From positions 1 through 64,000 of the forward strand of contig NZ_QICJ01000013.1 of NCBI RefSeq assembly GCF_003201105.1: 64,000 nucleotides of DNA. The letters run 5' to 3'. The notes below the pieces were generated by a model. That model had not been told where the DNA came from. It worked only from the letters and a program-made list of their open reading frames with translations, and did no database searches. The position numbers were made by a program, and so were the translations under genes. This DNA comes from Dyella sp. AtDHG13. GTDB taxonomy: Bacteria > Pseudomonadota > Gammaproteobacteria > Xanthomonadales > Rhodanobacteraceae. This document shows, piece by piece, positions 1 to 64,000 of the stretch. Each line of letters opens with the position of its first letter. Within the stretch, counting starts at the first letter, position 1.

Positions 1-2
1 AC

Positions 3-200
3 CCGCAAACCACGGCGCTCCGCGTGCTCACGTACCTGCGTGATCGCCTGGAACAGCGTGAATGGCTGGTCATCACGGGCATGCCGGGCGAACCCGTCGA
101 GTCGTTGACGAGTGAAGTGTCGGCGGCGCTCGATGTTGCCGTGCACTGCATCGAGCTATCCGCTGGCGCGCCATCCCAACGGTGCGTCGTAGCCGCTTAA
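3..200 (+). CDS. C-terminal part of an unrecognised protein (5' end outside window)
   Basis: An open frame enters from the left edge in frame 3 and ends at TAA 198-200, giving the last 65 residues of a protein. The visible part reads like a folded soluble domain with alternating helix and strand (LRDRLEQREWLVITGMPGE) and no membrane segment. I do not recognise a family. It lies 148 bp upstream of the HigA-like gene on the same strand, and it does not resemble a HigB toxin. Other frames across this stretch have stops, which supports this one. Confidence 0.5.
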   Translation, partial: PQTTALRVLTYLRDRLEQREWLVITGMPGEPVESLTSEVSAALDVAVHCIELSAGAPSQRCVVAA

Positions 201-348
201 ACCCCGTCCGTTGATCGTCCCGTGGCGCATCGGCTCACGGGTCGATGCGCCACACCTCAGGGCGGTCACGGGCGGGGCTAAGGATTCCCTTACATGTGAC
301 GACGCGAACCCTGCGTCGGTGTTTCCCTGTGCCTGACAGGAGTTCACC

Positions 349-660
349 ATGACGGCCATCCGCCTCGATCCCCAGTTCCAGCTGGACCCCACGCAGCGCC
401 TGCGTTCGCCGGGCGACGTGCTGCGCGACGACTACATGCTTCCCGCCGCCATGACGGCCACCGAACTCGCGCGCCGCACCGGCCTGCCGCTGCGTCAGGT
501 TCGCCGCGTCATCCACGGCGAACCCATCGATGCGGAATGCGCCATCCGCTTCGCGGCCGTGTTCCGCACGACCGCGCTGTACTGGATGGTGTTGCAGGTG
601 GAGTTCGACATGGCGCGCGAGCGGCGCAGGCACCTGCCCGGCGGCTTGGGTGTGCGGTAA
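349..660 (+). CDS. HigA-like antitoxin / XRE-family DNA-binding protein
   Basis: A 103-residue protein matching the HigA addiction-module antitoxin pattern. It opens with a spacer, then PGDVLRDDYM, a helix-turn-helix (TELARRTGLPLRQVRRVIHG, about residues 37-56), the family's acidic turn with paired alanines, and the closing FRTTALYWMVLQVEFDM. HigA proteins bind their own promoter and neutralise the HigB RNase. The ribosome-binding site AGGAG lies 7 nt before the ATG. No HigB-like ORF is visible on either side, so this is an orphan antitoxin or a standalone regulator. A REP pair follows immediately. Confidence 0.8.
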   Translation: MTAIRLDPQFQLDPTQRLRSPGDVLRDDYMLPAAMTATELARRTGLPLRQVRRVIHGEPIDAECAIRFAAVFRTTALYWMVLQVEFDMARERRRHLPGGLGVR

Positions 661-668
661 GCCATGAC

Positions 669-801
669 GTAGCCCGGATGAAGCCGAAGGCGGAATCCGG
701 GAATGCACGGCTCATCAAAGCCCGAACGTTCAAACCACGCGCCACTTCATCGACGTCAATACCGTGAACCCGGATTCCGCCTTCGGCTTCATCCGGGCTA
801 C
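669..801. repeat. REP-like pair, perfect 33-bp inverted repeat
   Basis: Positions 669-701 (beginning GTAGCCCGGATGAAGCC) and 769-801 are perfect reverse complements of 33 nt separated by 67 nt. Variants of the same unit recur at about 45.3, 46.1 and 51.7 kb. Each has the core GTAGCCCGGATGA...CCGGG. This is the architecture of bacterial REP/BIME elements. Confidence 0.85.
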
Positions 802-818
802 GGGAGGCTACGCGAGGT

Positions 819-850
819 GTCTCCGTCCTCGTGTGGTCGAGGACGGAGAC
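819..850 (-). terminator. Stem-loop downstream of the GH76 gene
   Basis: A perfect 13-bp stem (819-831 with 838-850) around a 6-nt loop ends 8 nt beyond the GH76 stop codon. There is no clear T-run on the minus strand, so it is either a weak intrinsic terminator or an mRNA 3'-end stabiliser. Confidence 0.55.
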
Positions 851-857
851 GATGGGT

Positions 858-2762
858 TTATTCCACGATGGCGGCCTTGACGTGGTACACGCGTCCGCCC
901 CAGCCGTCATTGGGGAAGGCGTCCGACACCTTCACGTAGACCGGTCGCGCGCCATTGCTGGCGGGGCCGAGGTAGGGCGTCAGGTCGATGGTGCGGTCGG
1001 CCTTGTTGGAGCCATCGGTGAGCGGCTGCGCCTGTTGCAGTACGGTGGTCCAGTTCGCGTTGTCGTTGCTGACCTGCACGAGGAATTCGTTGTCGATAGT
1101 CAGTGTGACTTGCGCGGAGCTGGTGTCGGCCGGCAGCGGGAACCGGTAGGTGAAGTGCGCGCTGCCGTCGGCGAAGCGGTTCTGCACGCCGTTGCTCTGT
1201 GAGCCATCGGGATCGAACAGCCACGGTGTTTCGTTGATGGTGCCGGTATCGAAGTCGATGCTGTGCGCGATCAGCACATCGGCCTGGGTGGTGAAGCTCA
1301 AGCCTGCCGCCGCCAGGTTGGCGGTGAGCATGTGATGCCCATCCGTCGCGGCGCTCGGCACGGTGAGTTGCAGCGGCAGCCTGTCGCTGGCCGGCACGGC
1401 GTTGCCATGCGGCAGCAGGCGCATCATCGTGGCGCGCGGGGTGACGTTCCAGCCGGCGTGTGCGTCGATGCTGGTACGCACCTGCAACGGGAAGAAGCCA
1501 GTGGCCGAGGCGTTGAGGTCGATGGCGATGGTGGTGGGCCCTGAGGCGGACGGCATCACCACCGGTTGCGCCGGCGACATGGTCGCGGCCAGCGATTCCT
1601 GTGGCGTCAACGTCGGCACGTCGCCGATCAGGGCGCTCATGGCGCTGGCCTGCGTGCGCCAGTCGAACACGTTGGGGTTGCTTGTACTCGTGGCGCCGGA
1701 CCAACGGGTGCCGAGCCGGCCGGCGGCGTCGCGGTCGTTGTTCCAGATGCCTTGCGCTTGCTGGTCGAGGAAGGCCGCGTACTGGCTGTCGTGCGTGGTG
1801 TCGACCAGGTCGGTCCAATAGCGCATGAAGATGCCCTTGAACTGCTTGGCGTTGTCGTCGCAGGTCTGGTTGGTGGCATCGCAGGTTTCGGTGAGCACGC
1901 CGTTGCTCACCAGCGCGTTCGGTCCGATGGCGGCATCGGCCAGTCGGCGCACAGTGGCGAGAATCTGCGGGTCACGCGTGGCGCGCCACAGTTCCAGTCC
2001 CGCGCCGATCGCCAGGCCCTGGTTGTAGCTCCACACGTTCTGGCCGTTGTTGGCGCAGGTGTCGGTGAGCCCATCGTTCACCAGGCCATTGGCGTTGATC
2101 ATGCCGCTGCCCTGGAACCACGCCCACGCCGTGCGCGAGCGGGCCAGCCACTGCTGGTCGCCGGGAATGCGGTTGTGCAGTTCGGCGGTAAGCCGTATCC
2201 ACAAGCCGTTGGTCACGGCGTTCTTGTAGGTGCGCTCGGCGTTCCACCACACGCCGCCGCCGCAGGTGCTGGTGTCCCAGTAGCCGTTGACGTAGTTGGC
2301 GATGGTCACCGCCATGTTGAGGTACTTCGGGTCCTGGGTCAGGTCATAGGCCTGCACCCAGGTCAGGCCCCACCACTCGGTATCGTCGATGGCGCGGCTG
2401 GTGAAGTTGCCGAGCAGCGGATCGCCCGACAACACGCCGCCGGGAAACACGCCCTTGTCCTTTTCGAAGGTGTTGTCCAGCTGGCCGACGTAGCGGCGGT
2501 CGCCGGTGCGTTGCATGTAGTCGCCGATGGTCTGCAGGGCCACGGCGGAGTTCCACCAGCTGGATGGAAACCAGGCCTTGTTCGGGTCGTAAGAACTCAT
2601 CAACACATCCGCCGCCACCCGGGCACGGGCAACGGCGGTCGGGCCGTCGTTGTGCGGGTTGGCGGCTTGCGCGGCGGCCGTGGAAGGAAAGGCCGCCACG
2701 GCCATCAGGCTGGCGGCGGCCAGCAATGTCCGGACTCGTATGCGTACGGCTTCGAGATTCAT
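858..2762 (-). CDS. Secreted glycoside hydrolase family 76 protein (alpha-1,6-mannanase-like)
   Basis: A 634-residue protein with a signal peptide ending near residue 32 (SLMAVAAFPSTAAAQA). The following roughly 350 residues carry GH76 hallmarks: the AIDDTEWWGLTW segment near residues 124-135 with the paired catalytic aspartates, and repeated Trp-rich helices of an (alpha/alpha)6 barrel. Family members cleave alpha-1,6-mannan, for example the backbone of fungal cell-wall mannan. The C-terminal 250 residues look like beta-sandwich modules, possibly carbohydrate-binding. It stands alone, with GGAGCG upstream of the ATG. A palindrome at 2961-2978 could be an operator. Natural substrate and exact specificity are inferred from family only. 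Confidence 0.85.
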   Translation of the reverse strand: MNLEAVRIRVRTLLAAASLMAVAAFPSTAAAQAANPHNDGPTAVARARVAADVLMSSYDPNKAWFPSSWWNSAVALQTIGDYMQRTGDRRYVGQLDNTFEKDKGVFPGGVLSGDPLLGNFTSRAIDDTEWWGLTWVQAYDLTQDPKYLNMAVTIANYVNGYWDTSTCGGGVWWNAERTYKNAVTNGLWIRLTAELHNRIPGDQQWLARSRTAWAWFQGSGMINANGLVNDGLTDTCANNGQNVWSYNQGLAIGAGLELWRATRDPQILATVRRLADAAIGPNALVSNGVLTETCDATNQTCDDNAKQFKGIFMRYWTDLVDTTHDSQYAAFLDQQAQGIWNNDRDAAGRLGTRWSGATSTSNPNVFDWRTQASAMSALIGDVPTLTPQESLAATMSPAQPVVMPSASGPTTIAIDLNASATGFFPLQVRTSIDAHAGWNVTPRATMMRLLPHGNAVPASDRLPLQLTVPSAATDGHHMLTANLAAAGLSFTTQADVLIAHSIDFDTGTINETPWLFDPDGSQSNGVQNRFADGSAHFTYRFPLPADTSSAQVTLTIDNEFLVQVSNDNANWTTVLQQAQPLTDGSNKADRTIDLTPYLGPASNGARPVYVKVSDAFPNDGWGGRVYHVKAAIVE

Positions 2763-3183
2763 GATCAGAAGCGCTCCAGTCGGATACCCACAAAGGGAAT
2801 GAGGGCGGCGTTGCCCTCAAGCGTCCAGCGCCGGACCGTGGGCGGTGATCCGGCTTGGAAACGTGCATCCATTGGGCCGTTTAGACGGCCATGTCCCGCG
2901 TTCGCACCGGCACGGCACACCCCTGCGCTTGCCGCCGCGCCACTGCGAATCCAGAATTTCAATCGATCTAAATTGATTCCCTAAAAAAGGGCCATGACGC
3001 GATGACCCCGTGAACAGATGTTTGGCGAAGGATGCCTGCGCGGGACTGTAGCGCGCTTTGCCATCCGGAAGCTTGTTGCATTGCGGAAGGGCGCCATGGG
3101 CTTGCCGCACGGCCGCTACACGAAAGGCGCGATGCGTTCGTGCGTTGAACGCATGCGCGCCTTGCGTGTTTCGCGGCGACGAT
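2763..3183. other. Intergenic region upstream of the GH76 gene
   Basis: About 420 bp with no convincing gene. It should hold the GH76 promoter. The only distinct element I see is the AT-rich imperfect palindrome AATCGATCTAAATTGATT at 2961-2978. Confidence 0.5.
2961..2978. promoter_or_regulatory. Possible operator palindrome upstream of GH76
   Basis: AATCGATCTAAATTGATT is a near-palindrome in an otherwise GC-rich region, about 200 bp upstream of the GH76 start. It could bind a LacI- or LysR-type regulator, but no such gene is adjacent. This is inference from symmetry only. Confidence 0.25.
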
Positions 3184-3642
3184 TCAATCCGTGCGTTGCG
3201 CGCTCTGCTCGAAGCGCTCGATCTTGTCCAGGATGCGGCGCAGATGCGCCAGATCCGTGTTCGAGAGTTGCTGCACGGCAGGCGGTGCGTCGTCGCGCAC
3301 CGTGCGATGCATCAGGTCCACGAGTTTGCGCCCCGCAGGCGTCAGTGACACCAGCTTCGCGCGCCGGCTGTCCGGATGCGGCTGGCGTTGCACCAGGCCG
3401 CGTTCTTCCAGATCGTTCACGGCAACCGTGGTGGCGGGGGCATCGCTGTCCGTCATGTCGGCCAGCTGTTTCAGGGTAACGGGCGCATCCAGCAACCGCT
3501 TCAACACGCGCACGCGGCTGAAGGGCAGGCCGGTGGCTTCGCTGACCTTGCGGCGCCACTCGCCACGCGTTTCCCACACCAGGCTCACCAGCGCCTGCCA
3601 GATCAGGTCGGCTTCGCTGCCGCTTGTCGGGTGCCGGGTCAT
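3184..3642 (-). CDS. MarR-family transcriptional regulator
   Basis: A 152-residue winged-helix regulator. It has an N-terminal dimerisation helix, a winged HTH at about residues 45-105 (LKQLADMTDSDAPATTVAVNDLE recognition region), the wing signature DSRRAKLVSLTPAGRKL, and a C-terminal dimer helix. The ATG (3642-3640) overlaps the TGA of the exporter gene (3641-3639), so the two are translationally coupled. The likely role is repression of this efflux operon, relieved by a small aromatic ligand. The triple half-site over the exporter promoter is the probable binding site. Confidence 0.9.
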   Translation of the reverse strand: MTRHPTSGSEADLIWQALVSLVWETRGEWRRKVSEATGLPFSRVRVLKRLLDAPVTLKQLADMTDSDAPATTVAVNDLEERGLVQRQPHPDSRRAKLVSLTPAGRKLVDLMHRTVRDDAPPAVQQLSNTDLAHLRRILDKIERFEQSAQRTD

Positions 3643-5081
3643 GCCGGTGCTCCGGTGGGTGCTTCTTCCAGCAGATGCGCGGCATGGCGCGTGGTGTCGC
3701 GCGCCCAGCCGGTGTTGGACAACCATGCCAGCAGCAAAATGGTAACGCCGCCGCCCGTCATCAACCACCAGAACGGATGCGAGGCTTGGGCAAACCCATC
3801 GTGCATGTGCGTGCCCACGATGGTGCCGGCCAGCGCGACGCCGAGCGAGGCGCCGATCTGCCGGCTGGTCGAGGCCACCGCCGCGGCAAGGCCGGCCTGC
3901 GCCTTGGGCATGCCCGACACGGCGGTGTTGGTGATGGGCGCGTTGACCATGCCAAAGCCGATGCCGAAGATCACATAGGTCAGCAGCAGCAACGGCAGCG
4001 GCGTGGTGGCGGTGAGCTGCGTCATGATCAACGCGCTGACGATGGTGGCCGTGCCGGCGGCCAGCAGTGAAGGGCGCGTGCCGTATGCGCCCACCAGCCG
4101 CCCGGAGAACGGCGAGCAAAGAATGGTCGCCAGCGCGAGCGGCAAGGTGCACAGGCCCGTATGGAAGGCCGAAAGGCCGCGCACGCCCTGCAGGTACAAA
4201 GCGTTGAGAAACAGAAAGCCGGAGAACGCCGAGAAGCTGCATACGGCGATCAGCGTGGCGCTGCTGAACGGCGCGCTGCGAAAGAAGCGCACGTCGATCA
4301 GGGGCTCGTGGCGCCGCGGCTCGTAGACAAGCAAGGCCACCAGCGCCAGCGCGGCAGCGGCGAACAGGCCGACGATGGTCGTCGAACCCCAGCCCGCGTG
4401 TGGGCCTTCAATCACCGCATAGGTCACCGTAGCCAGGATGGTGAACACCAGCAGCTGGCCGATGGGATCCACGCGGCGCGGCTTCGGCGCGCGCGATTCG
4501 GGAATGTAGCGCGCCGCCAGCAGCATGGCCGCCGCGCCCACCGGCAGGTTGACCCAGAAGATGGAACGCCAGCCGATGCTCTGCGTGAGCGCGCCGCCGA
4601 TCACTGGCCCCAGCGCCATCGATATACCGGCCACCGCGCCCCAGATGCCGATGGCGCGGGCGCGTTCCTTCGGCTCATGGAAGGTGTTGGCGATGATCGA
4701 CATCGCGACCGGGTTGAGCATGGTCGCGCCCAGCGCCTGCACCACGCGGAAGGCGGACAACCCGTGAATGTTCGGCGCAACGCTGCACAGCAGCGAGCCC
4801 AGCATGAACAGCGCCATGCCCGACTGGAAAACGCGGCGGCGTCCGAAGCGATCCGCCATGGAACCGGCCAGCATCAGCAGGCTCGCCACCACCATGGTGT
4901 ACGCGTCGATCACCCACTGCAGCCCCGATATCGATGCGCCCAGGTCCTGCCGGATGGCGGGCAGCGCGACGTTCACGATGGTGGCATCCATCGCGACCAT
5001 CAGCAGGCTGAGGCAGCAGATGGCGAGGATAAGGTTGGGGTGGGCCGGTGCCCGGGCGGGCGCTTCAATAGTTGTATTCAT
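3639..5081 (-). CDS. MFS multidrug exporter, DHA2 (EmrB/QacA) type
   Basis: A 480-residue protein with about 14 hydrophobic segments. It has the MFS motif A region (LMLAGSMADRFGRRRVFQ, near residue 70) and the DHA2-type TM1 with ALPAIRQDLGAS, as in EmrB/QacA drug-proton antiporters. I chose the ATG at 5081 (MNTTIEAP) because the upstream alternative at 5102 lies inside the operator half-sites. With this start the transcript would be nearly leaderless. The gene is first in an operon with marR and follows the FAD monooxygenase in the same direction by about 30 bp. The substrate cannot be told from sequence. Confidence 0.9.
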   Translation of the reverse strand: MNTTIEAPARAPAHPNLILAICCLSLLMVAMDATIVNVALPAIRQDLGASISGLQWVIDAYTMVVASLLMLAGSMADRFGRRRVFQSGMALFMLGSLLCSVAPNIHGLSAFRVVQALGATMLNPVAMSIIANTFHEPKERARAIGIWGAVAGISMALGPVIGGALTQSIGWRSIFWVNLPVGAAAMLLAARYIPESRAPKPRRVDPIGQLLVFTILATVTYAVIEGPHAGWGSTTIVGLFAAAALALVALLVYEPRRHEPLIDVRFFRSAPFSSATLIAVCSFSAFSGFLFLNALYLQGVRGLSAFHTGLCTLPLALATILCSPFSGRLVGAYGTRPSLLAAGTATIVSALIMTQLTATTPLPLLLLTYVIFGIGFGMVNAPITNTAVSGMPKAQAGLAAAVASTSRQIGASLGVALAGTIVGTHMHDGFAQASHPFWWLMTGGGVTILLLAWLSNTGWARDTTRHAAHLLEEAPTGAPA

Positions 5082-5116
5082 GCAACTATTGTGTAATGAC
5101 AACTATTTGGCGTCAA
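5067..5116 (-). promoter_or_regulatory. Promoter and triple half-site operator of the MFS-marR operon
   Basis: Half-site AATAGTTG at 5067-5074 is a perfect inverted copy of CAACTATT at 5083-5090, and CAACTATT recurs at 5100-5107, a 17-bp step. On the minus strand a -35-like TTGACG (5116-5111) and a -10-like CACAAT, 17 bp apart, overlap these half-sites, and the first half-site extends past the ATG. Spacing and symmetry suit MarR dimers binding on adjacent faces and blocking both promoter and initiation. Sites and symmetry are seen directly. Binding is inferred. Confidence 0.6.
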
Positions 5117-6639
5117 CTGGCCAGCGCGGGTGCATGAGCCGGCATGGGTTCGCCGAACCATCGCAGCGCCACTTGCGACGCCTCGTTGGGGTCGGGCCTG
5201 TCTTGCGTGGCCCACGCCACGAGTCCGTCGGGGCGAACGAGCAGGGCGCTCAGGCCGAGCGTGTCCGCCGCACCGCTTGCGACATAGGCGAGTCGATCTT
5301 CCCAGCGGCCGGCCAACTGGCGCAGCGATGCGTTGTCGCCAAAGTCCAGCAGCAGGCCCTTGCCCGTCCGGAGCCGTTCGCCGGGCCGGGTTCCGTCGCT
5401 CAGTGCGAAGTCGGGCACGCTGCATCCCACCAGTGGATGGCCTTCGCCCAGATCGTGCCGCAGTCGAACGCCCCATACGCGTCCGGCGATGTAAGTGGCG
5501 CCGTCGGTGGTGTCGATCAGGTCGCGGATGATCGCCTCCAGCGCACGCGAACTCGGGCTCGGCCGCATCAGCGCCACTTGCGCGCGCGACCAGTCGAGCA
5601 CTTGCGCAGCGATGGGCATGCGTTCGCTCTCGTAGGTGTCGAGCAGGTCGTCGGGCGCATCGCCCCGCAGCGTGGCGGCAAGTTTCCAGCCCAGGTTCAT
5701 GGCGTCACCGATGCCAAGGTTCAGGCCCTGGCCGCCCAGGGGCGAATGCACGTGGGCGGCGTCGCCGGCGAGCAGTACGCGTCCGCGCCGATACGTGGTG
5801 GCCTGGTAGGCGCGATCGGTCCAGGTGGTGGCCAGCCGCAGTGCGGTGAGGGTGACGTGCGTGCCGGCGATGCGGCGCAGCACGCGCTGCACGTGTTCGA
5901 GCGTGATCGGCTGCGTGCGATGGAAGATGCCGCCGTCGAAGTCGACCATCGCTATCGTGCCCGGTCGCGCATAGGTATACATGCCGGTCGGCGTGTAATG
6001 GCGGCCCAGGCGGAGCATGTCCGGCTCGGCGAGTTCGGCGTCGATGGAATAACCGGTGAACTCCGGTTCCGTGCCGCTGAATTCGAAGCCGCACGCCTTG
6101 CGCACCGTGCTGCGTCCGCCATCGCAGCCCACCAGCCAGCGCGCATGAACGTGCCCGTCGGTGGTGCGTATGCTCACGGCGTCGTTCGACTGTTCAACGC
6201 CTTCCACCCCCACGCCGCGCCGGATATCGGCGCCCATCGCGACAGCGCGGGCAGCGAGCATGGACTCCAGCGATTCCAGCTCGACCGCCATGCTCGTATC
6301 GGCGGGCCCGGGCAGGCGATACGGCCACGCCGAGGCGTCGACCTGGTCGAGATGGAACGGCATGCCGGCAAAGTGGCCGCCGGGCCGGCGCGCTTGATGG
6401 GCCCAATGCGGGGCCGCTGGGCCTTGCGCTGCGGCGACGTCGTTCAACAGGCCACGGCGATGCAAGGCCTCCAGCGTGGGCACCGACAGCCCGCGCATGC
6501 CGAAGGGCAGGCGCTTCAAGGGCGCATGGGGATCGGCCGCCTGTTCCAGCACCAGCACGGAAACGCCGGCCAGGCGTAGTTCGCAGGCCAGGAACAGGCC
6601 AACCGGACCCGCGCCGGCAATGGCGACATCATGGATCAT
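5113..6639 (-). CDS. FAD-dependent aromatic-ring monooxygenase (PheA/TfdB/MhpA family)
   Basis: A 508-residue class A flavoprotein monooxygenase. The N-terminal GAGPVG dinucleotide fold is at residues 9-14, the DG motif region CDGGRSTVRK is near 160, and the GD motif GDAAHVHSPLGGQGLNLG is near 285. A thioredoxin-like C-terminal domain ends the protein. These enzymes hydroxylate phenolic or polyketide rings using NAD(P)H and O2. The start at 6639 is preceded by GAGGAG at good spacing; the longer frame upstream lacks one. It is divergent from a TetR gene that probably controls it. The substrate is unknown. Confidence 0.88.
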   Translation of the reverse strand: MIHDVAIAGAGPVGLFLACELRLAGVSVLVLEQAADPHAPLKRLPFGMRGLSVPTLEALHRRGLLNDVAAAQGPAAPHWAHQARRPGGHFAGMPFHLDQVDASAWPYRLPGPADTSMAVELESLESMLAARAVAMGADIRRGVGVEGVEQSNDAVSIRTTDGHVHARWLVGCDGGRSTVRKACGFEFSGTEPEFTGYSIDAELAEPDMLRLGRHYTPTGMYTYARPGTIAMVDFDGGIFHRTQPITLEHVQRVLRRIAGTHVTLTALRLATTWTDRAYQATTYRRGRVLLAGDAAHVHSPLGGQGLNLGIGDAMNLGWKLAATLRGDAPDDLLDTYESERMPIAAQVLDWSRAQVALMRPSPSSRALEAIIRDLIDTTDGATYIAGRVWGVRLRHDLGEGHPLVGCSVPDFALSDGTRPGERLRTGKGLLLDFGDNASLRQLAGRWEDRLAYVASGAADTLGLSALLVRPDGLVAWATQDRPDPNEASQVALRWFGEPMPAHAPALAS

Positions 6640-6694
6640 GGCAATCTCCTCAAACGGACGCCGCGCCGCCGGGAAGGGCTGCACGGCAAAAATC

Positions 6695-6710
6695 TTACAC
6701 TCAGTATAAT
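6695..6710 (+). promoter_or_regulatory. -10 box with overlapping TetR-type operator
   Basis: A perfect TATAAT at 6705-6710 lies 9 nt before the tetR ATG, implying a leaderless tetR message. TTACAC(6695-6700)-TCA-GTATAA(6704-6709) is a near-perfect palindrome covering the -10 box, the shape expected for autoregulation. The divergent monooxygenase gene starts 56 bp away and could share it. No convincing -35 box is seen. Confidence 0.5.
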
Positions 6711-6719
6711 ATTTTGGAT

Positions 6720-7358
6720 ATGAACCCCAGCAAGCCCGACCAGCCGGGACTCCGCGACCGCAAGAAGGCGGCGACACGCGAGGCGATCTCGGACGTCGCC
6801 ACGCGCCTGTTCGTCGAACACGGCTTCGACAACGTGTCCATCGACGACATCGCCCGCGAAGCGGACGTGTCCAGAAAAACCGTGTTCAACTACTTCGCGC
6901 GCAAGGAAGACCTGTTCTTCGACCGCGAGGATGACGCCAGGACATTGGTTCGCGAGGCGCTTGCCGTGCGCGGCGAGCAGCGGCCCATTCCCGCGTTTCA
7001 GGCGCTCATGCGTGCGTTGCTGGCGGCGCGGCATCCGCTGCTGCGCGTGACGCGGCGAACCGACCAGTTCTGGCGCACCGTGGCCGAGAGCCCGACGCTT
7101 ACCACGCGCGCGCGCGAACTGCAGGTGACGCTGGCCGATGACCTTGCTGTCATGCTGTGCGATGCCGTGGGCCAACCGCACGTCGACCCCGACGGCCGCC
7201 TCGCCGCCGCCATGCTGATGGACACGATGGTGGTCGCCTACGGCGCGGCGCTTCGCGCGTTTCGGGCGAAACAGAAGCCGGACGCGGTACTCATGAACGT
7301 GATGGAGCGCGGCTTCCGTGGCGTCGACGCCGCGCTTGCCGGTACGCCGTATGCGTGA
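6720..7358 (+). CDS. TetR/AcrR-family transcriptional regulator
   Basis: A 212-residue protein with a typical TetR N-terminal HTH at residues 14-60 (TREAISDVATRLFVEHGFDN, then VSRKTVFNYFARKEDLF) and a helical ligand-binding C-terminal part. I use the ATG at 6720 rather than the in-frame TTG at 6714. The gene is divergent from the FAD monooxygenase over an 80-bp gap that holds a palindrome. It probably represses both genes and responds to a substrate of the monooxygenase (inference). Confidence 0.9.
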   Translation: MNPSKPDQPGLRDRKKAATREAISDVATRLFVEHGFDNVSIDDIAREADVSRKTVFNYFARKEDLFFDREDDARTLVREALAVRGEQRPIPAFQALMRALLAARHPLLRVTRRTDQFWRTVAESPTLTTRARELQVTLADDLAVMLCDAVGQPHVDPDGRLAAAMLMDTMVVAYGAALRAFRAKQKPDAVLMNVMERGFRGVDAALAGTPYA

Positions 7359-7508
7359 TGCCGAGCCATCGGTTCACTCGTTGGCCTGATGCACGCAGTG
7401 CCGTGAAGCCGCCAAGGCGGCCTTGCGCCCGTCCGCTTCACCCCAGCATGGTCCCGCTCGCCCCATGATTCGCGTTCATCGCCAGGGAGGCGGCTACACT
7501 CGACCGCC

Positions 7509-8615
7509 ATGAACACGCCAGCCAGCCCACATCAGGCAGCCGCCCACGGCGACCACGGCCCGCCGTTTTCAGTGGGAACGCTGGCGGTGCTATGGGTGGC
7601 GTTCTGGCTGCTGATGGTCAGCGTTTCCATGCAGGACGCACTGCGCAATCCGCTGACGCGCTGGTGGGAGCCGGTGCTGTGGGAGGGCAGTTCGGCGCTG
7701 GTCGCGACCGTGTGGATGTTGCTCGCCGTGCGGATACGCGGGCGCTACATGCCGTATCTGGACAGGCCGCTGCGCTGGTTCGGCAGCTACCTGCGCTGGT
7801 TGCCGTTGGTGATCGGTACATGGATCGCGGCGGTGTATCCGATGCGCGCGGCCGTCTACGCGGCCGTGGGGCGCACCTACGAACACTCGCCGTGGAGCTA
7901 CGTGGTGGTGTACGAAAGCTTCAAGCTGGTGATCTTCACCGGTTTGTGGCTCGGCATCCTGTTCGGCATCGATTCCTATGGGCAATGGCAGCTGCAGCGG
8001 CAACGCCTGCTGCGAACGCAGAAGGCGCTGGCCGAGTCGCAGCTGGCCCAGTTGCAGGGACAGTTGCGGCCGCACTTTCTGTTCAATGCGCTCAATACCG
8101 TTTCCGCCCTGATGCACACGGACGTGGCGCGCGCCGACCGTCTGGTGGCGACGCTGGGCGACCTCTTGCGCATCAGCCTTCGATCTGGCGAGAACGAGAT
8201 GACCACGCTCGCCGAGGAACTCCGCACGCTTGAGCTATACGCGGACATCATGAGCGAGCGGTTTCGCGATCGCGTTACGCTGGGCTGGCAAATCGATCCC
8301 GCACTGCAGGGCGTGCCCGTGCCGGCACTGTTGCTGCAACCGCTGCTCGAGAACGTGTTCAAGCATGGCGTGGAGCGCACGGTGGCGCGGATACGCATCC
8401 AGATCAGCACGCGTCGCGATGGCGACTCGCTGGAAATCGTGGTGAGCAACTCCGGTTCCCAACTGGAGCGGGAGCATCGCGACGGCATGGGGCTGCGCAA
8501 CTGCCGGGAGCGGCTGAACATCATCTACGGTGAAGCGGCCTCCTTGCAGGTAAGCAACGTGATGGGCGGTGTGGCGGCGCGCATCGTGCTGCCGCTGGCG
8601 GAGGGCGCGCCATGA
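7509..8615 (+). CDS. LytS-type sensor histidine kinase
   Basis: A 368-residue membrane histidine kinase. Four hydrophobic segments lie within residues 22-155, followed by a coiled linker and the His_kinase domain, whose phosphoacceptor His is at about 189 in QLRPHFLFNALN. The HATPase part has an N-box LLLQPLLENVFKHG and a closing GMGLRNCRERL. There is no recognisable periplasmic sensor domain, so signals are probably read in the membrane. Its stop overlaps the start of the LytTR regulator by 4 nt (ATGA), and the acyltransferase gene follows, suggesting a three-gene operon. Confidence 0.9.
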   Translation: MNTPASPHQAAAHGDHGPPFSVGTLAVLWVAFWLLMVSVSMQDALRNPLTRWWEPVLWEGSSALVATVWMLLAVRIRGRYMPYLDRPLRWFGSYLRWLPLVIGTWIAAVYPMRAAVYAAVGRTYEHSPWSYVVVYESFKLVIFTGLWLGILFGIDSYGQWQLQRQRLLRTQKALAESQLAQLQGQLRPHFLFNALNTVSALMHTDVARADRLVATLGDLLRISLRSGENEMTTLAEELRTLELYADIMSERFRDRVTLGWQIDPALQGVPVPALLLQPLLENVFKHGVERTVARIRIQISTRRDGDSLEIVVSNSGSQLEREHRDGMGLRNCRERLNIIYGEAASLQVSNVMGGVAARIVLPLAEGAP

Positions 8616-9352
8616 TCCGCGCCTTGATTGCCGATGACGAAGCGCCGGCCCGCGAAAAGCTGGCGCACTGGCTGGCGGAGCAGCCAGGTTTGTCGGTAGT
8701 TGGATCGGTCGAGGACGGCTTGTCCGCGGCGCAGTGCATCGAGGAGCTGCGCCCGGACGTGGTCTTTCTCGATATCCAGATGCCCACGCTGTCCGGGCTT
8801 CAGGTGGCGGCGCAACTTGAGCCGTCGAATGCGCCCTTGATCGTTTTCGTAACCGCGTATGACGAGCACGCCGTGAAGGCGTTCGAGCTCAACGCGGTCG
8901 ACTACTTGCTCAAGCCCTATGACAGGGAGCGGCTTGCCCAGACCGTGCAGCGCGTCCGTGGCCGGCTGGTGTCCCACGAGACCGGCGCTGCCGCGGTGGC
9001 GATGGGGCGGGCGCGGGCACCGTCCTGCGAGCGCCTGCTGGTGCCGGATCGCGAACGGCTACAGCTGATCGACGCCGCATCCATCGAATGGCTGGAAGCC
9101 GACGACAACTACGTGCACGTGCACGCGGGTGGACGCGACTACCTGTTGCGCCGCACGCTGCAGGATCTGCTCTCGCAGCTGGGCGAACAGCGCTTCGTGC
9201 GCATCCACCGTTCCACGGCCGTGAACCTGGCGTGCATCGCATCGCTCGCGCCGCTGTTCAAGGGCGACTACGACATCCAATTGCACAACGGCCGCGTCCT
9301 GCGGCTGAGTCGTCGATATCGCGAGGCGCTGTTCGCTCGCATGGGGCGCTGA
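8612..9352 (+). CDS. LytTR-family response regulator
   Basis: A 246-residue regulator. Receiver domain at residues 1-120 with acidic pocket DDE at 8-10, phosphoacceptor Asp54 in VFLDIQMP, and the conserved Lys in YLLKPYD. The LytTR DNA-binding domain at about 145-245 has IEWLEADDNYVHVH and the RIHRSTAVNLACI signature. It is translationally coupled to the kinase gene and is its evident partner. Targets are unknown; in this lineage such pairs are often linked to cell-surface genes, and an acyltransferase follows here. Confidence 0.92.
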   Translation: MIRALIADDEAPAREKLAHWLAEQPGLSVVGSVEDGLSAAQCIEELRPDVVFLDIQMPTLSGLQVAAQLEPSNAPLIVFVTAYDEHAVKAFELNAVDYLLKPYDRERLAQTVQRVRGRLVSHETGAAAVAMGRARAPSCERLLVPDRERLQLIDAASIEWLEADDNYVHVHAGGRDYLLRRTLQDLLSQLGEQRFVRIHRSTAVNLACIASLAPLFKGDYDIQLHNGRVLRLSRRYREALFARMGR

Positions 9353-9441
9353 GGTCCGTTTCGCCACGCCTCTGCTCCGCTTGCCACCGAACTGCTGCCG
9401 GCGCTTGGCGATGGCGCAAGGCTCCTGCTTATCGTCACGAC

Positions 9442-9447
9442 AGGAGG
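9442..9447 (+). promoter_or_regulatory. Strong ribosome-binding site AGGAGG deciding the acyltransferase start
   Basis: A perfect AGGAGG lies 8 nt before ATG 9456. The longer in-frame option at 9381 has no such site and would add 25 residues unlike the family. Confidence 0.8.
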
Positions 9448-9455
9448 CAAGGGCC

Positions 9456-10613
9456 ATGGGCGTAGGGCAGGAGCGTTACGACTTTCTCGACTGGTTGCGG
9501 GTCATCGCGATCTTCGTGCTTTTCTTCTTCCACACGGGGATGATCTTCGTGGGCTGGGGTTGGCATATCGTCAACAGCCAGACCCTACCGGCCTTGCAGT
9601 GGCCGATGGATATTGCGCATCGCCTGCGCATGCCGCTGCTGTTCGTCATTGCTGGGGCAGGGATGTGGTTTGCCTTGCAGCGGCGCAGTACGGCGATGTT
9701 CCTGAAGGAGCGGACGATCAAGCTGCTGCTGCCGCTGGTGGCCGGCATGTTCCTGATCGTGCCGCCGCAGATCTACTGCGAGCGGCTGCTGCGCGGGCAA
9801 TGGTCAGGCGGCTACCTGGAGTTCTACGCCACGCGCGTGCTGCAGTTCATACCGTACCCGGCGGGCGATTTCAGCTGGCACCACCTGTGGTTCATCCTGT
9901 ACTTGTATGTGTACGTGCTGTTGCTGCTACCCGCGATGCGGTGGTGGCGACGGGCCCGGCCGACGTGGGCTCCCGGGCGGTGGCTGTTCCTGCTGGGCGT
10001 TCCGCTTGGCGTCAACGAGGTGCTGCTGAAGCCGCATTTCCCTGAGTCGCATACGCTGGTCGGTGATTGGTACATCTTCAATCACTACCTGCTGCTGACC
10101 GCCTATGGGTACGTGATGGCGTCCATCCCCGGGGTATGGAAGTGGTTGTGCGAATGGCGGCGCTGGTCGCTCGCCGCCGGTGTCGCATGCTTCGTTTTGC
10201 TGATTTCGCTCTTCGAGACGGGCGCTATCCAGCATGGTTCGCTGCTGGATGGCATGGGCGCGAACGTCTTCACCTGGCTATGGATGATGGTGTTCCTGGG
10301 CTACGGCTATCGTTATCTCTCCTTCGCCCATCCGTTGCTCGTCTGGGCGAGGGAAGCGAGCTATCCGATCTATATCCTGCACCAGACGGTGATCGTCATC
10401 GTCGGGTACTTCATCGTCCAGCTTCCGTGGACGCCCTGGGCGAAGTACGCCGCGATCCTGCTTCTCAGCATGGGTGCATGCATTGCGCTTTATCAGGGAG
10501 GTATCCGACGGTATGCCGTGCTTCGCCTGCTCTTCGGGATGAAAGTGCGATCGGCGGTTTCGCGCCTTGACGCTATGCCGTATGGGCGAACCGCCCGTGA
10601 CGATGTTCAGTAG
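9456..10613 (+). CDS. Acyltransferase 3 family membrane protein
   Basis: A 385-residue integral membrane acyltransferase with about ten membrane helices. It starts with the family hallmark YDFLDWLRVIAIFVLFFFHTG, whose His near residue 27 is the catalytic histidine of this family. An RMPLLFVIAGAGMW motif follows. Members (OpgC-like, OafA-like) acylate periplasmic glucans, O-antigen or other exported glycans. It sits about 100 bp after the LytTR regulator on the same strand and may be co-transcribed or a target. The acceptor is not deducible. Confidence 0.85.
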   Translation: MGVGQERYDFLDWLRVIAIFVLFFFHTGMIFVGWGWHIVNSQTLPALQWPMDIAHRLRMPLLFVIAGAGMWFALQRRSTAMFLKERTIKLLLPLVAGMFLIVPPQIYCERLLRGQWSGGYLEFYATRVLQFIPYPAGDFSWHHLWFILYLYVYVLLLLPAMRWWRRARPTWAPGRWLFLLGVPLGVNEVLLKPHFPESHTLVGDWYIFNHYLLLTAYGYVMASIPGVWKWLCEWRRWSLAAGVACFVLLISLFETGAIQHGSLLDGMGANVFTWLWMMVFLGYGYRYLSFAHPLLVWAREASYPIYILHQTVIVIVGYFIVQLPWTPWAKYAAILLLSMGACIALYQGGIRRYAVLRLLFGMKVRSAVSRLDAMPYGRTARDDVQ

Positions 10614-10628
10614 CGAAGGCCGTAAAAG

Positions 10629-10652
10629 AAGCGGGGCCCGAAGGCCCCGCTT
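10629..10652. terminator. Bidirectional intrinsic terminator with UUCG tetraloop on the minus strand
   Basis: AAGCGGGGCC and GGCCCCGCTT form a perfect 10-bp stem around CGAA (TTCG on the minus strand, the extra-stable C-UUCG-G loop). On the minus strand the stem is followed by CTTTTA. It lies between the convergent acyltransferase and WG-repeat genes. Confidence 0.85.
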
Positions 10653-10684
10653 GCTGTCGTGCGTGGAGGCGCGGTGCGCCGGCC

Positions 10685-12355
10685 TCAGCCGTCGGTGGTG
10701 GGCTGCGCCTGCGTCTTCGCGTCGGCCGTGGGGCAATACGGCTTGGGGTCGGCCGGCCAGATCACCTTGCCGCTGCCATCGACCAATTGTTCCGCGCCGC
10801 ACTCGGTGTGCTTGACGGCAAACAACGGCTTGCCATTCAAGTCATAGGCGGCGCGCAGCATGTGCACCGCATCGTCGCCCGTGCCGTCGATGTCGTAGCC
10901 GAGGATCACCGCGTCATCCTTGTCGATGGCGAGCTCCTGCCATTCCGGCGCGATCAGCGGCTTGCCGTCGAGGTCGAACAGGGCGACGTGGGCGTTTTCC
11001 AGGCCGTCGCGTGCGCGCAGGTAGTGGCCGCTGTCGTCGAGCTGGATATCGGTGTAATGCTCGGGCTTCAGTAGCACCTTGCCGCTGGCATCCATCAGGC
11101 CCACGGCGGGCGTGCTGTCGCTCTGGCCCAGCATGGTGACGTTGATCATCGGCGCGTCGGCGCCGCTGAACACGAAACGGTCGGGCGTAAGCATGCCGAG
11201 CTGCTTGTAGGTGGTGGGGATCAGCTCGCGGCCCTGGTTGAGGTCGTAGATGCCGTAGGTGTACGCAAAGGTCGACACTTCCTTGAACACGGATGCATAG
11301 CCCGGCACGTGGTCGAGCATGCCCAGCATCGAGCGGCCCGCCTCGCCAGCGTAGTCATAGGTGGGTTGCACCAGCCACGCGCCGGTGCGATCAATCACGC
11401 CGTATTTCCTGGTGGCGCCGTCGCCGCCCTCGTTGGTTCTGGCGAGCGCGCCCTTTTTGCCGAACGGCATGCAGTCGCCGAAGCGCGGCTCGATCACCAC
11501 CTTGCCGGTGTAATCCATATAGCCGCACGGGCCGTCGTTCTTCTCGCGGAAGCTCACCAGGCCTTCGGCCGGCGTGCCCAGCAGGTCGTACTTGAGCGGA
11601 ATGGTCAGGTTGCCGTTGGCGTCCACCAGGCCCTTGTGCAGGTGGTCGGGCGAGGTCACCACCATGTGGTTGTCCTGCATCTCGTCCATGTCGCCGTAGC
11701 TCACCTGCTTCTGCGTGCCATCCTTTAGGCTGATGATCCAGTGCTGGTCGCCGCGTTCGCCGATCACCCAGCCGTTACGCTTGGCGAAGTCCTGGCGCAC
11801 GATTAGCGTGTCGTACAGCGCGTCGGTGAGCTGCTTGCCGTGGGCGTCCAGGATGCCGTTCTTGCCGTTGAGCTCATAGCCGATGTACTGGCCATTGCCG
11901 CCGACGAACACGTCGTCGAAGCGCGCCGGCTGCACCTGGGTGCCGTGGAAATCCATGATGCCGATCTTGCCATCGGCGCCGAAGCCGAAATAACCGGGCG
12001 ACAGCTGGTAGAGATCCTTGCCCAGCGTCTTCAGCGGTGCCTTGGTCCTGGTATCGAGCAACTGCCACTGCTCGTCCCTGTGCAGCAGCATGGTGTCCTT
12101 CATCAGGAAGGGCGCGAAGGTGTCGTACTCGCCGCCTTCGAACGGCACCAGCAGCGTGGCGTTCTGGTCGATCACCGCACAGTGGCCATTGACGCAAACG
12201 GTGCTGTTGAACGGCTGCGGCGCGGGCGCCTTCTGTACCTGCGCCTGTGCCTGCGGCGTCTGGCTGGCTTGCTTGTCGCCGGAGCCGCAGGCGCCGAGCA
12301 GCAGCGCGGAAAGGGTGGTGGCAAGCAGGGCGGGGGAAACGCGGGGACGATTCAT
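10685..12355 (-). CDS. WG-repeat lipoprotein
   Basis: A 556-residue protein with a lipoprotein signal peptide (lipobox LLLGAC, Cys about residue 22). It then carries a long series of roughly 35-50-residue WG-type repeats of the form GLVDANGNLTIPLKYD, GYMDYTGKVVIEPRF and GVIDRTGAWLVQPTY, characteristic of the WG_beta_rep family. The AAGGAG site fixes the ATG at 12355; the in-frame upstream extension lacks a signal. It is probably anchored in the outer or inner membrane. Such proteins have no established enzymatic role. Confidence 0.85.
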   Translation of the reverse strand: MNRPRVSPALLATTLSALLLGACGSGDKQASQTPQAQAQVQKAPAPQPFNSTVCVNGHCAVIDQNATLLVPFEGGEYDTFAPFLMKDTMLLHRDEQWQLLDTRTKAPLKTLGKDLYQLSPGYFGFGADGKIGIMDFHGTQVQPARFDDVFVGGNGQYIGYELNGKNGILDAHGKQLTDALYDTLIVRQDFAKRNGWVIGERGDQHWIISLKDGTQKQVSYGDMDEMQDNHMVVTSPDHLHKGLVDANGNLTIPLKYDLLGTPAEGLVSFREKNDGPCGYMDYTGKVVIEPRFGDCMPFGKKGALARTNEGGDGATRKYGVIDRTGAWLVQPTYDYAGEAGRSMLGMLDHVPGYASVFKEVSTFAYTYGIYDLNQGRELIPTTYKQLGMLTPDRFVFSGADAPMINVTMLGQSDSTPAVGLMDASGKVLLKPEHYTDIQLDDSGHYLRARDGLENAHVALFDLDGKPLIAPEWQELAIDKDDAVILGYDIDGTGDDAVHMLRAAYDLNGKPLFAVKHTECGAEQLVDGSGKVIWPADPKPYCPTADAKTQAQPTTDG

Positions 12356-12870
12356 GTCGATGAGCTCCTTGGGGAAATCGTGTAGGTGCCGGCCTTGCCA
12401 TGCCACCGATGCGATGACAGCAGCGAAGGCAAGCCCGACGGCATCTGTAACCCGAGATAACGAACAAGGTCGGTCGCGACTTACAGATCCCGCAGATAGT
12501 AGCCGGATACGCGGAGGCGGAATCGCCGTAACGGCTGGGCCTGGTCGCGCATGGGGCAGGTCAATGAGTCGGGCCGGGATGGGGAGGGTGCGTACGAGGG
12601 GCAAGTGTTTCCGTCAGTTTATCGTAAGTCATTGATCTCCTTGATCGCAAGAACATGCAGGGCTGGCTCGCGCCAGGCCCGGAAACTGTCGCGTCAAGAA
12701 TATACACGTTAAGTCAATTACTTATATCTATATCTCGTGACCTGTGTCTCGTCGCTGCACTCCCGAACGACCGATTGTCGGCAAGTTCTTACCGTTCGTC
12801 GACGAAAGAATTTACGATCCTTCTTGTAGTCCTTAGCGTTCACGCCGGTCGTCGTAAGGGGGGGAGGGAC
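12356..12870. other. Divergent intergenic region between the WG lipoprotein and the pilus operon
   Basis: About 515 bp without a convincing gene. An unusually AT-rich stretch at about 12697-12745 (with TATACACG and TTATATCTATATC) is the likeliest location of the pilus-operon promoter. I found no clear sigma-54 -24/-12 box. Confidence 0.4.
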
Positions 12871-13446
12871 ATGCGCATCGACGCATTCGTGGGTGGCGGC
12901 ACCCGTGGGCAGCGAAATGAGGGGGTCACCCTGATCGAGTTGCTAGTGACCATTGCGGTGGCCGCGGTGTTGATGGCGCTGGCCATCCCTTCCTTCCGCA
13001 ACATCACGCTTTCCAACCGCCTGACGACCTCGGCCAATGAAGTGGTCAGCGCCTTGCAGACCGCGCGCATGGAGGCCATCAAACGCAACGCGCGCACGCA
13101 GCTGTGCAGCGACGCAGCCGAGGCCAACGTGAGTGGCGAGGACGACGCATTGGGCGCGGCCTGCGGCACATCGGCGGGCACCGTGGTCGCCAGTGCTTCC
13201 ACCACAGCCATCGTCGTGCGCGAGAGCCAGCTCAACCTGGACGGCTCACTGCGCCTGCAGGGCAGCGTGCAGGCGCTCCGCTTCAGCGCGCAGGGCATCG
13301 CCCACGCCACGAACAGCAATACGCCGTACACCGGCAGGGTAATCGACATCTGTACGCCATCGCTGCAGGGCGACAACCATCGGGTGATCACGATGGCGGC
13401 CGGTTCGGCGCTGCAAACCCAGACAACCACGGACACCTGTTCATGA
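12871..13446 (+). CDS. fimT: Type IV pilus minor pilin FimT/GspH
   Basis: A 191-residue minor pilin. A class III prepilin leader of about 17 residues ends at Gly before VTLIELLVTIAVAAV, with the conserved Glu at +5. The GspH/FimT domain follows, including the SANEVVSALQTARMEAIKRN helix. PilD would cleave and N-methylate it at the inner membrane. GGGAGGG precedes the ATG at 12871. It is first of six head-to-tail pilus genes with start/stop overlaps. In related bacteria FimT proteins have been linked to DNA uptake; that function is not shown here. Confidence 0.88.
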   Translation: MRIDAFVGGGTRGQRNEGVTLIELLVTIAVAAVLMALAIPSFRNITLSNRLTTSANEVVSALQTARMEAIKRNARTQLCSDAAEANVSGEDDALGAACGTSAGTVVASASTTAIVVRESQLNLDGSLRLQGSVQALRFSAQGIAHATNSNTPYTGRVIDICTPSLQGDNHRVITMAAGSALQTQTTTDTCS

Positions 13447-13946
13447 CGATGCATTCCCTCCGCGCCTGCGCGAGGCCCGCTACATGCCTAGGCAGACGGC
13501 CCGCGCAACGTGGCGTTGGCCTGATCGAAGTGCTGGTGGCGGTGCTGCTGCTGTCGGTCGCTTTCCTGGGCGTGGCGGCGCTGCAGGCGCATTCCCTGTC
13601 CACCAACAACAGCGCCATGGCGCGCAGCATGGCGACCATGGCGAGCTATTCCATCCTGGATGCGATGCGCGCCGACGTCGCCCTTGCCGCCAAAGGCGGC
13701 TACAACACGGACAAGCCATTGAAGGCGAATGCCTGCCCCGACGCGGGCAGCACAATGGCGGGCGCTCAGTTGCATGACTGGTGCCTCCAGCTTGGCCAGG
13801 CCCTCGGTGCGAATGAAACGACGACCGGCGCCATCAGCTGCACCGGCGGCCTGGGCGAGTGCCTGATCACCATCACCTTCGATGACAGCCGCGCCGGCAA
13901 GGGGGGCTCCGCCAATCAAAAAGTCGTGACCAAGGGCATGTTATGA
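13443..13946 (+). CDS. pilV: Type IV pilus minor pilin PilV
   Basis: A 167-residue prepilin. The leader ends with RGVGLIEVLVAVLLLSVAFLG, a PilV-type N-terminus with Glu at +5. The body is short and contains several cysteines that could form a disulfide. Its ATG overlaps the fimT stop (ATGA), so it is translationally coupled. It is part of the minor-pilin priming complex for pilus assembly. Confidence 0.85.
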   Translation: MTMHSLRACARPATCLGRRPAQRGVGLIEVLVAVLLLSVAFLGVAALQAHSLSTNNSAMARSMATMASYSILDAMRADVALAAKGGYNTDKPLKANACPDAGSTMAGAQLHDWCLQLGQALGANETTTGAISCTGGLGECLITITFDDSRAGKGGSANQKVVTKGML

Positions 13947-14950
13947 CGTCGGGTTCGTTCGTGCTTTTTCCGTGGCGACGATCCGCTATGCGCGGTTTTA
14001 CGCTGATCGAGCTGATGGTGGCGATGCTGCTGGGCTTGGTAGTGATGGCCGGCGTCGGCAGCGTGTTCCTGTCCAACCAGCGCGTGTATCGCACCAACAG
14101 GGCGTTGAGCGACGTGCAGGACAGCTCGCGCATAGCCTTCGAACTGCTGGCGCGCGACATCCGCAATGCGGGCCTCACCGCATGCAGCAACAATGGGCGC
14201 GTCTCCAATGTCCTGAACATCGGGCCCGCCAACAAGGGCGCTACCTGGTGGGGCGACTGGAACAACGCCATCCGCGGCTTTGAAGGCAACGATCCCGATG
14301 TGGCGGCAGGCACCTCGGCACGGGACCGCGTGGCCGGCACGGCATCGCTGCAGCTGCTTGGCGGCGACGACACCAGCTACAGCGTGGCGTCGCACGATTC
14401 CAGCGGTGCGCAGTTCACCTTGAACGAAGCCAGTGCCGACCCGATTGCGGGTGATGTATTCATCGTGTGCGACTACGACCACGCGGCCATCTTCAAATCC
14501 AGCAGCTACAACGCAAAAGCGAAGACGGTCGGGCATGCCACCGAGGGCGGGAACTGCACGGCGGGCCTGGGCTATCCCACGTCCTGCGACACCGCCAACG
14601 TCTACACGTTCGGGGCCAATGCCTATATGACGCGGCTGAACGTCGCCGACTGGTACATCGGCGTGAATGGGGACGGCGGAACGTCCCTCTATCGCCTTGG
14701 GCGGAGCGGCGGCTCGCCACAGCGCGACGAAATGGTGCGTGGCGTGACGGCCATGCAGTTGCAGTACCACCAGCAGGATCTGGCCGGCGACGCCTTTGTG
14801 ACGGCGAACAAGGTCACCAACTGGAAAAACGTCACTGCGGTGCGCGTGACGCTGACCATGCGCAGCGACGATCCGCGCTCCGGCACGAACAACGCACCGA
14901 TTTCCCGCCAGTTCACCGCTACCACCACTTTGCGAAACCGGGTGCCGTGA
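13943..14950 (+). CDS. pilW: Type IV pilus minor pilin PilW
   Basis: A 335-residue prepilin. The leader ends at RGFTLIELMVAMLLGLVVMAG, followed by FELLARDIRNAGLTAC, the common PilW helix region. The C-terminal half has the RDEMVRGVTAMQLQY segment found in PilW. Start and stop overlap with pilV (ATGA). It is assembled with the PilV, PilX, FimT and PilE minor pilins and PilY1 at the pilus tip. Confidence 0.88.
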   Translation: MTSGSFVLFPWRRSAMRGFTLIELMVAMLLGLVVMAGVGSVFLSNQRVYRTNRALSDVQDSSRIAFELLARDIRNAGLTACSNNGRVSNVLNIGPANKGATWWGDWNNAIRGFEGNDPDVAAGTSARDRVAGTASLQLLGGDDTSYSVASHDSSGAQFTLNEASADPIAGDVFIVCDYDHAAIFKSSSYNAKAKTVGHATEGGNCTAGLGYPTSCDTANVYTFGANAYMTRLNVADWYIGVNGDGGTSLYRLGRSGGSPQRDEMVRGVTAMQLQYHQQDLAGDAFVTANKVTNWKNVTAVRVTLTMRSDDPRSGTNNAPISRQFTATTTLRNRVP

Positions 14951-14951
14951 G

Positions 14952-15581
14952 ATGACCGACACGACGATGCATGCAGTCCCTCGAAAGACCGTCGCAATCC
15001 TGGCGCACAGGCGCGCTGCGCCGTCTTCACCGCAACGCGCGCGGGGCATCGCCTTGATCGTGGCGCTGCTGTTGTTGGTGGTGATCACCCTGGTGGGCTT
15101 CGCGGCCGTACGCGGTACGCTCATGCAGCAGCGCATGGCGGCGAATCAATACGACCGTCAGATAGCCTTCCAGCACGCCGAGGCCGCGCTGCGCGTGGCA
15201 AAGGACCGCGTCGTCGCCTACCCGAACGAGGTTGCACGCAACTGCCGCACCAGCGCGACCGCATGCCTGTCCAATCCGTTCAGCGATCCCAAGCTGCCGG
15301 AAGGCAGCATTCATGATGTGGAAACGGGAACCGGGCAAGGCAAGTTCACCAAGGCGGACATCGCGGCCGGCCAGCCGCAATATGTGGTCGAAAACATGGG
15401 GAACTGGGCCGACCCGGAGTCGGACACGGGTTTCGACCAGAGCGCCAATTCATACAACTACGGCAATTCCGGCGGATCGACCACAGCAGTCTATTACCGC
15501 ATCACGGCACGCAGCGGCGATCCGGCGGTGGTCGGCGATCGCGCGGTGGTTGTCCTGCAGTCCGTCGTCAAGCAGCGCTGA
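14952..15581 (+). CDS. pilX: Type IV pilus assembly protein PilX
   Basis: A 209-residue protein with a leader of about 30 residues, then RGIALIVALLLLVVITLVGFAA. This is the PilX variant of the prepilin motif, lacking the Glu at +5 as usual for this subunit. The helix QIAFQHAEAALRVAKD, typical of PilX, follows. It begins 1 nt after the pilW stop. PilX-type pilins cap the priming complex and connect to PilY1. Confidence 0.87.
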   Translation: MTDTTMHAVPRKTVAILAHRRAAPSSPQRARGIALIVALLLLVVITLVGFAAVRGTLMQQRMAANQYDRQIAFQHAEAALRVAKDRVVAYPNEVARNCRTSATACLSNPFSDPKLPEGSIHDVETGTGQGKFTKADIAAGQPQYVVENMGNWADPESDTGFDQSANSYNYGNSGGSTTAVYYRITARSGDPAVVGDRAVVVLQSVVKQR

Positions 15582-15635
15582 GTTCCATCGGCGCCCGCCA
15601 AGCGGCGTGCCATCCATTTTCAGGGGCGGATCGAC

Positions 15636-18600
15636 ATGAAGAACCACTTCCGCTTGCGCACACGCGCGGGCCGTTTCCTTGGCAGGCTGATTTCTTCCAG
15701 CCTGACCGTACTGGCCGTCGGTGTGATCTCGACGCCATCGATGGCGGACGTGGTCGTGGACCAGCAGCCGCTGATCATCCAGCGTTCGCTGCCGCCCAAT
15801 ATCGTGTTGATGCTCGACGACTCCGGCTCCATGGACAACGATTTCATGCCCGATACGTTGAGCGACAGCAGCGCCAACGGCTTCCGCAATGCCACGGTCA
15901 ATGGCACCTATTACAACCCTGCCGTGACCTACAAGCCGCCGCCGATGGCCGATGGCAAGAGTTCCTATCCGACGCCGACGGACATCAGTGCAGCCTACCG
16001 CGACGGATTTCGCGACAGGAGGACCGTCGATGTCACCGGTTTCAGCGACACGCAGGCCTACTACACCCAGTTGTCTGCGACGGACACATATACGGCGACG
16101 CCGACCTGCCCCAGCACATACAACTGGAACGGTTCCACCTGCGTCAACAACAGGAACCAGACGGCAGATCCGACGAGGTGGAGCTGCAAATCCGGCGACG
16201 GCAATCCGGACGCGAATCACGTCTGCTCCACGACCACGAAGAAGTCGTATTTCACGTATACGACGCTCGACAAGGGAGCCTACACCCAGCATTACGTAGG
16301 CAAGGACGGCGACTGCGCCAAGCTGTCCACTTCATCGAACAGGGCGGCATGCGACGACAGCGTCGATACGCGTATCAACGTGGCCACCTGGTTCTCCTAC
16401 TACCGCACGCGCATGCTGATGGCGAAGAGCGGCGTGATGAATTCGTTCTCCGGCCTCGACCCTACTTTCCGTGTGGGATTCGGCTCGATCGACGGTGGTA
16501 ACGTGGACGGACTGGGCACGGGCTATTATCCGTTCTCGACCACGGTAACGCGCGGCAGAACCACGACGACCTACAAGTCGGGACTGGCGCGGGTGAAGCC
16601 GTTTGGCGACGGCGCCTCGGGCACGCAGAAGGCAAAGTTCTGGGCGTGGCTCGAGGGTGGCGTGGCCAGTGGCTATACACCGTTGCAGCAGGCGCTGGAT
16701 TTTGTCGGCCAGTACTACCAGACCGACGATCCGTGGGCGTCCATGAGTTCGGACCCGGACTTCGATACAGCCGCAGCTTCGGCGGAACTGGCCTGCCGCC
16801 AGTCGTACACCATCCTCACTACCGACGGCTTCTGGAACGGCGACAACCCCAGCACGAAGATCGGCAACGCCGACAATACCTCGGCGAAGCGCACGGGCCC
16901 CAACGATCAGACCTTTGTCTATACCCCTGCGGCTCCGTTCAGCGACAGCTACAGCCTCACGCTGGCGGACGTGGCGCACTACTACTGGATCAACGACCTT
17001 CGCCCGAATACGGCCAACCAGGTTCCGACCAACAAGGAAGATCCGGCGTTCTGGCAACACATGACCACGTTCACGCTGGGCATGGGCTTTGCTCCGACCA
17101 ATATCAAGCCAGCGACGGCGACCTATGACGACATCATGGCTTGGTCGCGAGGCGGCACGGCCATCGCCAACTTCAGCTGGCCTCAGCCGTCGTCGGACAG
17201 CGAGAACAACATCGCCGACCTTGCCCATGCCGCCATCAATGGACGCGGCGGTTTCTATTCCGCCACGACGCCGCAGGCATTTACCGATGGCCTGAAGGAC
17301 GCCCTCAAGCGCGCGACGTCCCGTGTGGGTACGGGCGCCAGCCTCGCGGCGAACTCCACGCAGTTGCAGACGGGCACCATGGCGTATCAGGCCAATTACT
17401 ACACCGCGTCGTGGAAGGGCGACCTCAAGGCCCTGGCGATCAATGCGGATACGGGTGCGATCGCCACCAATCCGGCCTGGACGGCTTCCGCGGTCTTGCC
17501 GGCCTACGGTAGCCGCAAGGTCTATACGTACAACGCCTCGGCAGCATCCTCCGCTGCGTCGGTATTCCAGTTCAACGCGGCCAATCTGAACTTGCTCTCT
17601 GGCGCGCAGCAGAAAGCGCTGGGCGATACGGCCGCCGAACAGCAGGCGGTCATCAGCTACCTGCTGGGCGACAACTCGAACGAACAGGACAAGAAGGGCG
17701 GCAGGTTCCGCAAGCGCGACACACCCCTGGGCGACATTGTCAATTCGCAGCCGGTGTATGTGGGCCAGCCCAACGCCAATCAGTTCGTGGGGAAGAATTT
17801 CAACGGTGCGAGCACGTTCGCGGATTATGCGGCGAAAAATGCCAAGCGCACGGGCCGTATCCTGGTGGCGGCCAACGATGGCCTGTTGCACGCCTTCAAT
17901 GCTGGCGATGGTGTGGAAGCCTATGCCTATTTGCCGTCGGCCGTCATCACCAGCGACTTGAAGCGATTGTCCAGTCCCGACTACGGCGGCGACAGTCTTC
18001 CACACCAGTACTTCAACGATGGCGAGCTGACCGTAGCGGACGTGTATTACGGGCCCAAGGGCTCGGAGAGCTGGCACACGGTCGCCGTCGGTACGACAGG
18101 GCGTGGACCGGCCAGGGCTGTATACGCCATCGATGTGACCGACCCCGCTTCCTTCAAGTTTCTGTGGGAACGCTCCGCGGGAGATGGCCTGGCCAACAGC
18201 GACTACATTGGCCAGATGGCCGGCAAGCCCGTCATTGCACAAACCGCGAACGGCTCATGGTCGGTGCTGATCGGCAACGGCTACAACAGCAGCCAGGGCA
18301 CGGCGGCACTGCTGCAGTTCGCCATCGCCGACGGCACGCTGAATGTGCATGCCACCACGGACGTCGGCAAGGGCAATGGCCTGGCGGCGCCCGCGGTGTG
18401 GATCGGCGACAGCGCTAATGGCATCAGCACGCTGGCTTATGCGGGCGATGCGAGCGGCCAGGTGTGGAAGTTCGTGCTCAACGATGGCGGTGTCGCCACG
18501 CCCGACAGCACCGGTTCGTTCGTGTTTCAGGCCAGGAACGATGACAAGGTCGCGCAGCCTATCACCGCGGGCATGCTGATGGGGCGCGACCCCGCCACTG

Positions 18601-19289
18601 GCAACCTGTGGCTGTTCTTCGGTACTGGCAAATACCTCACGTCGTCGGATCTCAAGAGCAAGGCCACGCAAACCTGGTACGGCATCATCGTCGGTTCCCC
18701 GAGCAACAGCACCATCGTGGCCAAGCTGGCCACGGACGGGCGAGCCGCACTGGTAAAGCGGCAGATCCTGATCGAGACGGCGGGGGATGCCAAGGCCGAT
18801 CCGCCCGTGCAGGCGGGGCGAGGCATTACGGCCACGCCTGCGGTCAGCGACATGGGTACGAGCTCAGGTTGGTACATCGATCTGATCTCGCCGGTCAACG
18901 GCGCCGAAGGCGAGCGCATGGTCACATCCAATGGCTTCCAGGGAAGCATGCTATGGGGCACCACGCGTATTCCGCAGGCTGTCGATGCGTGCAACCCGTC
19001 AGGTCGCGGCTGGGTCATGCCGATCAGGCCGTTCACGGGAACGGCAGGCACGACCAGCTTCTTCGATCTCAATGGCGATGGCGTCATCGACAGCAACGAC
19101 AACGTTTCTTCGGACGGCCAGACCAGCATCAACAGCGGTGTCGGCTTTGGTTCGCTGCCGAACAATCCGATCTTCGTCGGCGGCGTGATGTTGATCAGCT
19201 TCGACAATGGATCGACCCGCAGCATCCAAACCGCGGGCTCTCAAGGAGAGATCACGCGAGTGTCGTGGCGCGAGATGGTCAATCCCTGA
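15636..19289 (+). CDS. pilY1: PilY1-type pilus tip adhesin/assembly factor
   Basis: A 1217-residue exported protein with a signal peptide ending near residue 37. A von Willebrand A-like region begins at NIVLMLDDSGSMD (55-67), with the DxSxS metal-site pattern. The C-terminal half is the PilY1 beta-propeller: GDIVNSQPVYVG and GRILVAANDGLLHAFNAGDG near 700-770, and NPIFVGG near the end. A calcium-binding-type loop DLNGDGVIDSND spans 1144-1155. PilY1 promotes pilus extension, adhesion and surface sensing. The pilE ATG overlaps its TGA. Confidence 0.92.
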   Translation: MKNHFRLRTRAGRFLGRLISSSLTVLAVGVISTPSMADVVVDQQPLIIQRSLPPNIVLMLDDSGSMDNDFMPDTLSDSSANGFRNATVNGTYYNPAVTYKPPPMADGKSSYPTPTDISAAYRDGFRDRRTVDVTGFSDTQAYYTQLSATDTYTATPTCPSTYNWNGSTCVNNRNQTADPTRWSCKSGDGNPDANHVCSTTTKKSYFTYTTLDKGAYTQHYVGKDGDCAKLSTSSNRAACDDSVDTRINVATWFSYYRTRMLMAKSGVMNSFSGLDPTFRVGFGSIDGGNVDGLGTGYYPFSTTVTRGRTTTTYKSGLARVKPFGDGASGTQKAKFWAWLEGGVASGYTPLQQALDFVGQYYQTDDPWASMSSDPDFDTAAASAELACRQSYTILTTDGFWNGDNPSTKIGNADNTSAKRTGPNDQTFVYTPAAPFSDSYSLTLADVAHYYWINDLRPNTANQVPTNKEDPAFWQHMTTFTLGMGFAPTNIKPATATYDDIMAWSRGGTAIANFSWPQPSSDSENNIADLAHAAINGRGGFYSATTPQAFTDGLKDALKRATSRVGTGASLAANSTQLQTGTMAYQANYYTASWKGDLKALAINADTGAIATNPAWTASAVLPAYGSRKVYTYNASAASSAASVFQFNAANLNLLSGAQQKALGDTAAEQQAVISYLLGDNSNEQDKKGGRFRKRDTPLGDIVNSQPVYVGQPNANQFVGKNFNGASTFADYAAKNAKRTGRILVAANDGLLHAFNAGDGVEAYAYLPSAVITSDLKRLSSPDYGGDSLPHQYFNDGELTVADVYYGPKGSESWHTVAVGTTGRGPARAVYAIDVTDPASFKFLWERSAGDGLANSDYIGQMAGKPVIAQTANGSWSVLIGNGYNSSQGTAALLQFAIADGTLNVHATTDVGKGNGLAAPAVWIGDSANGISTLAYAGDASGQVWKFVLNDGGVATPDSTGSFVFQARNDDKVAQPITAGMLMGRDPATGNLWLFFGTGKYLTSSDLKSKATQTWYGIIVGSPSNSTIVAKLATDGRAALVKRQILIETAGDAKADPPVQAGRGITATPAVSDMGTSSGWYIDLISPVNGAEGERMVTSNGFQGSMLWGTTRIPQAVDACNPSGRGWVMPIRPFTGTAGTTSFFDLNGDGVIDSNDNVSSDGQTSINSGVGFGSLPNNPIFVGGVMLISFDNGSTRSIQTAGSQGEITRVSWREMVNP

Positions 19290-19747
19290 TGAACAACCAT
19301 GCGAAAAGGAGCAAACGCGATATGGCGGGCAATGATGAACCGCGTGGGTTCGAACGGGGCTTCACTTTGATCGAGGTGCTGGTGGTGGTGGCGATCATCG
19401 CGATCCTCGCCGCCATCGCCGTGCCGTCCTATAGCCGCCACGTGGGAAAGACCTATCGCGCGGCCGCGCAGGCCTGCATGGCCGAATACGCCAATTATAT
19501 GGAGCGCTACTACACCACCAACCTGCGCTACAACCAGACGCCCGACGGCACGGCGAATGCCGACCCGCACCTGGATTGCCAGACACAGGTGGCGCGCAGC
19601 TACACCATCACGCAGGCGACCACCGCCAGCGGCTTCACCATCACCGCCACACCCAGCTCCGTGCAGCAGAGCCGCGATGGCCAGTGCGGAACGCTGACGC
19701 TAAACCAGCAGGCCGCGCGCACGCCGGCGACGGCGGGGTGTTGGTGA
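19289..19747 (+). CDS. pilE: Type IV pilus minor pilin PilE
   Basis: A 152-residue prepilin with a 23-residue charged leader, cleavage at RG before FTLIEVLVVVAIIAILAAIAVPSY. Two later Cys pairs suit a D-region disulfide, and a short ComP/PilE-like body follows. Its ATG shares a base with the pilY1 stop. It closes the operon; a repeat element follows. Confidence 0.88.
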   Translation: MNNHAKRSKRDMAGNDEPRGFERGFTLIEVLVVVAIIAILAAIAVPSYSRHVGKTYRAAAQACMAEYANYMERYYTTNLRYNQTPDGTANADPHLDCQTQVARSYTITQATTASGFTITATPSSVQQSRDGQCGTLTLNQQAARTPATAGCW

Positions 19748-20088
19748 TGTGGGTGGTGTAGAAGGAATGGTTGCACAAGTGTGGGCCTGCTTTGTTGCGG
19801 CATGACGGTGAACACCGTAGACAGCGTGCAGTTGAAAGGCGCTGGATTACTCGCTTTGCTCGCCCTTCCAGGGTCGCCCTCCGGGCATTCTTCGCGCTAC
19901 GCGCTCGTCCCGCCTTCGCGGGAATGACGATGTAAGGCCAAGGCACCTCGGATGCCTTCACGGTTTCGATCCGTCATTCCCACGAACCCCGAAAAGGGGG
20001 CAAGGGCGGGAATCCAGCGCCTTTGTTCTTGATCGGCAAGCAGGCACAACCGGCGCAACACACGCCTAACGATGCCGCCGCCACAGCA
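19748..20088. other. Intergenic region between pilE and recD
   Basis: A 341-bp gap between convergent genes with no convincing gene. Most of it is the inverted-repeat element at 19835-20024. Confidence 0.6.
19835..20024. repeat. 190-bp inverted-repeat element
   Basis: The ends AAAGGCGCTGGATT (19835-19848) and AATCCAGCGCCTTT (20011-20024) are perfect reverse complements. An inner pair CGGGAATGACG and CGTCATTCCC continues the symmetry with interruptions. The unit resembles widespread genomic palindromes of the type GGATTCCCGCCTTCGCGGGAATGACG. No ORF is inside, so it is MITE-like or REP-like. Confidence 0.7.
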
Positions 20089-22071
20089 CTACGTTTCTCG
20101 TTCCCCCCAGCGCAGATGCAACCCCGAATGGCGGTGCACCGGCTGCTGCACCGCCTGCCGCACGATGGCGGCAGGCGCCAGCAGGCTGAACCAGCGGCGG
20201 GCGCGGGTGATGCCGGTGTAGAGCAGTTCGCGCGTTAGCACGGCGCTCGCTTCGGCCGGCAGCACCAGCGCGGCGTGATCGAACTCCGAGCCTTGCGACT
20301 TGTGCACCGTCATTGCATAGACGGTTTCCCGCTCGCCCAGGCGGGAGGGCAGCACGAAGCGGATGCGCGACGCATGATCCGCTGCGTTGCCGGCTACTTC
20401 GAACGCCACGCGCAACTGCATCGCGCCGCGCTCGTCCGGTACGCGCAGGGCGATGCCCACGTCGCCGTTCATCAGGCCCAGGCTGTAGTCGTTGCGGGTG
20501 ACCAGTACCGGGCGGCCTTCGTACCATTCGTGGCTGGTGTCGATCAGCTGCGCCTGATGAAGAATGCCGGCGATCTGCCGGTTGAGTCCCTCCGCGCCGA
20601 ACGGTCCCTGGCGCAGCGCGCACAGCAGCTGAAAACTGCCGAACGCATGCAATGCGCCGCGTGCCCACGCCTCGTAGGCTTCCGGTGGTGCGCTGGCGGA
20701 CGGACGCTCACGGCGGAGCCATTGCAGATAGTGGCGGTAACCGCGCGGCGCCTGCCCGTCGTCGCGCGGCAGGAAGCGTGCAACGCCGCCATCCAGCACC
20801 AGTTCGGCCAGCGTGCGCGTATCCGTCTCGGCATCGACCCAGGCGATGTCGGTGTGCCGTTCCGACAGCAAGGCCTGCACCTTCGCCGCGTCGCCTTCGT
20901 TGACGCGCTGCGCGAGCGTGCCGATGCCGCTGTCCGCGCCGAAGCGATGGCTGTGGCGCAGCATGGCGACATGCTGGTCGAGCGCTCGCGCGTCGTCGCG
21001 CACCCAAGCGTCGATGCGGTCGCCGGTGGTGTCGCTCAGCCACGCCGCGGTGGCTGCGCTGTAGTGCCCGCCCTCGGCGCGTCGGCACAGGTCGCCGAGT
21101 ACGGCGCCGGCTTCCACGGAGGAGAGCTGATCCTTGTCGCCGAGCAGGATCAGGCGCGCATTATCAGGCAGCGCGGCCAGCACGGCGGACATCATCTCCA
21201 GGTCGATCATCGACGCCTCGTCGATCACCAGCACGTCCAGGTGCAGCGGATGGCTGGCGTCATGGCGAAAGCGCCGCGTGTCCGGCCGCGCGCCCAGCAG
21301 GCGGTGCAGCGTGTCCACCTGGCTGGGAATGCTGGCGCGCACGTCGCCATCCACATCCAGCCGCGCGATCTGCGTGCTGATGGACGATTGCAGGCGCGCG
21401 GCAGCCTTGCCGGTCGGCGCAGCAAGGCGAATGCGCAAGGGGCGCGCCGTCTCCTCGCGGTGCAGCGTCTGCAGCAGGCCGAGCAGGCGCACCACGGTGG
21501 TGGTTTTGCCGGTGCCCGGGCCACCGGTGATCACGGTGAAGGCGCCGCGCGCAGCCAGCGCGCAGGCCACACGCTGCCAGTCGGGGCTCTCGGTGGAAGC
21601 GCCGGGAAACAGGCGCGCGAGTTGCGTCGACAGCAGCGGCGAGGTTTCGCGATGACTCAGCAAGCGCTGGCTGATCGCCTGCGCGACGCGGTGCTCATGG
21701 TTCCAGTAACGGCGCAGGTAAAGCCGGCTGCCATCCAGCACCAGCGGCGATGCACCGAGTGTGGGATCGTCGCTCGCCGCCAGCAGGCTGGACGAGAGCA
21801 AGGCGGTCGGCGCGTCGGCCGCTTCGGCAAGCATCGTGCGCCAGCTGGATGGCCAGCCGCCGTCGTCCGCCAGCGATGCCCACGAGGACAGATCAAGACA
21901 GAGATGGCCATCCGCCTGTTGCCGGCTGACCAGGGCGCCCAGCAGGGGCAAAGCACGCGGCGCATGCGGATCCTGCGTATCGAGAAAGCGCGCGAAGGCC
22001 ACATCCAGCGGGCGCAGCCAGCCGCGTTCGATGGCCTGATCCATGAGGGCGAGAGCGGACTCAGGCTGCAT
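20089..22071 (-). CDS. recD: RecBCD exonuclease subunit RecD
   Basis: A 660-residue 5'-3' helicase. Walker A GGPGTGKT at about 183-190, Walker B VLVIDEASMID near 285, and C-terminal motif VI-like MTVHKSQGSEFDHAALVLP near 585. The ATG at 22071 lies 11 bp inside the end of recB. It is the third gene of recC-recB-recD. With RecB and RecC it unwinds and degrades double-strand ends until Chi recognition and then loads RecA. Confidence 0.95.
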   Translation of the reverse strand: MQPESALALMDQAIERGWLRPLDVAFARFLDTQDPHAPRALPLLGALVSRQQADGHLCLDLSSWASLADDGGWPSSWRTMLAEAADAPTALLSSSLLAASDDPTLGASPLVLDGSRLYLRRYWNHEHRVAQAISQRLLSHRETSPLLSTQLARLFPGASTESPDWQRVACALAARGAFTVITGGPGTGKTTTVVRLLGLLQTLHREETARPLRIRLAAPTGKAAARLQSSISTQIARLDVDGDVRASIPSQVDTLHRLLGARPDTRRFRHDASHPLHLDVLVIDEASMIDLEMMSAVLAALPDNARLILLGDKDQLSSVEAGAVLGDLCRRAEGGHYSAATAAWLSDTTGDRIDAWVRDDARALDQHVAMLRHSHRFGADSGIGTLAQRVNEGDAAKVQALLSERHTDIAWVDAETDTRTLAELVLDGGVARFLPRDDGQAPRGYRHYLQWLRRERPSASAPPEAYEAWARGALHAFGSFQLLCALRQGPFGAEGLNRQIAGILHQAQLIDTSHEWYEGRPVLVTRNDYSLGLMNGDVGIALRVPDERGAMQLRVAFEVAGNAADHASRIRFVLPSRLGERETVYAMTVHKSQGSEFDHAALVLPAEASAVLTRELLYTGITRARRWFSLLAPAAIVRQAVQQPVHRHSGLHLRWGERET

Positions 22072-25000
22072 GGGCGTGTTTTCCGGTGGCGAACAGCTGG
22101 TCCATCGCTTCGATGAGCGCCTTGGGAAGGCGCTCGACGTGCACGCCATGCCCTGCGCCGTCCACGCCGCGCAGGTACAGATAGGCCACGCCGCCCATGT
22201 GCCGCTCGTAGTCGTAGCCGGGCAGCCGCGCGCGCAGCTGACGATGCAAGGCAAGGGTGTAGAGCGCGTATTGCAGGTCGTAGCGTTCGCGCAGGATCGA
22301 ATCGCGCATGGCCTCCGCCGTGTAGGCGCTGGCATCGTTGCCCAGCTTGTTGGATTTGTAGTCGATCACGTAGTAGCGGCCCTGCTGTTCCACCACCAGG
22401 TCGATAAAGCCCTTGAGCAAGCCGTTGATGCGCTCGGCGAGCAGCGGCAGGCGCGGGCGCGCGTCCAGCGTGTGCGTCGTCACCAGGCGGTCGAGCGCCA
22501 GCGTGTCGACGTGCGTCGCCTCGAACCAGAATTCGAGTTCCGCGTAGTGGCTGCTCACCTGCGCGAGCGAGGCGCGCGTGCCGTCGGGCAGGGCCAGCGG
22601 CGTGCGCAGCAGCCCGGCCATCCACGCCGTGAGCATGGCGATATGCGACTGCCAGCCACGCCGCTGGCAACGCCGCGCGATTTCCTTTTCCAGTGCGGCC
22701 GTGTCGTCCGCGGTCTGCGCGAAGCCTTCGTCGGCCGCCCACTCAAGAAGATCGTGCAGGAAGGTGCCGGCTTCCGCGCCCGCATGGAAGGCGTGGATGC
22801 CCTGCGCGACGGCGCTGCCTTCGGGGAGCGTGGGTTGCTCGGCGCTGGCTTCGATGAGTATGTCCTGCGTTGCCGTTTCCGGCGCGGGCACGCGCACGTC
22901 CTCGGCTTCGGCGTACTTCAGCCCGCTGTAGCTGGACACGCGCCAGCGCTCGGCGGCGGGGCCTTGGTAGATGCGCGCTTCCCACAGTGGCGTCGCTTCC
23001 GTCTGCGCGGCGGGCAGAGCGTGCGTGGCGGGCGCGTCGAGCAGGCGGATGGCCATGCCGGAGTCGTCGCCGCGCAAGGCTTCCAGCCGTGGCAGGAGAT
23101 CGGTGGGTTCGATCCTAGTGCCACCGGACAACACGTGGCCGAACGCGGACTTGTGCAGCGTCGATACCTTGCCTTGTCCCGCGCGTGTGCAGGCCACGCC
23201 CAGCCAGCAGGCATATTGCGCGCGAGTGAGCGCGACGTACAGCAGGCGCAGGTCTTCCTGCAGGCGTTCGCGATCCGCCTGCGCCAGCGCCGCGTCATCG
23301 GCGCGCAGATCCATGCGCAGCTCGCCGCGCTCGTCATGCCAGGTGAAGCTGTCGTCAGCCTTCAGCTCGCGCGCCGAGCAGACGAAGGGCAGCAGCACCA
23401 GCGGATATTCCAGGCCCTTGGACTTGTGGATGGTCACCACCTTGATCAGCGCCGCCTCGCTTTCCAGCCGGACGATCTGCTCGTCGGCGGTTTCGGCGTG
23501 CGGCTCGCCGGCGGCGGCGATCTGCGCGGCAAGGTGGCGGATCAGGGCGTGTTCGCCATCCAGCGTCGCCGCGGCGTGCTGCAGCAGTTCGGCCAAGTGC
23601 AGCAGGTTGGTCAGCGCGCGTTCGCCATCGGGAAGCGCGAGCAGTCGCGCCGGCAGGTCGAACGCATGCAGCAGGTCGTGCAGCATGGCGAGCACGCCGT
23701 GGCGTTGCCAGGTCGCATGCAATTGCCGGAAGCGGTCGCCGCAGGCTTCCCAGTGGTGCTCGTCGAGATTGAGGCGATCCAGCTCGGCATCGCTTTGTCC
23801 CAGCGTAGGCGTGGCGAGCGCAGCACGCATGGTGCGATCCGATCCCGGCTCGGCACAGGCGCGCAGCCAGCGCAGCAGGTCGGCCGCTTCCGGCGACGCA
23901 TAGACCGAATCGCGATCGGAGAGATACACGCTCTTGAGGCCACGCCGCTGCATTTCCTCGCGTACCTTCGCCGCTTCGCTGCCACGGCGGACGAGGATGG
24001 CGATGTCGCCCGGACGCAACGGGCGTAGCGATCCATCCGCCGCGCGGAAACCGCAACGGCCCTCCCGCGCGGCGGCGAGCAGATCGACCAGATAGGCTGC
24101 GGCGTGGCGGGCCATCTGGTCGGTATAGGCGCCGCCGCTGATGGCGTCGTCGCTTGGCAACAGCGCCAGTTGCATCGGTGGCAGTGGTTCGCCGTCGAGC
24201 ACCAACGTGTCGCCGCGGCCGCGCGCGTCCACTGGAAGGAACGGCAGCGCGTCCTTACCGCGGCCGAAGGCAAAGGCGCCGTCTTCGTGCGTGTCCGCGA
24301 ACTGGAAGACGCGGTTGACGGCCGTCACCAGCGCCTGCGTGGAACGGTAGTTGGTGCCCAGCGTCCACATCGGTTGCCGCGCGCTGCCACGGGCGCGCAG
24401 ATACGTATGGATGTCCGCGCCGCGAAAACCGTAGATCGCCTGCTTGGGGTCGCCGATCAGCAGCAGGCCGTTCGTGTCGCGGTGGGCATACACGCGATGG
24501 AAGATGCGCCACTGCAGCGGGTCGGTATCCTGGAACTCGTCGATCAGCGCCACCGGATACTGCGTGGCGATGGTATCGGCCAGCCGCTTGCCCGTGTGGC
24601 CGTGCAGGGCGCCGTCGAGGCGCTTGAGCATGTCGTCGAAGCCGAGCTGCGCGCGGCGGCGCTTGGTTTCTTCCAGTTGCCCGGCGATCCATCCGCTGGC
24701 ATGCGCAAGCACGATTTCGCGACAGGGGCTGGTGGCGTTGCGTGCGTCCCTGCAGGCTTCGATGGCGTCGAACGCCGCGTGGCGCAGCGGTTCGGCCTTG
24801 CCGTTGCGGGCATCCGCGATGCTCGATTGCGCGTAACGCTCGAAGTTTTCCGGCGCGTCGGCTTCTTCGTTCGCCCACGCGCGCAACAAGGGGAAATCCC
24901 TGGCCAGCGTGGCGCGGCGCATCTTGTTGCCGTTGAGCGCCTTGGCATCGAGCGCGGCAAGAATCATGGCTTCGATGGCGTCGGCATGCTCCCGCCACAG

Positions 25001-25720
25001 TTGCCGTGCCTGCGCCTCGGCGGCGGCAGCGGCGCTGACGCGTTCGCGGAATGCGTCGAGCGCCCGTCCGGCGTCGGGCAAGGGGCGGCCATCCAGTCGC
25101 AAGTGTTCCGAGGGGTGTTTCAGCAGAGGCCGTATATCGGCCTGCAGGTCCGCCGGCGTTTTCCACCAGCGCGCCACCAGCGCGGCGCCATCGCGATCCA
25201 GCGGAAAGAAATGGCAGCGCCAATAGTCGCGCACGGCGTCGGCCAGCAGGGCGCTTTCGTCGGTGTCCGTGTCCTGCACGAACGGATGTCCGCTGTCGAA
25301 CGCGTGCTGGCCGAGCATGCGCTGGCACCAGGCATGGATAGTGTGGATGGCCGACTCGTCCATCCATTGCGCGGCCAGGTCGAGCTGGCGCGCGGCGCGC
25401 GCGCGGCTGTCGTCGTCGGGATAGGCGTCGATCAGGCTGCGCAGGAAATCGTCCGGCTCGCGGTGGCCGCGGAAGGCGTCCGCCGCTTCGCCCAGGCGTT
25501 CGCGGATACGCTCGCGCAGCTCCGCCGTGGCGGCCTTGGTGAAGGTGAGTACGAGGATCTGCGAAGGCAGCAAGGCCTTGCCCTCGGGCGTGCCGTGGCC
25601 GAGCACCAGGCGCAGGTAGAGGGCGGCGATGGTCCAGGTCTTGCCCGTGCCGGCGCTGGCTTCAATGAGCTGTATGCCATGCAGCGGCAACTTCAGCGGT
25701 TGGAGCGGCGCGGTGTTCAT
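22061..25720 (-). CDS. recB: RecBCD helicase-nuclease subunit RecB
   Basis: A 1219-residue UvrD-like 3'-5' helicase fused to a RecB nuclease. Walker A ASAGTGKT is at 21-28, motif II LIDEFQDTDPLQW near 380, helicase motif VTIHKSKGLEYPLVLLPF near 765, and the nuclease signature YYVIDYKSNKLG near 1150 with HDLLEWA upstream. The ATG at 25720 overlaps the recC TGA (ATGA); the longer frame upstream would run into recC. It is slightly longer than the 1180-residue E. coli protein. All catalytic motifs look intact. Confidence 0.95.
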   Translation of the reverse strand: MNTAPLQPLKLPLHGIQLIEASAGTGKTWTIAALYLRLVLGHGTPEGKALLPSQILVLTFTKAATAELRERIRERLGEAADAFRGHREPDDFLRSLIDAYPDDDSRARAARQLDLAAQWMDESAIHTIHAWCQRMLGQHAFDSGHPFVQDTDTDESALLADAVRDYWRCHFFPLDRDGAALVARWWKTPADLQADIRPLLKHPSEHLRLDGRPLPDAGRALDAFRERVSAAAAAEAQARQLWREHADAIEAMILAALDAKALNGNKMRRATLARDFPLLRAWANEEADAPENFERYAQSSIADARNGKAEPLRHAAFDAIEACRDARNATSPCREIVLAHASGWIAGQLEETKRRRAQLGFDDMLKRLDGALHGHTGKRLADTIATQYPVALIDEFQDTDPLQWRIFHRVYAHRDTNGLLLIGDPKQAIYGFRGADIHTYLRARGSARQPMWTLGTNYRSTQALVTAVNRVFQFADTHEDGAFAFGRGKDALPFLPVDARGRGDTLVLDGEPLPPMQLALLPSDDAISGGAYTDQMARHAAAYLVDLLAAAREGRCGFRAADGSLRPLRPGDIAILVRRGSEAAKVREEMQRRGLKSVYLSDRDSVYASPEAADLLRWLRACAEPGSDRTMRAALATPTLGQSDAELDRLNLDEHHWEACGDRFRQLHATWQRHGVLAMLHDLLHAFDLPARLLALPDGERALTNLLHLAELLQHAAATLDGEHALIRHLAAQIAAAGEPHAETADEQIVRLESEAALIKVVTIHKSKGLEYPLVLLPFVCSARELKADDSFTWHDERGELRMDLRADDAALAQADRERLQEDLRLLYVALTRAQYACWLGVACTRAGQGKVSTLHKSAFGHVLSGGTRIEPTDLLPRLEALRGDDSGMAIRLLDAPATHALPAAQTEATPLWEARIYQGPAAERWRVSSYSGLKYAEAEDVRVPAPETATQDILIEASAEQPTLPEGSAVAQGIHAFHAGAEAGTFLHDLLEWAADEGFAQTADDTAALEKEIARRCQRRGWQSHIAMLTAWMAGLLRTPLALPDGTRASLAQVSSHYAELEFWFEATHVDTLALDRLVTTHTLDARPRLPLLAERINGLLKGFIDLVVEQQGRYYVIDYKSNKLGNDASAYTAEAMRDSILRERYDLQYALYTLALHRQLRARLPGYDYERHMGGVAYLYLRGVDGAGHGVHVERLPKALIEAMDQLFATGKHAHAA

Positions 25721-28700
25721 GCGTCCGCTCCGTTGACCACGGCCGCCATCATCGGCTGGTACAGCGCGAGCCAGTGGTGGAAGCCGCCAGCATCCAGCGC
25801 GTCGAAGCGCGGCCACGCGCGGGCGAGATAGGCGTCCTCCCGCACTTCGCCCACGCCACCACCGAAGCCGCTGCCCTCATAGGCAAGCAGCGCCTGCTTG
25901 CGCGCCTTCTCCGGATCATCCACGTTCTGCAGCCAGGCAAAGGCGGTCTTGCGCGCGATGGGCAACGGCATGCGCATGCCTTCGCGCAGGGACGACAGCA
26001 TGGCGTTGAGGCACATCCGCGCGTCATCGGCGTCCAGCGGTTTCAGCAGCAGCGTGGCGTCGGTGCCGATGATGCGCGATTGCATGCGCAGGCCCAGCGC
26101 ATGCGCCACCACGTGGATCACCCACGCGTTGATCGCCTTGTCGTGGCGGATGTCGTTCTTCGGCATCAGCTTGCCGGCGGTCAGTTCCAGGCGCACATAG
26201 GGCGACTCGTCGCCGCGGCGCAGGTCGGTCAGCCAGTCTTCCAGGCGCACGCCGTGTGCTTCGTGCAGCACTTCGATCTTTTCGTCCACCAGCGGCCAGC
26301 GTTCGCAGGCACTGCGCCAGCGCGCGGCGAGGTCGCCGCTTTCGCGGGCCAGCGCGTCGCGCGCCATGTCGCCGAAGCCGCCGGGCGGCAACGCGCCTTG
26401 TTCGGCCAGTTGCCGGGTGGCGATGTCCACTGCGGCGCGCGGATCGTCGGCGGTGATCGCTGCACGCAGCACGCTGGCCGTGGCGACGTGTCGTTCGAGC
26501 GCGTTGAGGCCGAAGGGTTCCTCGTCCATGGCTTCCTCGTCCCAGTCGCTGAAATGCACCTTCAGGCGATGGTTGAAGAAGTGGCGCACCGGCCGCGCCA
26601 CGAAACCCTGCAACAAGCCGATGCTGATGGCGGCATCCGGTTCCCAGGGCGCGAGTGGGCCGTCGGCTGGCGCGTCGTCATGATCGCGCAGCGCCTGGCG
26701 CCATTCGCGGGCATAGGTGAACAGGCGCGTGTCGGCGTCCGCGTTGAAATAGCGCCGGCTGAAAGGCTGCAGGGGATGCACCGTGGTCATCGCGTCCAGC
26801 AGGTGTTCGCCGCTGTGCAGGTCGGCCGGATCGTCGTCCGCGCGATGCCAGCCGGCGGCCACGTAGTCGCGCAACTGGCCCACCAGCACGGAGGGCGGCA
26901 GCACGCTGTTGTCGCGCACGTTGCGTCCCACCCAGCTCACGTACAGCGCATCGCGCGCGGAGGCGAGCGCTTCCAGGAACAGGTAGCGGTCGTCTTCGCG
27001 GCGCGAGCGGTCGCCCGGGCGCGCGTGCCCTGGCTGCGCCATCAGGTCGAAGTCGGCGGGCGCCTGTCGACGCGGATAGTCGCCGTCGTTCATGCCGAGC
27101 AGGCACACCACGCGGAACGGAATGGCGCGCATCGGCATGAGCGTGCAGAAGCTCACCGCGCCGCCCATGAAGCGCTGCGACAGGCGGCTTTCGTCCATGG
27201 AGGACAGCCAGTGCTCGCGCACGATGTTGAGCGGCAGCGGCAGGGCGAAATCCGCTTCCGCGCAGGCGGCCTTCCAATCGTCCAGCGCATCGTTGAGGCG
27301 GGTGAGGCGATCGCTGTCAGCGGGATCGTCCGCGTCGAAGAAATCCAGCAGCAACTGCTGCAGGTGCCGATGCCACTGGTCCGGCGTGGCCGGTTCGCGC
27401 ATGCGTGCCCACCATTGCTCCAGCTGGTCGAGCAGCAGTACCAGCGGGCCGACGAGCGCGGCGTCCAGTCCACCCACTTCGCCAAAGGGCGCGATGCCGT
27501 GCCAGGTATCGCCGTCGCCCACGGCGTAGCCCAGCAGCATGCGGCGCAGGCCGAAGCGCCAGGTGTTCTGTTCGATGCCCGGCAGCTCCAGGCTCTGCTT
27601 CTGGTCGCGGTCGAGGCCCCAGCGAATGCCGGCGCCCTCGATCCAACGCCGCAGCGTGGGCAGGCCGTTGTCGTCGATGCCGAAGCGCGCGCGCAGCGCC
27701 GGCACGTCGAGCAGGTCCAGCAGATCGCTCACGGCGAAGCGCGATTCCGGCAGCGAGAGCAGATGCTCCAGCGCCACCATCAGCGGCACGGCGCCACGCG
27801 AAGGCTGGTCCGCCACGGAATAGGGCAGATGGCGCGGGTCGTCCGGCGGCAGGCGGCCGAACACGGCCTGCACGTGCGGCGCGTAGGTCTGGATGTCCGG
27901 CACCATCACGATCACGTCGCGCGGCGACAGCGGCTCGCCGCGTCGCGCGGCTTCCTCGAACATCGCCAGCAACTGGTCGTGCAGGATCTCCACCTCGCGT
28001 TGCGGACTGTGCGCGATGTGGAAGCGCAACGAATCATCGCTGTCGCGCCACGGCTTGCGCCGCGCGCTGTCGGTGGGCAGTGGTTCCAGGTCCAGGATGG
28101 CCTGTTGTATCTGGCGCAGCAGCGTGCTGCCGTCGGTATCCGCGAACAGGTCGATGCTGCGGTTCCACGCGGCGAATTGCTGGCGATAGCCTTCCGGCTT
28201 GTCGAAGGCGTCGAGCAGGCGGATGTAGTCGCGTCCCTGGCGGCCCCATGCCGCCAGCAACGGGTTGGCGTGCAGGTGCAGGTCTTCGTAGCGCGGCTCG
28301 GCGGGCAGGCCGGGCTTCGCGTTGTGGCGGCGCTGGCTGGCCTTGAGTAGTTCGCGATCTTCGATGATGTCGGCCCAGTAGTGCCGGCAGGGGTTGGCGA
28401 CCAGCAGCATCACCTGGCTGAAGCGCGCGAGCGCGGTCAGCGCTTCCAGCGTCTGCTGCGGCAGCGAGGAAATGCCGAACACCACGATGCGCCGAGGCAG
28501 CGCGGCCGGCCGCGTGCTCAGTGTTTCGATGCGTTCCAGAAAGGCCTGGTGCACGGCCGCGCGGTGGTTGTGGCGTTCCCCGCCCACGTCATCCAGCAGC
28601 AGCTGCCACAGGCGGGCCTGCCAGCGCTGGTCGGCGGGCAGGGCCGGGTGCTCGCCGCGCAGTTCGTTGCGCAACACATAGCGCCCTTGTTCCCAATCGG

Positions 28701-29205
28701 CGAGCCAGTCGGCGCGGTACACCTGGTATTGGTCGAACAGGTCGGCCACGCGCTCGGCCAGCTGGAAGCGCTTGCGCTCGTCCGGATCGTCGCGGAGAAA
28801 ATCGCGCAGCGGCGCGAAATCGGGTTCGTGCAGATGCGCGGGCAGCAGGCGCAGCAGGCGCCAGCTCAGGCGCGACTTGTCGAACGGCGAAGTGGTCGGC
28901 ACCGCCTCGCGGCCGAGCACGCTGCGATAGGCCGCCCACAGGAAGCGGCCGGGCAGCTGCACGTCGATGGCCGCGCTGATGCCCAGCCCGCCGCCCTCGC
29001 CGGTGGGGCGGGCCAGCGCCCATTTCAGCCACTGCGCGATGCCGTTGCTCTGCACCAGCATCAGCTCGTCTTCCAGCGGGCGCAGCGGTGCGCGGGCCAG
29101 CCAGGCGGTGAGCAGATCGCGCAGGTCTTCCATGCGGTTGCCGTGGATGACCATCAGGCCGGGCTGGATGGGACTTTCCAGCGGCAGGTCGAGGGTATGG
29201 CTCAT
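25717..29205 (-). CDS. recC: RecBCD subunit RecC
   Basis: A 1162-residue inactive helicase-like subunit that recognises Chi and channels the DNA. It starts with MSHTLDLPLE and GLMVIHGNRMEDL, and has the conserved VQSNGIAQWLKWALA near 52 and the RVVCLLGMNDGDYPRR segment near 700. Length is close to E. coli RecC (1122). It is first in the recCBD operon; no ptrA-like protease gene lies between recC and recB, unlike the enterobacterial arrangement. Confidence 0.95.
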   Translation of the reverse strand: MSHTLDLPLESPIQPGLMVIHGNRMEDLRDLLTAWLARAPLRPLEDELMLVQSNGIAQWLKWALARPTGEGGGLGISAAIDVQLPGRFLWAAYRSVLGREAVPTTSPFDKSRLSWRLLRLLPAHLHEPDFAPLRDFLRDDPDERKRFQLAERVADLFDQYQVYRADWLADWEQGRYVLRNELRGEHPALPADQRWQARLWQLLLDDVGGERHNHRAAVHQAFLERIETLSTRPAALPRRIVVFGISSLPQQTLEALTALARFSQVMLLVANPCRHYWADIIEDRELLKASQRRHNAKPGLPAEPRYEDLHLHANPLLAAWGRQGRDYIRLLDAFDKPEGYRQQFAAWNRSIDLFADTDGSTLLRQIQQAILDLEPLPTDSARRKPWRDSDDSLRFHIAHSPQREVEILHDQLLAMFEEAARRGEPLSPRDVIVMVPDIQTYAPHVQAVFGRLPPDDPRHLPYSVADQPSRGAVPLMVALEHLLSLPESRFAVSDLLDLLDVPALRARFGIDDNGLPTLRRWIEGAGIRWGLDRDQKQSLELPGIEQNTWRFGLRRMLLGYAVGDGDTWHGIAPFGEVGGLDAALVGPLVLLLDQLEQWWARMREPATPDQWHRHLQQLLLDFFDADDPADSDRLTRLNDALDDWKAACAEADFALPLPLNIVREHWLSSMDESRLSQRFMGGAVSFCTLMPMRAIPFRVVCLLGMNDGDYPRRQAPADFDLMAQPGHARPGDRSRREDDRYLFLEALASARDALYVSWVGRNVRDNSVLPPSVLVGQLRDYVAAGWHRADDDPADLHSGEHLLDAMTTVHPLQPFSRRYFNADADTRLFTYAREWRQALRDHDDAPADGPLAPWEPDAAISIGLLQGFVARPVRHFFNHRLKVHFSDWDEEAMDEEPFGLNALERHVATASVLRAAITADDPRAAVDIATRQLAEQGALPPGGFGDMARDALARESGDLAARWRSACERWPLVDEKIEVLHEAHGVRLEDWLTDLRRGDESPYVRLELTAGKLMPKNDIRHDKAINAWVIHVVAHALGLRMQSRIIGTDATLLLKPLDADDARMCLNAMLSSLREGMRMPLPIARKTAFAWLQNVDDPEKARKQALLAYEGSGFGGGVGEVREDAYLARAWPRFDALDAGGFHHWLALYQPMMAAVVNGADA

Positions 29206-29274
29206 GGCAGGCGGAGGGCGGTATCGCTCATGGGGGCATTCTCGCCGAGTGGGCGAGAGATGTCCCGCATGCTG

Positions 29275-29308
29275 CCGCGCCGCCGTCCCGCCGGTTGAGA
29301 CGGCGCGG
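29275..29308 (-). terminator. GC-rich stem-loop after the TonB receptor gene
   Basis: Left arm 29275-29287 and right arm 29299-29308 pair with a 3-nt bulge immediately beyond the stop at 29311. No T-run follows on the minus strand, so terminator function is uncertain. recC begins about 100 bp downstream on the same strand. Confidence 0.35.
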
Positions 29309-29310
29309 GC

Positions 29311-31758
29311 TCAGAAGGTGTAGCGCACCCGCCCGTACCAGTAGGCGCCATTGAGCCCGATGGGCGAGATCACGTCGTAGGGGAAGTTGCCCGCGTAGTT
29401 GATCTCGCTGTTGGAGCGCGTGGGGTACTGGTCGGTCAGGTTGTAGCCGCCCACGGCGAAGCTCAGTTGCGGCGTCGCCTTGTATTCGGCCTCGGCGTCC
29501 AGCTGCCAGCGCGCTGCATACCGCTGCGTGGGCACGTCGCCACCGCCGAAGTCGAACACGCGCACCACCGAGCCCTGGCGGGTGACGCGCCCCAGCAGGT
29601 TCCAGCGCGCGTTGCTCCAGTTGGCGGTGAACGAGCCGCGCTGGCGTGGCGCGGCGTCGGTGAGCGTGTTCTGCTCTTCCACGCCGAACAGCACGTTGCC
29701 GGCGCCGGTGGCGGCCAGCGCCGCGGGCGTGGGGATCACATGCAGGATGTCGGTGTGGTTGTGGCTGTAGGCCAGGGTCAGCAGCAGACCGCCGCCGGCC
29801 AGCGGCGTGCGGTAGTTGCCGACCAGTTCGGCGCCGCGCGTGCGCGTATTCACCGCGTTGGTGAAGAAGGCCACGCTCTGCACGCCGGGCACGCCGAAGT
29901 GCTGCAGGATGTAATCCTCCAGCCCCGGGCTGTCGATGGTTTCCGATAGCGTGACGCGATGGTCGATGTTGATCTGGTACGCATCGAGGCTGAAATCGAA
30001 GTGCTCGCCCACCTGGCCGGTGACGCCCAGGCTGGCGTTGCGCGATTTCTCCGGCTTCAGCGGTTCGGCGCCCAGGCCGCGCGCGATCGGGTTGTTCACC
30101 GAGAGGATGCGGCCGGTAACCAGCTTGCCGTCCGCGCCGTAGCCGGTGGTGGTGGCCTCGTAGCCGATCTGGCTCAGCGACGGCGCGCGGAAGTTGTTGG
30201 ACCAGGCGGCGCGCAGCGCGAAGCCCGGCGCGAATTCCCAGCGGCCGCTGAGCTTGCCGCTCCAGTTGCCGCCGAAGTCGCTGTAATGCTCATAGCGCGC
30301 GGCGGCATCCACGAACACGTGCTCGGTGAGGTCGCTGGACAGCTCCGCATAGGCTGCGCCCACGTCGCGCGACAGGTTGGCCGCATCCTGCGGCTGCAGG
30401 CCGCCAGCCGCCTGCGCGCCGACCGGTGCGTCGACGTACGGGCCGGCGATGTAGGAGGCCGGATCGCCCGGCCGCGTGCGGAAGTTTTCATGGCGGTATT
30501 CGGTGCCCAGCGCCAGCGTGACCGGGCGCGAGCCCACGCTGAAGTCGTGGCTGAAGTCGCCGTTGACGCTGCCCTGGTTGAAGGTATAGCTGCCGATATG
30601 GAACGAGGTGGGGCTGTCCGGTCCCAGCGAGGCGTTGAGCGAATCGCGCAGGTCGTAGTCGAAGGCATTGCTGCCCCAGTTCACGCTGCCGTCGTAATGC
30701 CAGTCGCCGAGCAGGCCGCGCACGCCGGCGGCGGTCTGCAGGTCGCGGTCGCTGCCGACGGACTTGGGCAGGTAGCCGTCCGGATAGATCGAGGTGATGT
30801 TGGCGCTGCTGTCCGGGTAGCGGAAATAGTTGTCGCCCACGCTGTGGCGTTGCGTGTACGTGCCGAACCAGTAGAACGTGGCATTGCCGCCCAGCGGTAC
30901 TTCGCTGTTGAGCCAGCCGTTGTAGCTCTCCGCCGAGGGATCGCCCGCCACGTAGTTGCGCCGTCCGCGCAGCGCCAGGTTGGCTGGCGTGGGATCGGCC
31001 AGCCAGTCCGGCACGGTGTCGATGCCGGCGCGGTTGGTGGAGCCATGGTTGTTCGCCTCGATGCCGAAGCGCAGGAAACCCGTGCCGGCGAGGCGCGTGC
31101 CCCACTTGGCCGCAGCGTAGCCGGTATCGCCATCGGTGATGTCGCGATCGGCGGGGCGGAAGTGCGTGTGGTAGGCGCCGCCGGTGGCGGTGACTTCGCC
31201 GCCCTGCGGCGCATCGTCGAGGATGATGTTGACCACGCCGGCGATCGCATCGGAGCCATACTGCGCACCCGCGCCGTCGCGCAGCACTTCCACGCGCTTG
31301 ATCGCGCTGATCGGGATGGCGTTGAAATCCACGGGCGTTGTACCACGGCCGATCTTGGTATCCGTGTTCACCAGCGCGGAGGTGTGGAAGCGCTTGCCGT
31401 TCACCAGCACCAGCACCTGATCGGGCGAGAGCCCGCGCAGTTGCGCCGCGCGCACGTGGTCCGAGCCGCCGGAGTTGGACTGGCGCGGAAAGTTGAACGA
31501 GGGCAGCAGCGTCGCCAGCGCCTGGCCGAGTTCGCCATTCACCGCGCCGGCGGCACGCAGATCGTCCTGCGTGAGCACGTCGACGGGCACGGGCGATTCC
31601 AGCGCCGTGCGCTGGCTGGCGCGCACGCCGGTCACCACGACCTGATCCAGCGTCCTGGCTTGCCCCTGGTCGGACTGGGCCTGCGCCACGGGCGCCAGCA
31701 GGGCGAAGATCAGGGCGGAAAGGCAGCGGCGGCGCGGCGCCGTGGTGTGGATAGGCAT
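29311..31758 (-). CDS. TonB-dependent outer-membrane receptor
   Basis: An 815-residue receptor with a signal peptide of about 25 residues (LIFALLAPVAQAQ). The plug domain begins at TLDQVVVTGVRASQRTALESPVPVDVLT and contains VLVLVNGKRFHTSALVN and VEVLRDGAGAQYGSDAIAGVVNII. A 22-strand barrel ends with a terminal Phe (YGRVRYTF) for BAM recognition. The ATG at 31758 follows AAGGAAA. Plug and barrel are typical of Xanthomonad receptors for siderophores, vitamins or glycans. It is solitary, with no Fur box or sigma/anti-sigma pair visible, so the ligand is unknown. Confidence 0.92.
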   Translation of the reverse strand: MPIHTTAPRRRCLSALIFALLAPVAQAQSDQGQARTLDQVVVTGVRASQRTALESPVPVDVLTQDDLRAAGAVNGELGQALATLLPSFNFPRQSNSGGSDHVRAAQLRGLSPDQVLVLVNGKRFHTSALVNTDTKIGRGTTPVDFNAIPISAIKRVEVLRDGAGAQYGSDAIAGVVNIILDDAPQGGEVTATGGAYHTHFRPADRDITDGDTGYAAAKWGTRLAGTGFLRFGIEANNHGSTNRAGIDTVPDWLADPTPANLALRGRRNYVAGDPSAESYNGWLNSEVPLGGNATFYWFGTYTQRHSVGDNYFRYPDSSANITSIYPDGYLPKSVGSDRDLQTAAGVRGLLGDWHYDGSVNWGSNAFDYDLRDSLNASLGPDSPTSFHIGSYTFNQGSVNGDFSHDFSVGSRPVTLALGTEYRHENFRTRPGDPASYIAGPYVDAPVGAQAAGGLQPQDAANLSRDVGAAYAELSSDLTEHVFVDAAARYEHYSDFGGNWSGKLSGRWEFAPGFALRAAWSNNFRAPSLSQIGYEATTTGYGADGKLVTGRILSVNNPIARGLGAEPLKPEKSRNASLGVTGQVGEHFDFSLDAYQINIDHRVTLSETIDSPGLEDYILQHFGVPGVQSVAFFTNAVNTRTRGAELVGNYRTPLAGGGLLLTLAYSHNHTDILHVIPTPAALAATGAGNVLFGVEEQNTLTDAAPRQRGSFTANWSNARWNLLGRVTRQGSVVRVFDFGGGDVPTQRYAARWQLDAEAEYKATPQLSFAVGGYNLTDQYPTRSNSEINYAGNFPYDVISPIGLNGAYWYGRVRYTF

Positions 31759-32086
31759 GGAGTTTCCTTGAGGCGCAACAGGCCATGACGCCCGTGGATC
31801 GGGCATCGGCAGATGGAAGAAGAGGGAAGGCGCCGCTCCGGGCGCCAGAGCGTCAGCCCGGACAACATCGCCGCATGGCGGGGCCATGCGGCGTCAAGCG
31901 ATGTGCAGGCGTATCGACGTTCATGTCAGGCTGACCTGTGTCCCCGGTAAAACTGGCAGTGGGCCCGTATGGCTACGTGACCGTAGTTATTTGTTGCATT
32001 GCGCAAGTTCTGTTGTCAATACTTTGCGAAGAACATCCGCGGGTATCTATCCGTCTGGATGTCCATACGAACATAAGGACATAACC
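31759..32086. other. Divergent intergenic region between the TonB receptor and the DUF3574 lipoprotein
   Basis: A 328-bp gap with no convincing gene that must hold both promoters. A weak symmetric pair ATGTCC (about 32059) and GGACAT (about 32077) flanks the ribosome-binding region of the lipoprotein gene. Nothing else stands out. Confidence 0.4.
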
Positions 32087-32536
32087 ATGCGTCATTTGCT
32101 TTTCGCTTCCGCGCTTCTGTCAGCAGCCTTGCTGTCGGCCTGCGCGACCACTGCGCCGACCACCAGCGCCACCTTGCACGGCGATGCGGCGCATCCCGCA
32201 CAGACGCAGGGCTGGGTGGAAACACGGCTCTATTTCGGCCTGGGGCTGGTGGGCGACGAAGCACACGGCGTAAGCGAGCAGGGCTGGCGCGACTTCCTGG
32301 ATGCCGAGGTCACGCCGCGCTTTCCGGATGGCCTGAGCGTGCTCGACGTGTATGGCCAATGGCAGGGCAAGGGACAGGCCACGCCCGAGCGGCTGCGTTC
32401 CAAGATGCTGGTGGTCGATTACCCCGACACCGCGGCCAATCGCGATAAAGTGGAAGCCATTCGCGCGGCATGGAAGCGGCGCACGGGCGATCAGTCCGTG
32501 CTGCGCGTGACCCAACCCGCCGAGGTGTCGTTCTGA
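32087..32536 (+). CDS. DUF3574 lipoprotein
   Basis: A 149-residue protein with a lipoprotein signal (lipobox LLSAC, Cys about 19). The following globular part has the DUF3574 pattern WVETRLYFGLGLVGDEAHGVSEQGWRDFLDAEVTPRFPDGLSV, with later segments GQWQGKG and SKMLVVDYPD. AAGGAC precedes the ATG. The permease gene begins 1 nt after its stop, so the two form an operon. Function is unknown; the coupling suggests a role at the envelope near the transporter. Confidence 0.85.
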   Translation: MRHLLFASALLSAALLSACATTAPTTSATLHGDAAHPAQTQGWVETRLYFGLGLVGDEAHGVSEQGWRDFLDAEVTPRFPDGLSVLDVYGQWQGKGQATPERLRSKMLVVDYPDTAANRDKVEAIRAAWKRRTGDQSVLRVTQPAEVSF

Positions 32537-32537
32537 G

Positions 32538-34130
32538 ATGAGCACGACGGTACGTGAGCGCTGGATCTCGCCGGGCGACCTCAACGGGTTCCTCGGGCTG
32601 GTGGTGGATAACCTGTCGGTGCTGGCGTTTCTCGCCACGGCCTTGATCGGCATCTTCGGTTTTCCCGCCGACATCGTGTTCCTGCGCATGGTGCCCGGCA
32701 CCACCTTTGGCGTGCTGCTGGGCAACCTGGCCTATACGGCGATGGCGCGGCGGCTCGCGCAGCGCAGCGGGCGCACGGATGTCACCGCGATGCCGCTGGG
32801 CCTGGACGCGCCCACCAGCATCGGCATGGCCTTCCTGGTGCTTGGCCCCGCCTTCCTGCATTTCAAGCAGACGGGCCTGGACGCGCAGGCGGCGGGGCTC
32901 GCCACCTGGCGGCTGGGCATGGCGTCGCTGGTGATCATGGGCGTGCTGAAGTTCGTGCTGTCCTTCTTCGGCGGCATGGTGCAGCGGCACGTGCCACGCG
33001 CCGGCCTGCTGGGCTCCATCGCCGGCATTGCGCTGGTGCTGATGGGCTTCTTTCCGCTGGTGGAGATCCTCAAGCATCCGCTGGTGGGCTTTGCGGGACT
33101 GGGCGTGGTGCTCTACGCGCTGGTGGCGCGCGCACGCATGCCGTGGAACCTGCCCGGCGTGCTGGTCGCCTTCGTGGTGGGCGCGTTGCTTTATTACGTG
33201 CTGGGCTCGCTGGGTTGGCTCGGCAGCGGCTATGAGCCGCCCAAGCCGTGGACGTGGCGCTTCGCGTTGCCGCTGCCGACGCTGGAGTGGATGGGCGGCA
33301 TGGCGTCGGCCGTGCCGTATCTGCCGCTGATCCTGCCGTTCGGCCTGCTGATGGTGGTGGGCGGCATCAACGTGACGGAAAGCGCGCGCGCGGCCGGCGA
33401 CGAATACCGCACGCGCGACATCCTGCTGGTGGAAGCGCTGGCCACGCTGGTGGCGGGTTTCTGCGGCGGCGTGGCGCAGACCACGCCGTACATCGGCCAG
33501 CCTTCGTACAAGGCGATGGGCGCGGGCACGGGCTACACCTTGCTCACCGGCCTGTTCGTGGGCCTGGGCGGCGTGTTCGGCTATCTGTCCAACCTGGTGG
33601 AGCTGATTCCGCTGTCGGTGCTGGCGCCCATCCTGGTGTTCGTCGCCATCGGCATCACCGTGCAGGCGTTCGAGGCGACGCCCATGCGCTATGCACCGGC
33701 GGTGGTGTTCAGCTTCTTTCCAGCCATTGCGCGCATGGTGGCGATCAAGCTGTCCGACCCCACCTATGTCGCGCCCGAGCATGTAGTCGCCTTGCTGGGC
33801 GATCGCGCGCACGGGTTTTCGGAGCTGGCCATCATCAACGCGCTGGGCAACGGCTTCATCATCACCTCGATGGTGTGGGCGAGCTTCGTGGTGGCGATGA
33901 TCGACGGCAAGGCCTTGCGCGCGGCTCTGATCCTGCTGCTGGGCGCGGCGCTCAGCCTGTTCGGGGTGATCCACTCGGTGCAGTTGAGCGGCGGCATCTA
34001 TCTGCCGTGGCAACTCGATGAAGCCCAGCGCGCGCTTGCCTGGCAGTTCGCCGCCGCCTATGCGGTGCTGGCCGTGGTGCTGGTGGCACTTTCGCTGAGC
34101 GCTTCGTCACGGCGCACGGACGCGGCGTAG
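32538..34130 (+). CDS. NCS2/AzgA-like purine-type permease
   Basis: A 530-residue membrane protein with 12-14 hydrophobic helices. The segment GGVAQTTPYIGQPSYKAMGAGTGYT near 314 and the following LVELIPLSVLAPILVFVAIG match the nucleobase-ascorbate/AzgA transporter core. Family members import xanthine, hypoxanthine, adenine or uracil with protons. It directly follows the DUF3574 gene. Substrate is not assignable and the subfamily is divergent, so the class is an inference from the transporter core. Confidence 0.75.
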   Translation: MSTTVRERWISPGDLNGFLGLVVDNLSVLAFLATALIGIFGFPADIVFLRMVPGTTFGVLLGNLAYTAMARRLAQRSGRTDVTAMPLGLDAPTSIGMAFLVLGPAFLHFKQTGLDAQAAGLATWRLGMASLVIMGVLKFVLSFFGGMVQRHVPRAGLLGSIAGIALVLMGFFPLVEILKHPLVGFAGLGVVLYALVARARMPWNLPGVLVAFVVGALLYYVLGSLGWLGSGYEPPKPWTWRFALPLPTLEWMGGMASAVPYLPLILPFGLLMVVGGINVTESARAAGDEYRTRDILLVEALATLVAGFCGGVAQTTPYIGQPSYKAMGAGTGYTLLTGLFVGLGGVFGYLSNLVELIPLSVLAPILVFVAIGITVQAFEATPMRYAPAVVFSFFPAIARMVAIKLSDPTYVAPEHVVALLGDRAHGFSELAIINALGNGFIITSMVWASFVVAMIDGKALRAALILLLGAALSLFGVIHSVQLSGGIYLPWQLDEAQRALAWQFAAAYAVLAVVLVALSLSASSRRTDAA

Positions 34131-34152
34131 CGCATGCCGTGATTTTGCGATT

Positions 34153-34180
34153 GGCCGCAAGGAAGCGTTCCCTTGCGGCC
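34153..34180 (+). terminator. Stem-loop downstream of the permease gene
   Basis: GGCCGCAAGG (34153-34162) pairs perfectly with CCTTGCGGCC (34171-34180) around an 8-nt loop, 22 nt after the permease stop. The U-tract is poor. Confidence 0.6.
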
Positions 34181-34365
34181 GACACAATCCGCGCGCCTCG
34201 TCGTGTTGATGCGCGGGTGTGTGCCTAGGAACACAGGCCCGACATCACGCGACGGGGCGCCGCCGTGGCTGTGCGCGCATCGCAAGAACGTGCTGCGCAT
34301 CGCCGTCATCCGCCAGCCGTGCTTCGACGTTAGGATGTGCCACTCGTCGACACACGGAGAACGGC

Positions 34366-35121
34366 ATGGCCACGCAAGGACGGCAACGCGGGTTGATCGC
34401 ATGGACATTGGCCTTGCTCATGGCCGCCACCGTGCCGCAAGCGATCGCGCAGACAACGGACAGCACGGCAGAAAACGACACGCCGCCGACCGATGCCGAT
34501 CTTGCCGGCACGCGCTGCGTGGCCGGCGAAGAGAAGATCCTGCCGGGCGATTACTTCTATTGCCTCGGCACGCAGACCTACGGGCTGGGCCGGTATGCCA
34601 CTTCGCAGCGCTTCTTCAAGACCGCGGCCAGCTGGGCGAGCAAGCCGGCGCAGTACGTGCTCGGCGTGATGGCGCTCAACGGCGATCACCAGCCGGTGAA
34701 TCACGCGCTGGGCCTGGCGTGGCTGGCGCTGGCGTCGGAGCGCGCGAACTCGTCGTTCCGGCAGGCTTACGACACGGCGATGAAGAACGCCACCGATGCC
34801 GAGCGGCACGCAGCCGAGCAGTTGCTGGTGGAGATGCGCCCGATCTATGGCGATGCCACCGCCGCGCCGCGTGCGGAACGCCGCTATGCGGACGGCATGG
34901 CCGAACTGAACCGCCTCAGCAATCGCGGCGCCAAGTACTGCATGGCGGGCATGACCGATCCCTCGCGGCCGGTGGCCGACCCCACCGGTTGCCCGCCGGT
35001 GCAGACCGTTATCAAGGCCTTGGACCAGGCGGCCGTCAATGTGTTCGATGGCTGGTCCGGCCATGTGCAGGTGGGGCCGCTGGAGCAGGTGCCCGCGCCG
35101 GACGCGGCGGAGAAGAAGTGA
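34366..35121 (+). CDS. Secreted Sel1/TPR-like hypothetical protein
   Basis: A 251-residue protein with an N-terminal signal peptide (LALLMAATVPQAIAQ). A helical segment with Sel1-like spacing follows (YCLGTQTYGLGRYATSQRFFKTAASWASKPAQYVLGVMALNG), then more helices. Two Cys near the start and two near the end of the domain could pair. The ATG at 34366 follows GGAGAACGGC; the longer frame is unsupported. I do not recognise a named family. It probably acts in the periplasm. Confidence 0.65.
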   Translation: MATQGRQRGLIAWTLALLMAATVPQAIAQTTDSTAENDTPPTDADLAGTRCVAGEEKILPGDYFYCLGTQTYGLGRYATSQRFFKTAASWASKPAQYVLGVMALNGDHQPVNHALGLAWLALASERANSSFRQAYDTAMKNATDAERHAAEQLLVEMRPIYGDATAAPRAERRYADGMAELNRLSNRGAKYCMAGMTDPSRPVADPTGCPPVQTVIKALDQAAVNVFDGWSGHVQVGPLEQVPAPDAAEKK

Positions 35122-35149
35122 GCACGCTGTGCCGCGTGCAGCGCGACGA

Positions 35150-35599
35150 TCAGTTGCGCAGGTCCATCACCCTCGCATGGGTAAGGCTGGTGATGTCGGC
35201 CAGGTTCATCGAGCGCTCCGCGCGCTCGAGCGCATTGCACGCCGACTCCGCCGCATAGCGCATCAGATACGCGAGGTGTGCGCGGTACTGCGAGCCGATG
35301 CCGTGCGCGCGGATCATGCCGGCGGCTTCGGCCAGGCATTCCAGATCGCTGTAGGCACGGTCCAGGTCGGTGCTGCTGGAGCACTGCACGAAGGCATGGG
35401 CGCCATCGGGATCGCGCGAGCGCAGGCTCACCACATCCTCCACCAGGCGCGCGGCCTGGCGCGCCGCGAACATCAGCACGTCGGCGGCCGCGTGCGACAG
35501 CTCGCTATCGGAGACGGCGCGGTCCGTCAGCTCCACAAGGCTGCGCGTGACAACAAGCAGTTGGGCCACGGGGCGACCCGCGGCATCGCTATGAGTCAT
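35150..35599 (-). CDS. Hypothetical helical protein
   Basis: A 149-residue protein with no signal peptide or membrane segment. It is predicted almost entirely alpha-helical, with alanine-rich helices such as AADVLMFAARQAARLVEDVV and MRYAAESACNALERAERSMN. It resembles small helical-bundle proteins in overall shape, but I do not recognise the family. GGGGAG lies upstream of the ATG at 35599. It is divergent from the AIM24 gene and convergent with the Sel1-like gene. Confidence 0.55.
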   Translation of the reverse strand: MTHSDAAGRPVAQLLVVTRSLVELTDRAVSDSELSHAAADVLMFAARQAARLVEDVVSLRSRDPDGAHAFVQCSSSTDLDRAYSDLECLAEAAGMIRAHGIGSQYRAHLAYLMRYAAESACNALERAERSMNLADITSLTHARVMDLRN

Positions 35600-35956
35600 G
35601 GTTCCGGCTCCCCCTCCGGACGGATGGACCGGCACATTGTCCACGGAGTCGTGACATTTGTGTACACGGGCCAGCTAGGAATTTGTGACAGCTACCGCAG
35701 CTTGACCGGGCGCATTTCCCCCGTTGGCAGCCTCCGTCGGGCGACAGGTCATTGATGCATAGGGAAGTTGTGCATCGGGGACATGCAACTGCGGGGTTCT
35801 GCGGAACCATCGACGAAGGCATCGCAACATGTTCCGCCATCCACCAAGCGGATGAATGGTTATCGTCAAGCATCGGCAGTAATGTCGGCGCCGATCCAGC
35901 CGTCGAACCTTGATGGCACGGCCGACGTCCGTCTTTCCATCTTGAGAGAACACGCC
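35600..35956. other. Divergent intergenic region upstream of the AIM24 gene
   Basis: A 357-bp region with no convincing gene. It must hold the promoters of the helical protein and of the AIM24 gene. I see no clear operator. Confidence 0.4.
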
Positions 35957-36733
35957 ATGCAGACCCGCATTCAGGGCACGGTGATGCCCGTACTGGAAGT
36001 GTTGTTGGAGCCCAACGAAAGCGTTTTCGCGGAGAGCGGCGAGCTTTCGTGGATGACTTCGTCGATCCAGATGACCACGCACACCCAGATGGGTGGCGGC
36101 GGTGGCCTGTTCGGCATGTTCAAGCGCGTAGCGGGTGGCGGCAGCCTGTTCATGACCGAGTACCGCGCAGCCGGCGCGCGCGGCGAGGTGGCGTTTGCCA
36201 CGAAGGTACCGGGCCACATCGTGCCGGTGCCGGTGAGTCCGGGTAACGAATACATGGTGCATCGGCACGGTTTCATCTGCGCCACGAATCAGGTGACGAT
36301 CGGCGTGGGTTTTCAGCAGTCGCTCGGCGCCGGCATTTTCGGTGGCGATGGTTTCCTGCTGCAGAAGATCGGCGGCACGGGCACCGCATGGCTGGAGCTT
36401 TCCGGTGAACTGATCCGCAAGGACCTTGCGCCCGGCGAAACCTTGCGCGTGCATCCGGGCCACGTCGGCGCGTTCCAGGCGTCGGTGAGTTTTCAGATCA
36501 CCACGGTGCCGGGCATCAAGAACGCCATCTTCGGCGGTGACGGCATTTTCCTCGCGTCGTTGACCGGCCCGGGCACGGTGTGGCTGCAGACCTTGCCCAT
36601 TTCGCGCCTGGCGCACCAGATTGCCGACTACCTGCCCGGCAACGAGGGCAGTGGTGGCGCCGGGCGAGCCACGGTCGGCGGCGCGCTGCTGGGCGGCATC
36701 GTGGGCTCCTTGCTGGGCGGCGACGACAACTGA
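35957..36733 (+). CDS. AIM24 / TIGR00266 family protein
   Basis: A 258-residue protein of the AIM24 beta-helix family. It begins MPVLEVLLEPNESVFAESGE and has the glycine-rich GGGGGLFGMFKRVAGGGSLFM near 46-66, GFLLQKIGGTGTAWLELSGE near 130, and FGGDGIFLASLTGPGTVWLQTLP near 195. It ends with a Gly-rich segment GGALLGGIVGSLLGG. The bacterial role is unestablished; yeast Aim24 acts at mitochondrial membranes. It lies about 80 bp before a two-component system on the same strand. Confidence 0.88.
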   Translation: MQTRIQGTVMPVLEVLLEPNESVFAESGELSWMTSSIQMTTHTQMGGGGGLFGMFKRVAGGGSLFMTEYRAAGARGEVAFATKVPGHIVPVPVSPGNEYMVHRHGFICATNQVTIGVGFQQSLGAGIFGGDGFLLQKIGGTGTAWLELSGELIRKDLAPGETLRVHPGHVGAFQASVSFQITTVPGIKNAIFGGDGIFLASLTGPGTVWLQTLPISRLAHQIADYLPGNEGSGGAGRATVGGALLGGIVGSLLGGDDN

Positions 36734-36816
36734 GCGAGGACCTCGCGCGGCGGGTCGCGCCGCGCATCGCTGCCGCCGCGGGTCGAAAGTCGTGGCCTGT
36801 CCGGCGGGGCCGAACT

Positions 36817-37563
36817 ATGATCGCCAGCGAACGTGGCTTGGCCGGACGGGCCGATGGGGGGCACGTGGATTCGACAGGGGATCAGGTGGCGTTCCAGCCG
36901 GCGCTTATCGTGGAAGACGATGCGTTGACCCAGCAGCGCCTTGACCGGTTGCTGCGGGAGCTGGTTGGCGAGACGGGTGGTATCACGGCGGTCGACGGCG
37001 TGGCTCAGGCAAAGGCCGCGATCGGTGGGGTGAAGCCAGCCTTGGCCCTGGTCGACATCGGGCTGCCGGATGGCAGCGGGATCGAGCTGATCGACTGGAT
37101 CGCGAGCCACCATCCGGATACGACGACGGTAGCCATCTCGGCCTGGGGGCACGAGGAAGTGGCGCTGGCGGCGTTGCGCGTGGGTGCGGTCGGCTATCTG
37201 ATGAAGGAGCGCGACGATGCCGAGTTGTGCGCCGCGCTGCGCACCATCCGTCGCGGCGGCGCGCTGATCGATCCACTGATTGCGCGCCGCATTCTTGCGT
37301 TCGTGCCGCAGATGCCCAGTGAGGGCGAGGCAGCGCCTGTCGCTGCCGCGGAACCCAGGGACAAGCGCGACATTGCACTCTCCGAGCGCGAGTCGGAAAT
37401 CCTGCAGTTCGTGGCGCAGGGTTTCAGCAACCGGGAAATCGCCGACCTCACCGGGCTTTCGCGCTTCACCATCGAGGGCTATACGAAGGCCATTTATCGC
37501 AAGTTGGCCGTCAGCTCCCGCACGGCCGCGGTGTTCGAGGCCAAAGCCATGGGGCTGCTCTAG
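36817..37563 (+). CDS. NarL/LuxR-family response regulator
   Basis: A 248-residue regulator. The receiver domain runs from about residue 28 to 145, with acidic pair VEDD and phosphoacceptor Asp80 in ALVDIGLPDGSG. The LuxR-type HTH spans about 188-235 (LSERESEILQFVAQGFSNREIADLTGLS). The start is uncertain: ATG 36817 adds about 25 extra N-terminal residues over the usual receiver start. The kinase gene begins 2 nt after its stop, so they are co-expressed. The adjacent kinase is its evident partner. Confidence 0.9.
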   Translation: MIASERGLAGRADGGHVDSTGDQVAFQPALIVEDDALTQQRLDRLLRELVGETGGITAVDGVAQAKAAIGGVKPALALVDIGLPDGSGIELIDWIASHHPDTTTVAISAWGHEEVALAALRVGAVGYLMKERDDAELCAALRTIRRGGALIDPLIARRILAFVPQMPSEGEAAPVAAAEPRDKRDIALSERESEILQFVAQGFSNREIADLTGLSRFTIEGYTKAIYRKLAVSSRTAAVFEAKAMGLL

Positions 37564-37565
37564 GC

Positions 37566-39425
37566 ATGCGCGCGATGCTCGTGCTGTGGCTGGCCTGCGT
37601 GCTGTGGCTGGCTTGCGTGCTGCTGGCGTTTCCGGCCGCCGCGCAGCCTGCGCCGCCGGTGAAGGCCACGATCGATCTTCGATCCGCACAGGCGGCGCCT
37701 GCCGGCTGGTCATCCACGGTGCCGCCTACGGACGGCTGGACGTCCGTTGCATTGGACGACCTGTGGGACGCACGCTGGCCAGGCCATGACGGCGTGGTGT
37801 GGTATCGGCTGCACTGGAACCAGGCCGACGCCAGCCAGCCACTGGGCCTGCTGGTCGGCTACGTCAACTCGGCCTATGCGCTGTACGTCAACGGAAGCCT
37901 GGTCTACCGCGATGATCACCTGACGGAGCCTTTGTCGCGCACCTGGGTTCGACCGCAGTACTTCCTGCTCGACAAGCCGTTGCTCCGCCAGGGCGAGAAC
38001 ACCTTGCTGGTGCGCGTGTCGGGGCTGGCGGCGTATCAGCCGGGGCTGGGCGTCGTTACCATCGGCGAGCCCGGCGCGGTACAGGCGCGCCAGCGCCGCG
38101 GGGAATTCTGGCGTTATCACATGCAGTTGTTCGGCCTGGCCGTGGGCCTGGTCTTCGGCGGCCTGTTCCTGATCCTCTGGCTGTTGCGCCGAAAGGACAC
38201 GTACTACGGCTGGTATGCGCTGAGCACGTTGTTCTGGATGGCGTACTCGTTCAACTTCGTGGCTTTCGATCCCTGGCCGTTCGACAACACCGACGCCTGG
38301 GAAGCGGTGAACGCGGCGGCCTACATGGCGGCGGCCACGGCGTTCGCGATCTTCCTGCTGCGTTACGCGGGCCACCGGTGGCGGCGCACCGAGCGCGTGC
38401 TGCTGGTGCTGTGCGCGGTGCTGTGGATCGCTGCCTTAGGCTGGCCGCAGTGGATCGGGCATCATCGCGCGCTGCCGTTCCTCATCGGATGCAGCACCTA
38501 CTACGTGGGTGTTTTCGGGTTCGTGGGCCACACCTTGCGGCACCGGCGCACCGACTGCTACGTGCTGGCCGCCAGCCTGGTCATTCCGCTCGTCGTCTCC
38601 CTGCACGACATGCTGCTGTTCTTCGGCGTCATCCATGACGACACCTACCTGATGGGCGTGACCTCGCCGTTGACCATCATCGGCATGGGTTTCGCGCTGG
38701 CCTACCGGTTTGCCGTGGCCATGCGCCGCGCGGAGAATTTCGCCGCGGAACTGCAGCACGAAGTGAACGCGGCCACGCGCAAGCTGACCGAGACGCTGCA
38801 GCGCGAACATGATCTGGCCTTGAACAACGCACGCATCGGCGAACGCCTGAACCTGGTGCGCGACCTGCACGACGGTTTCGGCGGCAGCCTGCTCGCCGCG
38901 ATCTCGGCGCTGGAGCATCCACGCCGCCAGGCCGACCCCGCGCAGGTCGTCACCACGCTCAAGGAACTGCGCGACGACCTGCGCCTGATCATCGATACCA
39001 CCACGCACGAACAGGATACCGACCTGGCCGGCCAGATCGCTCCGTTGCGGCACCGCTGGACGCAGCGACTGGAGGCGATGGGCATCGAAAGCGCGTGGAC
39101 CGTGCAGGGCGTGGACGACAGGCGGCTCGGCGCCATGCGCGTGCTGGAACTGCTGCGTTTCCTGCAGGAAGCCTTGACCAACGTGCTCAAGCACAGTGGC
39201 GCGACGCGGGTGCAGGTGGCCATTCGCTGCATGGACGGTCGCCTCGGCGTGGACGTGCGCGACGATGGCCGGGGTTTCGATCCGGCAGCGTCGTCATTGC
39301 ACGGTGCCGGCTTGCCGAGCCTGCGTGCCCGCGCGGGCCGCCTGGGCGCCGCCCTGCAGATCGACACATCGCCGGGGCAGGGCACGCGGCTGAACCTCGA
39401 CGCGCCCCTGCCTCAAGGGGCCTAG
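37566..39425 (+). CDS. NarX-like sensor histidine kinase with extracytoplasmic lectin-like domain
   Basis: A 619-residue membrane kinase with a signal segment (residues 1-26) and a periplasmic beta-sandwich domain at about 30-165 (VWYRLHWNQ, YALYVNGSLVYRDD, NTLLVRVSG). Seven hydrophobic helices follow at about 180-385, the 7TMR-DISM plan. A coiled linker then leads to a HisKA_3 domain with His435 in VRDLHDGFGGSL and a HATPase_c domain with FLQEALTNVLKHS and DDGRGFD. It probably reads an envelope or carbohydrate signal and controls its neighbouring NarL-type regulator. Its TAG lies within the palindrome at 39423-39511. Confidence 0.9.
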   Translation: MRAMLVLWLACVLWLACVLLAFPAAAQPAPPVKATIDLRSAQAAPAGWSSTVPPTDGWTSVALDDLWDARWPGHDGVVWYRLHWNQADASQPLGLLVGYVNSAYALYVNGSLVYRDDHLTEPLSRTWVRPQYFLLDKPLLRQGENTLLVRVSGLAAYQPGLGVVTIGEPGAVQARQRRGEFWRYHMQLFGLAVGLVFGGLFLILWLLRRKDTYYGWYALSTLFWMAYSFNFVAFDPWPFDNTDAWEAVNAAAYMAAATAFAIFLLRYAGHRWRRTERVLLVLCAVLWIAALGWPQWIGHHRALPFLIGCSTYYVGVFGFVGHTLRHRRTDCYVLAASLVIPLVVSLHDMLLFFGVIHDDTYLMGVTSPLTIIGMGFALAYRFAVAMRRAENFAAELQHEVNAATRKLTETLQREHDLALNNARIGERLNLVRDLHDGFGGSLLAAISALEHPRRQADPAQVVTTLKELRDDLRLIIDTTTHEQDTDLAGQIAPLRHRWTQRLEAMGIESAWTVQGVDDRRLGAMRVLELLRFLQEALTNVLKHSGATRVQVAIRCMDGRLGVDVRDDGRGFDPAASSLHGAGLPSLRARAGRLGAALQIDTSPGQGTRLNLDAPLPQGA

Positions 39426-39511
39426 GGCAGCACTGACCAGGTATCGCCATCACCCATCCTTGAATTTCAGAGGACGAGTGACGACGGTGATACTTGTTCA
39501 GTGTTGCCCTA
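39423..39511. terminator. 89-bp palindrome containing the stop codons of both convergent genes
   Basis: The left arm starts TAGGGCAGCACTGA at 39423 and the reverse complement of the right arm starts TAGGGCAACACTGA at 39511. Over 29 nt the arms agree at 24 positions, and most differences would become G-U pairs in RNA. The TAG of the kinase gene (39423-39425) and the TAG of the autotransporter (39511-39509) are the first bases of the two arms. It probably acts as a bidirectional terminator; a mobile-element origin is possible. Confidence 0.6.
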
Positions 39512-42500
39512 AAACTGCTTGTGCAGGCCGATGCGTATGCCCTGGTCGTGCGCATGCGGCATCAGCAGGTATTGGTACTCGGTGGTGATCAGCAGGTTGT
39601 TCCACAGCTGCAGGTCGCCGCCAAACGCGGCCTGCACGGTGGTGCCGTTCGCCGCATAGGGGTTGGTCAACGCATTCCACGAACCGGCCGATGGCACGTA
39701 GGCATAGCTGAGCGTGGCGTCGCCGCTGCCCTGGAAATCATGGCCGACTTCCACGCGTGCGTGAGGAATGAACAGGTTGTCGCCCCAGGCCATCTGGCCG
39801 TTCACGCGCAGGCCGGCAATGATCTGCGAGGTGCGCACCAGCTGCGTTCCGTAGCTCAGCGCTTCGGCCGCATCGCCGCTTTCCGCGTAGCCGTTGAGCG
39901 AAGACAGCGACCACGCCAGGCGTCCGTAGGGCGACAGTGACCATCCGTCGCTCTTGAACTCGTATCCCGCCGTGAGCGACGCGAACCATTGACTGCCCGT
40001 GCGCTGGCCGGCGACTTCGGCGCCGCTGTCCGCGGCATGGCGGCGGCTGTCGAAACGCAGGCCGCCACCGCCCAGCACGCCATCGATATACACGTGCGCC
40101 GCCGGCTGGTAGCTGCCGTAGACGGCCGCGCTGTAGCCTTGCGCGGTGCTGCGCGTACCGTCGTTGCCGATGTCGCTGCGGTCGTGGTTGTAGCCAAGGC
40201 TGAGGCCGACGACGGCGTGCTCGCCGAGGCGCTGGTCGACGCCGGTGTTCACCGCGACAGCGTCCGAATCGAAACCCGACGATTGCCGATAGGTATCGAA
40301 CGAACCGAAATCCGCCGTGCCGTCGATCCACACGCCGAGGCCAGATGAAGCGGGCGTGGGCGTGGCGGCGCGCTTCGCGGGCGATGGCGTATCCGTCGGC
40401 GTCGTCCCGTCGCCGTCTTCGGCGGCGCCGATGCCGGCGCGCGTGCCGGCAAGCAAAGGCGTGCCGGGCACGTGGTTCGCGGACGAAGCGCCGGTGGCCT
40501 GCAGTGGCTTTCCATCCAGGCTGATGGAGAGGTTGTTGCTGAAGCTCGCCGTGGCGTTTCCGTCATGCAGGCTGTCCAGGCGGCTCTGGATATTGCGCAG
40601 CTGATTCTGCGCAAACCGTTCCGCCTGCATGGTCTGTGCGTTGATCAGGCCGAGCGCATCCGGATTCTTCGACGGATCCGGCTGGCTGCTGACCAGCACC
40701 AGCACATCGACCACCTGCGGCTGGCCGCTTGCCGGCGTGAGCACGGCGGTGATCTGCACCAGACCATGGAACGCCGAGGTGGGCGTGAACGTCAGTGTCG
40801 TCGGTGGATTCAGCGTGGTGCTGCCCGCACCCGCGGGTGACAGGCCGAGCAAGGCCGCGGATGCATAGGTGCCGGGTGCGATGCCCGCGAGATTCACGCT
40901 CACCGGGCTGCCGGGTCGCGTCGTCACCGTCTGGCTCAGGCCGGCGGTGCTGCCGGCGGCCGTCACCGTGACGGTGATGGTGCCCGGCGCCGATGCGCCG
41001 AAATGGTTGCTCAGCTGATAGGTGAACGTATCCGTGCCCACGAAACCCGCGGCAGGCGTATAGGTGATCTGCTCGCCGCTGGCCGTGGCGCTTCCGTGCA
41101 AGGGTTGCGTCGACACGCTCGCACCCGTCAGCGGCTGCGTGCCGCCGGCCTGCGCGGCCGCCTCGATGAGCACCGGCGTCGCCTTGGTGGTGACCACGGA
41201 AAGCGGCACGGCCGTCGGCGTCGCCAGCGGCGTCACCGTGATGGTGACGGTCGCCGGCGCCGAGTGCCCGCCCGGGTTGAGCGCGGTATAGCTGAAGCTG
41301 TCGCTGCCGCCGTAGAACGTGGCCGACGGCGTGTAGGTCACGGTTTGGCCGGACACGCTCACCGTGCCGTGCGCCGGCGCGCTGGCGATACTGATGCCGG
41401 TGACGTCGGTGCCGGTGATGGCGTGGGAAAGGTCGAGCGTCGTCGCCGTGTTGAAAGGCGTCGTGGCCGATGTCGCCGCCACCGTCGGCACCGGCACTTC
41501 GCCCACCGTGACCGTGATGGTGGCCGGTGCCGAGGTGCCGCCCGGATTGGTCGCCATGTAGGTGAAGCTGTCGCTGCCGCCATAGAACGTCGCGGACGGC
41601 GTATAGGTCACCGTTTCGCCGGAGACGCTCACCGTGCCGTGCGCAGGTGCAGTCGCGATGCTGATGCCCGTGATGTTGGTGCCGTTGATGGCGCGGGCAA
41701 GGTCGAGCGTCGTCGCGGTGTTGAAAGGCGTCGTGGCCGATGTCGCCGCTACCGTCGGCACCGGCACTTCCCCCACCGTGATCGTGATGGTGGCCGGTGC
41801 CGAGGTGCCGCCAGGATTGGTTGCGGTGTAGGTAAAGCTGTCGCTGCCGCCATAGAACGTCGAGGATGGCGTATAGATCACTGTTTCGCCGGAGACGCTC
41901 ACCGTGCCGTGCGCAGGAGCCGTGGCGATGGTGATGCCCGTGATGTTGATTCCTGAGATCAGGCTGGCGAGGTGAAGCGTCGCCGCGGTGTTGTAGGGCG
42001 TGGAAAGCGTGCTGGCGGAGACGGTGGGCGTGCCCACGGTATTCACGTTAACCGTGACGGTGGCCGGGGCGGAGGTTCCTCCCGGATTGGTCGCCGTGTA
42101 AGTGAAGCTGTCGCTGCCGCCGTAGAAGGTCGCGGACGGCGTGTAGACCACGGTTTCACCGGAGACGCTGACCGTGCCATGCGCCGGCGCGGTGGCGATG
42201 CTCACGCTGGTGATGTCCGTGCCGGCGATGACGCTCGCCAGGTTGATGTTCGTGGCCGTGTTGTAGGCCGTCGTGGCCGACGTGGCGCCCGCCGTCGGCG
42301 CAGGCACCGCACCCACGGTCACCGTCACCGTGGCCGGCGATGACGTGCCGCCAGGGTTGGTAGCGGTGTAGGTGAAGGTGTCGGTGCCGCCATAGAAGGT
42401 CGCCGATGGCGTATAGGCCACCGTTTCGCCGGTCACGATCGCCGTGCCGTGCGCCGGTGCCTGGGCGATGTTGACGCCCGTGATGTTCACGCCGGAGATC

Positions 42501-43447
42501 GCACTGGCGAGATTGATACTGGTGGCCGTGTTGTAGGCCGTGGTGGCCGAAGCGGCGGCCACCGTGGGCACCGGGGGCGGATTGACGGTGATCGTCGCCG
42601 TGGCAGGCGCCGATGTGCCGGCGGCGTTGCTGGCCACGTAGGTAAAGCTATCGGTTCCGATATAGCCGGCGGCCGGTGAATACGTGATGCCCATGCCGGC
42701 CGCGATGGCGGTGCCGTGCGCGGCCGCACTGACGATGGCCACGGACGTGGGATTGCCGGCGAGGTTCAGCGGCACGGCGTTGTTGCTGCTGTTGTACGCC
42801 ACGCTGGTGCTGGTGGCTCCCGCCGTGGGCGGGGCGAAGGAGAACGATCCGCCGATGAAAGTGCCCGCGTCGGTCACCAACGTGATGGTCACGGTGCCCG
42901 AACCGTTGGGCACCACGGCATTGATGATGGCGCCGCCGCCGCCGTAGTCCACGCTGAACGATGTGGCGGGCAAGGAGCCGAAGAGCACCTGCGTCGTTCC
43001 CCACAAGCCGCTGCCGGAAAGGGTCACCGTGCTGCCGATCGTCGCCGACGAGGGCGAGACGCCCGTGATCGAGGCGCCCGCCGAAGTGCAGGTGACGGTG
43101 TACGTCGTCGCGGTGTTGCCCAGGTTGCTGAGATTGTCGGCGCCGGCCCCCGAGCCACTCTCCACGCCGTTGACGGAGCCGTTGTTGACCAACATCTGCA
43201 GGAAGGAGCCGCCATAGGACATCAGTCCCGGCGTGGTGAGCGTGACGGCGTCGCCTTGATTGACCTGCTGGCTGTTGGTCAACAGCTGGACGTATCCATG
43301 GGCGGGAATGGTGCCGGACTGTCCATTGAGCGCCTGGCATCCCGGCGACGCCTGCGCAAAGCCCGGCAGGCCGGACGCACCCAGCAGCGCGAGCCAGCCC
43401 AATCCACGCCAAACGCGCCCCGTCCACGTATTGCACATGGCGTTCAT
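39509..43447 (-). CDS. Autotransporter adhesin with IPT domain and seven tandem Ig/cadherin-like repeats
   Basis: A 1312-residue secreted protein with an extended signal peptide (ending near ASGLPGFAQA). A beta-rich start and an IPT/TIG-like domain (ASITGVSPSSATIGSTVTLS) come first. Seven tandem repeats of 90 residues follow, each with HGTVSVSGETVTYTPSATFYGGSDSFTY-type cores. An alanine-rich linker then leads to a C-terminal autotransporter barrel (last 270 residues, from SGLGVWIDGTADFGSFDTYR) ending in Phe. The repeats form a stalk displayed on the cell surface, and an adhesin role is inferred. The start at 43447 is one of several in-frame ATGs. The 287-bp upstream gap can fold extensively. 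Confidence 0.85.
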   Translation of the reverse strand: MNAMCNTWTGRVWRGLGWLALLGASGLPGFAQASPGCQALNGQSGTIPAHGYVQLLTNSQQVNQGDAVTLTTPGLMSYGGSFLQMLVNNGSVNGVESGSGAGADNLSNLGNTATTYTVTCTSAGASITGVSPSSATIGSTVTLSGSGLWGTTQVLFGSLPATSFSVDYGGGGAIINAVVPNGSGTVTITLVTDAGTFIGGSFSFAPPTAGATSTSVAYNSSNNAVPLNLAGNPTSVAIVSAAAHGTAIAAGMGITYSPAAGYIGTDSFTYVASNAAGTSAPATATITVNPPPVPTVAAASATTAYNTATSINLASAISGVNITGVNIAQAPAHGTAIVTGETVAYTPSATFYGGTDTFTYTATNPGGTSSPATVTVTVGAVPAPTAGATSATTAYNTATNINLASVIAGTDITSVSIATAPAHGTVSVSGETVVYTPSATFYGGSDSFTYTATNPGGTSAPATVTVNVNTVGTPTVSASTLSTPYNTAATLHLASLISGINITGITIATAPAHGTVSVSGETVIYTPSSTFYGGSDSFTYTATNPGGTSAPATITITVGEVPVPTVAATSATTPFNTATTLDLARAINGTNITGISIATAPAHGTVSVSGETVTYTPSATFYGGSDSFTYMATNPGGTSAPATITVTVGEVPVPTVAATSATTPFNTATTLDLSHAITGTDVTGISIASAPAHGTVSVSGQTVTYTPSATFYGGSDSFSYTALNPGGHSAPATVTITVTPLATPTAVPLSVVTTKATPVLIEAAAQAGGTQPLTGASVSTQPLHGSATASGEQITYTPAAGFVGTDTFTYQLSNHFGASAPGTITVTVTAAGSTAGLSQTVTTRPGSPVSVNLAGIAPGTYASAALLGLSPAGAGSTTLNPPTTLTFTPTSAFHGLVQITAVLTPASGQPQVVDVLVLVSSQPDPSKNPDALGLINAQTMQAERFAQNQLRNIQSRLDSLHDGNATASFSNNLSISLDGKPLQATGASSANHVPGTPLLAGTRAGIGAAEDGDGTTPTDTPSPAKRAATPTPASSGLGVWIDGTADFGSFDTYRQSSGFDSDAVAVNTGVDQRLGEHAVVGLSLGYNHDRSDIGNDGTRSTAQGYSAAVYGSYQPAAHVYIDGVLGGGGLRFDSRRHAADSGAEVAGQRTGSQWFASLTAGYEFKSDGWSLSPYGRLAWSLSSLNGYAESGDAAEALSYGTQLVRTSQIIAGLRVNGQMAWGDNLFIPHARVEVGHDFQGSGDATLSYAYVPSAGSWNALTNPYAANGTTVQAAFGGDLQLWNNLLITTEYQYLLMPHAHDQGIRIGLHKQF
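40920..42720 (-). repeat. 270-bp tandem coding repeats in the autotransporter gene
   Basis: The block TAGAA(C/G) and surrounding sequence recurs at 41313, 41583, 41853, 42123 and 42393, with degenerate equivalents at 41043 and 42663. This is an exact 270-bp period, or 90 codons. Neighbouring units at about 41400-41940 are almost identical, implying recent duplication or gene conversion. Confidence 0.9.
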
Positions 43448-43504
43448 GCCCCTGCCCCTGACTTCAACGTCGTGCATTGTGTTCGCGGTGGGCAGGGCAG
43501 GCAC

Positions 43505-43671
43505 CCCCGATTTCGGGGTTGCGCGATGTCGCGGATCAGTGGTGCGGTCGCCGGCGACTGGCCTCTTTGGGAGGATCGAAAGAGGAGGCTGGCGAATCAG
43601 CTTTCAGCTGACGTATTTGCTGGCCTGAGTCGCGCCGCGACATCAGATCCGTTCTACGCGAGGAACGGGTA
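43505..43671 (-). promoter_or_regulatory. Structured 5' leader of the autotransporter gene (candidate riboswitch or RNA regulator)
   Basis: On the minus strand a 10-bp closing helix, GATGTCGCGG (43644-43635) with CCGCGACATC (43534-43525), encloses three local hairpins. These are TCAGCT-GAA-AGCTGA (43611-43597), CCTCTTT...AAAGAGG (43585-43562) and the palindrome GTCGCCGGCGAC (43558-43547). A further hairpin CCCCGAAATCGGGG (43518-43505) follows before the start codon, and CCGTTC...GAACGG (43671-43653) precedes. It resembles a known riboswitch class only loosely. Confidence 0.45.
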
Positions 43672-43734
43672 AGGACACGTGAGGCGCACAACGCATGCAT
43701 GGCGCATGGCGCACGTGCGTTGCACCGCCATCCA

Positions 43735-44316
43735 TCACTCGACAGGATCGGCCCTGAGCGATTCGCCGATGGCGTAGAACTGCCCGCCGGCGATGTAGTG
43801 CAGGCTGCGCCACTCGGGTGCTGCGTTTTCGTAGTTCCAGTGGCCGTTGGCGAAGGCGCGGGTGTCGGCCCACGCGCCGACCACTTCGCCCACGAAGAGG
43901 TCGTAGGTTTCCTGATGGTGCGGCTCGGGCAGCAGCCGGCAGGCCAGCCAGGCGGAGCAGTCGGCGACGAAGGGCAGGTCGTGGCCGTCGATGTCGAACC
44001 ATTGCACGCCGGCGCGCTGCAGCTTGTCGGGCGCCTTCGCGCGCTCCAGGTTGCCGACGGTATAGGTGAGCTGCATCTGCGCCACGGTGGGCACCTGGAT
44101 CGCGAACCGGCCGCTTTGTTCGATGAGTTCGCGGGTGGTCGTCACCTTGTCGAGGATCACCGTCAGTTTGGGCGGGTCGAAATCCAGTCCGCAGGCCCAT
44201 GCGGCCGCCATCACGTTGTCCATGCCCGCGTGGCGCGCCGATACCAGCACGGTGGGGCCGTGGTTGATCAGGCGATAGGCCTTTTCCAACGGCACGGGTG
44301 ATACGTGGCTGTCCAT
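43735..44316 (-). CDS. Flavin reductase family protein (FMN-binding split barrel)
   Basis: A 193-residue protein of the flavin reductase-like domain family. The N-terminus reads YRLINHGPTVLVSARHAGMDNVMAAAWACGLDFDPPKLTV, then TTTRELIEQSGRFAIQVPTV, the typical FMN-contacting strand and helix. It ends with FVGEVVGAW. Members reduce FMN with NAD(P)H or serve as partner of two-component monooxygenases. AAGAGG precedes ATG 44316. It is divergent from the AraC-type gene over 108 bp, which suggests regulation by it. Confidence 0.88.
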   Translation of the reverse strand: MDSHVSPVPLEKAYRLINHGPTVLVSARHAGMDNVMAAAWACGLDFDPPKLTVILDKVTTTRELIEQSGRFAIQVPTVAQMQLTYTVGNLERAKAPDKLQRAGVQWFDIDGHDLPFVADCSAWLACRLLPEPHHQETYDLFVGEVVGAWADTRAFANGHWNYENAAPEWRSLHYIAGGQFYAIGESLRADPVE

Positions 44317-44424
44317 GGCGCCTCTTGCTTGCGGTGACGGTGAATGCCGCATTCTGCCAGCACGCGGGCACGCCGCCGTGTGTCGTAGGTTGAGCGAGCT
44401 GCGGCGACGTGACAGGATTTGCGG

Positions 44425-44874
<450 letters not shown>

Positions 44875-44909
44875 TCCCCATGGACTTCACCACCCACCGA
44901 GAGAGCGCC

Positions 44910-45320
44910 ATGGCCATCCAGATTCACTCCTGTTTCCTTCCGCAGAACGATCCCGACGCCGCGTTGGCGTTCTATCGCGACACGCTGGGTTTCGAGGTGC
45001 GCAACGACGTCGGTTACGGCGGCAAGCGCTGGATCACGGTAGGCCCCAAGGGCCAGCCGGCCACCTCCATCGTGCTGTATCCGCCGGAGGCGAGCCCTGG
45101 CGTTACCGATGACGAGCGCCGCACGATCGCGGAGATGATGGCCAAGGGCACGTTCGGCATGATCCTGCTCGCCACGCATGACCTTGCCGGCACGTTCGAA
45201 CGGTTGCAGGCGCGCGATGCGGACATCGTGCAGGAACCGACCGATCAGCCCTATGGCGTTCGCGACTGCGCGGTGCGCGACCCGGCCGGCAACATGCTGC
45301 GTATCCAGCAGTTGGGCTGA
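44910..45320 (+). CDS. VOC-family protein (glyoxalase/bleomycin-resistance fold)
   Basis: A 136-residue vicinal-oxygen-chelate protein with two beta-alpha-beta-beta-beta modules: DPDAALAFYRDTLGFEVRNDVGYGGKRW, and later FERLQARDADIVQEP followed by RDCAVRDPAGNMLRIQQL. Start 44910 (MAIQIHSCF) fits the family better than the ATG 30 nt upstream and has GAGAG ahead of it. It follows the AraC gene directly. VOC proteins bind a metal or a drug; the actual substrate is unknown. Confidence 0.85.
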   Translation: MAIQIHSCFLPQNDPDAALAFYRDTLGFEVRNDVGYGGKRWITVGPKGQPATSIVLYPPEASPGVTDDERRTIAEMMAKGTFGMILLATHDLAGTFERLQARDADIVQEPTDQPYGVRDCAVRDPAGNMLRIQQLG

Positions 45321-45335
45321 AGCAGCGCGTCACAC

Positions 45336-45455
45336 GTAGCCCGGATGAGCCGAAGGCGACATCCGGGACTATGCGCTGGAGGAGATACGCGCGTGGAAGC
45401 TTCGATCAGGCGCGTTGGCGGGAACCCGGATTTCGCTGCGCTGCATCCGGGCTAC
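45336..45455. repeat. REP-like pair
   Basis: GTAGCCCGGATGAGCC... (45336-45368) faces an inverted variant (45425-45455) ending in GCATCCGGGCTAC. Same family as the 669-801 element, with several differences between arms. It lies between the two VOC genes. Confidence 0.8.
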
Positions 45456-45481
45456 GGGCTATTTGCTACTTGTCGGTGTGC

Positions 45482-45892
45482 TTAGCCGTGCGGGATGGCG
45501 CTGGGGTCCATCCACATCACTTCCCAGATGTGACCATCCGGGTCTTCAAAGCTGCGGCCATACATGAAGCCGTAATCCTGCACGGGCGTCGGGTCCGGCT
45601 TGCCGCCGGCGCCGGTGGCCTGCTCGACCAGGCGGATTACTTCGTCGCGACTGCCGGCGGACAGGCACAGCAGCACCTGCGCATCCGCGTGCGCGTCGAC
45701 GATAGGCTTGCTCGTGAACTGACGCCACTTGTCGTGCGTGAGGAGCATCGCGTAGATCGTGTCGGAGAACACCATGCACGCGGCGGTGTCGTCGCTGAAC
45801 GCGGGGTTGTTGGCGGCGCCAACGGCTTCGTAGAACGCCTTGGATCGCTTCAGGTCGGTCACGGGCAGGTTAACGAAGATCTGCTTGCTCAT
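45482..45892 (-). CDS. VOC-family protein
   Basis: A 136-residue VOC protein beginning MSKQIFVNLPVTDLKRSKAFYEAVG. The second module ends GRSFEDPDGHIWEVMWMDP, the glyoxalase/extradiol-like pattern with a terminal Glu. It is convergent with the first VOC gene, with a REP pair between them. No partner gene indicates its substrate. Confidence 0.88.
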   Translation of the reverse strand: MSKQIFVNLPVTDLKRSKAFYEAVGAANNPAFSDDTAACMVFSDTIYAMLLTHDKWRQFTSKPIVDAHADAQVLLCLSAGSRDEVIRLVEQATGAGGKPDPTPVQDYGFMYGRSFEDPDGHIWEVMWMDPSAIPHG

Positions 45893-46106
45893 CAGGTTTG
45901 ACCTTTGGATGTAAACCGCGGCGACATTGCCGCGGTGTCATGTCGACGAATGGGCTCGGCGAAAATCGACAAGGGATGCGACGTGCAATAGCTGACGCGT
46001 GGCTGGCGGGTTGTTCCGCCGCCAGCGGCGAGCGGGGGAGATTGCCTATCGCCTGTTTGTGCGGCAAGTGCCGTGCGCGGCGTTGCACGCACGTGGGCGG
46101 CGTTGT

Positions 46107-46137
46107 CCCGGATTCCGCTTCGCTTCATCCGGGCTAC
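46107..46137. repeat. Single REP-like unit
   Basis: CCCGGATTCCGCTTCGCTTCATCCGGGCTAC lies 8 bp before the end of the LysR gene. It is a solitary member of the REP family seen at 0.7, 45.3 and 51.7 kb. Confidence 0.75.
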
Positions 46138-46144
46138 TTGTGTG

Positions 46145-47020
46145 TTACACGCCGAGATGGCCGACGGCGTTTTCGCGCACCACGCGTTCGAGTTCGCTCA
46201 AGGCGGGCGTCGGTGCGTTCTTTCCGGCGTGCAGGCACAGCTCGACCACGGGAAGCGGCGGCAGGCCGTGCCGTTCATCGAGCCGCATGAGATACGGCGG
46301 TATGCCAGCCGTCGTTCGCAGCGTGATGCCCAGGCCGGCGGCCACGCCCGCCCACAGGCTCTGCAGGCTGCCGGTGGCGTAGGCCAGGCGCCAGGACAGC
46401 GATACCTTGTCGAGCGCTTCGAGCCCGGCGCGGCGGAAAAAGCAGGGCGAGTTGTAGAGCGCCAGGTCGAGCGGTGCATCGGGCTTGAGCACCGCCTCCG
46501 TGCCCGCCGGTCCGATCCATGTCATGGGCAGCGTGGCCAGTCGTCGCGCGTCCGGACGGCTGCCATAACCCATGGCCAGCACCAGGTCGAACTCGCCCCG
46601 GTCCAGGCGCTCCAGCAGCAAGCCATTGCGTTCCACTTCGACATCCACGCGAACGGCGGGGTGCGCCCGCTTGAACTGTCCCAGCGCGGCGGGCAGCCAA
46701 GTTTCGGCAAAGTCGCCGGGCAGGCCGAAGCGCACCATGCCTTGCACGGAACTGCCGGTGGCGCTGCGCACGGCTTCGTCGTTGAGCTCGAGAATGCGGC
46801 GCGCGTAGGAGTGCACCAGCTCGCCGGTTTCGGTGAGCACCATGGCGCGCCCCTGCTTGCGGAACAGCGGCTGGCCCACCTGGGTCTCCAGCTTCCGGAT
46901 CTGCTGGCTTGCCGCCGATTGCGAGCGGCCGATCTTTTCCGCCGCGCGCCCCAGGCTGCCCAGTTGCAGGATCGCCACCAGGGTGCGCAGGGCATCCATA
47001 TCCAGGTTGGGGAGGGACAT
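46145..47020 (-). CDS. LysR-family transcriptional regulator
   Basis: A 291-residue regulator with an N-terminal winged HTH (residues 9-62: LRTLVAILQLGSLGRAAEKIG, then AASQQIRKLETQVGQPLFRKQ). The effector-binding domain begins MVRFGLPGDFAETWLPAALGQFKRAHPAVRVDV. It is divergent from a lipocalin-like gene over 122 bp. LysR proteins usually activate the adjacent divergent gene in response to a small ligand, which makes the lipocalin gene the obvious target. Confidence 0.9.
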   Translation of the reverse strand: MSLPNLDMDALRTLVAILQLGSLGRAAEKIGRSQSAASQQIRKLETQVGQPLFRKQGRAMVLTETGELVHSYARRILELNDEAVRSATGSSVQGMVRFGLPGDFAETWLPAALGQFKRAHPAVRVDVEVERNGLLLERLDRGEFDLVLAMGYGSRPDARRLATLPMTWIGPAGTEAVLKPDAPLDLALYNSPCFFRRAGLEALDKVSLSWRLAYATGSLQSLWAGVAAGLGITLRTTAGIPPYLMRLDERHGLPPLPVVELCLHAGKNAPTPALSELERVVRENAVGHLGV

Positions 47021-47142
47021 TGCTTTTGTTTTTCCGATGGAACGGTTTCGAATTATCGGATTTTCTTAAGCATTGCCCCAGCCTAGCATCCCCTGACCCC
47101 ATCGGGCAGCCGTATCCCCGATTCACCCACGGAACCCACGCC

Positions 47143-47676
47143 ATGAACCTTCGCGCAGCAACTGCCGGCCGCATGCTGGCCGTCCTTTTCTCGGCATGCT
47201 CGATCTGGGCATCCGCCTCTTTCGCAGGCACGCCCGCCGGCATGCCGTCGCTCGCCGGCAGTTGGACCCTGGTGGCCGCCGACGTGCAGCATCCCGACGG
47301 CACGCGCGCCAGCGATTTTGGCGCCCATCCGAAAGGCCTGCTGCTGATCGATGGCCAGGGCCGTTACTCGCTGCAGATCTTCAAATCCGAGCGATCGGCG
47401 TTCCGCTCGCCGGACAAGTCGAAAGGCACGCCCGAGGAGTTCGCGGCGGCCGTCATGGGTTCGAGCACCCATTTCGGCACGATCAGCGTCGACCGGGATC
47501 GCGGCCTGCTGGTGTTCCACATCCAGGGCGCGTCCTTTCCCAACTGGGAGGGACAGGACCAGGCCAGGCAGTACGAGCTGAAGGACAACGTACTCAGCTA
47601 CCGCGTGCCGCCGCGCCCGAATGGCGACGTGCCGATCTCGGTCTGGCGGCGGATCGATCCGATGCAGTCTAAGTAG
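47143..47676 (+). CDS. Exported lipocalin-like domain protein
   Basis: A 177-residue protein with a signal peptide of about 29 residues (LFSACSIWASASFAG). A lipocalin-like beta-barrel follows (SLAGSWTLVAADVQHPDGTRASDFGAHPKGLLLIDGQGRYSL; later STHFGTISVDRDRGLLVFHIQGASFPNWEGQDQARQYEL), a family often found next to LysR genes. No Cys lipobox is evident. It probably binds a small hydrophobic molecule in the periplasm. Confidence 0.85.
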   Translation: MNLRAATAGRMLAVLFSACSIWASASFAGTPAGMPSLAGSWTLVAADVQHPDGTRASDFGAHPKGLLLIDGQGRYSLQIFKSERSAFRSPDKSKGTPEEFAAAVMGSSTHFGTISVDRDRGLLVFHIQGASFPNWEGQDQARQYELKDNVLSYRVPPRPNGDVPISVWRRIDPMQSK

Positions 47677-47913
47677 AATTACGCGTTTGGCTTGGGTGGT
47701 TTTGCGCTCGTGCCAAGGCGTTGCCTGACAGAACATACCGACCATTGCCGGCACTCCCCGAACGGCAGCACCGCTGGTGCCAGGTCGACATTCGGTTAGG
47801 AGACTGCTTATGCGCGAGCGCCAACTCGCCTTGCCGCGTGCACTTGCAGCAGAAGCCGCCCGCATCGCTGCGTGGTGCGCGGATGTGGTGCCAGCGTCGT
47901 GCCGGGGGCATCG

Positions 47914-48882
47914 ATGCGTACTGCCATGAAGCCGCTTGCCTGTTTCCTCGCCGCTTTCGCCGGTCTTTGCCTGGCCGGGCAGGCAGGCGCACAGGACCAT
48001 CCGAGGTTCGATATCGTCAAGGGCCAGCTGCAGCAACGCGCGAATGCCGCCCTGGCCCTGATGGGTTATCTGCAGACGCCGGACGTCACCTCGGGCGCGT
48101 TGTCCATCAGGGATTCCAGTACCGGCAACCCCGCGTTCAACAACTCCTCGCTGGGCGGCGGCTTTGTCCTCAGTGACAGCGTGCCGATCTACATGGAAGG
48201 CACGGTCGGCTACTCGCGCTACGACCCGCGCTTCGTCGCCAGCAACGGCCAGGAACAGCGCGAGCTGCCCACCCGCTGGAACGACGTGGTCGCCACCGCC
48301 GGCATCGGCTGGAGTTTCCAGGTGACGCGCGACTTCGCGATCATCCCCATCATCAATGGCAGCTACGGTGTCGTGAAAAGCGATGCCTCGCTGGGCAGTC
48401 TCTACATCGAACGCAACACCAACCTCAACCTGGAGTTTCTCGCCAACGGCCACCTGGACGCGGCGGGCGCGGGCGGTTCGCTGCTGCTGTCGTACGACCA
48501 TGTGGCGGAGAAATACGAGGGAGAAATACAGCTGCGTTATACGGACATCTATACGCACAGCGTCAACAACTCCTCGCGCGTGGTGCGCGGCAGTTCGCGC
48601 AACAACAACCTCAGCCTGTGGTCCCGCTACCGCGCCCCTACGGGCATGCATGCGCTGGATCGGCCGGTGCGCTACGTGCTGGAGTACGCGCGCACCGACT
48701 ACTTCGGCAACGAGGCCAAGGTGATCCAGGTGAACCACCTCAATTCGCTGGGCGTGGGCCTGGAGCTGGATACCAGCAAATACCATCCGCTGTGGATCAC
48801 CCGCGCCCGCGCGGTGGTGCGCTATGTATTCGCGCCCGGCGTGCAGGGCGTGTCGCTGGGCCTGGCGGTGACGTTTGGCTGA
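47914..48882 (+). CDS. Outer-membrane beta-barrel protein
   Basis: A 322-residue exported protein with a signal peptide (LACFLAAFAGLCLAGQAGAQ). It is rich in alternating hydrophobic strands with aromatic girdles and many Gly/Asn turns (for example TVGYSRYDPRFVASNGQEQRELP and GGSLLLSYDHVAEKYEGEIQLRY), ending in FG. It looks like a 10-12-strand barrel, but I do not recognise a named family. The ATG at 47914 is an alternative to ATG 47926, both before the signal sequence. Context gives no function. Confidence 0.65.
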   Translation: MRTAMKPLACFLAAFAGLCLAGQAGAQDHPRFDIVKGQLQQRANAALALMGYLQTPDVTSGALSIRDSSTGNPAFNNSSLGGGFVLSDSVPIYMEGTVGYSRYDPRFVASNGQEQRELPTRWNDVVATAGIGWSFQVTRDFAIIPIINGSYGVVKSDASLGSLYIERNTNLNLEFLANGHLDAAGAGGSLLLSYDHVAEKYEGEIQLRYTDIYTHSVNNSSRVVRGSSRNNNLSLWSRYRAPTGMHALDRPVRYVLEYARTDYFGNEAKVIQVNHLNSLGVGLELDTSKYHPLWITRARAVVRYVFAPGVQGVSLGLAVTFG

Positions 48883-49009
48883 GCGCGAGGCCTGGGTAGA
48901 TCTTCGCTAGGACTTTTCCGATGGATGGGCGGCCGCCGTTGATGCCCAATGCGCCTCGGTCGTGACCGCTTCCGGACACGGCCTTCCATTCAACAGGCGG
49001 AGAGGCGAG

Positions 49010-49225
49010 ATGGGCATTCTGGATACGTTGGGCGAAGTGGCAGGGGCGGTGGCAGCCGTCGAAGCAGCGGAAAAGCTCGACCCGAATGCGGGTCTGCTGA
49101 CGAAGGGCCTGGCGGCGATCGCGGGCTTCAAGGGCGCGGAGGCGCTGGAATCGACCTTGGCGAAGAAGGAAGGCGACGCCGATGCGAACGAAGCCGATGC
49201 CCAGGCCTCCGATTCGCAAGCCTGA
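49010..49225 (+). CDS. Small hypothetical helical protein
   Basis: A 71-residue protein with helices LGEVAGAVAAVEAAEKLD and TKGLAAIAGFKGAEALESTL and an acidic, aspartate-rich tail. It starts after GGCGGAGAGGCGAG and is followed by a good intrinsic terminator at 49245-49277. I do not recognise a family. Confidence 0.6.
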   Translation: MGILDTLGEVAGAVAAVEAAEKLDPNAGLLTKGLAAIAGFKGAEALESTLAKKEGDADANEADAQASDSQA

Positions 49226-49244
49226 CTGACGGATGCAAGCGCGA

Positions 49245-49277
49245 GAGGACCGGCCACGCACGGCCGATCCTTTTTGT
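49245..49277 (+). terminator. Intrinsic terminator
   Basis: AGGACCGGCC (49245-49254) pairs with GGCCGATCCT (49261-49270) with one mismatch around a 6-nt loop, followed by TTTTTGTTT. It lies 20 nt after the 71-aa ORF. Confidence 0.85.
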
Positions 49278-49315
49278 TTGGAGCATCCGCGCTGTGCAAC
49301 GACACGGAGGCGTGC

Positions 49316-49546
49316 TCAATGCGCGTCTGCTTTCACGACCAGCACGTCAAAGGCCTTGCCGACCTGCTGCGGCGTAAAGTTGCAGTGACCCTCGCCCACC
49401 GGCGGCAGCACCGTAAGGTTCGACGCATGGCCGGCCGCCTTGACCAGCGCGGGGTACACCGTGTCGAAGCGCGAAGGCACGGTTGGGGTCGAATGCGTTT
49501 CAGCCAAGCGGTAAGTGCTATTCCGGTGCGCGCCATGGCCTTGCAT
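49316..49546 (-). pseudogene. Fragment of an alpha/beta-hydrolase C-terminus
   Basis: A 76-residue frame contains LPPVGEGHCNFTPQQVGKAFDVL, which resembles the end of some secreted alpha/beta hydrolases where the GHCNFT histidine is catalytic. The rest of the enzyme is missing, and the region upstream (49547 onwards) is the TRIC gene. No ribosome-binding site is evident. It is best read as a remnant of a lost gene. Confidence 0.4.
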
Positions 49547-49578
49547 TAGACTGCGCCGAACACCGCACTGGGGGCACC

Positions 49579-50193
49579 ATGATCCGCAAACACGTCGTGC
49601 TTGCCGCCGATCTCGCGGGCACCGTGGTGTTCGCGATAGAGGGCGCCAATGCGGCCATCCGCGCCGGGCTGGATCTGCTTGGCGTGCTCGTGCTGTCTTT
49701 CATCGTCGCGCTGGGCGGCGGCATGGTTCGCGATCTGCTGATCGGCGATGCGCCGCCCAGTGCGATACGTGACTGGCGTTATCCCGTGCTCGCGTTTGCC
49801 GCGGGGCTGGTGGCGTTTCTCTTCCATACGCAGGTGGCCGCCCTGCCGGCGCCGCTGCTGACCACGCTCGATGCGGCGGGCCTGGCGCTCTTTGCCGTGG
49901 CCGGCGCGGAGAAAGCGCTCGACTTCAAGATCAATCCTTTCATTGCGATGCTGATGGGCGCAATCACCGGCTGCGGCGGTGGCGTCATCCGCGACGTGTT
50001 GCTGGCGCGCGTGCCGATGGTGCTGGTGGCGGATATCTATGCCAGCGCGGCGTTGCTGGGTGCGGCCGTGCTGGTGCTGGGGCGGCGATTGGGATGTCCG
50101 CCCGCGGTCGCCGCGCTGGTGGGTGGATTGGTGTGCTTCACCTTGCGCGTAGCCGCGGTTCGGTACGGGTGGCAGTTGCCGAGGATCGCCTGA
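49579..50193 (+). CDS. TRIC-type cation channel (UPF0126/YicG family)
   Basis: A 204-residue membrane protein with seven predicted helices arranged as two inverted three-helix repeats plus one. Each repeat carries the signature GGG(M/V)(V/I)RD: GGGMVRDLLIGDAPP near residue 55 and GGGVIRDVLLARVP near 140. These proteins are homotrimeric potassium-permeable channels in prokaryotes. It has a monocistronic appearance. Confidence 0.9.
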   Translation: MIRKHVVLAADLAGTVVFAIEGANAAIRAGLDLLGVLVLSFIVALGGGMVRDLLIGDAPPSAIRDWRYPVLAFAAGLVAFLFHTQVAALPAPLLTTLDAAGLALFAVAGAEKALDFKINPFIAMLMGAITGCGGGVIRDVLLARVPMVLVADIYASAALLGAAVLVLGRRLGCPPAVAALVGGLVCFTLRVAAVRYGWQLPRIA

Positions 50194-50233
50194 GAACCGC
50201 GCCGCCTGCGTCGCTTGCATGCGGCGATACGCC

Positions 50234-50449
50234 TTACTTGCGCTTCCTCAACGGATCGAGCAAGGGCTTCAAGCCATTGTGATCGAGCTCCAGCGCCAGC
50301 GCGAACAGGTTGCCGAGGTCGCTGGGCGGGAAGCCTTTGCGGGCGTACCAAGCCAGATAGGCGCCAGGCAGGTCAGCGATAAGGCGGCCTTGGTATTTGC
50401 CGTAAGGCATGGTCACGGTGACCAATCGTTGCAGGTCTTCGGGCTTCAT
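50234..50449 (-). CDS. DUF3820 family protein
   Basis: A 71-residue protein matching the DUF3820 consensus: QRLVTVTMPYGKYQGRLIADLPGAYLAWYARKGFPPSDLGNLFALALELDHNGLKPLL. Some members are annotated as quorum-sensing-linked virulence factors, but a molecular function is not established. The start at 50449 (MKPEDLQ) fits the family; 18 upstream residues in frame do not. Confidence 0.88.
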   Translation of the reverse strand: MKPEDLQRLVTVTMPYGKYQGRLIADLPGAYLAWYARKGFPPSDLGNLFALALELDHNGLKPLLDPLRKRK

Positions 50450-50602
50450 GGGCGTGTCGTTGATGGGAGATTCTGTAAGTTCAGAGCAATGAACGGGATC
50501 CACTGGCGCGCGTGCTTATGGCCCGCGGCAGCACTTTCTTCACATTGTCCACGGCAATAGGGAGTAGGGTCGATAGACCGCCAACGATCAGTGAGATGCC
50601 CC

Positions 50603-50788
50603 ATGGAAAAAAACTCGAGGCCCCTGTCGACGGAGTACATCCACTCCGTTTATTCCGGAAAGAGCACCAACGTGGTCGTTGACGAGAAGAAGGACTTCCA
50701 TTCCACCAACCAGTTCGACCGCGATCCCGCGCACACGGGCCAGGCGCCGCAGGATCCCAGGAGCGTTCGAAAGCCGTACGGGCGTTGA
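50603..50788 (+). CDS. Small hypothetical protein
   Basis: A possible 61-residue charged protein, Met-Glu-Lys-Asn start, with no hydrophobic stretch. Only a weak ribosome-binding site (GATGCCCC) precedes it and nothing recognisable is encoded. It sits alone in a 480-bp gap between DUF3820 and the pseudouridine synthase. The rest of that gap shows no other structure. Confidence 0.35.
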   Translation: MEKNSRPLSTEYIHSVYSGKSTNVVVDEKKDFHSTNQFDRDPAHTGQAPQDPRSVRKPYGR

Positions 50789-50929
50789 GCCGCTTTTTTC
50801 CGCTCGATGTTTCAATGGAGGTCGTCCGGCGATGGATGCATGGTGGTACGCATCTGTTCGCCGGCATTGATTCAAACCGACGAATAAGCGGCGGAACAGG
50901 CGTCGCCTGCCGCCCCATTAACGTCATCA

Positions 50930-51640
50930 TCAAAACCGATCCGTGCTGGCCAGATATCGCCATTGCCCTGGTTGCAGCCGGGACATGGGAATGCGGCCGA
51001 CGCGAAGGCGCTTGATCGCAAGCACCGTCAGGCCGACGGCGTTGCACATGCGTTCGACCTTGTCGGGTGATATCCGCTTCAAGGCGAAGCGCAGGTTGTG
51101 CTCGTTCAGCCAGCTCACCTTGATCGGTGGCAGCGCATAGTGGTCGAAGCTGAGCCCGTGGTTGAGCAACGCAAGGCCGTTGGGTGCCAGCTTGCCCGCC
51201 ACCTCGACCACCAGTTCCTGCTCGATGCGGTCGGCATCTTCTTCCAGGCGACGCTTCACCCGCCAGTCCTGGGTGAACACCACCAGGCCGCTGGCCTTGT
51301 CGGGCAGGGGCAACGGCGATTCCAGCCGTGCAAAGTGACGCTTCAGCGCGCGCACGCCGGAGGTATCGTCAGCGGCGTGGTTCTCGATGCGGATCAAGGC
51401 ACGTGCCTCGTCGATGCTCATGCCAGCGGGCTTGTGCAGCACCAGCGTGGCGGGCTCTGCCGCTTCGAGCCTGGCGTCCGGGTCGATCTCGACGTGCTGA
51501 TCCAGCACCTTGAACTGCGGTTCCTCGACGGTCACGCCATCCACGCGCACCCAGCCGCCTTCGATATACATCTCGGCTTCGCGGCGAGAGCACTGGGCAA
51601 GCGCGGCGACACGTTTGGCGAGGCGGACGGGTTCGGTCAT
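50930..51640 (-). CDS. RluF/RsuA-family pseudouridine synthase, divergent active site
   Basis: A 236-residue protein with an N-terminal S4 RNA-binding domain (RLAKRVAALAQCSRREAEMYIEGGWVRVDG) and the RsuA/RluF catalytic fold (LVLHKPAGMS; SGLVVFTQDW; PPIKVSWLNEHNLRFALKRISPDKVERMCNAVGL). These enzymes convert U to pseudouridine in rRNA (RluF: 23S U2604). The catalytic Asp is present in LPLPDKASGL with a shortened loop, but the downstream motif that normally reads Glu-Lys-x-Tyr reads EQELVVEV here. The class is clear. Target and activity are uncertain. Confidence 0.85.
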   Translation of the reverse strand: MTEPVRLAKRVAALAQCSRREAEMYIEGGWVRVDGVTVEEPQFKVLDQHVEIDPDARLEAAEPATLVLHKPAGMSIDEARALIRIENHAADDTSGVRALKRHFARLESPLPLPDKASGLVVFTQDWRVKRRLEEDADRIEQELVVEVAGKLAPNGLALLNHGLSFDHYALPPIKVSWLNEHNLRFALKRISPDKVERMCNAVGLTVLAIKRLRVGRIPMSRLQPGQWRYLASTDRF

Positions 51641-51725
51641 GGGCGTTGCCGGGAGTGAGGCAGGTCATTATAGACGGCCCGGTTTCGTCCCTAAGCAAAC
51701 GGAGCGCGTAGCCCGCATGAAGCGC

Positions 51726-51849
51726 GTAGCCCGGATGAAGCGCAGCGGAATTCGGGAGGGATGCGTGCGCGTTTCTTCGTGCAGTGACGGCTTGGCTTTT
51801 ATTTGCGCGGCGCGATCCCGGATTTCGCCGTTGGCTTCATCCGGGCTAC
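51726..51849. repeat. REP-like pair, plus partial copy
   Basis: GTAGCCCGGATGAAGCGC... (51726-51756) faces the inverted unit at 51817-51849. A truncated copy GTAGCCCGCATGAAGC lies just upstream (51708-51723). It fills the convergent gap between the synthase and reductase genes; its right arm overlaps the last bases of the reductase gene. Confidence 0.78.
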
Positions 51850-52469
51850 GGGTTTCGGTTTGGCTGATAGGTCTGCGCAAGCGCGCCGAGTGGAAAGGTC
51901 TTTGAGTGGATCAGCTTGAGCGGCACCGGTGCGGGCAGGTCGGCGAAGATGGGCAGGCCTCTGCCGAGCACGATGGGATAGACCATCAACATGTACTCGT
52001 CGACCAGGCCGTGGGCGATAAGGCTGCGCGCGAAGGTGGCGCCGCCGATGGCGATGATGGGCTTGCCGTCCGTGGCCTTGAGCCGCTGGATTTCATCCGC
52101 CAGGTCGCCGCTGGCCACGTAGGCCTGCGCCCAGCTTTCCGCGCCCGGTTGCAGCGGCGCGGTGGATCGCTCACGAGCATCCTTCAGCGCCTTGGCGGCA
52201 GGCGCCAGCACGGCAGCGCCCTGTCTTGAAAAGACGGCCTTGGGAATCTGGTTCATCGGTGGCGCAAACACCACAGTGGACGTCGGCCAGTAAGGCGACA
52301 TGTCCTGAAAGGATCGGCTGCCCATGATGATCAGGCTGGCGTCCCACAGCTGCTCGAGCTTCCAGACGATGGCTTCCTGGTCGCCGCTGAATACCCATTG
52401 GATGTCGCCGTCGACGCCGCTCACAAAGCCGTCGAGCGACATGGACATGCTAAGGACCAACTTCCTCAT
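51846..52469 (-). CDS. Dihydrofolate reductase-like (RibD C-terminal domain) protein
   Basis: A 207-residue protein of the RibD_C/DHFR-like reductase family. It begins with the N-terminal strand MRKLVLSMSMSLDGFVSGVDGD, then ASLIIMGSRSFQDM near 48, and the NADPH-loop region GKPIIAIGGATFARSLIAHGLVDEYMLMVYPIVLGRGLPIF near 140. The start at 52469 follows GGGAGAAATCG. It is not the folate enzyme; paralogues reduce small heterocycles, and the substrate is unknown. It stands alone. Confidence 0.88.
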   Translation of the reverse strand: MRKLVLSMSMSLDGFVSGVDGDIQWVFSGDQEAIVWKLEQLWDASLIIMGSRSFQDMSPYWPTSTVVFAPPMNQIPKAVFSRQGAAVLAPAAKALKDARERSTAPLQPGAESWAQAYVASGDLADEIQRLKATDGKPIIAIGGATFARSLIAHGLVDEYMLMVYPIVLGRGLPIFADLPAPVPLKLIHSKTFPLGALAQTYQPNRNP

Positions 52470-52599
52470 CGATTTCTCCCCGCGCTGTTTGATCCCGACT
52501 CCTGCGACTCGTGGCCGGCCCTTACTATCGCGTCGAATGAGCGTTGCCGATTTCGACAGGCTGTTCGTTACCTCAGCGCGAATGCAGGTCAATCATGCC

Positions 52600-53658
52600 C
52601 TACCGCCGAAAGCGATCCACATCCATCACCGCCTTGGCGAACGCCTCTGGCGCTTCCTGCGGCAGGTTGTGGCCGATGCCGCCCGTGATCAGGCGGTGTT
52701 CGTACGGGCCGGTGAATTTGCGGGCGTAGGCTTCTGGCTGGGGATGCGGCGCGCCGTTGGCGTCGCCTTCCAGGGTGATGGCGGGCACGTGGATGTCCGG
52801 CGACGTCGCGAGTTTTCTTTCCAATGAGTCGTACTGCGCTTCGCCCTCGGCCGTGCCCAGGCGCCAGCGGTAGTTGTGGATGGCCACGGCAACCTGGTCG
52901 GGGTTGTCCAGCGCGGCGGCGGAGCGCGCGAAGGTGGCGTCATCGAAGCCCCATTGCGGCGAGGCCAGCTCCCAGATGAGCCGCGCGAAGTCGTGTGTGT
53001 ACTTCGCGTAGCCCGCTTCGCCGCGTTCGGTGGCGAAGTAGTACTGGTACCACCATTGCAGCTCGGCCTTGGGCGGTAGCGGCGCGCGATTCGCGGCCTG
53101 GCTGCCAATGAGATAGCCACTGACCGAGACCAGCGCCTTGCAGCGCTCCGGCCATAGCGCGGCGAGGATGTCCGCGGTGCGCGCGCCCCAATCGAAGCCG
53201 GCGACGATGGCCTGGTCGATCTTCAGCGCGTCCAACAGGGCGATGGCGTCGGTGGCGAGCGCCGCCTGCTGGCCATTGCGCGGCGTGTCGGCGGAGAGAA
53301 AGCGCGTGTCTCCATAGCCGCGCAGCCACGGCATGATCACGCGATAGCCGGCAGCAGCGAGGATGGGCGCCACGTCGACAAAGCTGTAGATGTCGTACGG
53401 CCAGCCGTGCAGCAGCAGTACGGGCTTGCCGTTGGCCGGGCCGTCTTCCGCGTAGGCCACGTCGAGCACGCCGGCCTGCACATGCTTGATGGACTTGAAC
53501 GAGGTGTGGCCGTCGCTCGCCCGGCGCTTGCCGCCGGTCGGCGTCGGCGCGGTCGCTTCCGCATGGGCCAGCGAGGCAAGCCCGAACGGGGCGATGGCAA
53601 GGCCCAGTGCGGTCGCACCAAGGAAACGGCGGCGCTTGGGGTCGATCAGGTCCGACAT
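52600..53658 (-). CDS. Tat-exported alpha/beta hydrolase (epoxide hydrolase/dehalogenase type)
   Basis: A 352-residue protein with a twin-arginine signal (KRRRFLGATALGLAIAPFGL). The hydrolase carries LLLHGWPYDIYSF near 95, the nucleophile elbow VAGFDWGAR near 165 with Asp in place of Ser, and a C-terminal GGIGHNLPQEAP histidine. The Asp nucleophile fits epoxide hydrolases or haloacid/haloalkane dehalogenases. GGAGAG precedes ATG 53658. It probably acts in the periplasm, and the substrate is unknown. Confidence 0.9.
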   Translation of the reverse strand: MSDLIDPKRRRFLGATALGLAIAPFGLASLAHAEATAPTPTGGKRRASDGHTSFKSIKHVQAGVLDVAYAEDGPANGKPVLLLHGWPYDIYSFVDVAPILAAAGYRVIMPWLRGYGDTRFLSADTPRNGQQAALATDAIALLDALKIDQAIVAGFDWGARTADILAALWPERCKALVSVSGYLIGSQAANRAPLPPKAELQWWYQYYFATERGEAGYAKYTHDFARLIWELASPQWGFDDATFARSAAALDNPDQVAVAIHNYRWRLGTAEGEAQYDSLERKLATSPDIHVPAITLEGDANGAPHPQPEAYARKFTGPYEHRLITGGIGHNLPQEAPEAFAKAVMDVDRFRR

Positions 53659-53848
53659 GGTGGCTCTCCGGCGAGTAGGTATGGGCACAGGAGAACATCG
53701 CCATGTATCGCCACTGTGTGGCGAGCGGCCCGGATTGAAAGCACATGTACCGGCCGGGCCGCCGGATACATTCGGATACAGAGGCGGGACCTTTTAGGCC
53801 GCGAATGGCCCCAGACTGGGCTCGGGACGGAAAGCTGAGGGAGGACGC

Positions 53849-54202
53849 ATGAGCTGGTTGGATCCGCAGTGGTTCACGCTGGAGGCGCTGTCGGCGGAGT
53901 GGCGGCGCAAGGACATCCGCCAGTGGTTGATCGGCCTGGTCACCACGTCGATCGTGCTGGCGCTGCTGTGCCAGCCGGAAACCATCCACATGGCACTGTA
54001 TATCGATTCCGTGGGCATCGATGTCGCGCTGGCCGTGCTCGAACTGCAACTGCTGGTGGGTTTGACGCTTTTCTATCAGCAGAGCTTGGCGATGCTTCGC
54101 GGGGAGTACGACTCGGGCGGCCTGCTGAGCGTGCTGATGCGCAAGACGGGGTCGCTCTGCCGCTACCTGCGCGAAGCGATGCGAGGTTCGTTCCGCGAGT
54201 AG
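53849..54202 (+). CDS. Hypothetical membrane protein
   Basis: A 117-residue protein with two hydrophobic segments (about 27-42, LIGLVTTSIVLALLC, and 57-75, VALAVLELQLLVGLTLF) and basic termini. The ATG at 53849 has a good GGGAGGA. I do not recognise a family. Confidence 0.6.
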   Translation: MSWLDPQWFTLEALSAEWRRKDIRQWLIGLVTTSIVLALLCQPETIHMALYIDSVGIDVALAVLELQLLVGLTLFYQQSLAMLRGEYDSGGLLSVLMRKTGSLCRYLREAMRGSFRE

Positions 54203-54237
54203 TGGTGGCTGGCGTCTTCCTGTTGGCGCGGCGCGCA

Positions 54238-54267
54238 CAAAAAAACGGCCGGCGAAGGGCCGGCCGT
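54238..54267 (-). terminator. Intrinsic terminator of the acidic-tail gene
   Basis: ACGGCCGGC (54245-54253) pairs with GCCGGCCGT (54259-54267). On the minus strand the stem is followed by seven T residues (54244-54238). It lies about 25 nt after the 54293 stop. Confidence 0.9.
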
Positions 54268-54292
54268 CGGGAATGCGGCGAACAGCGGGCGA

Positions 54293-54568
54293 TTACTCCT
54301 CGCCGTCTTCCTCTTCTTCCTCTTCTTCTTCGTCCTCGAAGGTTTCCAGCTCTTCCACACGGAGGAAGTTCGGCGCGGCATCGGCAAAGCTGATCTGCTT
54401 GCCGTTCACCAGCATCGGGCGCACGTCACGGCGGGTGGCGCCGCCCTGCGCGGACTCCACCAGGGCGAAGCACACGAGCGCTTCGGCGCTCTCGTCGCCG
54501 TTCTCGTCGAACACGGCAACCCAACCCGTGGCGGGCATGATCTGGATGATGGTTTCTTGCGCGGACAT
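54293..54568 (-). CDS. Small hypothetical protein with polyglutamate tail
   Basis: A 91-residue soluble protein. The first 75 residues look folded, with strands such as GWVAVFDENGDESAEALVCFALVE and RPMLVNGKQISF. The last part is an almost pure Glu run (LETFEDEEEEEEEE DGEE pattern) encoded by a low-complexity CTT/CTC track. It is followed by a strong terminator. No family was recognised; the acidic tail could bind a basic partner or act as a nucleic-acid mimic (inference). Confidence 0.7.
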   Translation of the reverse strand: MSAQETIIQIMPATGWVAVFDENGDESAEALVCFALVESAQGGATRRDVRPMLVNGKQISFADAAPNFLRVEELETFEDEEEEEEEEDGEE

Positions 54569-54865
54569 GGCAACTCCGGTTGGTCAAACGCGGAAGCTTG
54601 CCGGCTGCACGGCGGGACTGCAAGCGAACATTTTGTGACCGCCAGGGGAACGCCCGTGGCCGCTTTCCGCCACCCGTTGCAGGGAGGCGACAAGCACGGG
54701 CGCTTGCCGGAGAGTCGAGTGTCGCCAGCGCCCATGGTGGCGCGGCCGCCGGGTCGTCTACGTAAATATACTGGCCTCAGTCTGCAATCTTACGGAGGCG
54801 GTCCCGCCGCCCTAAGTGCTTTCATCTGGCCTACCCGCAACAACGTTTTAGCCAGGAGTATGCAC

Positions 54866-56374
54866 ATGCGCGCCGGTTCGATCGCCTCACGAATTTCCCC
54901 TGCCTTGCTTGCTGCCGCGGTAAGCATGGCCTTCAGCATGCCGCTGTGGGCAGACAACGCCCAGCCGAAGGGCAATGTGACCGTTCTGGGGGCGACGACG
55001 CCCGGCCAGGTGGCGGGCCCCTTGGCGGGCGGGCGCATCACCGAGGAATACGCGCGGCAGATGGCGCGCACGCTCTACGTATGGGCATGGCCCATGGTCA
55101 ACATCTACAACCGCCGCGTGACGTTCACGCCACTGAAGGAGCCGGGCAGGCTGGGTGGCGCGCTTCCCGCATCGCCTCTCAACCGGGTCAGCATGCTCAC
55201 CGACTATGTGACGCCGACGGAGCGCGATGTCGCTTGCCCGAATCAGGACGTCGTGTACGGTGGTGGCCCGCTGGCGCTCGACATCGAGCCCGTCATCGTG
55301 CAGGTCCCGGATTTCGGCAAGCGTTTCTGGGTTTACCAAGTGGTGGATCTGCGCACCGATAGCTTTGCCAACCTGGGCAAGATGTACGGTACCAAGCCGG
55401 GCTTCTACATGCTGGTGGGCCCGCACTGGAAGGGCACGGTGCCCAAGGGCATCACCCAGGTTTTCCGCGCGCAGTCCAATACGGGCTTCATCATCCCGCG
55501 CGTGTTCATGGACGATACGGCGGCGGACCGCGAGGCCATCCAGCCGCTGATTTCGCAGATCAACGTGTATCCGCTGTCGCAGTACGACGGCAAGATGAAG
55601 CACATGGACTGGAGCAAGACGCCTTCGTTCCCGGCGCCCCCGCCCGCGGCAAACGGCGCCGAGCGGCCGGTGGTCATCCCCGACAAGTTCTTTGACGAGC
55701 TGCCCGCGGTGCTCGCGGACGCGGAACCGCTGCCCGGCGAGGAGGTGCTTTACGCCCAGGCGCGGGGATTGCTCGCGGCGGCCAAGGCCGACCCGGCGAT
55801 CAAGAAGGCCATCGACGAGGAGGCGGCCAGGACCGAGAAGGACGTGGTGGCCCCGCTGTTGCAGTTCCACAGGTTCGGCGTTCCGCTGCCGTACGGCTGA
55901 ACGGTGGCGTCCAACGGCGCCCAGTTCGGCACGGACTATTTCACGCGCACGGCCGTGGCGCGCTCCAACATCTTCGTCAACAAGCCGAACGAAGCGTCGT
56001 ACTTCTATCAGGACTTCGACGGCAACGGCACGCGCCTTGGCGGCGGCAAGCGCTACACCGTCACCTTTGCCAAGGGCACGCCGCCGGTGAAGGGCTTCTG
56101 GTCCATCACCATGTACGACGCGCAGCATTTCTTCGTGCCCAACGCGCTCAACCGCTACTCGCTGGGCACCAAGAACAAGGACCTGAAGCTCAACGACGAC
56201 GGCTCCGTCACCCTGTACGTGCAGCCGGACGAGCCGAGCGATCCGGCCAAGCGCGCCAACTGGCTGCCGTCGCCCAAGGAGGGCGATTTCTCGCTTTACA
56301 TCCGTACCTATTGGCCCGACGACTCGGTACTGAAGGGTCAGTGGACGCCGCCCGCCGTACAGCCGGCGGCGTGA
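54866..56374 (+). pseudogene. DUF1254/DUF1214 protein interrupted by an in-frame TGA
   Basis: A DUF1254 protein starts at ATG 54866 (signal peptide SPALLAAAVSMAFSMPLWA) and carries the domain YARQMARTLYVWAWPMVNIYN through VVALPLLQFHRF-type end at about residue 340. Its frame hits TGA at 55898-55900 inside a PLPYG-stop-TVASNGAQ context, where homologues have Trp (TGG). The frame continues without further stop to 56374 as an intact DUF1214 half (FVNKPNEASYFYQDFDGNG, FWSITMYDAQHFFVPN). Total length, about 502 codons, equals the paralogue downstream. It is either a recent nonsense mutation or read-through. Confidence 0.85.
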
Positions 56375-56426
56375 ACATCGCCAGGCCGGGCCGCGTGGCC
56401 CGGCTTGTGCGGCGAGTGGATGAAAA

Positions 56427-56462
56427 CCAGAGAGCCCGCCCTTACCGGGGCGGGCTCTCTGG
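56427..56462. terminator. Bidirectional intrinsic terminator
   Basis: CCAGAGAGCCCGCCC (56427-56441) pairs perfectly with 56448-56462 around TTACCG, a 15-bp stem. On the minus strand it is followed by TTTTCA. It separates the two convergent DUF1254 genes. Confidence 0.9.
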
Positions 56463-56501
56463 TCTTGCAAGCAACACGAGGACAGGCGATCGAGCCCTGG
56501 G

Positions 56502-57995
56502 TTACTTGATCGGCTCCAGATCGCTCGGCCGCCAGGTCTGGTCGAAGAAGGTCTTCGTGGGTGCGTAGAGACGCACGTTGGCGAAGAATCCCTTGCCGGG
56601 AACCGTCCTGATCCAGTTCTTGCCCGGGCCGGGAGAGGTCGGGCCAAAGTAGATGTCGTACGAGCCGTCGGCATTGGCGACGGGCTTGTCCATCTTGTTG
56701 AGCGACGGGAACGGCTGGCCGTTGTCCAGGCCGGCGCCGTTTTCCGGGTTGTAGGCCGTGACCGACCAGAACAGCTTGGCGGGAATGTTGGCGGGCAGGT
56801 TGAGCTTGTAGCTCTTCTCGCCCCGCAGGGGTTCGCCCTTGGCGTCGAAGAACGTCGTGGGATACTTCGCGCCCATGCCCTCCATGTTGAGGAACATGGC
56901 CGGGCTGGTGGAGTACGCGTACGTGAAGTAGGACGCCTGGTGATTGATATCCGTGTACGAGTCGTAGCCGAACTCGTCGTTGGTCACCGGCAGACCCGGC
57001 ACCCACTGGCGGTCGGTGTAGTAGCGCCCGGAGTGCGTCATCAGCGCGTAGCCCATGCGATGCGCGGTCTTGGCGGCGAGATCCAGCATCTTCTTCATTT
57101 TCTCGTCGGGCTGGAACGGCTTGCCTTTGATGATGCCCAGTTCGGCCGCCATGCCGCGGAACTGGAAATCCGCCGGGTCAACGTATTCGTGCTGGATGAA
57201 GCGGTCATACATGGCGAATGCCTCGCCATCCGTGGGATAGAGCAGGTTGGCCGCGATCTTCGAGCCGTCCGGGAATTGCATCGGCTTGGCCGAATCCTTC
57301 TTGCCGAGCGGATAGATGCGCGTCTGCTCCATGACCTTCACCGGGGCTTCGAGCTGCTTGGGATCCTTGAAGAAGCCGCGCCAGAACACGAACACGCCGT
57401 AAGTGCGCGAGCGATACACCAGGTAGCCCTGCGGAACGTCGCCCTTGTAGTCCGGCGGCAGGATCAGGTACCTGGCGCCCTTGCCCTTGTCCGGACCGAC
57501 CAGGCCCACGTCGCCGCACCAGACCTTGCCTTCGATCTCGCCCTCGGAACAGATGGGCCGCTGGCGGTAGTCATCCAGAATGCCCTGCAGGCCCTGCGGG
57601 GCCTCGATGACCAGCGGGCCGTCTTCCTTCAGGTCGAGGAAGCCCAGCGCGTAGATGACGTCCGAATTGGGCGTGGTGATCAGCGTCTTGGCGTTGAGTC
57701 GTTCCTTGAAGATGGTCAGGACGTTGTAGCCCTTGCCATAGTATTTCTCGGCGCCTTCCTTCATGCCGTACATGTTGATGGACGGCAGCGCCCACAGGTA
57801 AAGCTGGACGGCGCGCTGGAACTGCAGCTCGTCCATCAGGGTCTGCGTGTCCTCCTTGGAAATCTGTGCCTCGACGTACGGAATGTTGGCCAGCTTTTCG
57901 TAGTGGCTGCCGGAATCCTGCGCCATGACCATGGCCGGTGCAGCCGCCGCAAGCAGGCTTGCGAGCATGGATGGCAGGAACGATCTTTTGAGCAT
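56502..57995 (-). CDS. Exported DUF1254/DUF1214 protein
   Basis: A 497-residue exported protein with signal peptide (LASLLAAAAPAMVMAQ). The DUF1254 domain (about 60-330) includes FQRAVQLYLWALPSINMYGM and KTLITTPNSDVIYALGFLDLKEDGP. The DUF1214 domain (about 370-495) includes FLNMEGMGAKYPTTFFDAKGEPLRGEKSYKL and LFWSVTAYNPENG. It is a complete paralogue of the interrupted gene at 54.9 kb, convergent with it. Function is unestablished. Confidence 0.92.
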   Translation of the reverse strand: MLKRSFLPSMLASLLAAAAPAMVMAQDSGSHYEKLANIPYVEAQISKEDTQTLMDELQFQRAVQLYLWALPSINMYGMKEGAEKYYGKGYNVLTIFKERLNAKTLITTPNSDVIYALGFLDLKEDGPLVIEAPQGLQGILDDYRQRPICSEGEIEGKVWCGDVGLVGPDKGKGARYLILPPDYKGDVPQGYLVYRSRTYGVFVFWRGFFKDPKQLEAPVKVMEQTRIYPLGKKDSAKPMQFPDGSKIAANLLYPTDGEAFAMYDRFIQHEYVDPADFQFRGMAAELGIIKGKPFQPDEKMKKMLDLAAKTAHRMGYALMTHSGRYYTDRQWVPGLPVTNDEFGYDSYTDINHQASYFTYAYSTSPAMFLNMEGMGAKYPTTFFDAKGEPLRGEKSYKLNLPANIPAKLFWSVTAYNPENGAGLDNGQPFPSLNKMDKPVANADGSYDIYFGPTSPGPGKNWIRTVPGKGFFANVRLYAPTKTFFDQTWRPSDLEPIK

Positions 57996-58411
57996 GACGC
58001 ACCTCTGCTTCGGATGATTGAAATGTCCGGATCAGTGTGCCGATGGCATCTGTGCTGCGACACCGTATTTTTACTGCCTGGACGGCAGCTCCATGCCTCT
58101 CTCTGCATGCGGTAACGCGGCGATCCGGCGTGGCCGATGATGAAGCCGCGCGCGGCGCTCGGGAATGCAAAGTGCGCTAGCCCCCCTAACGCGAGGGGCT
58201 CTGGAACGTCATGTGTCGGCGCGGAGCGCACTTGATGATGTTGGGATGCACGGCGACCCAGGCGTCCCTTTCTTTCGGGCGCGTCTCGTCGAACGGGAAA
58301 GCTCTGATTCTCGGCGCCCAGCGATGGGCCGCGCCGACGATCTGCTGGCCCGATGCACGTGGCAGGGCGAACGCCTTCGCGATGGCGCCGGCGTTCGCCT
58401 GCCTTGCAGAC
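57996..58411. other. Intergenic region between the DUF1254 and peroxiredoxin genes
   Basis: 416 bp with no supported gene. A short stem AGCCCC...GGGGCT near 58178-58200 could terminate the peroxiredoxin message. The promoter of the DUF1254 gene should lie just above 57995. Confidence 0.4.
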
Positions 58412-59026
58412 TCAGGGCGCCTTGCCCGCCTGCAGCTGCTGCACCACCGCGAGCGACTTGCTCACGTGTTCCTGCGGATGCAGGTGGTCGGCTTCGGAAG
58501 AGAACACCGCCGCGATCTTGCCGTCCTTGCCGATGACGAAGGTGACGCGCGAGATGAAACCGTGCTCGATGGCCTGGCCGCGCACGTCCTTCGCATCGGG
58601 CTCGGCAGCGGACATCTTCACGTCGTACTGGGCGGCGATCTTGCCTTGCGGGTCGGATGCCACCGGGAACTTGCCGGCGCAGTAGCTGGGATCGGCCGAG
58701 AAGGTGTTGAGCCGGTCGATGCTGTCGGCCGAGACGCCGATGATGGTGGCGCCCGCCGCGGCGAATTTCGCCGCCTCGGTGGCGAAGGCGTGCGCCTCGA
58801 TATCGCAGCCGCCGGTATAGGCGGAGGGGAAGAAGTAGACGATCACCGGGCCTTTCTTCAGCGCGTCCGCCAGCGAGAGGGTGAAGCTCTTGCCGTCATG
58901 GCTGGCCTGGGTGGTGAAGGCGGGCGCGGCGGTGCCCGGGCTGATGGCGGCGAACGCCGGCATGGCGAGCGTGGCGCCGCCCGCCAGTGCGAGGGCGGCG
59001 AGCGAACGGAGCAGGTGCTTTTTCAT
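58412..59026 (-). CDS. Exported peroxiredoxin
   Basis: A 204-residue AhpC/Bcp-class peroxiredoxin with a cleavable signal (LLRSLAALALAGGATLAMPAFA). The active site is PSAYTGGC (Pro67, Thr71, Cys74), with a further Cys at about 116 in YCAGKF that could resolve the disulfide. It reads FVIGKDGKIAAVF near the C-terminus. It reduces peroxides in the periplasm. The start at 59026 follows AAGGAC; the longer frame upstream has no signal. Confidence 0.9.
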   Translation of the reverse strand: MKKHLLRSLAALALAGGATLAMPAFAAISPGTAAPAFTTQASHDGKSFTLSLADALKKGPVIVYFFPSAYTGGCDIEAHAFATEAAKFAAAGATIIGVSADSIDRLNTFSADPSYCAGKFPVASDPQGKIAAQYDVKMSAAEPDAKDVRGQAIEHGFISRVTFVIGKDGKIAAVFSSEADHLHPQEHVSKSLAVVQQLQAGKAP

Positions 59027-59402
59027 CGTGGTGTCCTTGTGATGCGTAGGGAAGGTGGACGTGGCGGGGTGCGGGCAGGGCGGATGGAACAATCTATCGC
59101 TTGTGGCCGATGGCGTGACAGTGGAGCGCCGGCGACTGTCGAGCGGCGGTCGGTTATCCCGAAGGCGGAGCCGTCCAGGGCGCCTCACCCAACGTGAGTG
59201 CCGCCAGAGCCCACTTTCGGCGCAATTCTCACCAGGCCGTGAGCGCTACCATGCTTTGCAACAGGGGCTGGAAAGGTTTACGCCTGTATCGATCCAGCGC
59301 TTTTTTTCCAGATTTTCATAGGCGTCGGACAGCGCGGGGCGATCCTTTGCCATAGGCCGCTTGGGCGTGCTCAGGCGTCAGAAATTGCCCTAAGATCGCG
59401 GG

Positions 59403-60239
59403 ATGGAAAATCCTTCGACTCCGGCATCGACAGACGTCCTCCGCGGCAGCCTGGCCTGTGTCGGCCTGGGCATGACGCTCGGGTCCCATCTCACGCCGCT
59501 GGCGCGCAGCCACATCGTCCAGTCGGACGTGGTGTTCGCCGGTCTGTCCGACGGCATCGTGGAGGCATGGCTGCAACGCATGCATCCGGACGTGCGCAGC
59601 CTGCAGTCCTATTACCGCGAAGGAAAGTCGCGCCAGACCACCTACCGCGAATGGGTCGAGGTGATGATGACGGAGCTGCGCGCGGGCAAGCGCGTGTGCG
59701 GCGTGTTCTACGGACACCCCGGCATCTTTGCGTGGTCGCCGCACAAGGTCATCGAGACGGCGCGCGCCGAAGGCTATGCCGCGCACATGGAGCCAGGCAT
59801 CTCCGCCGAGGATTGCCTCTATGCGGATCTGGGCATCGATCCCGGCCGTTTCGGCTGCCAGCACTTCGAAGCCAGCCAGCTGCTGCTGTTCGAGCGCCGC
59901 CTCGACACCGCCGGATACGTGGTGCTGTGGCAGGTCGGGCACGTGGGCGACCGCTCGCTGGCACGCTTCACCACCGGCCCGGCCTATCGCCAGGTGCTGG
60001 TGGATCTGCTGAGCCAGGATTACCCGCTGGACCACGAAGTGATCGTCTACCGCGCGGCCACCTTGCCCATCCAGCAACCGCGCGTTCGCCGCGTGGCGCT
60101 GCGCGAGCTGCCGCATATCGAATTGCCTGCCGAGGAAACCGTGGTGTTGCCCCCGGCCAGGACGTTGACGCCCAATCGCGCCGTGCAGGCGCGACTGGCC
60201 GAGCTGGACGCGTTGGAAGAGGCCGGCGTGCCGGCCTGA
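59403..60239 (+). CDS. Split-borosin alpha-N-methyltransferase (SonM/OphMA-type)
   Basis: A 278-residue SAM-dependent methyltransferase with the tetrapyrrole-methylase fold. The N-terminal strand is LACVGLGMTLGSHLTPLARS and the SAM-binding segment is VCGVFYGHPGIFAWSPHKV (98-116), followed by MEPGISAEDCLYADLGIDPG (129-148). The residues corresponding to OphMA Tyr66, Arg72 and Tyr76 are Tyr71, Arg77 and Tyr81, with the same spacing. The whole protein aligns closely with SonM of split borosins, which N-methylate peptide backbones, rather than with corrin/porphyrin enzymes. The precursor gene lies 172 bp downstream. No clasp or core peptide is fused, so it is split. The RBS is weak. Confidence 0.85.
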   Translation: MENPSTPASTDVLRGSLACVGLGMTLGSHLTPLARSHIVQSDVVFAGLSDGIVEAWLQRMHPDVRSLQSYYREGKSRQTTYREWVEVMMTELRAGKRVCGVFYGHPGIFAWSPHKVIETARAEGYAAHMEPGISAEDCLYADLGIDPGRFGCQHFEASQLLLFERRLDTAGYVVLWQVGHVGDRSLARFTTGPAYRQVLVDLLSQDYPLDHEVIVYRAATLPIQQPRVRRVALRELPHIELPAEETVVLPPARTLTPNRAVQARLAELDALEEAGVPA

Positions 60240-60305
60240 CGCCGTAGAGTCGCTGTGCGTCGCGGAAGAGAGGGCCGCTGGCGCAATGGCGTGACGAGTG
60301 GACAC

Positions 60306-60323
60306 CGATGACGCCTGTCATCG
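60306..60323 (+). promoter_or_regulatory. Hairpin between the methyltransferase and precursor genes
   Basis: CGATGAC-gcct-GTCATCG is a perfect 7-bp stem in the 172-bp gap, followed by TGTTTCATC. It could reduce or process read-through so that precursor and enzyme are made in different amounts. There is no strong U-tract. Confidence 0.35.
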
Positions 60324-60411
60324 TGTTTCATCGACGATGTGCCGGCCTGGCACGTCGGGTGCTTGACGCAAACAGTGCAGGATCATCACAGTAGAACGAG
60401 GGGGATCATTT

Positions 60412-60714
60412 ATGACAGATACGATGGAGCTGCTTGAAGCCATCGGGCAGGACGCCTCGTTGCGTCATGCCACGGCCGACGCCCTGGGCGACATGCTCGA
60501 TACGGCAGAGGCTTCCGATGCATTGAAGGCCGCCGTGGCCTCCGGCGACAGCGCATGGCTCGCGCAGGAATTCGGCACCCGCGTGGTCTGCGGCAGCCAG
60601 AGTTCGCAGACCTATCCGGAAAAGGTGCCGCTGCCCACGCCGACGCCCGTGCCCGGCGAAGACGAGACGCCGGACACGCCCGAAGAGCCCGACGCGTCTC
60701 CGCGCAAGGGCTAG
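60412..60714 (+). CDS. Split-borosin precursor peptide (SonA-like)
   Basis: A 100-residue protein. Its helical N-terminal part contains IGQDASLRH (11-19) and a following helix, then AVASGDSAWLAQEFG (41-55). This matches the borosin-binding domain of SonA (LGQDAQL, then AVMTGDMEKL at like spacing). The C-terminal tail from about residue 56 starts with a short beta-prone segment TRVVCGSQ, probably the N-methylated core, then a Pro-rich and acidic stretch and ends with basic residues. GAGGGGG precedes the ATG. The next gene starts 9 bp downstream. Confidence 0.75.
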   Translation: MTDTMELLEAIGQDASLRHATADALGDMLDTAEASDALKAAVASGDSAWLAQEFGTRVVCGSQSSQTYPEKVPLPTPTPVPGEDETPDTPEEPDASPRKG

Positions 60715-60723
60715 GCCGCAGGC

Positions 60724-62499
60724 ATGCCACGGCCCTGGCACACGTACTGGTCCTGGCTCGCTGCGGCGAGCCTGGGCTTTTGCGTGTGGCTGGGCACGGC
60801 CTACGCCGTCGAGGGCATTGCCGATCCCGCCGCGTTTCTCCAGCAGACCGAGCGGGTGCGCACCACCGATCACCCGCGCTTTGTGCGCATGCTGGCGCAG
60901 ATCCACGATGAAGCGTCGCGGCTCAAGCCGGAAGAGCAGTGGTACCTGCGTTACCTCGATGCCTGGCAGGCCGCGTTCGAGGGCGACACCGGCCGCGCCA
61001 ACACCATGCTGCGCGACGTCATGGATCACTCCGGCGACGTGACGCTGGAGGCCAAGGCCACCGCCTTGCTCATGCACAACTACGGCCTGAGCAGCCGCTA
61101 CGAAGACGCCTTCGGGCTGGCCAACCAGCTGGCCTCGGACCTGCCCAAGGTCAGCGACAACCTGGCGCGCTTCATCGTGCTGTCCAACCTGTCGCAGCTG
61201 ATGATGTTCGCGGGCCAGAACGAGCTGGCCATCAAGTACGCGCGCATGATGGAAGACGCGCTGCCGCCCGGCGAAAGCCTGTGCAACCCGCTGTCGGTGG
61301 AAGTGGCCGCGCTCAACAACAGCGGCAAGCTCACCTCGTCCAGCCAGAAACTGCGCGAGGCCGTCGACGCCTGCGTGGAGGCCGGACAACCCGTGTTCGC
61401 CGATACGGTGCTGCTGATCAAAGGCGATCTCTATCTCAGCGAGGATCAGCCCGCCAAGGCGCTGGAGCTGATCCAGCGCATGCTGCCCAGCATCAATGCC
61501 AACCGCTACTACTCCCACATGCGCGCCGCGCAGGTGCAGTTGGCGCAGGCCTACGAAAAGCTGGGCGACGACGCCAATGCACGCAAGGCCGCGCTGACCG
61601 TGCTCTCCATGAGCGGGCAGGACGAAGTCAGCGAGTGGGTGAGGAACGCCTACGAAGTGCTCTACAAGGTAGAAAAGAAGCGCGGCAACGCCGTCGCCTC
61701 GCTGTCCTATTACGAGCGCTTCGTCGCGCAGGACAAGGGCTATCTCAACGACATCAGCGCCAGGGCGCTGGCCTATGCCACCGTGCAGCAGCATCTGCTC
61801 GCGCAGCGGCTGGAGGCCGAAGGGCTGAGCAAGCAGAACAACATCCTTAAGCTGCAGCAGGCGCTGGACACCAAGGCGGTGGAGACCAGCCGGCTCTACA
61901 TCGCGCTGCTGCTGGTGCTGATGGCGTCCATCGTGTTCTGGCTGTTCCGCATCAAGCGCTCGCAGCTGCGCTTCAAGATGCTGTCCTATCGCGACAGCCT
62001 GACCGGCATCTTCAATCACCAGCATTTCGTGAGCGAGGCCGAGCGCATGCTGCATGCGACGGAGCGGAAATCCGGCGCCGCGTGCCTGATCTCCATCGAC
62101 CTGGATCACTTCAAGCTGATCAACGACACGCATGGCCACGCCGTGGGCGACGTGGTGCTCAAGCACACCGTGACGCTGTGCCAGCGCCAGCTGCGCCCCA
62201 CCGACCTGTTCGGCCGGCTGGGCGGCGAGGAGTTCGGCATTCTGCTGCCCGACTGCACGCGCGAGCAGGGCGTGGCCATCGCCGACCGCATCCGCAAGGC
62301 CATCGAGGCCACGCCCGTGGACGGCGACGGCCGCCTGGTCACGTTCTCCGCCAGCATCGGCCTGGCCTCCACCGACAGCTCCGGCTACGAGCTGCAGCTG
62401 CTGCGCCGGGAGGCGGATGCCGCGCTCTATCGCGCCAAACGCACCGGACGCAACCGTGTGATCGCGGACAATCAGATGCCGGGGATGATCAGGGCCTGA
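60724..62499 (+). CDS. TPR-sensor diguanylate cyclase (GGDEF)
   Basis: A 591-residue protein. A signal/membrane segment (9-29) leads into a periplasmic helical array of TPR-like hairpins (about 50-385). A membrane helix at about 391-411 and a GGDEF domain follow. GGEEF is at 500-504, and RPTD five residues before it is an intact I-site for product inhibition. The catalytic domain has YRDSLTGIFNHQHF and LISIDLDHFKLINDTHGH. It makes c-di-GMP from GTP. The 9-bp gap to the precursor gene suggests co-transcription, which is unusual; a functional link is inferred. Confidence 0.9.
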   Translation: MPRPWHTYWSWLAAASLGFCVWLGTAYAVEGIADPAAFLQQTERVRTTDHPRFVRMLAQIHDEASRLKPEEQWYLRYLDAWQAAFEGDTGRANTMLRDVMDHSGDVTLEAKATALLMHNYGLSSRYEDAFGLANQLASDLPKVSDNLARFIVLSNLSQLMMFAGQNELAIKYARMMEDALPPGESLCNPLSVEVAALNNSGKLTSSSQKLREAVDACVEAGQPVFADTVLLIKGDLYLSEDQPAKALELIQRMLPSINANRYYSHMRAAQVQLAQAYEKLGDDANARKAALTVLSMSGQDEVSEWVRNAYEVLYKVEKKRGNAVASLSYYERFVAQDKGYLNDISARALAYATVQQHLLAQRLEAEGLSKQNNILKLQQALDTKAVETSRLYIALLLVLMASIVFWLFRIKRSQLRFKMLSYRDSLTGIFNHQHFVSEAERMLHATERKSGAACLISIDLDHFKLINDTHGHAVGDVVLKHTVTLCQRQLRPTDLFGRLGGEEFGILLPDCTREQGVAIADRIRKAIEATPVDGDGRLVTFSASIGLASTDSSGYELQLLRREADAALYRAKRTGRNRVIADNQMPGMIRA

Positions 62500-62532
62500 G
62501 CGCCTTCAACATCTCGCGTGTGCGATTGGCTC

Positions 62533-62672
62533 CCTCACCGTCATTCCGGCGCAGGCCGGAATCCAGTGGCCTCGGGACACGGTTTTCGCTGAAGAGCCCA
62601 CGGCTTTGACGTTACGCGATAACCGCACACGACCGTCACTGGATTCCGGCCTGCGCCGGAATGACGGTGAGG
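62533..62672. repeat. 36-bp perfect inverted repeat element
   Basis: Positions 62533-62568 and 62637-62672 are perfect reverse complements (core GGAATCCAGTG/CACTGGATTCC), with a 68-bp spacer. The core resembles the inner part of the 19.8-kb element. Its stem lies just after the diguanylate cyclase gene and may act as a terminator. Confidence 0.85.
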
Positions 62673-62745
62673 GGAATGAGCCTCACGGGATCGTGACAGG
62701 CTTCGACGCACACAAGCGCCCCGTCGCGACCCGCCGCTTCCGCGC

Positions 62746-63456
62746 TCAGCTACCGTAATCCAGCTTCGGATACCAATCCGTGCCGCGTCCCTCGGGCACG
62801 CAGTCCAGGATGGTCCAGATCGGCATGAGGTCAGGTGCGCCGCGCGGGTCCTGGCCGGGGTCGGCGGTGGCCATGCCCATCTCGCCGGCCCAGAACAGGC
62901 GGATATGGCCGTCGCGCCGGGTGAAGACGCAGAAGGCCGGCTCATCGTTGCCCTTGTCGTCGATGGCGCCGTAGTCGCGGCTGAAATGGCCGTTCACGTC
63001 CGAATACAGCGGCAGATCCTTCCAGCCGCGCGATTGCTTGAAGGCGAGCAGCCGTTCGATGGGCGAGCGTGCGATCGCCGCCAGTGCGACGCGTTGCTGG
63101 ATGTCGCGCGCCTCGCCGTTCCATGCGCTCAGCAGCGACGTACACATGGGGCAGGGGCGTTCGCGTTGCGGGCCGAACATGTAGCTGTAGGTAACCAGGG
63201 TCTGCTTGTCGCCGAACAGGCCGGCGAAATCGATGGGACCGTGTTCGCCCATGAAGCGGTAGTCGCCGTTCACCTCGGGGCCGGGCGGCAGGGCGCGGCG
63301 TTGTTCGGCCACGCGCTCGATATGGCGGCGCAGTTCGATTTCCTCGGCGAGCAGGGCGTTGCGGGCGCGGCGGTAGTCGGCGCTTTCGCCAGCAAAGGTG
63401 ACGCCGTTGCGCTTCACCAGCTCGGCGGCGGGAACCAGGTTGGGGGCTTGGGACAT
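62746..63456 (-). CDS. DUF899 (thioredoxin-like) family protein
   Basis: A 236-residue thioredoxin-fold protein of the DUF899 family. It has the segment LVTYSYMFGPQRERPCPMCTSLLSAWNG at about 82-109 with a CxxC motif, then SRGWKDLPLYSDVNGHFSRDYGA. It ends in the DWYPKLDYG motif seen in the family. It may act as a dithiol redox protein, but biochemical function is unestablished. It is divergent from the next gene. Confidence 0.9.
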   Translation of the reverse strand: MSQAPNLVPAAELVKRNGVTFAGESADYRRARNALLAEEIELRRHIERVAEQRRALPPGPEVNGDYRFMGEHGPIDFAGLFGDKQTLVTYSYMFGPQRERPCPMCTSLLSAWNGEARDIQQRVALAAIARSPIERLLAFKQSRGWKDLPLYSDVNGHFSRDYGAIDDKGNDEPAFCVFTRRDGHIRLFWAGEMGMATADPGQDPRGAPDLMPIWTILDCVPEGRGTDWYPKLDYGS

Positions 63457-63676
63457 GACATGACCTCGGGCGCGGCAGACGGAAGGAGGGGCAGGCGCAT
63501 CCTCGGCCCGGCAGGGCGAAGGGCGCGTCTATCCTCACGACGAACGAAGGGCGGCCGTATCGACACCGCCGGGCCGGAAAGCCGCGCGGCGTGCAAGTGG
63601 CCCTTTTCACCCTGTTGTCATATCCGCCCGCTGGCTTAGGCTTGGGGCTCGCTCAATGCCGCCCCAGGACGCCGCC

Positions 63677-64000
63677 ATGGATCACCGGATCGTATCGCTG
63701 CCCGCCTTCACGGTTGTCGGACTGGAGTACGTCGCCCGCAGCCCCGCCGGCATCGGCCCGCTGTGGGAGCGCTTCCAGCCCCGCGGGCACGAAGTGCAGC
63801 CGCTGGCGGAAACCGGCGTGGCCTATGGCGTGTGCACCGCGATGCCGGACGGCATGCTGCGCTACGTGGCCGGCTTGCCGGTGGCGGACGATGCGGCGGT
63901 GCCCGAGGGCATGGTGAAGTTCACGGTGCCGGCGCAGAAGTACGGCGTGTTCACGCATCGGGGCGCGGTGAGCGGCATCGGCGAAACCTTCCAGACCATC
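63677..64000 (+). CDS. GyrI-like/AraC effector-binding domain protein (cut at the right edge)
   Basis: A frame starts at ATG 63677 after AGGAC and runs to the window end: 108 residues, with the C-terminus missing. It begins MDHRIVSLPAFTVVGLEYVA and contains GIGPLWERFQPRGHEV and YGVCTAMPDGMLRYVAGLPVADDAAVPEGMVKFTVPAQKYGVFTHRG. This is the GyrI-like small-molecule-binding fold found in SbmC and AraC/Rob effector domains. No HTH is in the visible part, so it may be a stand-alone binder. Confidence 0.82.
   Translation, partial: MDHRIVSLPAFTVVGLEYVARSPAGIGPLWERFQPRGHEVQPLAETGVAYGVCTAMPDGMLRYVAGLPVADDAAVPEGMVKFTVPAQKYGVFTHRGAVSGIGETFQTI

Follow-up and report, generated by a model that had tools for sequence, protein, structure and literature searches.

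The closest described relative of the locus considered here is SonM/SonA of Shewanella oneidensis, a type IV borosin pair in which, according to the passages available from PMC8429565, methyltransferase (MT) and precursor are encoded by separate genes, catalysis involves Tyr58, Arg67 and Tyr71 of SonM, and a five-helix borosin-binding domain (BBD) forms the leader that precedes the core. In the typology of PMC11395268, with types after Imani 2022, 'GGDEF' is defined as a drawn domain in the legend of Figure 1, and that legend, which indicates a GGDEF-containing domain in at least one borosin type, does not tell whether it is a fusion or a neighbour; the available parts of the paper give no receptor or ligand role. 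On the signalling side, the available part of PMC12282931 describes RcbB of Vibrio vulnificus, which has an N-terminal TPR part and a C-terminal GGDEF domain, whose cyclase is repressed by its TPR domain, and whose partner is the TPR protein RcbA; the same text cites, as its reference 98, predicted diguanylate cyclases (DGCs) of V. parahaemolyticus with a periplasmic TPR part and a GGDEF domain, without known partners, and makes no mention there of borosin genes.

The window, a 64,000-nucleotide stretch of DNA from a Dyella-like bacterium, carries at 59403-62499 three plus-strand open reading frames, for an MT, a precursor and a DGC, with the following features:

59403..60239, plus strand: SonM-type alpha-N-methyltransferase, 278 residues, TP_methylase fold (Pfam, PDB search)
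59613..59645, plus strand: catalytic codons Tyr71 (59613-59615), Arg77 (59631-59633) and Tyr81 (59643-59645) (SonM alignment)
59709..59723, plus strand: codons of the YGHPG loop (sequence, SonM alignment)
60399..60411, plus strand: AGGGGGATCATTT, probably the ribosome-binding stretch of the precursor gene (sequence)
60412..60714, plus strand: split-borosin precursor, 100 residues (ORF, relatives, profile, Ka/Ks)
60412..60570, plus strand: BBD, residues 1-53, five predicted helices (SonA match, AlphaFold2, Ka/Ks)
60580..60618, plus strand: predicted core, residues 57-69, with QSSQTYP (comparison of relatives)
60619..60711, plus strand: Pro/Glu/Asp-rich tail, predicted disordered (AlphaFold2 pLDDT blocks 54-63)
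60724..62499, plus strand: transmembrane TPR-GGDEF DGC, 591 residues (Pfam, NCBIfam, alignment, structure prediction)
60724..60813, plus strand: N-terminal signal-peptide-like segment, AYA/VEG by inspection (translation; helix 6-26)
60826..61863, plus strand: TPR ectodomain, predicted periplasmic (TPR matches under Pfam cut-offs, alignment)
61888..61953, plus strand: transmembrane helix (alignment, model)
61969..62466, plus strand: GGDEF domain (Pfam; TIGR00254, E=9.1e-48)
62194..62205, plus strand: I-site RPTD, five residues ahead of GGEEF (RxxD in 77 of 85 sensor relatives)
62221..62235, plus strand: A-site GGEEF (invariant in 25/25 sequences; A-site in 85/85)

By this anatomy, with separate MT and precursor genes, a SonM-type MT carrying the catalytic Tyr/Arg/Tyr and a five-helix BBD, the locus is a type IV split borosin, with predicted methylation, and the split-borosin assignment of the sequence-only reading, drawn from active-site spacing, the YGHPG loop and SonA-like helices, is supported. 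It shares with SonM/SonA the gene separation, the active-site residues and the leader-core order, and differs from what the available passages of PMC8429565 describe in its polar core, in its long Pro/acidic tail, and in a precursor that adjoins a TPR sensor-cyclase, a partner which those passages do not name. The sensor has the domain order of RcbB and of the V. parahaemolyticus proteins, but it is paired with a RiPP precursor and not with a TPR protein; an RcbAB-type TPR/TPR-GGDEF operon is ruled out by the neighbours of the DGC gene, the BBD precursor upstream and a DUF899 gene of opposite orientation downstream. In the RRNPP receptors of Firmicutes, a TPR superhelix reads a peptide signal that is often encoded alongside, and these receptors are cytoplasmic, reading re-imported peptides that lack backbone N-methylation. 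The present locus likewise sets a TPR protein next to a peptide gene, but its sensor is predicted to be periplasmic and its peptide to be N-methylated, and membership of the RRNPP class, with its cytoplasmic TPR part and HTH or phosphatase output, is ruled out by the signal-peptide-like N-terminus, the transmembrane helix and the GGDEF domain. Within the literature searched, borosins were found together with 'GGDEF' only in the available part of PMC11395268, with 'histidine kinase' in PMC9505594 alone, where the relevant passages do not concern borosin loci, and with neither c-di-GMP nor tetratricopeptide; a prior report of the wider pattern is possible. The earlier statement that the arrangement was not known as characterised thus needs to be divided: the borosin-GGDEF link is already partly noted, in the legend of PMC11395268, whereas a reading of borosin precursors as receptor ligands was not found in the literature searched.

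Pfam and NCBIfam label the MT as tetrapyrrole-methylase-type only (PF00590, 'TP_methylase', E=8.8e-22), as would be expected if it were a corrin or porphyrin methyltransferase and the small ORF unrelated. A phmmer search of the PDB, of the kind that the sequence-only reading had proposed against OphMA and SonM, places SonM (7ltc) far ahead at E=5.3e-73 and 249 bits, with OphMA-type entries at E values of 1e-44 to 3e-48 and the best corrin enzyme at E=0.0078 and 19 bits; grouping with corrin/porphyrin enzymes, named beforehand as the outcome that would speak against a borosin, is therefore not what these scores, taken alone, indicate. With the borosin catalytic residues retained, and with a precursor profile that matches SonA (see below), the corrin/porphyrin explanation is ruled out on the PDB scores and is vanishingly improbable. 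Tyr71, Arg77 and Tyr81, exactly the residues singled out at the outset, align to the Tyr58, Arg67 and Tyr71 named for SonM in the passages of PMC8429565, and the triad is kept in 84/84 MT sequences from the window plus 80 loci (the best of 88 confirmed), as well as in 48/49 from distant loci. The YGHPG loop is also present as described, G104 and H105 being invariant in the same near and far sets (84/84 and 49/49) and P106 being kept in 83/84 and 45/49.

The precursor has no Pfam family, and it behaves as a real gene, since its Ka/Ks against the nearest orthologue compared (L086) is 0.22, and 0.07 across the BBD; BBD values lie at 0.07-0.18 in six comparisons. A profile built from 36 precursors matches SonA (7ltc_B, E=2.8e-5), Foldseek returns four PDB matches at E<=10, all of them SonA and weak (E 3.4-9.4), and AlphaFold2, the precursor part of a structure prediction suggested earlier for the pair, gives helices at residues 2-13, 15-18, 22-31, 36-44 and 47-53 (mean pLDDT 71.9), the five predicted helices of the BBD. 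The motif QSSQTxP is found in 7/7 chosen near sequences, and L008, outside that set, has QASQTFP; the methylation register within the core would follow from the positions of L63 and I65 in SonA. The window core, CGSQSSQTYP, is polar, and the cores of relatives span polar to CCML-type sequences. An acidic tail as a sensor-facing feature was set aside: precursors classed as 'adjacent' (72) had a median of 11 acidic residues and those classed as 'non-adjacent' (21) a median of 7 (p=5.6e-4), but nine of the latter really lie beside a sensor gene or at a contig end (L023, L058, L059, L060, L074, L079-L081 and one of L082), and since, in addition, the tails of L074 and L076 are lysine-rich, the feature is given no weight.

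The gap between the precursor stop and the ATG of the DGC is 9 bp, exactly as the sequence-only reading gave it, and that between MT and precursor is 172 bp; because of the former, precursor and DGC probably share one transcript, which may also include the MT. A simple scan of 59000-62700 found no sigma-70-like promoter, and a weak terminator-like hairpin at 60306-60323, between MT and precursor, is of a kind that occurs at nearly shuffle frequency (3 found, 1.8 expected). AGGGG-like stretches are common upstream of precursors in many relatives, by inspection of 93 upstream strings. The operon-like arrangement would suit a reverse flow of information, in which sensor and c-di-GMP control the synthesis or methylation of the peptide; no Rfam family passes threshold in 58800-62800, hence no known c-di-GMP riboswitch, and a reverse flow would leave unexplained both the precursor-sensor pairs without an MT and the kinase outputs discussed below, which makes it a very unlikely account.

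The GGDEF domain, with A-site and I-site intact, is that of a predicted diguanylate cyclase, and a structure search with the DGC gives only GGDEF-containing proteins among the matches listed and says nothing about the TPR part. A transmembrane-like segment precedes the GGDEF domain in 85/85 sensor relatives, the N-terminus is hydrophobic above the chosen cut-off in 59/85, and C187 and C217 of the TPR part, invariant in 25/25 sequences, would fit a periplasmic disulfide.

The association of the borosin pair with a TPR-GGDEF enzyme, which the sequence-only reading had pointed out in the window, is conserved far beyond chance. In 74 of 80 MT loci (the top-ranking ones among 88 confirmed, with MTs that are all near relatives of the window MT; two more of the 80 are cut at contig ends), a BBD precursor lies directly ahead of a GGDEF gene, and within the family genomes a BBD precursor lies directly upstream of 107 of 125 homologous sensor-DGCs, matches that are not independent, there being several per genome. 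Of 97 family genomes, 62 contain both an MT at E<=1e-30 and a sensor-DGC at E<=1e-8, and the remaining 35 contain neither, as matched by eye. This retained pairing suggests that the peptide is the signal of the sensor. The locus is best explained as a minimal peptide-signalling cassette, in which the N-methylated core would be the ligand of the periplasmic TPR receptor encoded next door, a proposal whose chances, judged from sequence, we put at even. The MT would bind the BBD and methylate backbone amides of the following core at about residues 60-66, in QSSQTxP; the core, possibly with the charged tail, would reach the periplasm through a presumed exporter and protease and bind the TPR groove of the neighbouring sensor; and the signal would pass along the long helix and the transmembrane segment to the GGDEF domain, changing c-di-GMP output. 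Export, cleavage, binding and effect of the core are all conjectural steps of this scheme.

Many characterised RiPPs are secreted products, and the borosin could be an ordinary one (an antibiotic, metallophore or similar), with the sensor-DGC regulating its production or the lifestyle of the cell and the peptide not its ligand. Some MT loci are indeed without a receptor: L061 has three precursors and no GGDEF gene, and among the three BBD precursors of the window's own genome (E<=0.1), that of the window accompanies an MT and a DGC, that of C6 an MT only. The third, on C16, precedes the only other DGC of the window sensor type, with no MT in 15 kb, although the C16 reading frame is broken. Such pairs speak against a mere secreted product, and they recur: 19 of the 107 precursor/sensor-DGC pairs have no MT in the fetched stretch, or about 18, as the MT of the L165 array lies just outside. 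The usual neighbour of the sensor is the precursor and not the MT. In the array L064/G022, one MT accompanies five sensor-DGCs, three of them preceded by a precursor. Within 5 kb of the best 80 of 88 loci (ORFs of at least 90 residues), the families found in at least 10 loci are the DGC, the MT, the precursor, a minus-strand frame overlying the genes, and an acetyltransferase present in 15 loci (GNAT by Pfam in L051); no exporter, protease or TPR-only family recurs.

The lack of a recurring exporter, and of a signal peptide in the precursors (strongest N-terminal hydrophobic window 1.03 among 93), would also suit a cytoplasmic switch, in which the precursor, methylated or not, attaches by its BBD or tail to the cytoplasmic region of the DGC or kinase, as would the charged tails of precursors ahead of sensors. 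Across 71 sets, precursor divergence shows a partial rank correlation of 0.58 with the sensor given the MT, and of 0.23 with the MT given the sensor, in a type of test whose permutation p values run low; it appears to track the sensor more than the MT, the sensor being favoured only modestly, because the correlation with the GGDEF domain given the MT, a further point for a cytoplasmic contact, also holds (0.49). The TPR part is nevertheless placed outside the cytoplasm by predicted topology, it recurs while outputs vary (GGDEF, HisKA or none), and the tails of L074 and L076 are lysine-rich and not acidic; we regard a cytoplasmic switch as rather improbable.

The variation in output emerges from 40 loci of two other orders, chosen by hand to be diverse (38 of them drawn from 70 positive genomes and two from four in a second scan), in which the neighbour combines TPR similarity with GGDEF in 22 (24 by eye), is a TPR-histidine kinase in 12, and has TPR alone in two. 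The two added by eye are L257, whose MT is divergent and on the opposite strand, and L271, which has two MTs; the script gave both the score 'none', and both have GGDEF beside the precursor; L271 has a Pfam TPR and L257 does not, its N-terminal part matching the window sensor at 2e-6. In L267, TPR and GGDEF are split over two ORFs, the TPR of L292 is weak (E=0.0027), and the GGDEF label of L288 was entered by hand from the Pfam result. L282 fuses a window-type sensor (97 bits, residues 37-378) to HisKA, the kinases of L247, L269 and L278 are weakly similar to the window sensor (E 2e-4 to 1e-8), and L278 has the order precursor-TPR/kinase-MT-precursor-TPR/kinase; most of the 12 kinases share with the window sensor the TPR class without detectable similarity. 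Because other orders place TPR-histidine kinases in the same position, the recurring partner is, on present sequences, the TPR ectodomain sensor, with c-di-GMP as one of its outputs, and the precursor-TPR pair can be read as a conserved unit with interchangeable output. The link between peptide and second messenger hinted at earlier therefore survives as a conserved TPR-GGDEF pairing, but not as one in which c-di-GMP is the constant partner. This constancy of the pairing under changing outputs is at odds with an ordinary secreted product, for which the MFS transporter genes after the MT in L250 and L251 can be cited; that explanation is unlikely, if still a serious contender.

The periplasmic-ligand reading has several observations to its discredit: the precursors without signal peptide and the missing recurrent exporter or protease; the polar window core, set against reported borosin cores that are primarily hydrophobic (PMC11285071), a customary trait though not a strictly defining one; the MT loci without receptor (five of seven in a class-wide scan, L250 and L251 among them, together with L285, L291, L061 and C6); the 18 of 125 sensor-DGCs without an adjoining precursor, about ten of which are extra copies in tandem arrays; and the kinases that for the most part lack detectable similarity to the window sensor. 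Its extension, to a widespread gammaproteobacterial class of N-methylated ribosomal peptides read by adjacent periplasmic TPR receptors with modular output (c-di-GMP synthesis, histidine-kinase relay or none), in which one MT may serve several precursor-receptor pairs per genome, is put forward tentatively, at somewhat less than even confidence.

According to the available passages of PMC8429565, no type IV borosin pathway had then been tied to its end product. Should the ligand of the adjoining sensor derive from the precursor, the question of the type IV product could be put to a direct test, using a purified domain and a synthetic peptide, and the precursor-receptor pairs without a local MT would serve as ready natural controls. 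There would then be a candidate ligand for TPR-type diguanylate cyclases and kinases, and a signalling role for backbone N-methylation.

In Dyella sp. AtDHG13, whose genome measures 5.1 Mb, the predicted split-borosin locus comprises three co-directional genes, encoding a SonM-type alpha-N-methyltransferase (MT), a precursor peptide and a diguanylate cyclase (DGC) with a TPR sensor part, a transmembrane (TM) helix and a GGDEF domain. Its nearest named relatives are found in Dyella, the best four MT matches being 83-86% identical. The 9 bp separating precursor and DGC genes in the sequence-only reading were also obtained by ORF reading.

54557-56374, DUF1254 and DUF1214 domains in two adjacent ORFs (54557-55900 and 55904-56374) with a stop between them
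56502-57995, neighbouring DUF1254/DUF1214 gene, on the opposite strand to 54557-56374
58412-59188, minus strand, AhpC/TSA-type gene preceding the borosin locus
59403-62499, MT (278 aa, first gene), precursor (100 aa, second) and DGC (591 aa, beginning 9 bp past the precursor)
62542-62568 and 62637-62663, 27-bp perfect inverted repeat directly 3' of the DGC gene
62746-63456, minus strand, DUF899 thioredoxin-like gene, 3' of the borosin locus

The inverted repeat, present in the window in just these two copies with up to 3 mismatches allowed, could be a transcript end or a REP-like element.

In a PDB search, the best solved relative of the MT was SonM (7ltc; E=5.3e-73), which with its precursor SonA forms the type IV split borosin pair of Shewanella oneidensis; OphMA-type enzymes ranked next (E 1e-44 to 3e-48), and the best corrin enzyme reached E=0.0078, so that the corrin/porphyrin affiliation named beforehand as the alternative is not the one recovered. 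The proposed OphMA/SonM active-site residues Tyr71, Arg77 and Tyr81 align to Tyr58, Arg67 and Tyr71 of SonM, the residues named in PMC8429565, and are conserved in 84/84 near sequences (the window and 80 related loci) and 48 of 49 distant ones. The precursor has no Pfam match; a profile built from 36 of its relatives detects SonA (E=2.8e-5), and its AlphaFold2 model contains five helices within residues 2-53 and a low-confidence tail, which bears out the SonA-like borosin-binding helices initially described. All four matches of this model in the PDB at E<=10 were SonA chains, with weak values (E 3.4-9.4). As far as sequence can tell, enzyme and precursor would constitute an additional type IV split borosin member.

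The precursor is under purifying selection, with a Ka/Ks of 0.22 overall and 0.07 in the borosin-binding domain (BBD) relative to a near relative's locus, L086. QSSQTxP, the motif that follows the BBD, is shared by all seven near sequences in the comparison; L008, another near relative outside these seven, reads QASQTFP. Placed from the reference methylation positions of SonA, L63/I65 (PMC8429565), the methylation site is predicted at approximately residues 60-66. Precursors of three related loci carry repeated core-like motifs, which suggests multi-core peptides: L047:5944-6210 (CCMLMPG..SCLLMSG), L075:5839-6141 (SAALMPAFSVALMAP) and L063:6045-6311 (CCMMLPATVCCMMLPG). In L074:6320-6607 and L076:6323-6607, directly before the GGDEF gene, tails are basic and rich in lysine, proline and alanine, acidic ones being absent, and an acetyltransferase-like stretch lies in frame upstream.

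The association of precursor and sensor recurs widely in the family. Among the best 80 of 88 MT loci, 74 encode a BBD precursor followed by a same-strand GGDEF gene within 60 nt, and in two the contig ends inside the sensor. The other four are L048 (contig end soon past the MT, precursor not found), L061 (where three precursors occur but a GGDEF gene is missing), L063 (GGDEF gene ~150 nt distant) and L084 (two GGDEF genes, precursor not found). Conversely, when 125 homologues of the sensor part were collected from 97 family genomes, a BBD precursor was found directly upstream of 107, with the MT in the fetched stretch for 88 and not for 19, although L165, counted among the 19, is part of an array with an MT immediately outside that stretch; of the 18 sensors lacking a precursor, around ten appeared on inspection to be extra copies in tandem arrays. 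In a comparison by eye, the 62 genomes with an MT at E<=1e-30 are also the ones with a sensor-DGC at E<=1e-8, and both genes are missing from the remaining 35, a split also seen inside genera holding both states. TPR-GGDEF tandem arrays near a single MT, in which certain copies lack a precursor of their own, occur in L064, L022, L049, L056 and the relatives' loci L155-L172; L064/G022 has one MT and five sensor-DGCs, three with their own precursor.

The source genome encodes 22 GGDEF domains, two with the window-type sensor, and three BBD precursors:

Window, precursor with MT and DGC
Contig C6 (L118:6643-9109), precursor with a second MT, no DGC
Contig C16 (L117:7261-7752, ~48261-48752 of the contig), precursor directly before the second sensor-DGC

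The C6 precursor has a more hydrophobic core end (LIAPQITQSIAVQLFAVQL), and its locus, convergent with a phage-type integrase gene, is perhaps on a mobile island. The C16 precursor has a broken reading frame, read in two frames, and an MT is absent from the fetched 15 kb.

Over 71 sets holding MT, precursor and sensor, precursor distances correlate with those of the sensor once MT is removed (partial r 0.58), with those of the GGDEF domain given MT (0.49) and less closely with those of the MT once the sensor is removed (0.23), which is supporting and not decisive because the loci are related. The DGC itself consists of a signal-peptide-like N-terminus, TPR helical repeats that reach approximately residue 320 and continue as a long helix, followed by a TM helix and then the GGDEF domain; GGEEF and two cysteines of the TPR part are invariant in 25/25 aligned relatives. 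Among 85 GGDEF ORFs from the MT loci (sensor score >=30 bits), all 85 have an intact A-site and a TM-like segment ahead of GGDEF, RxxD is present in 77, and the N-terminus is hydrophobic above the chosen cut-off in 59.

A class-wide search found the MT in 9/369 genomes, including the source genome and one family member. Five of seven distant loci are without such a receptor, and the other two encode TPR histidine kinases, one together with a TPR-GGDEF gene. In 40 loci hand-picked from searches of the two orders with TPR kinases, the pair adjoins a GGDEF gene with TPR similarity in 22 (24 counting L257 and L271 by inspection), a TPR-kinase in 12, a TPR protein without output in two and none of these in four (two after inspection). 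L282 fuses a window-type sensor (aa 37-378, 97 bits) to a HisKA domain; the kinases of L247, L269 and L278 show weak likeness to the window sensor (2e-4 to 1e-8), and the remaining ones share with it the TPR class alone. One MT in L278 is flanked by two precursor-kinase pairs. In L279, L283, L284 and L286, missed by the precursor profile, inspection revealed an ORF of similar size with a SonA-like start between MT and receptor.

These arrangements are best explained by a receptor-ligand model, to which we give an even chance, whereby the MT would methylate the precursor core, the core would reach the periplasm and bind the TPR domain of the sensor encoded alongside, and the bound sensor would alter its output, here c-di-GMP. 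Genes, domains and pairing are the observed part of this model, and export is its main gap: the precursors have no signal peptide, and no transporter or protease recurs among ORFs of at least 90 aa within 5 kb of the MT. PMC12282931 reports for RcbB of V. vulnificus that a TPR domain can silence a GGDEF domain, the inhibition being lifted by a partner. That the precursor is instead a cytoplasmic protein switch seems improbable. A secreted product of the usual kind, accompanied by a regulatory gene, is somewhat easier to envisage, yet still unlikely. In L250:4523-5764 and L251:7898-8812, two of the five distant loci where no TPR receptor was found, Pfam identifies an MFS transporter gene next after the MT, possibly an export gene.

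The arrangement had been presented as not known to be characterised. According to a figure legend in PMC11395268, a GGDEF element is included in a drawing of borosin types, so the borosin-GGDEF association has at least been drawn before; the TPR-receptor reading was not found in the literature searched, where borosin combined with c-di-GMP, cyclic di-GMP or tetratricopeptide gave no match, and it is new only relative to that literature because the main borosin-mining papers lie outside it. Within that scope, what is new is to read a TPR receptor with interchangeable outputs as the recurring partner of these borosin pairs.
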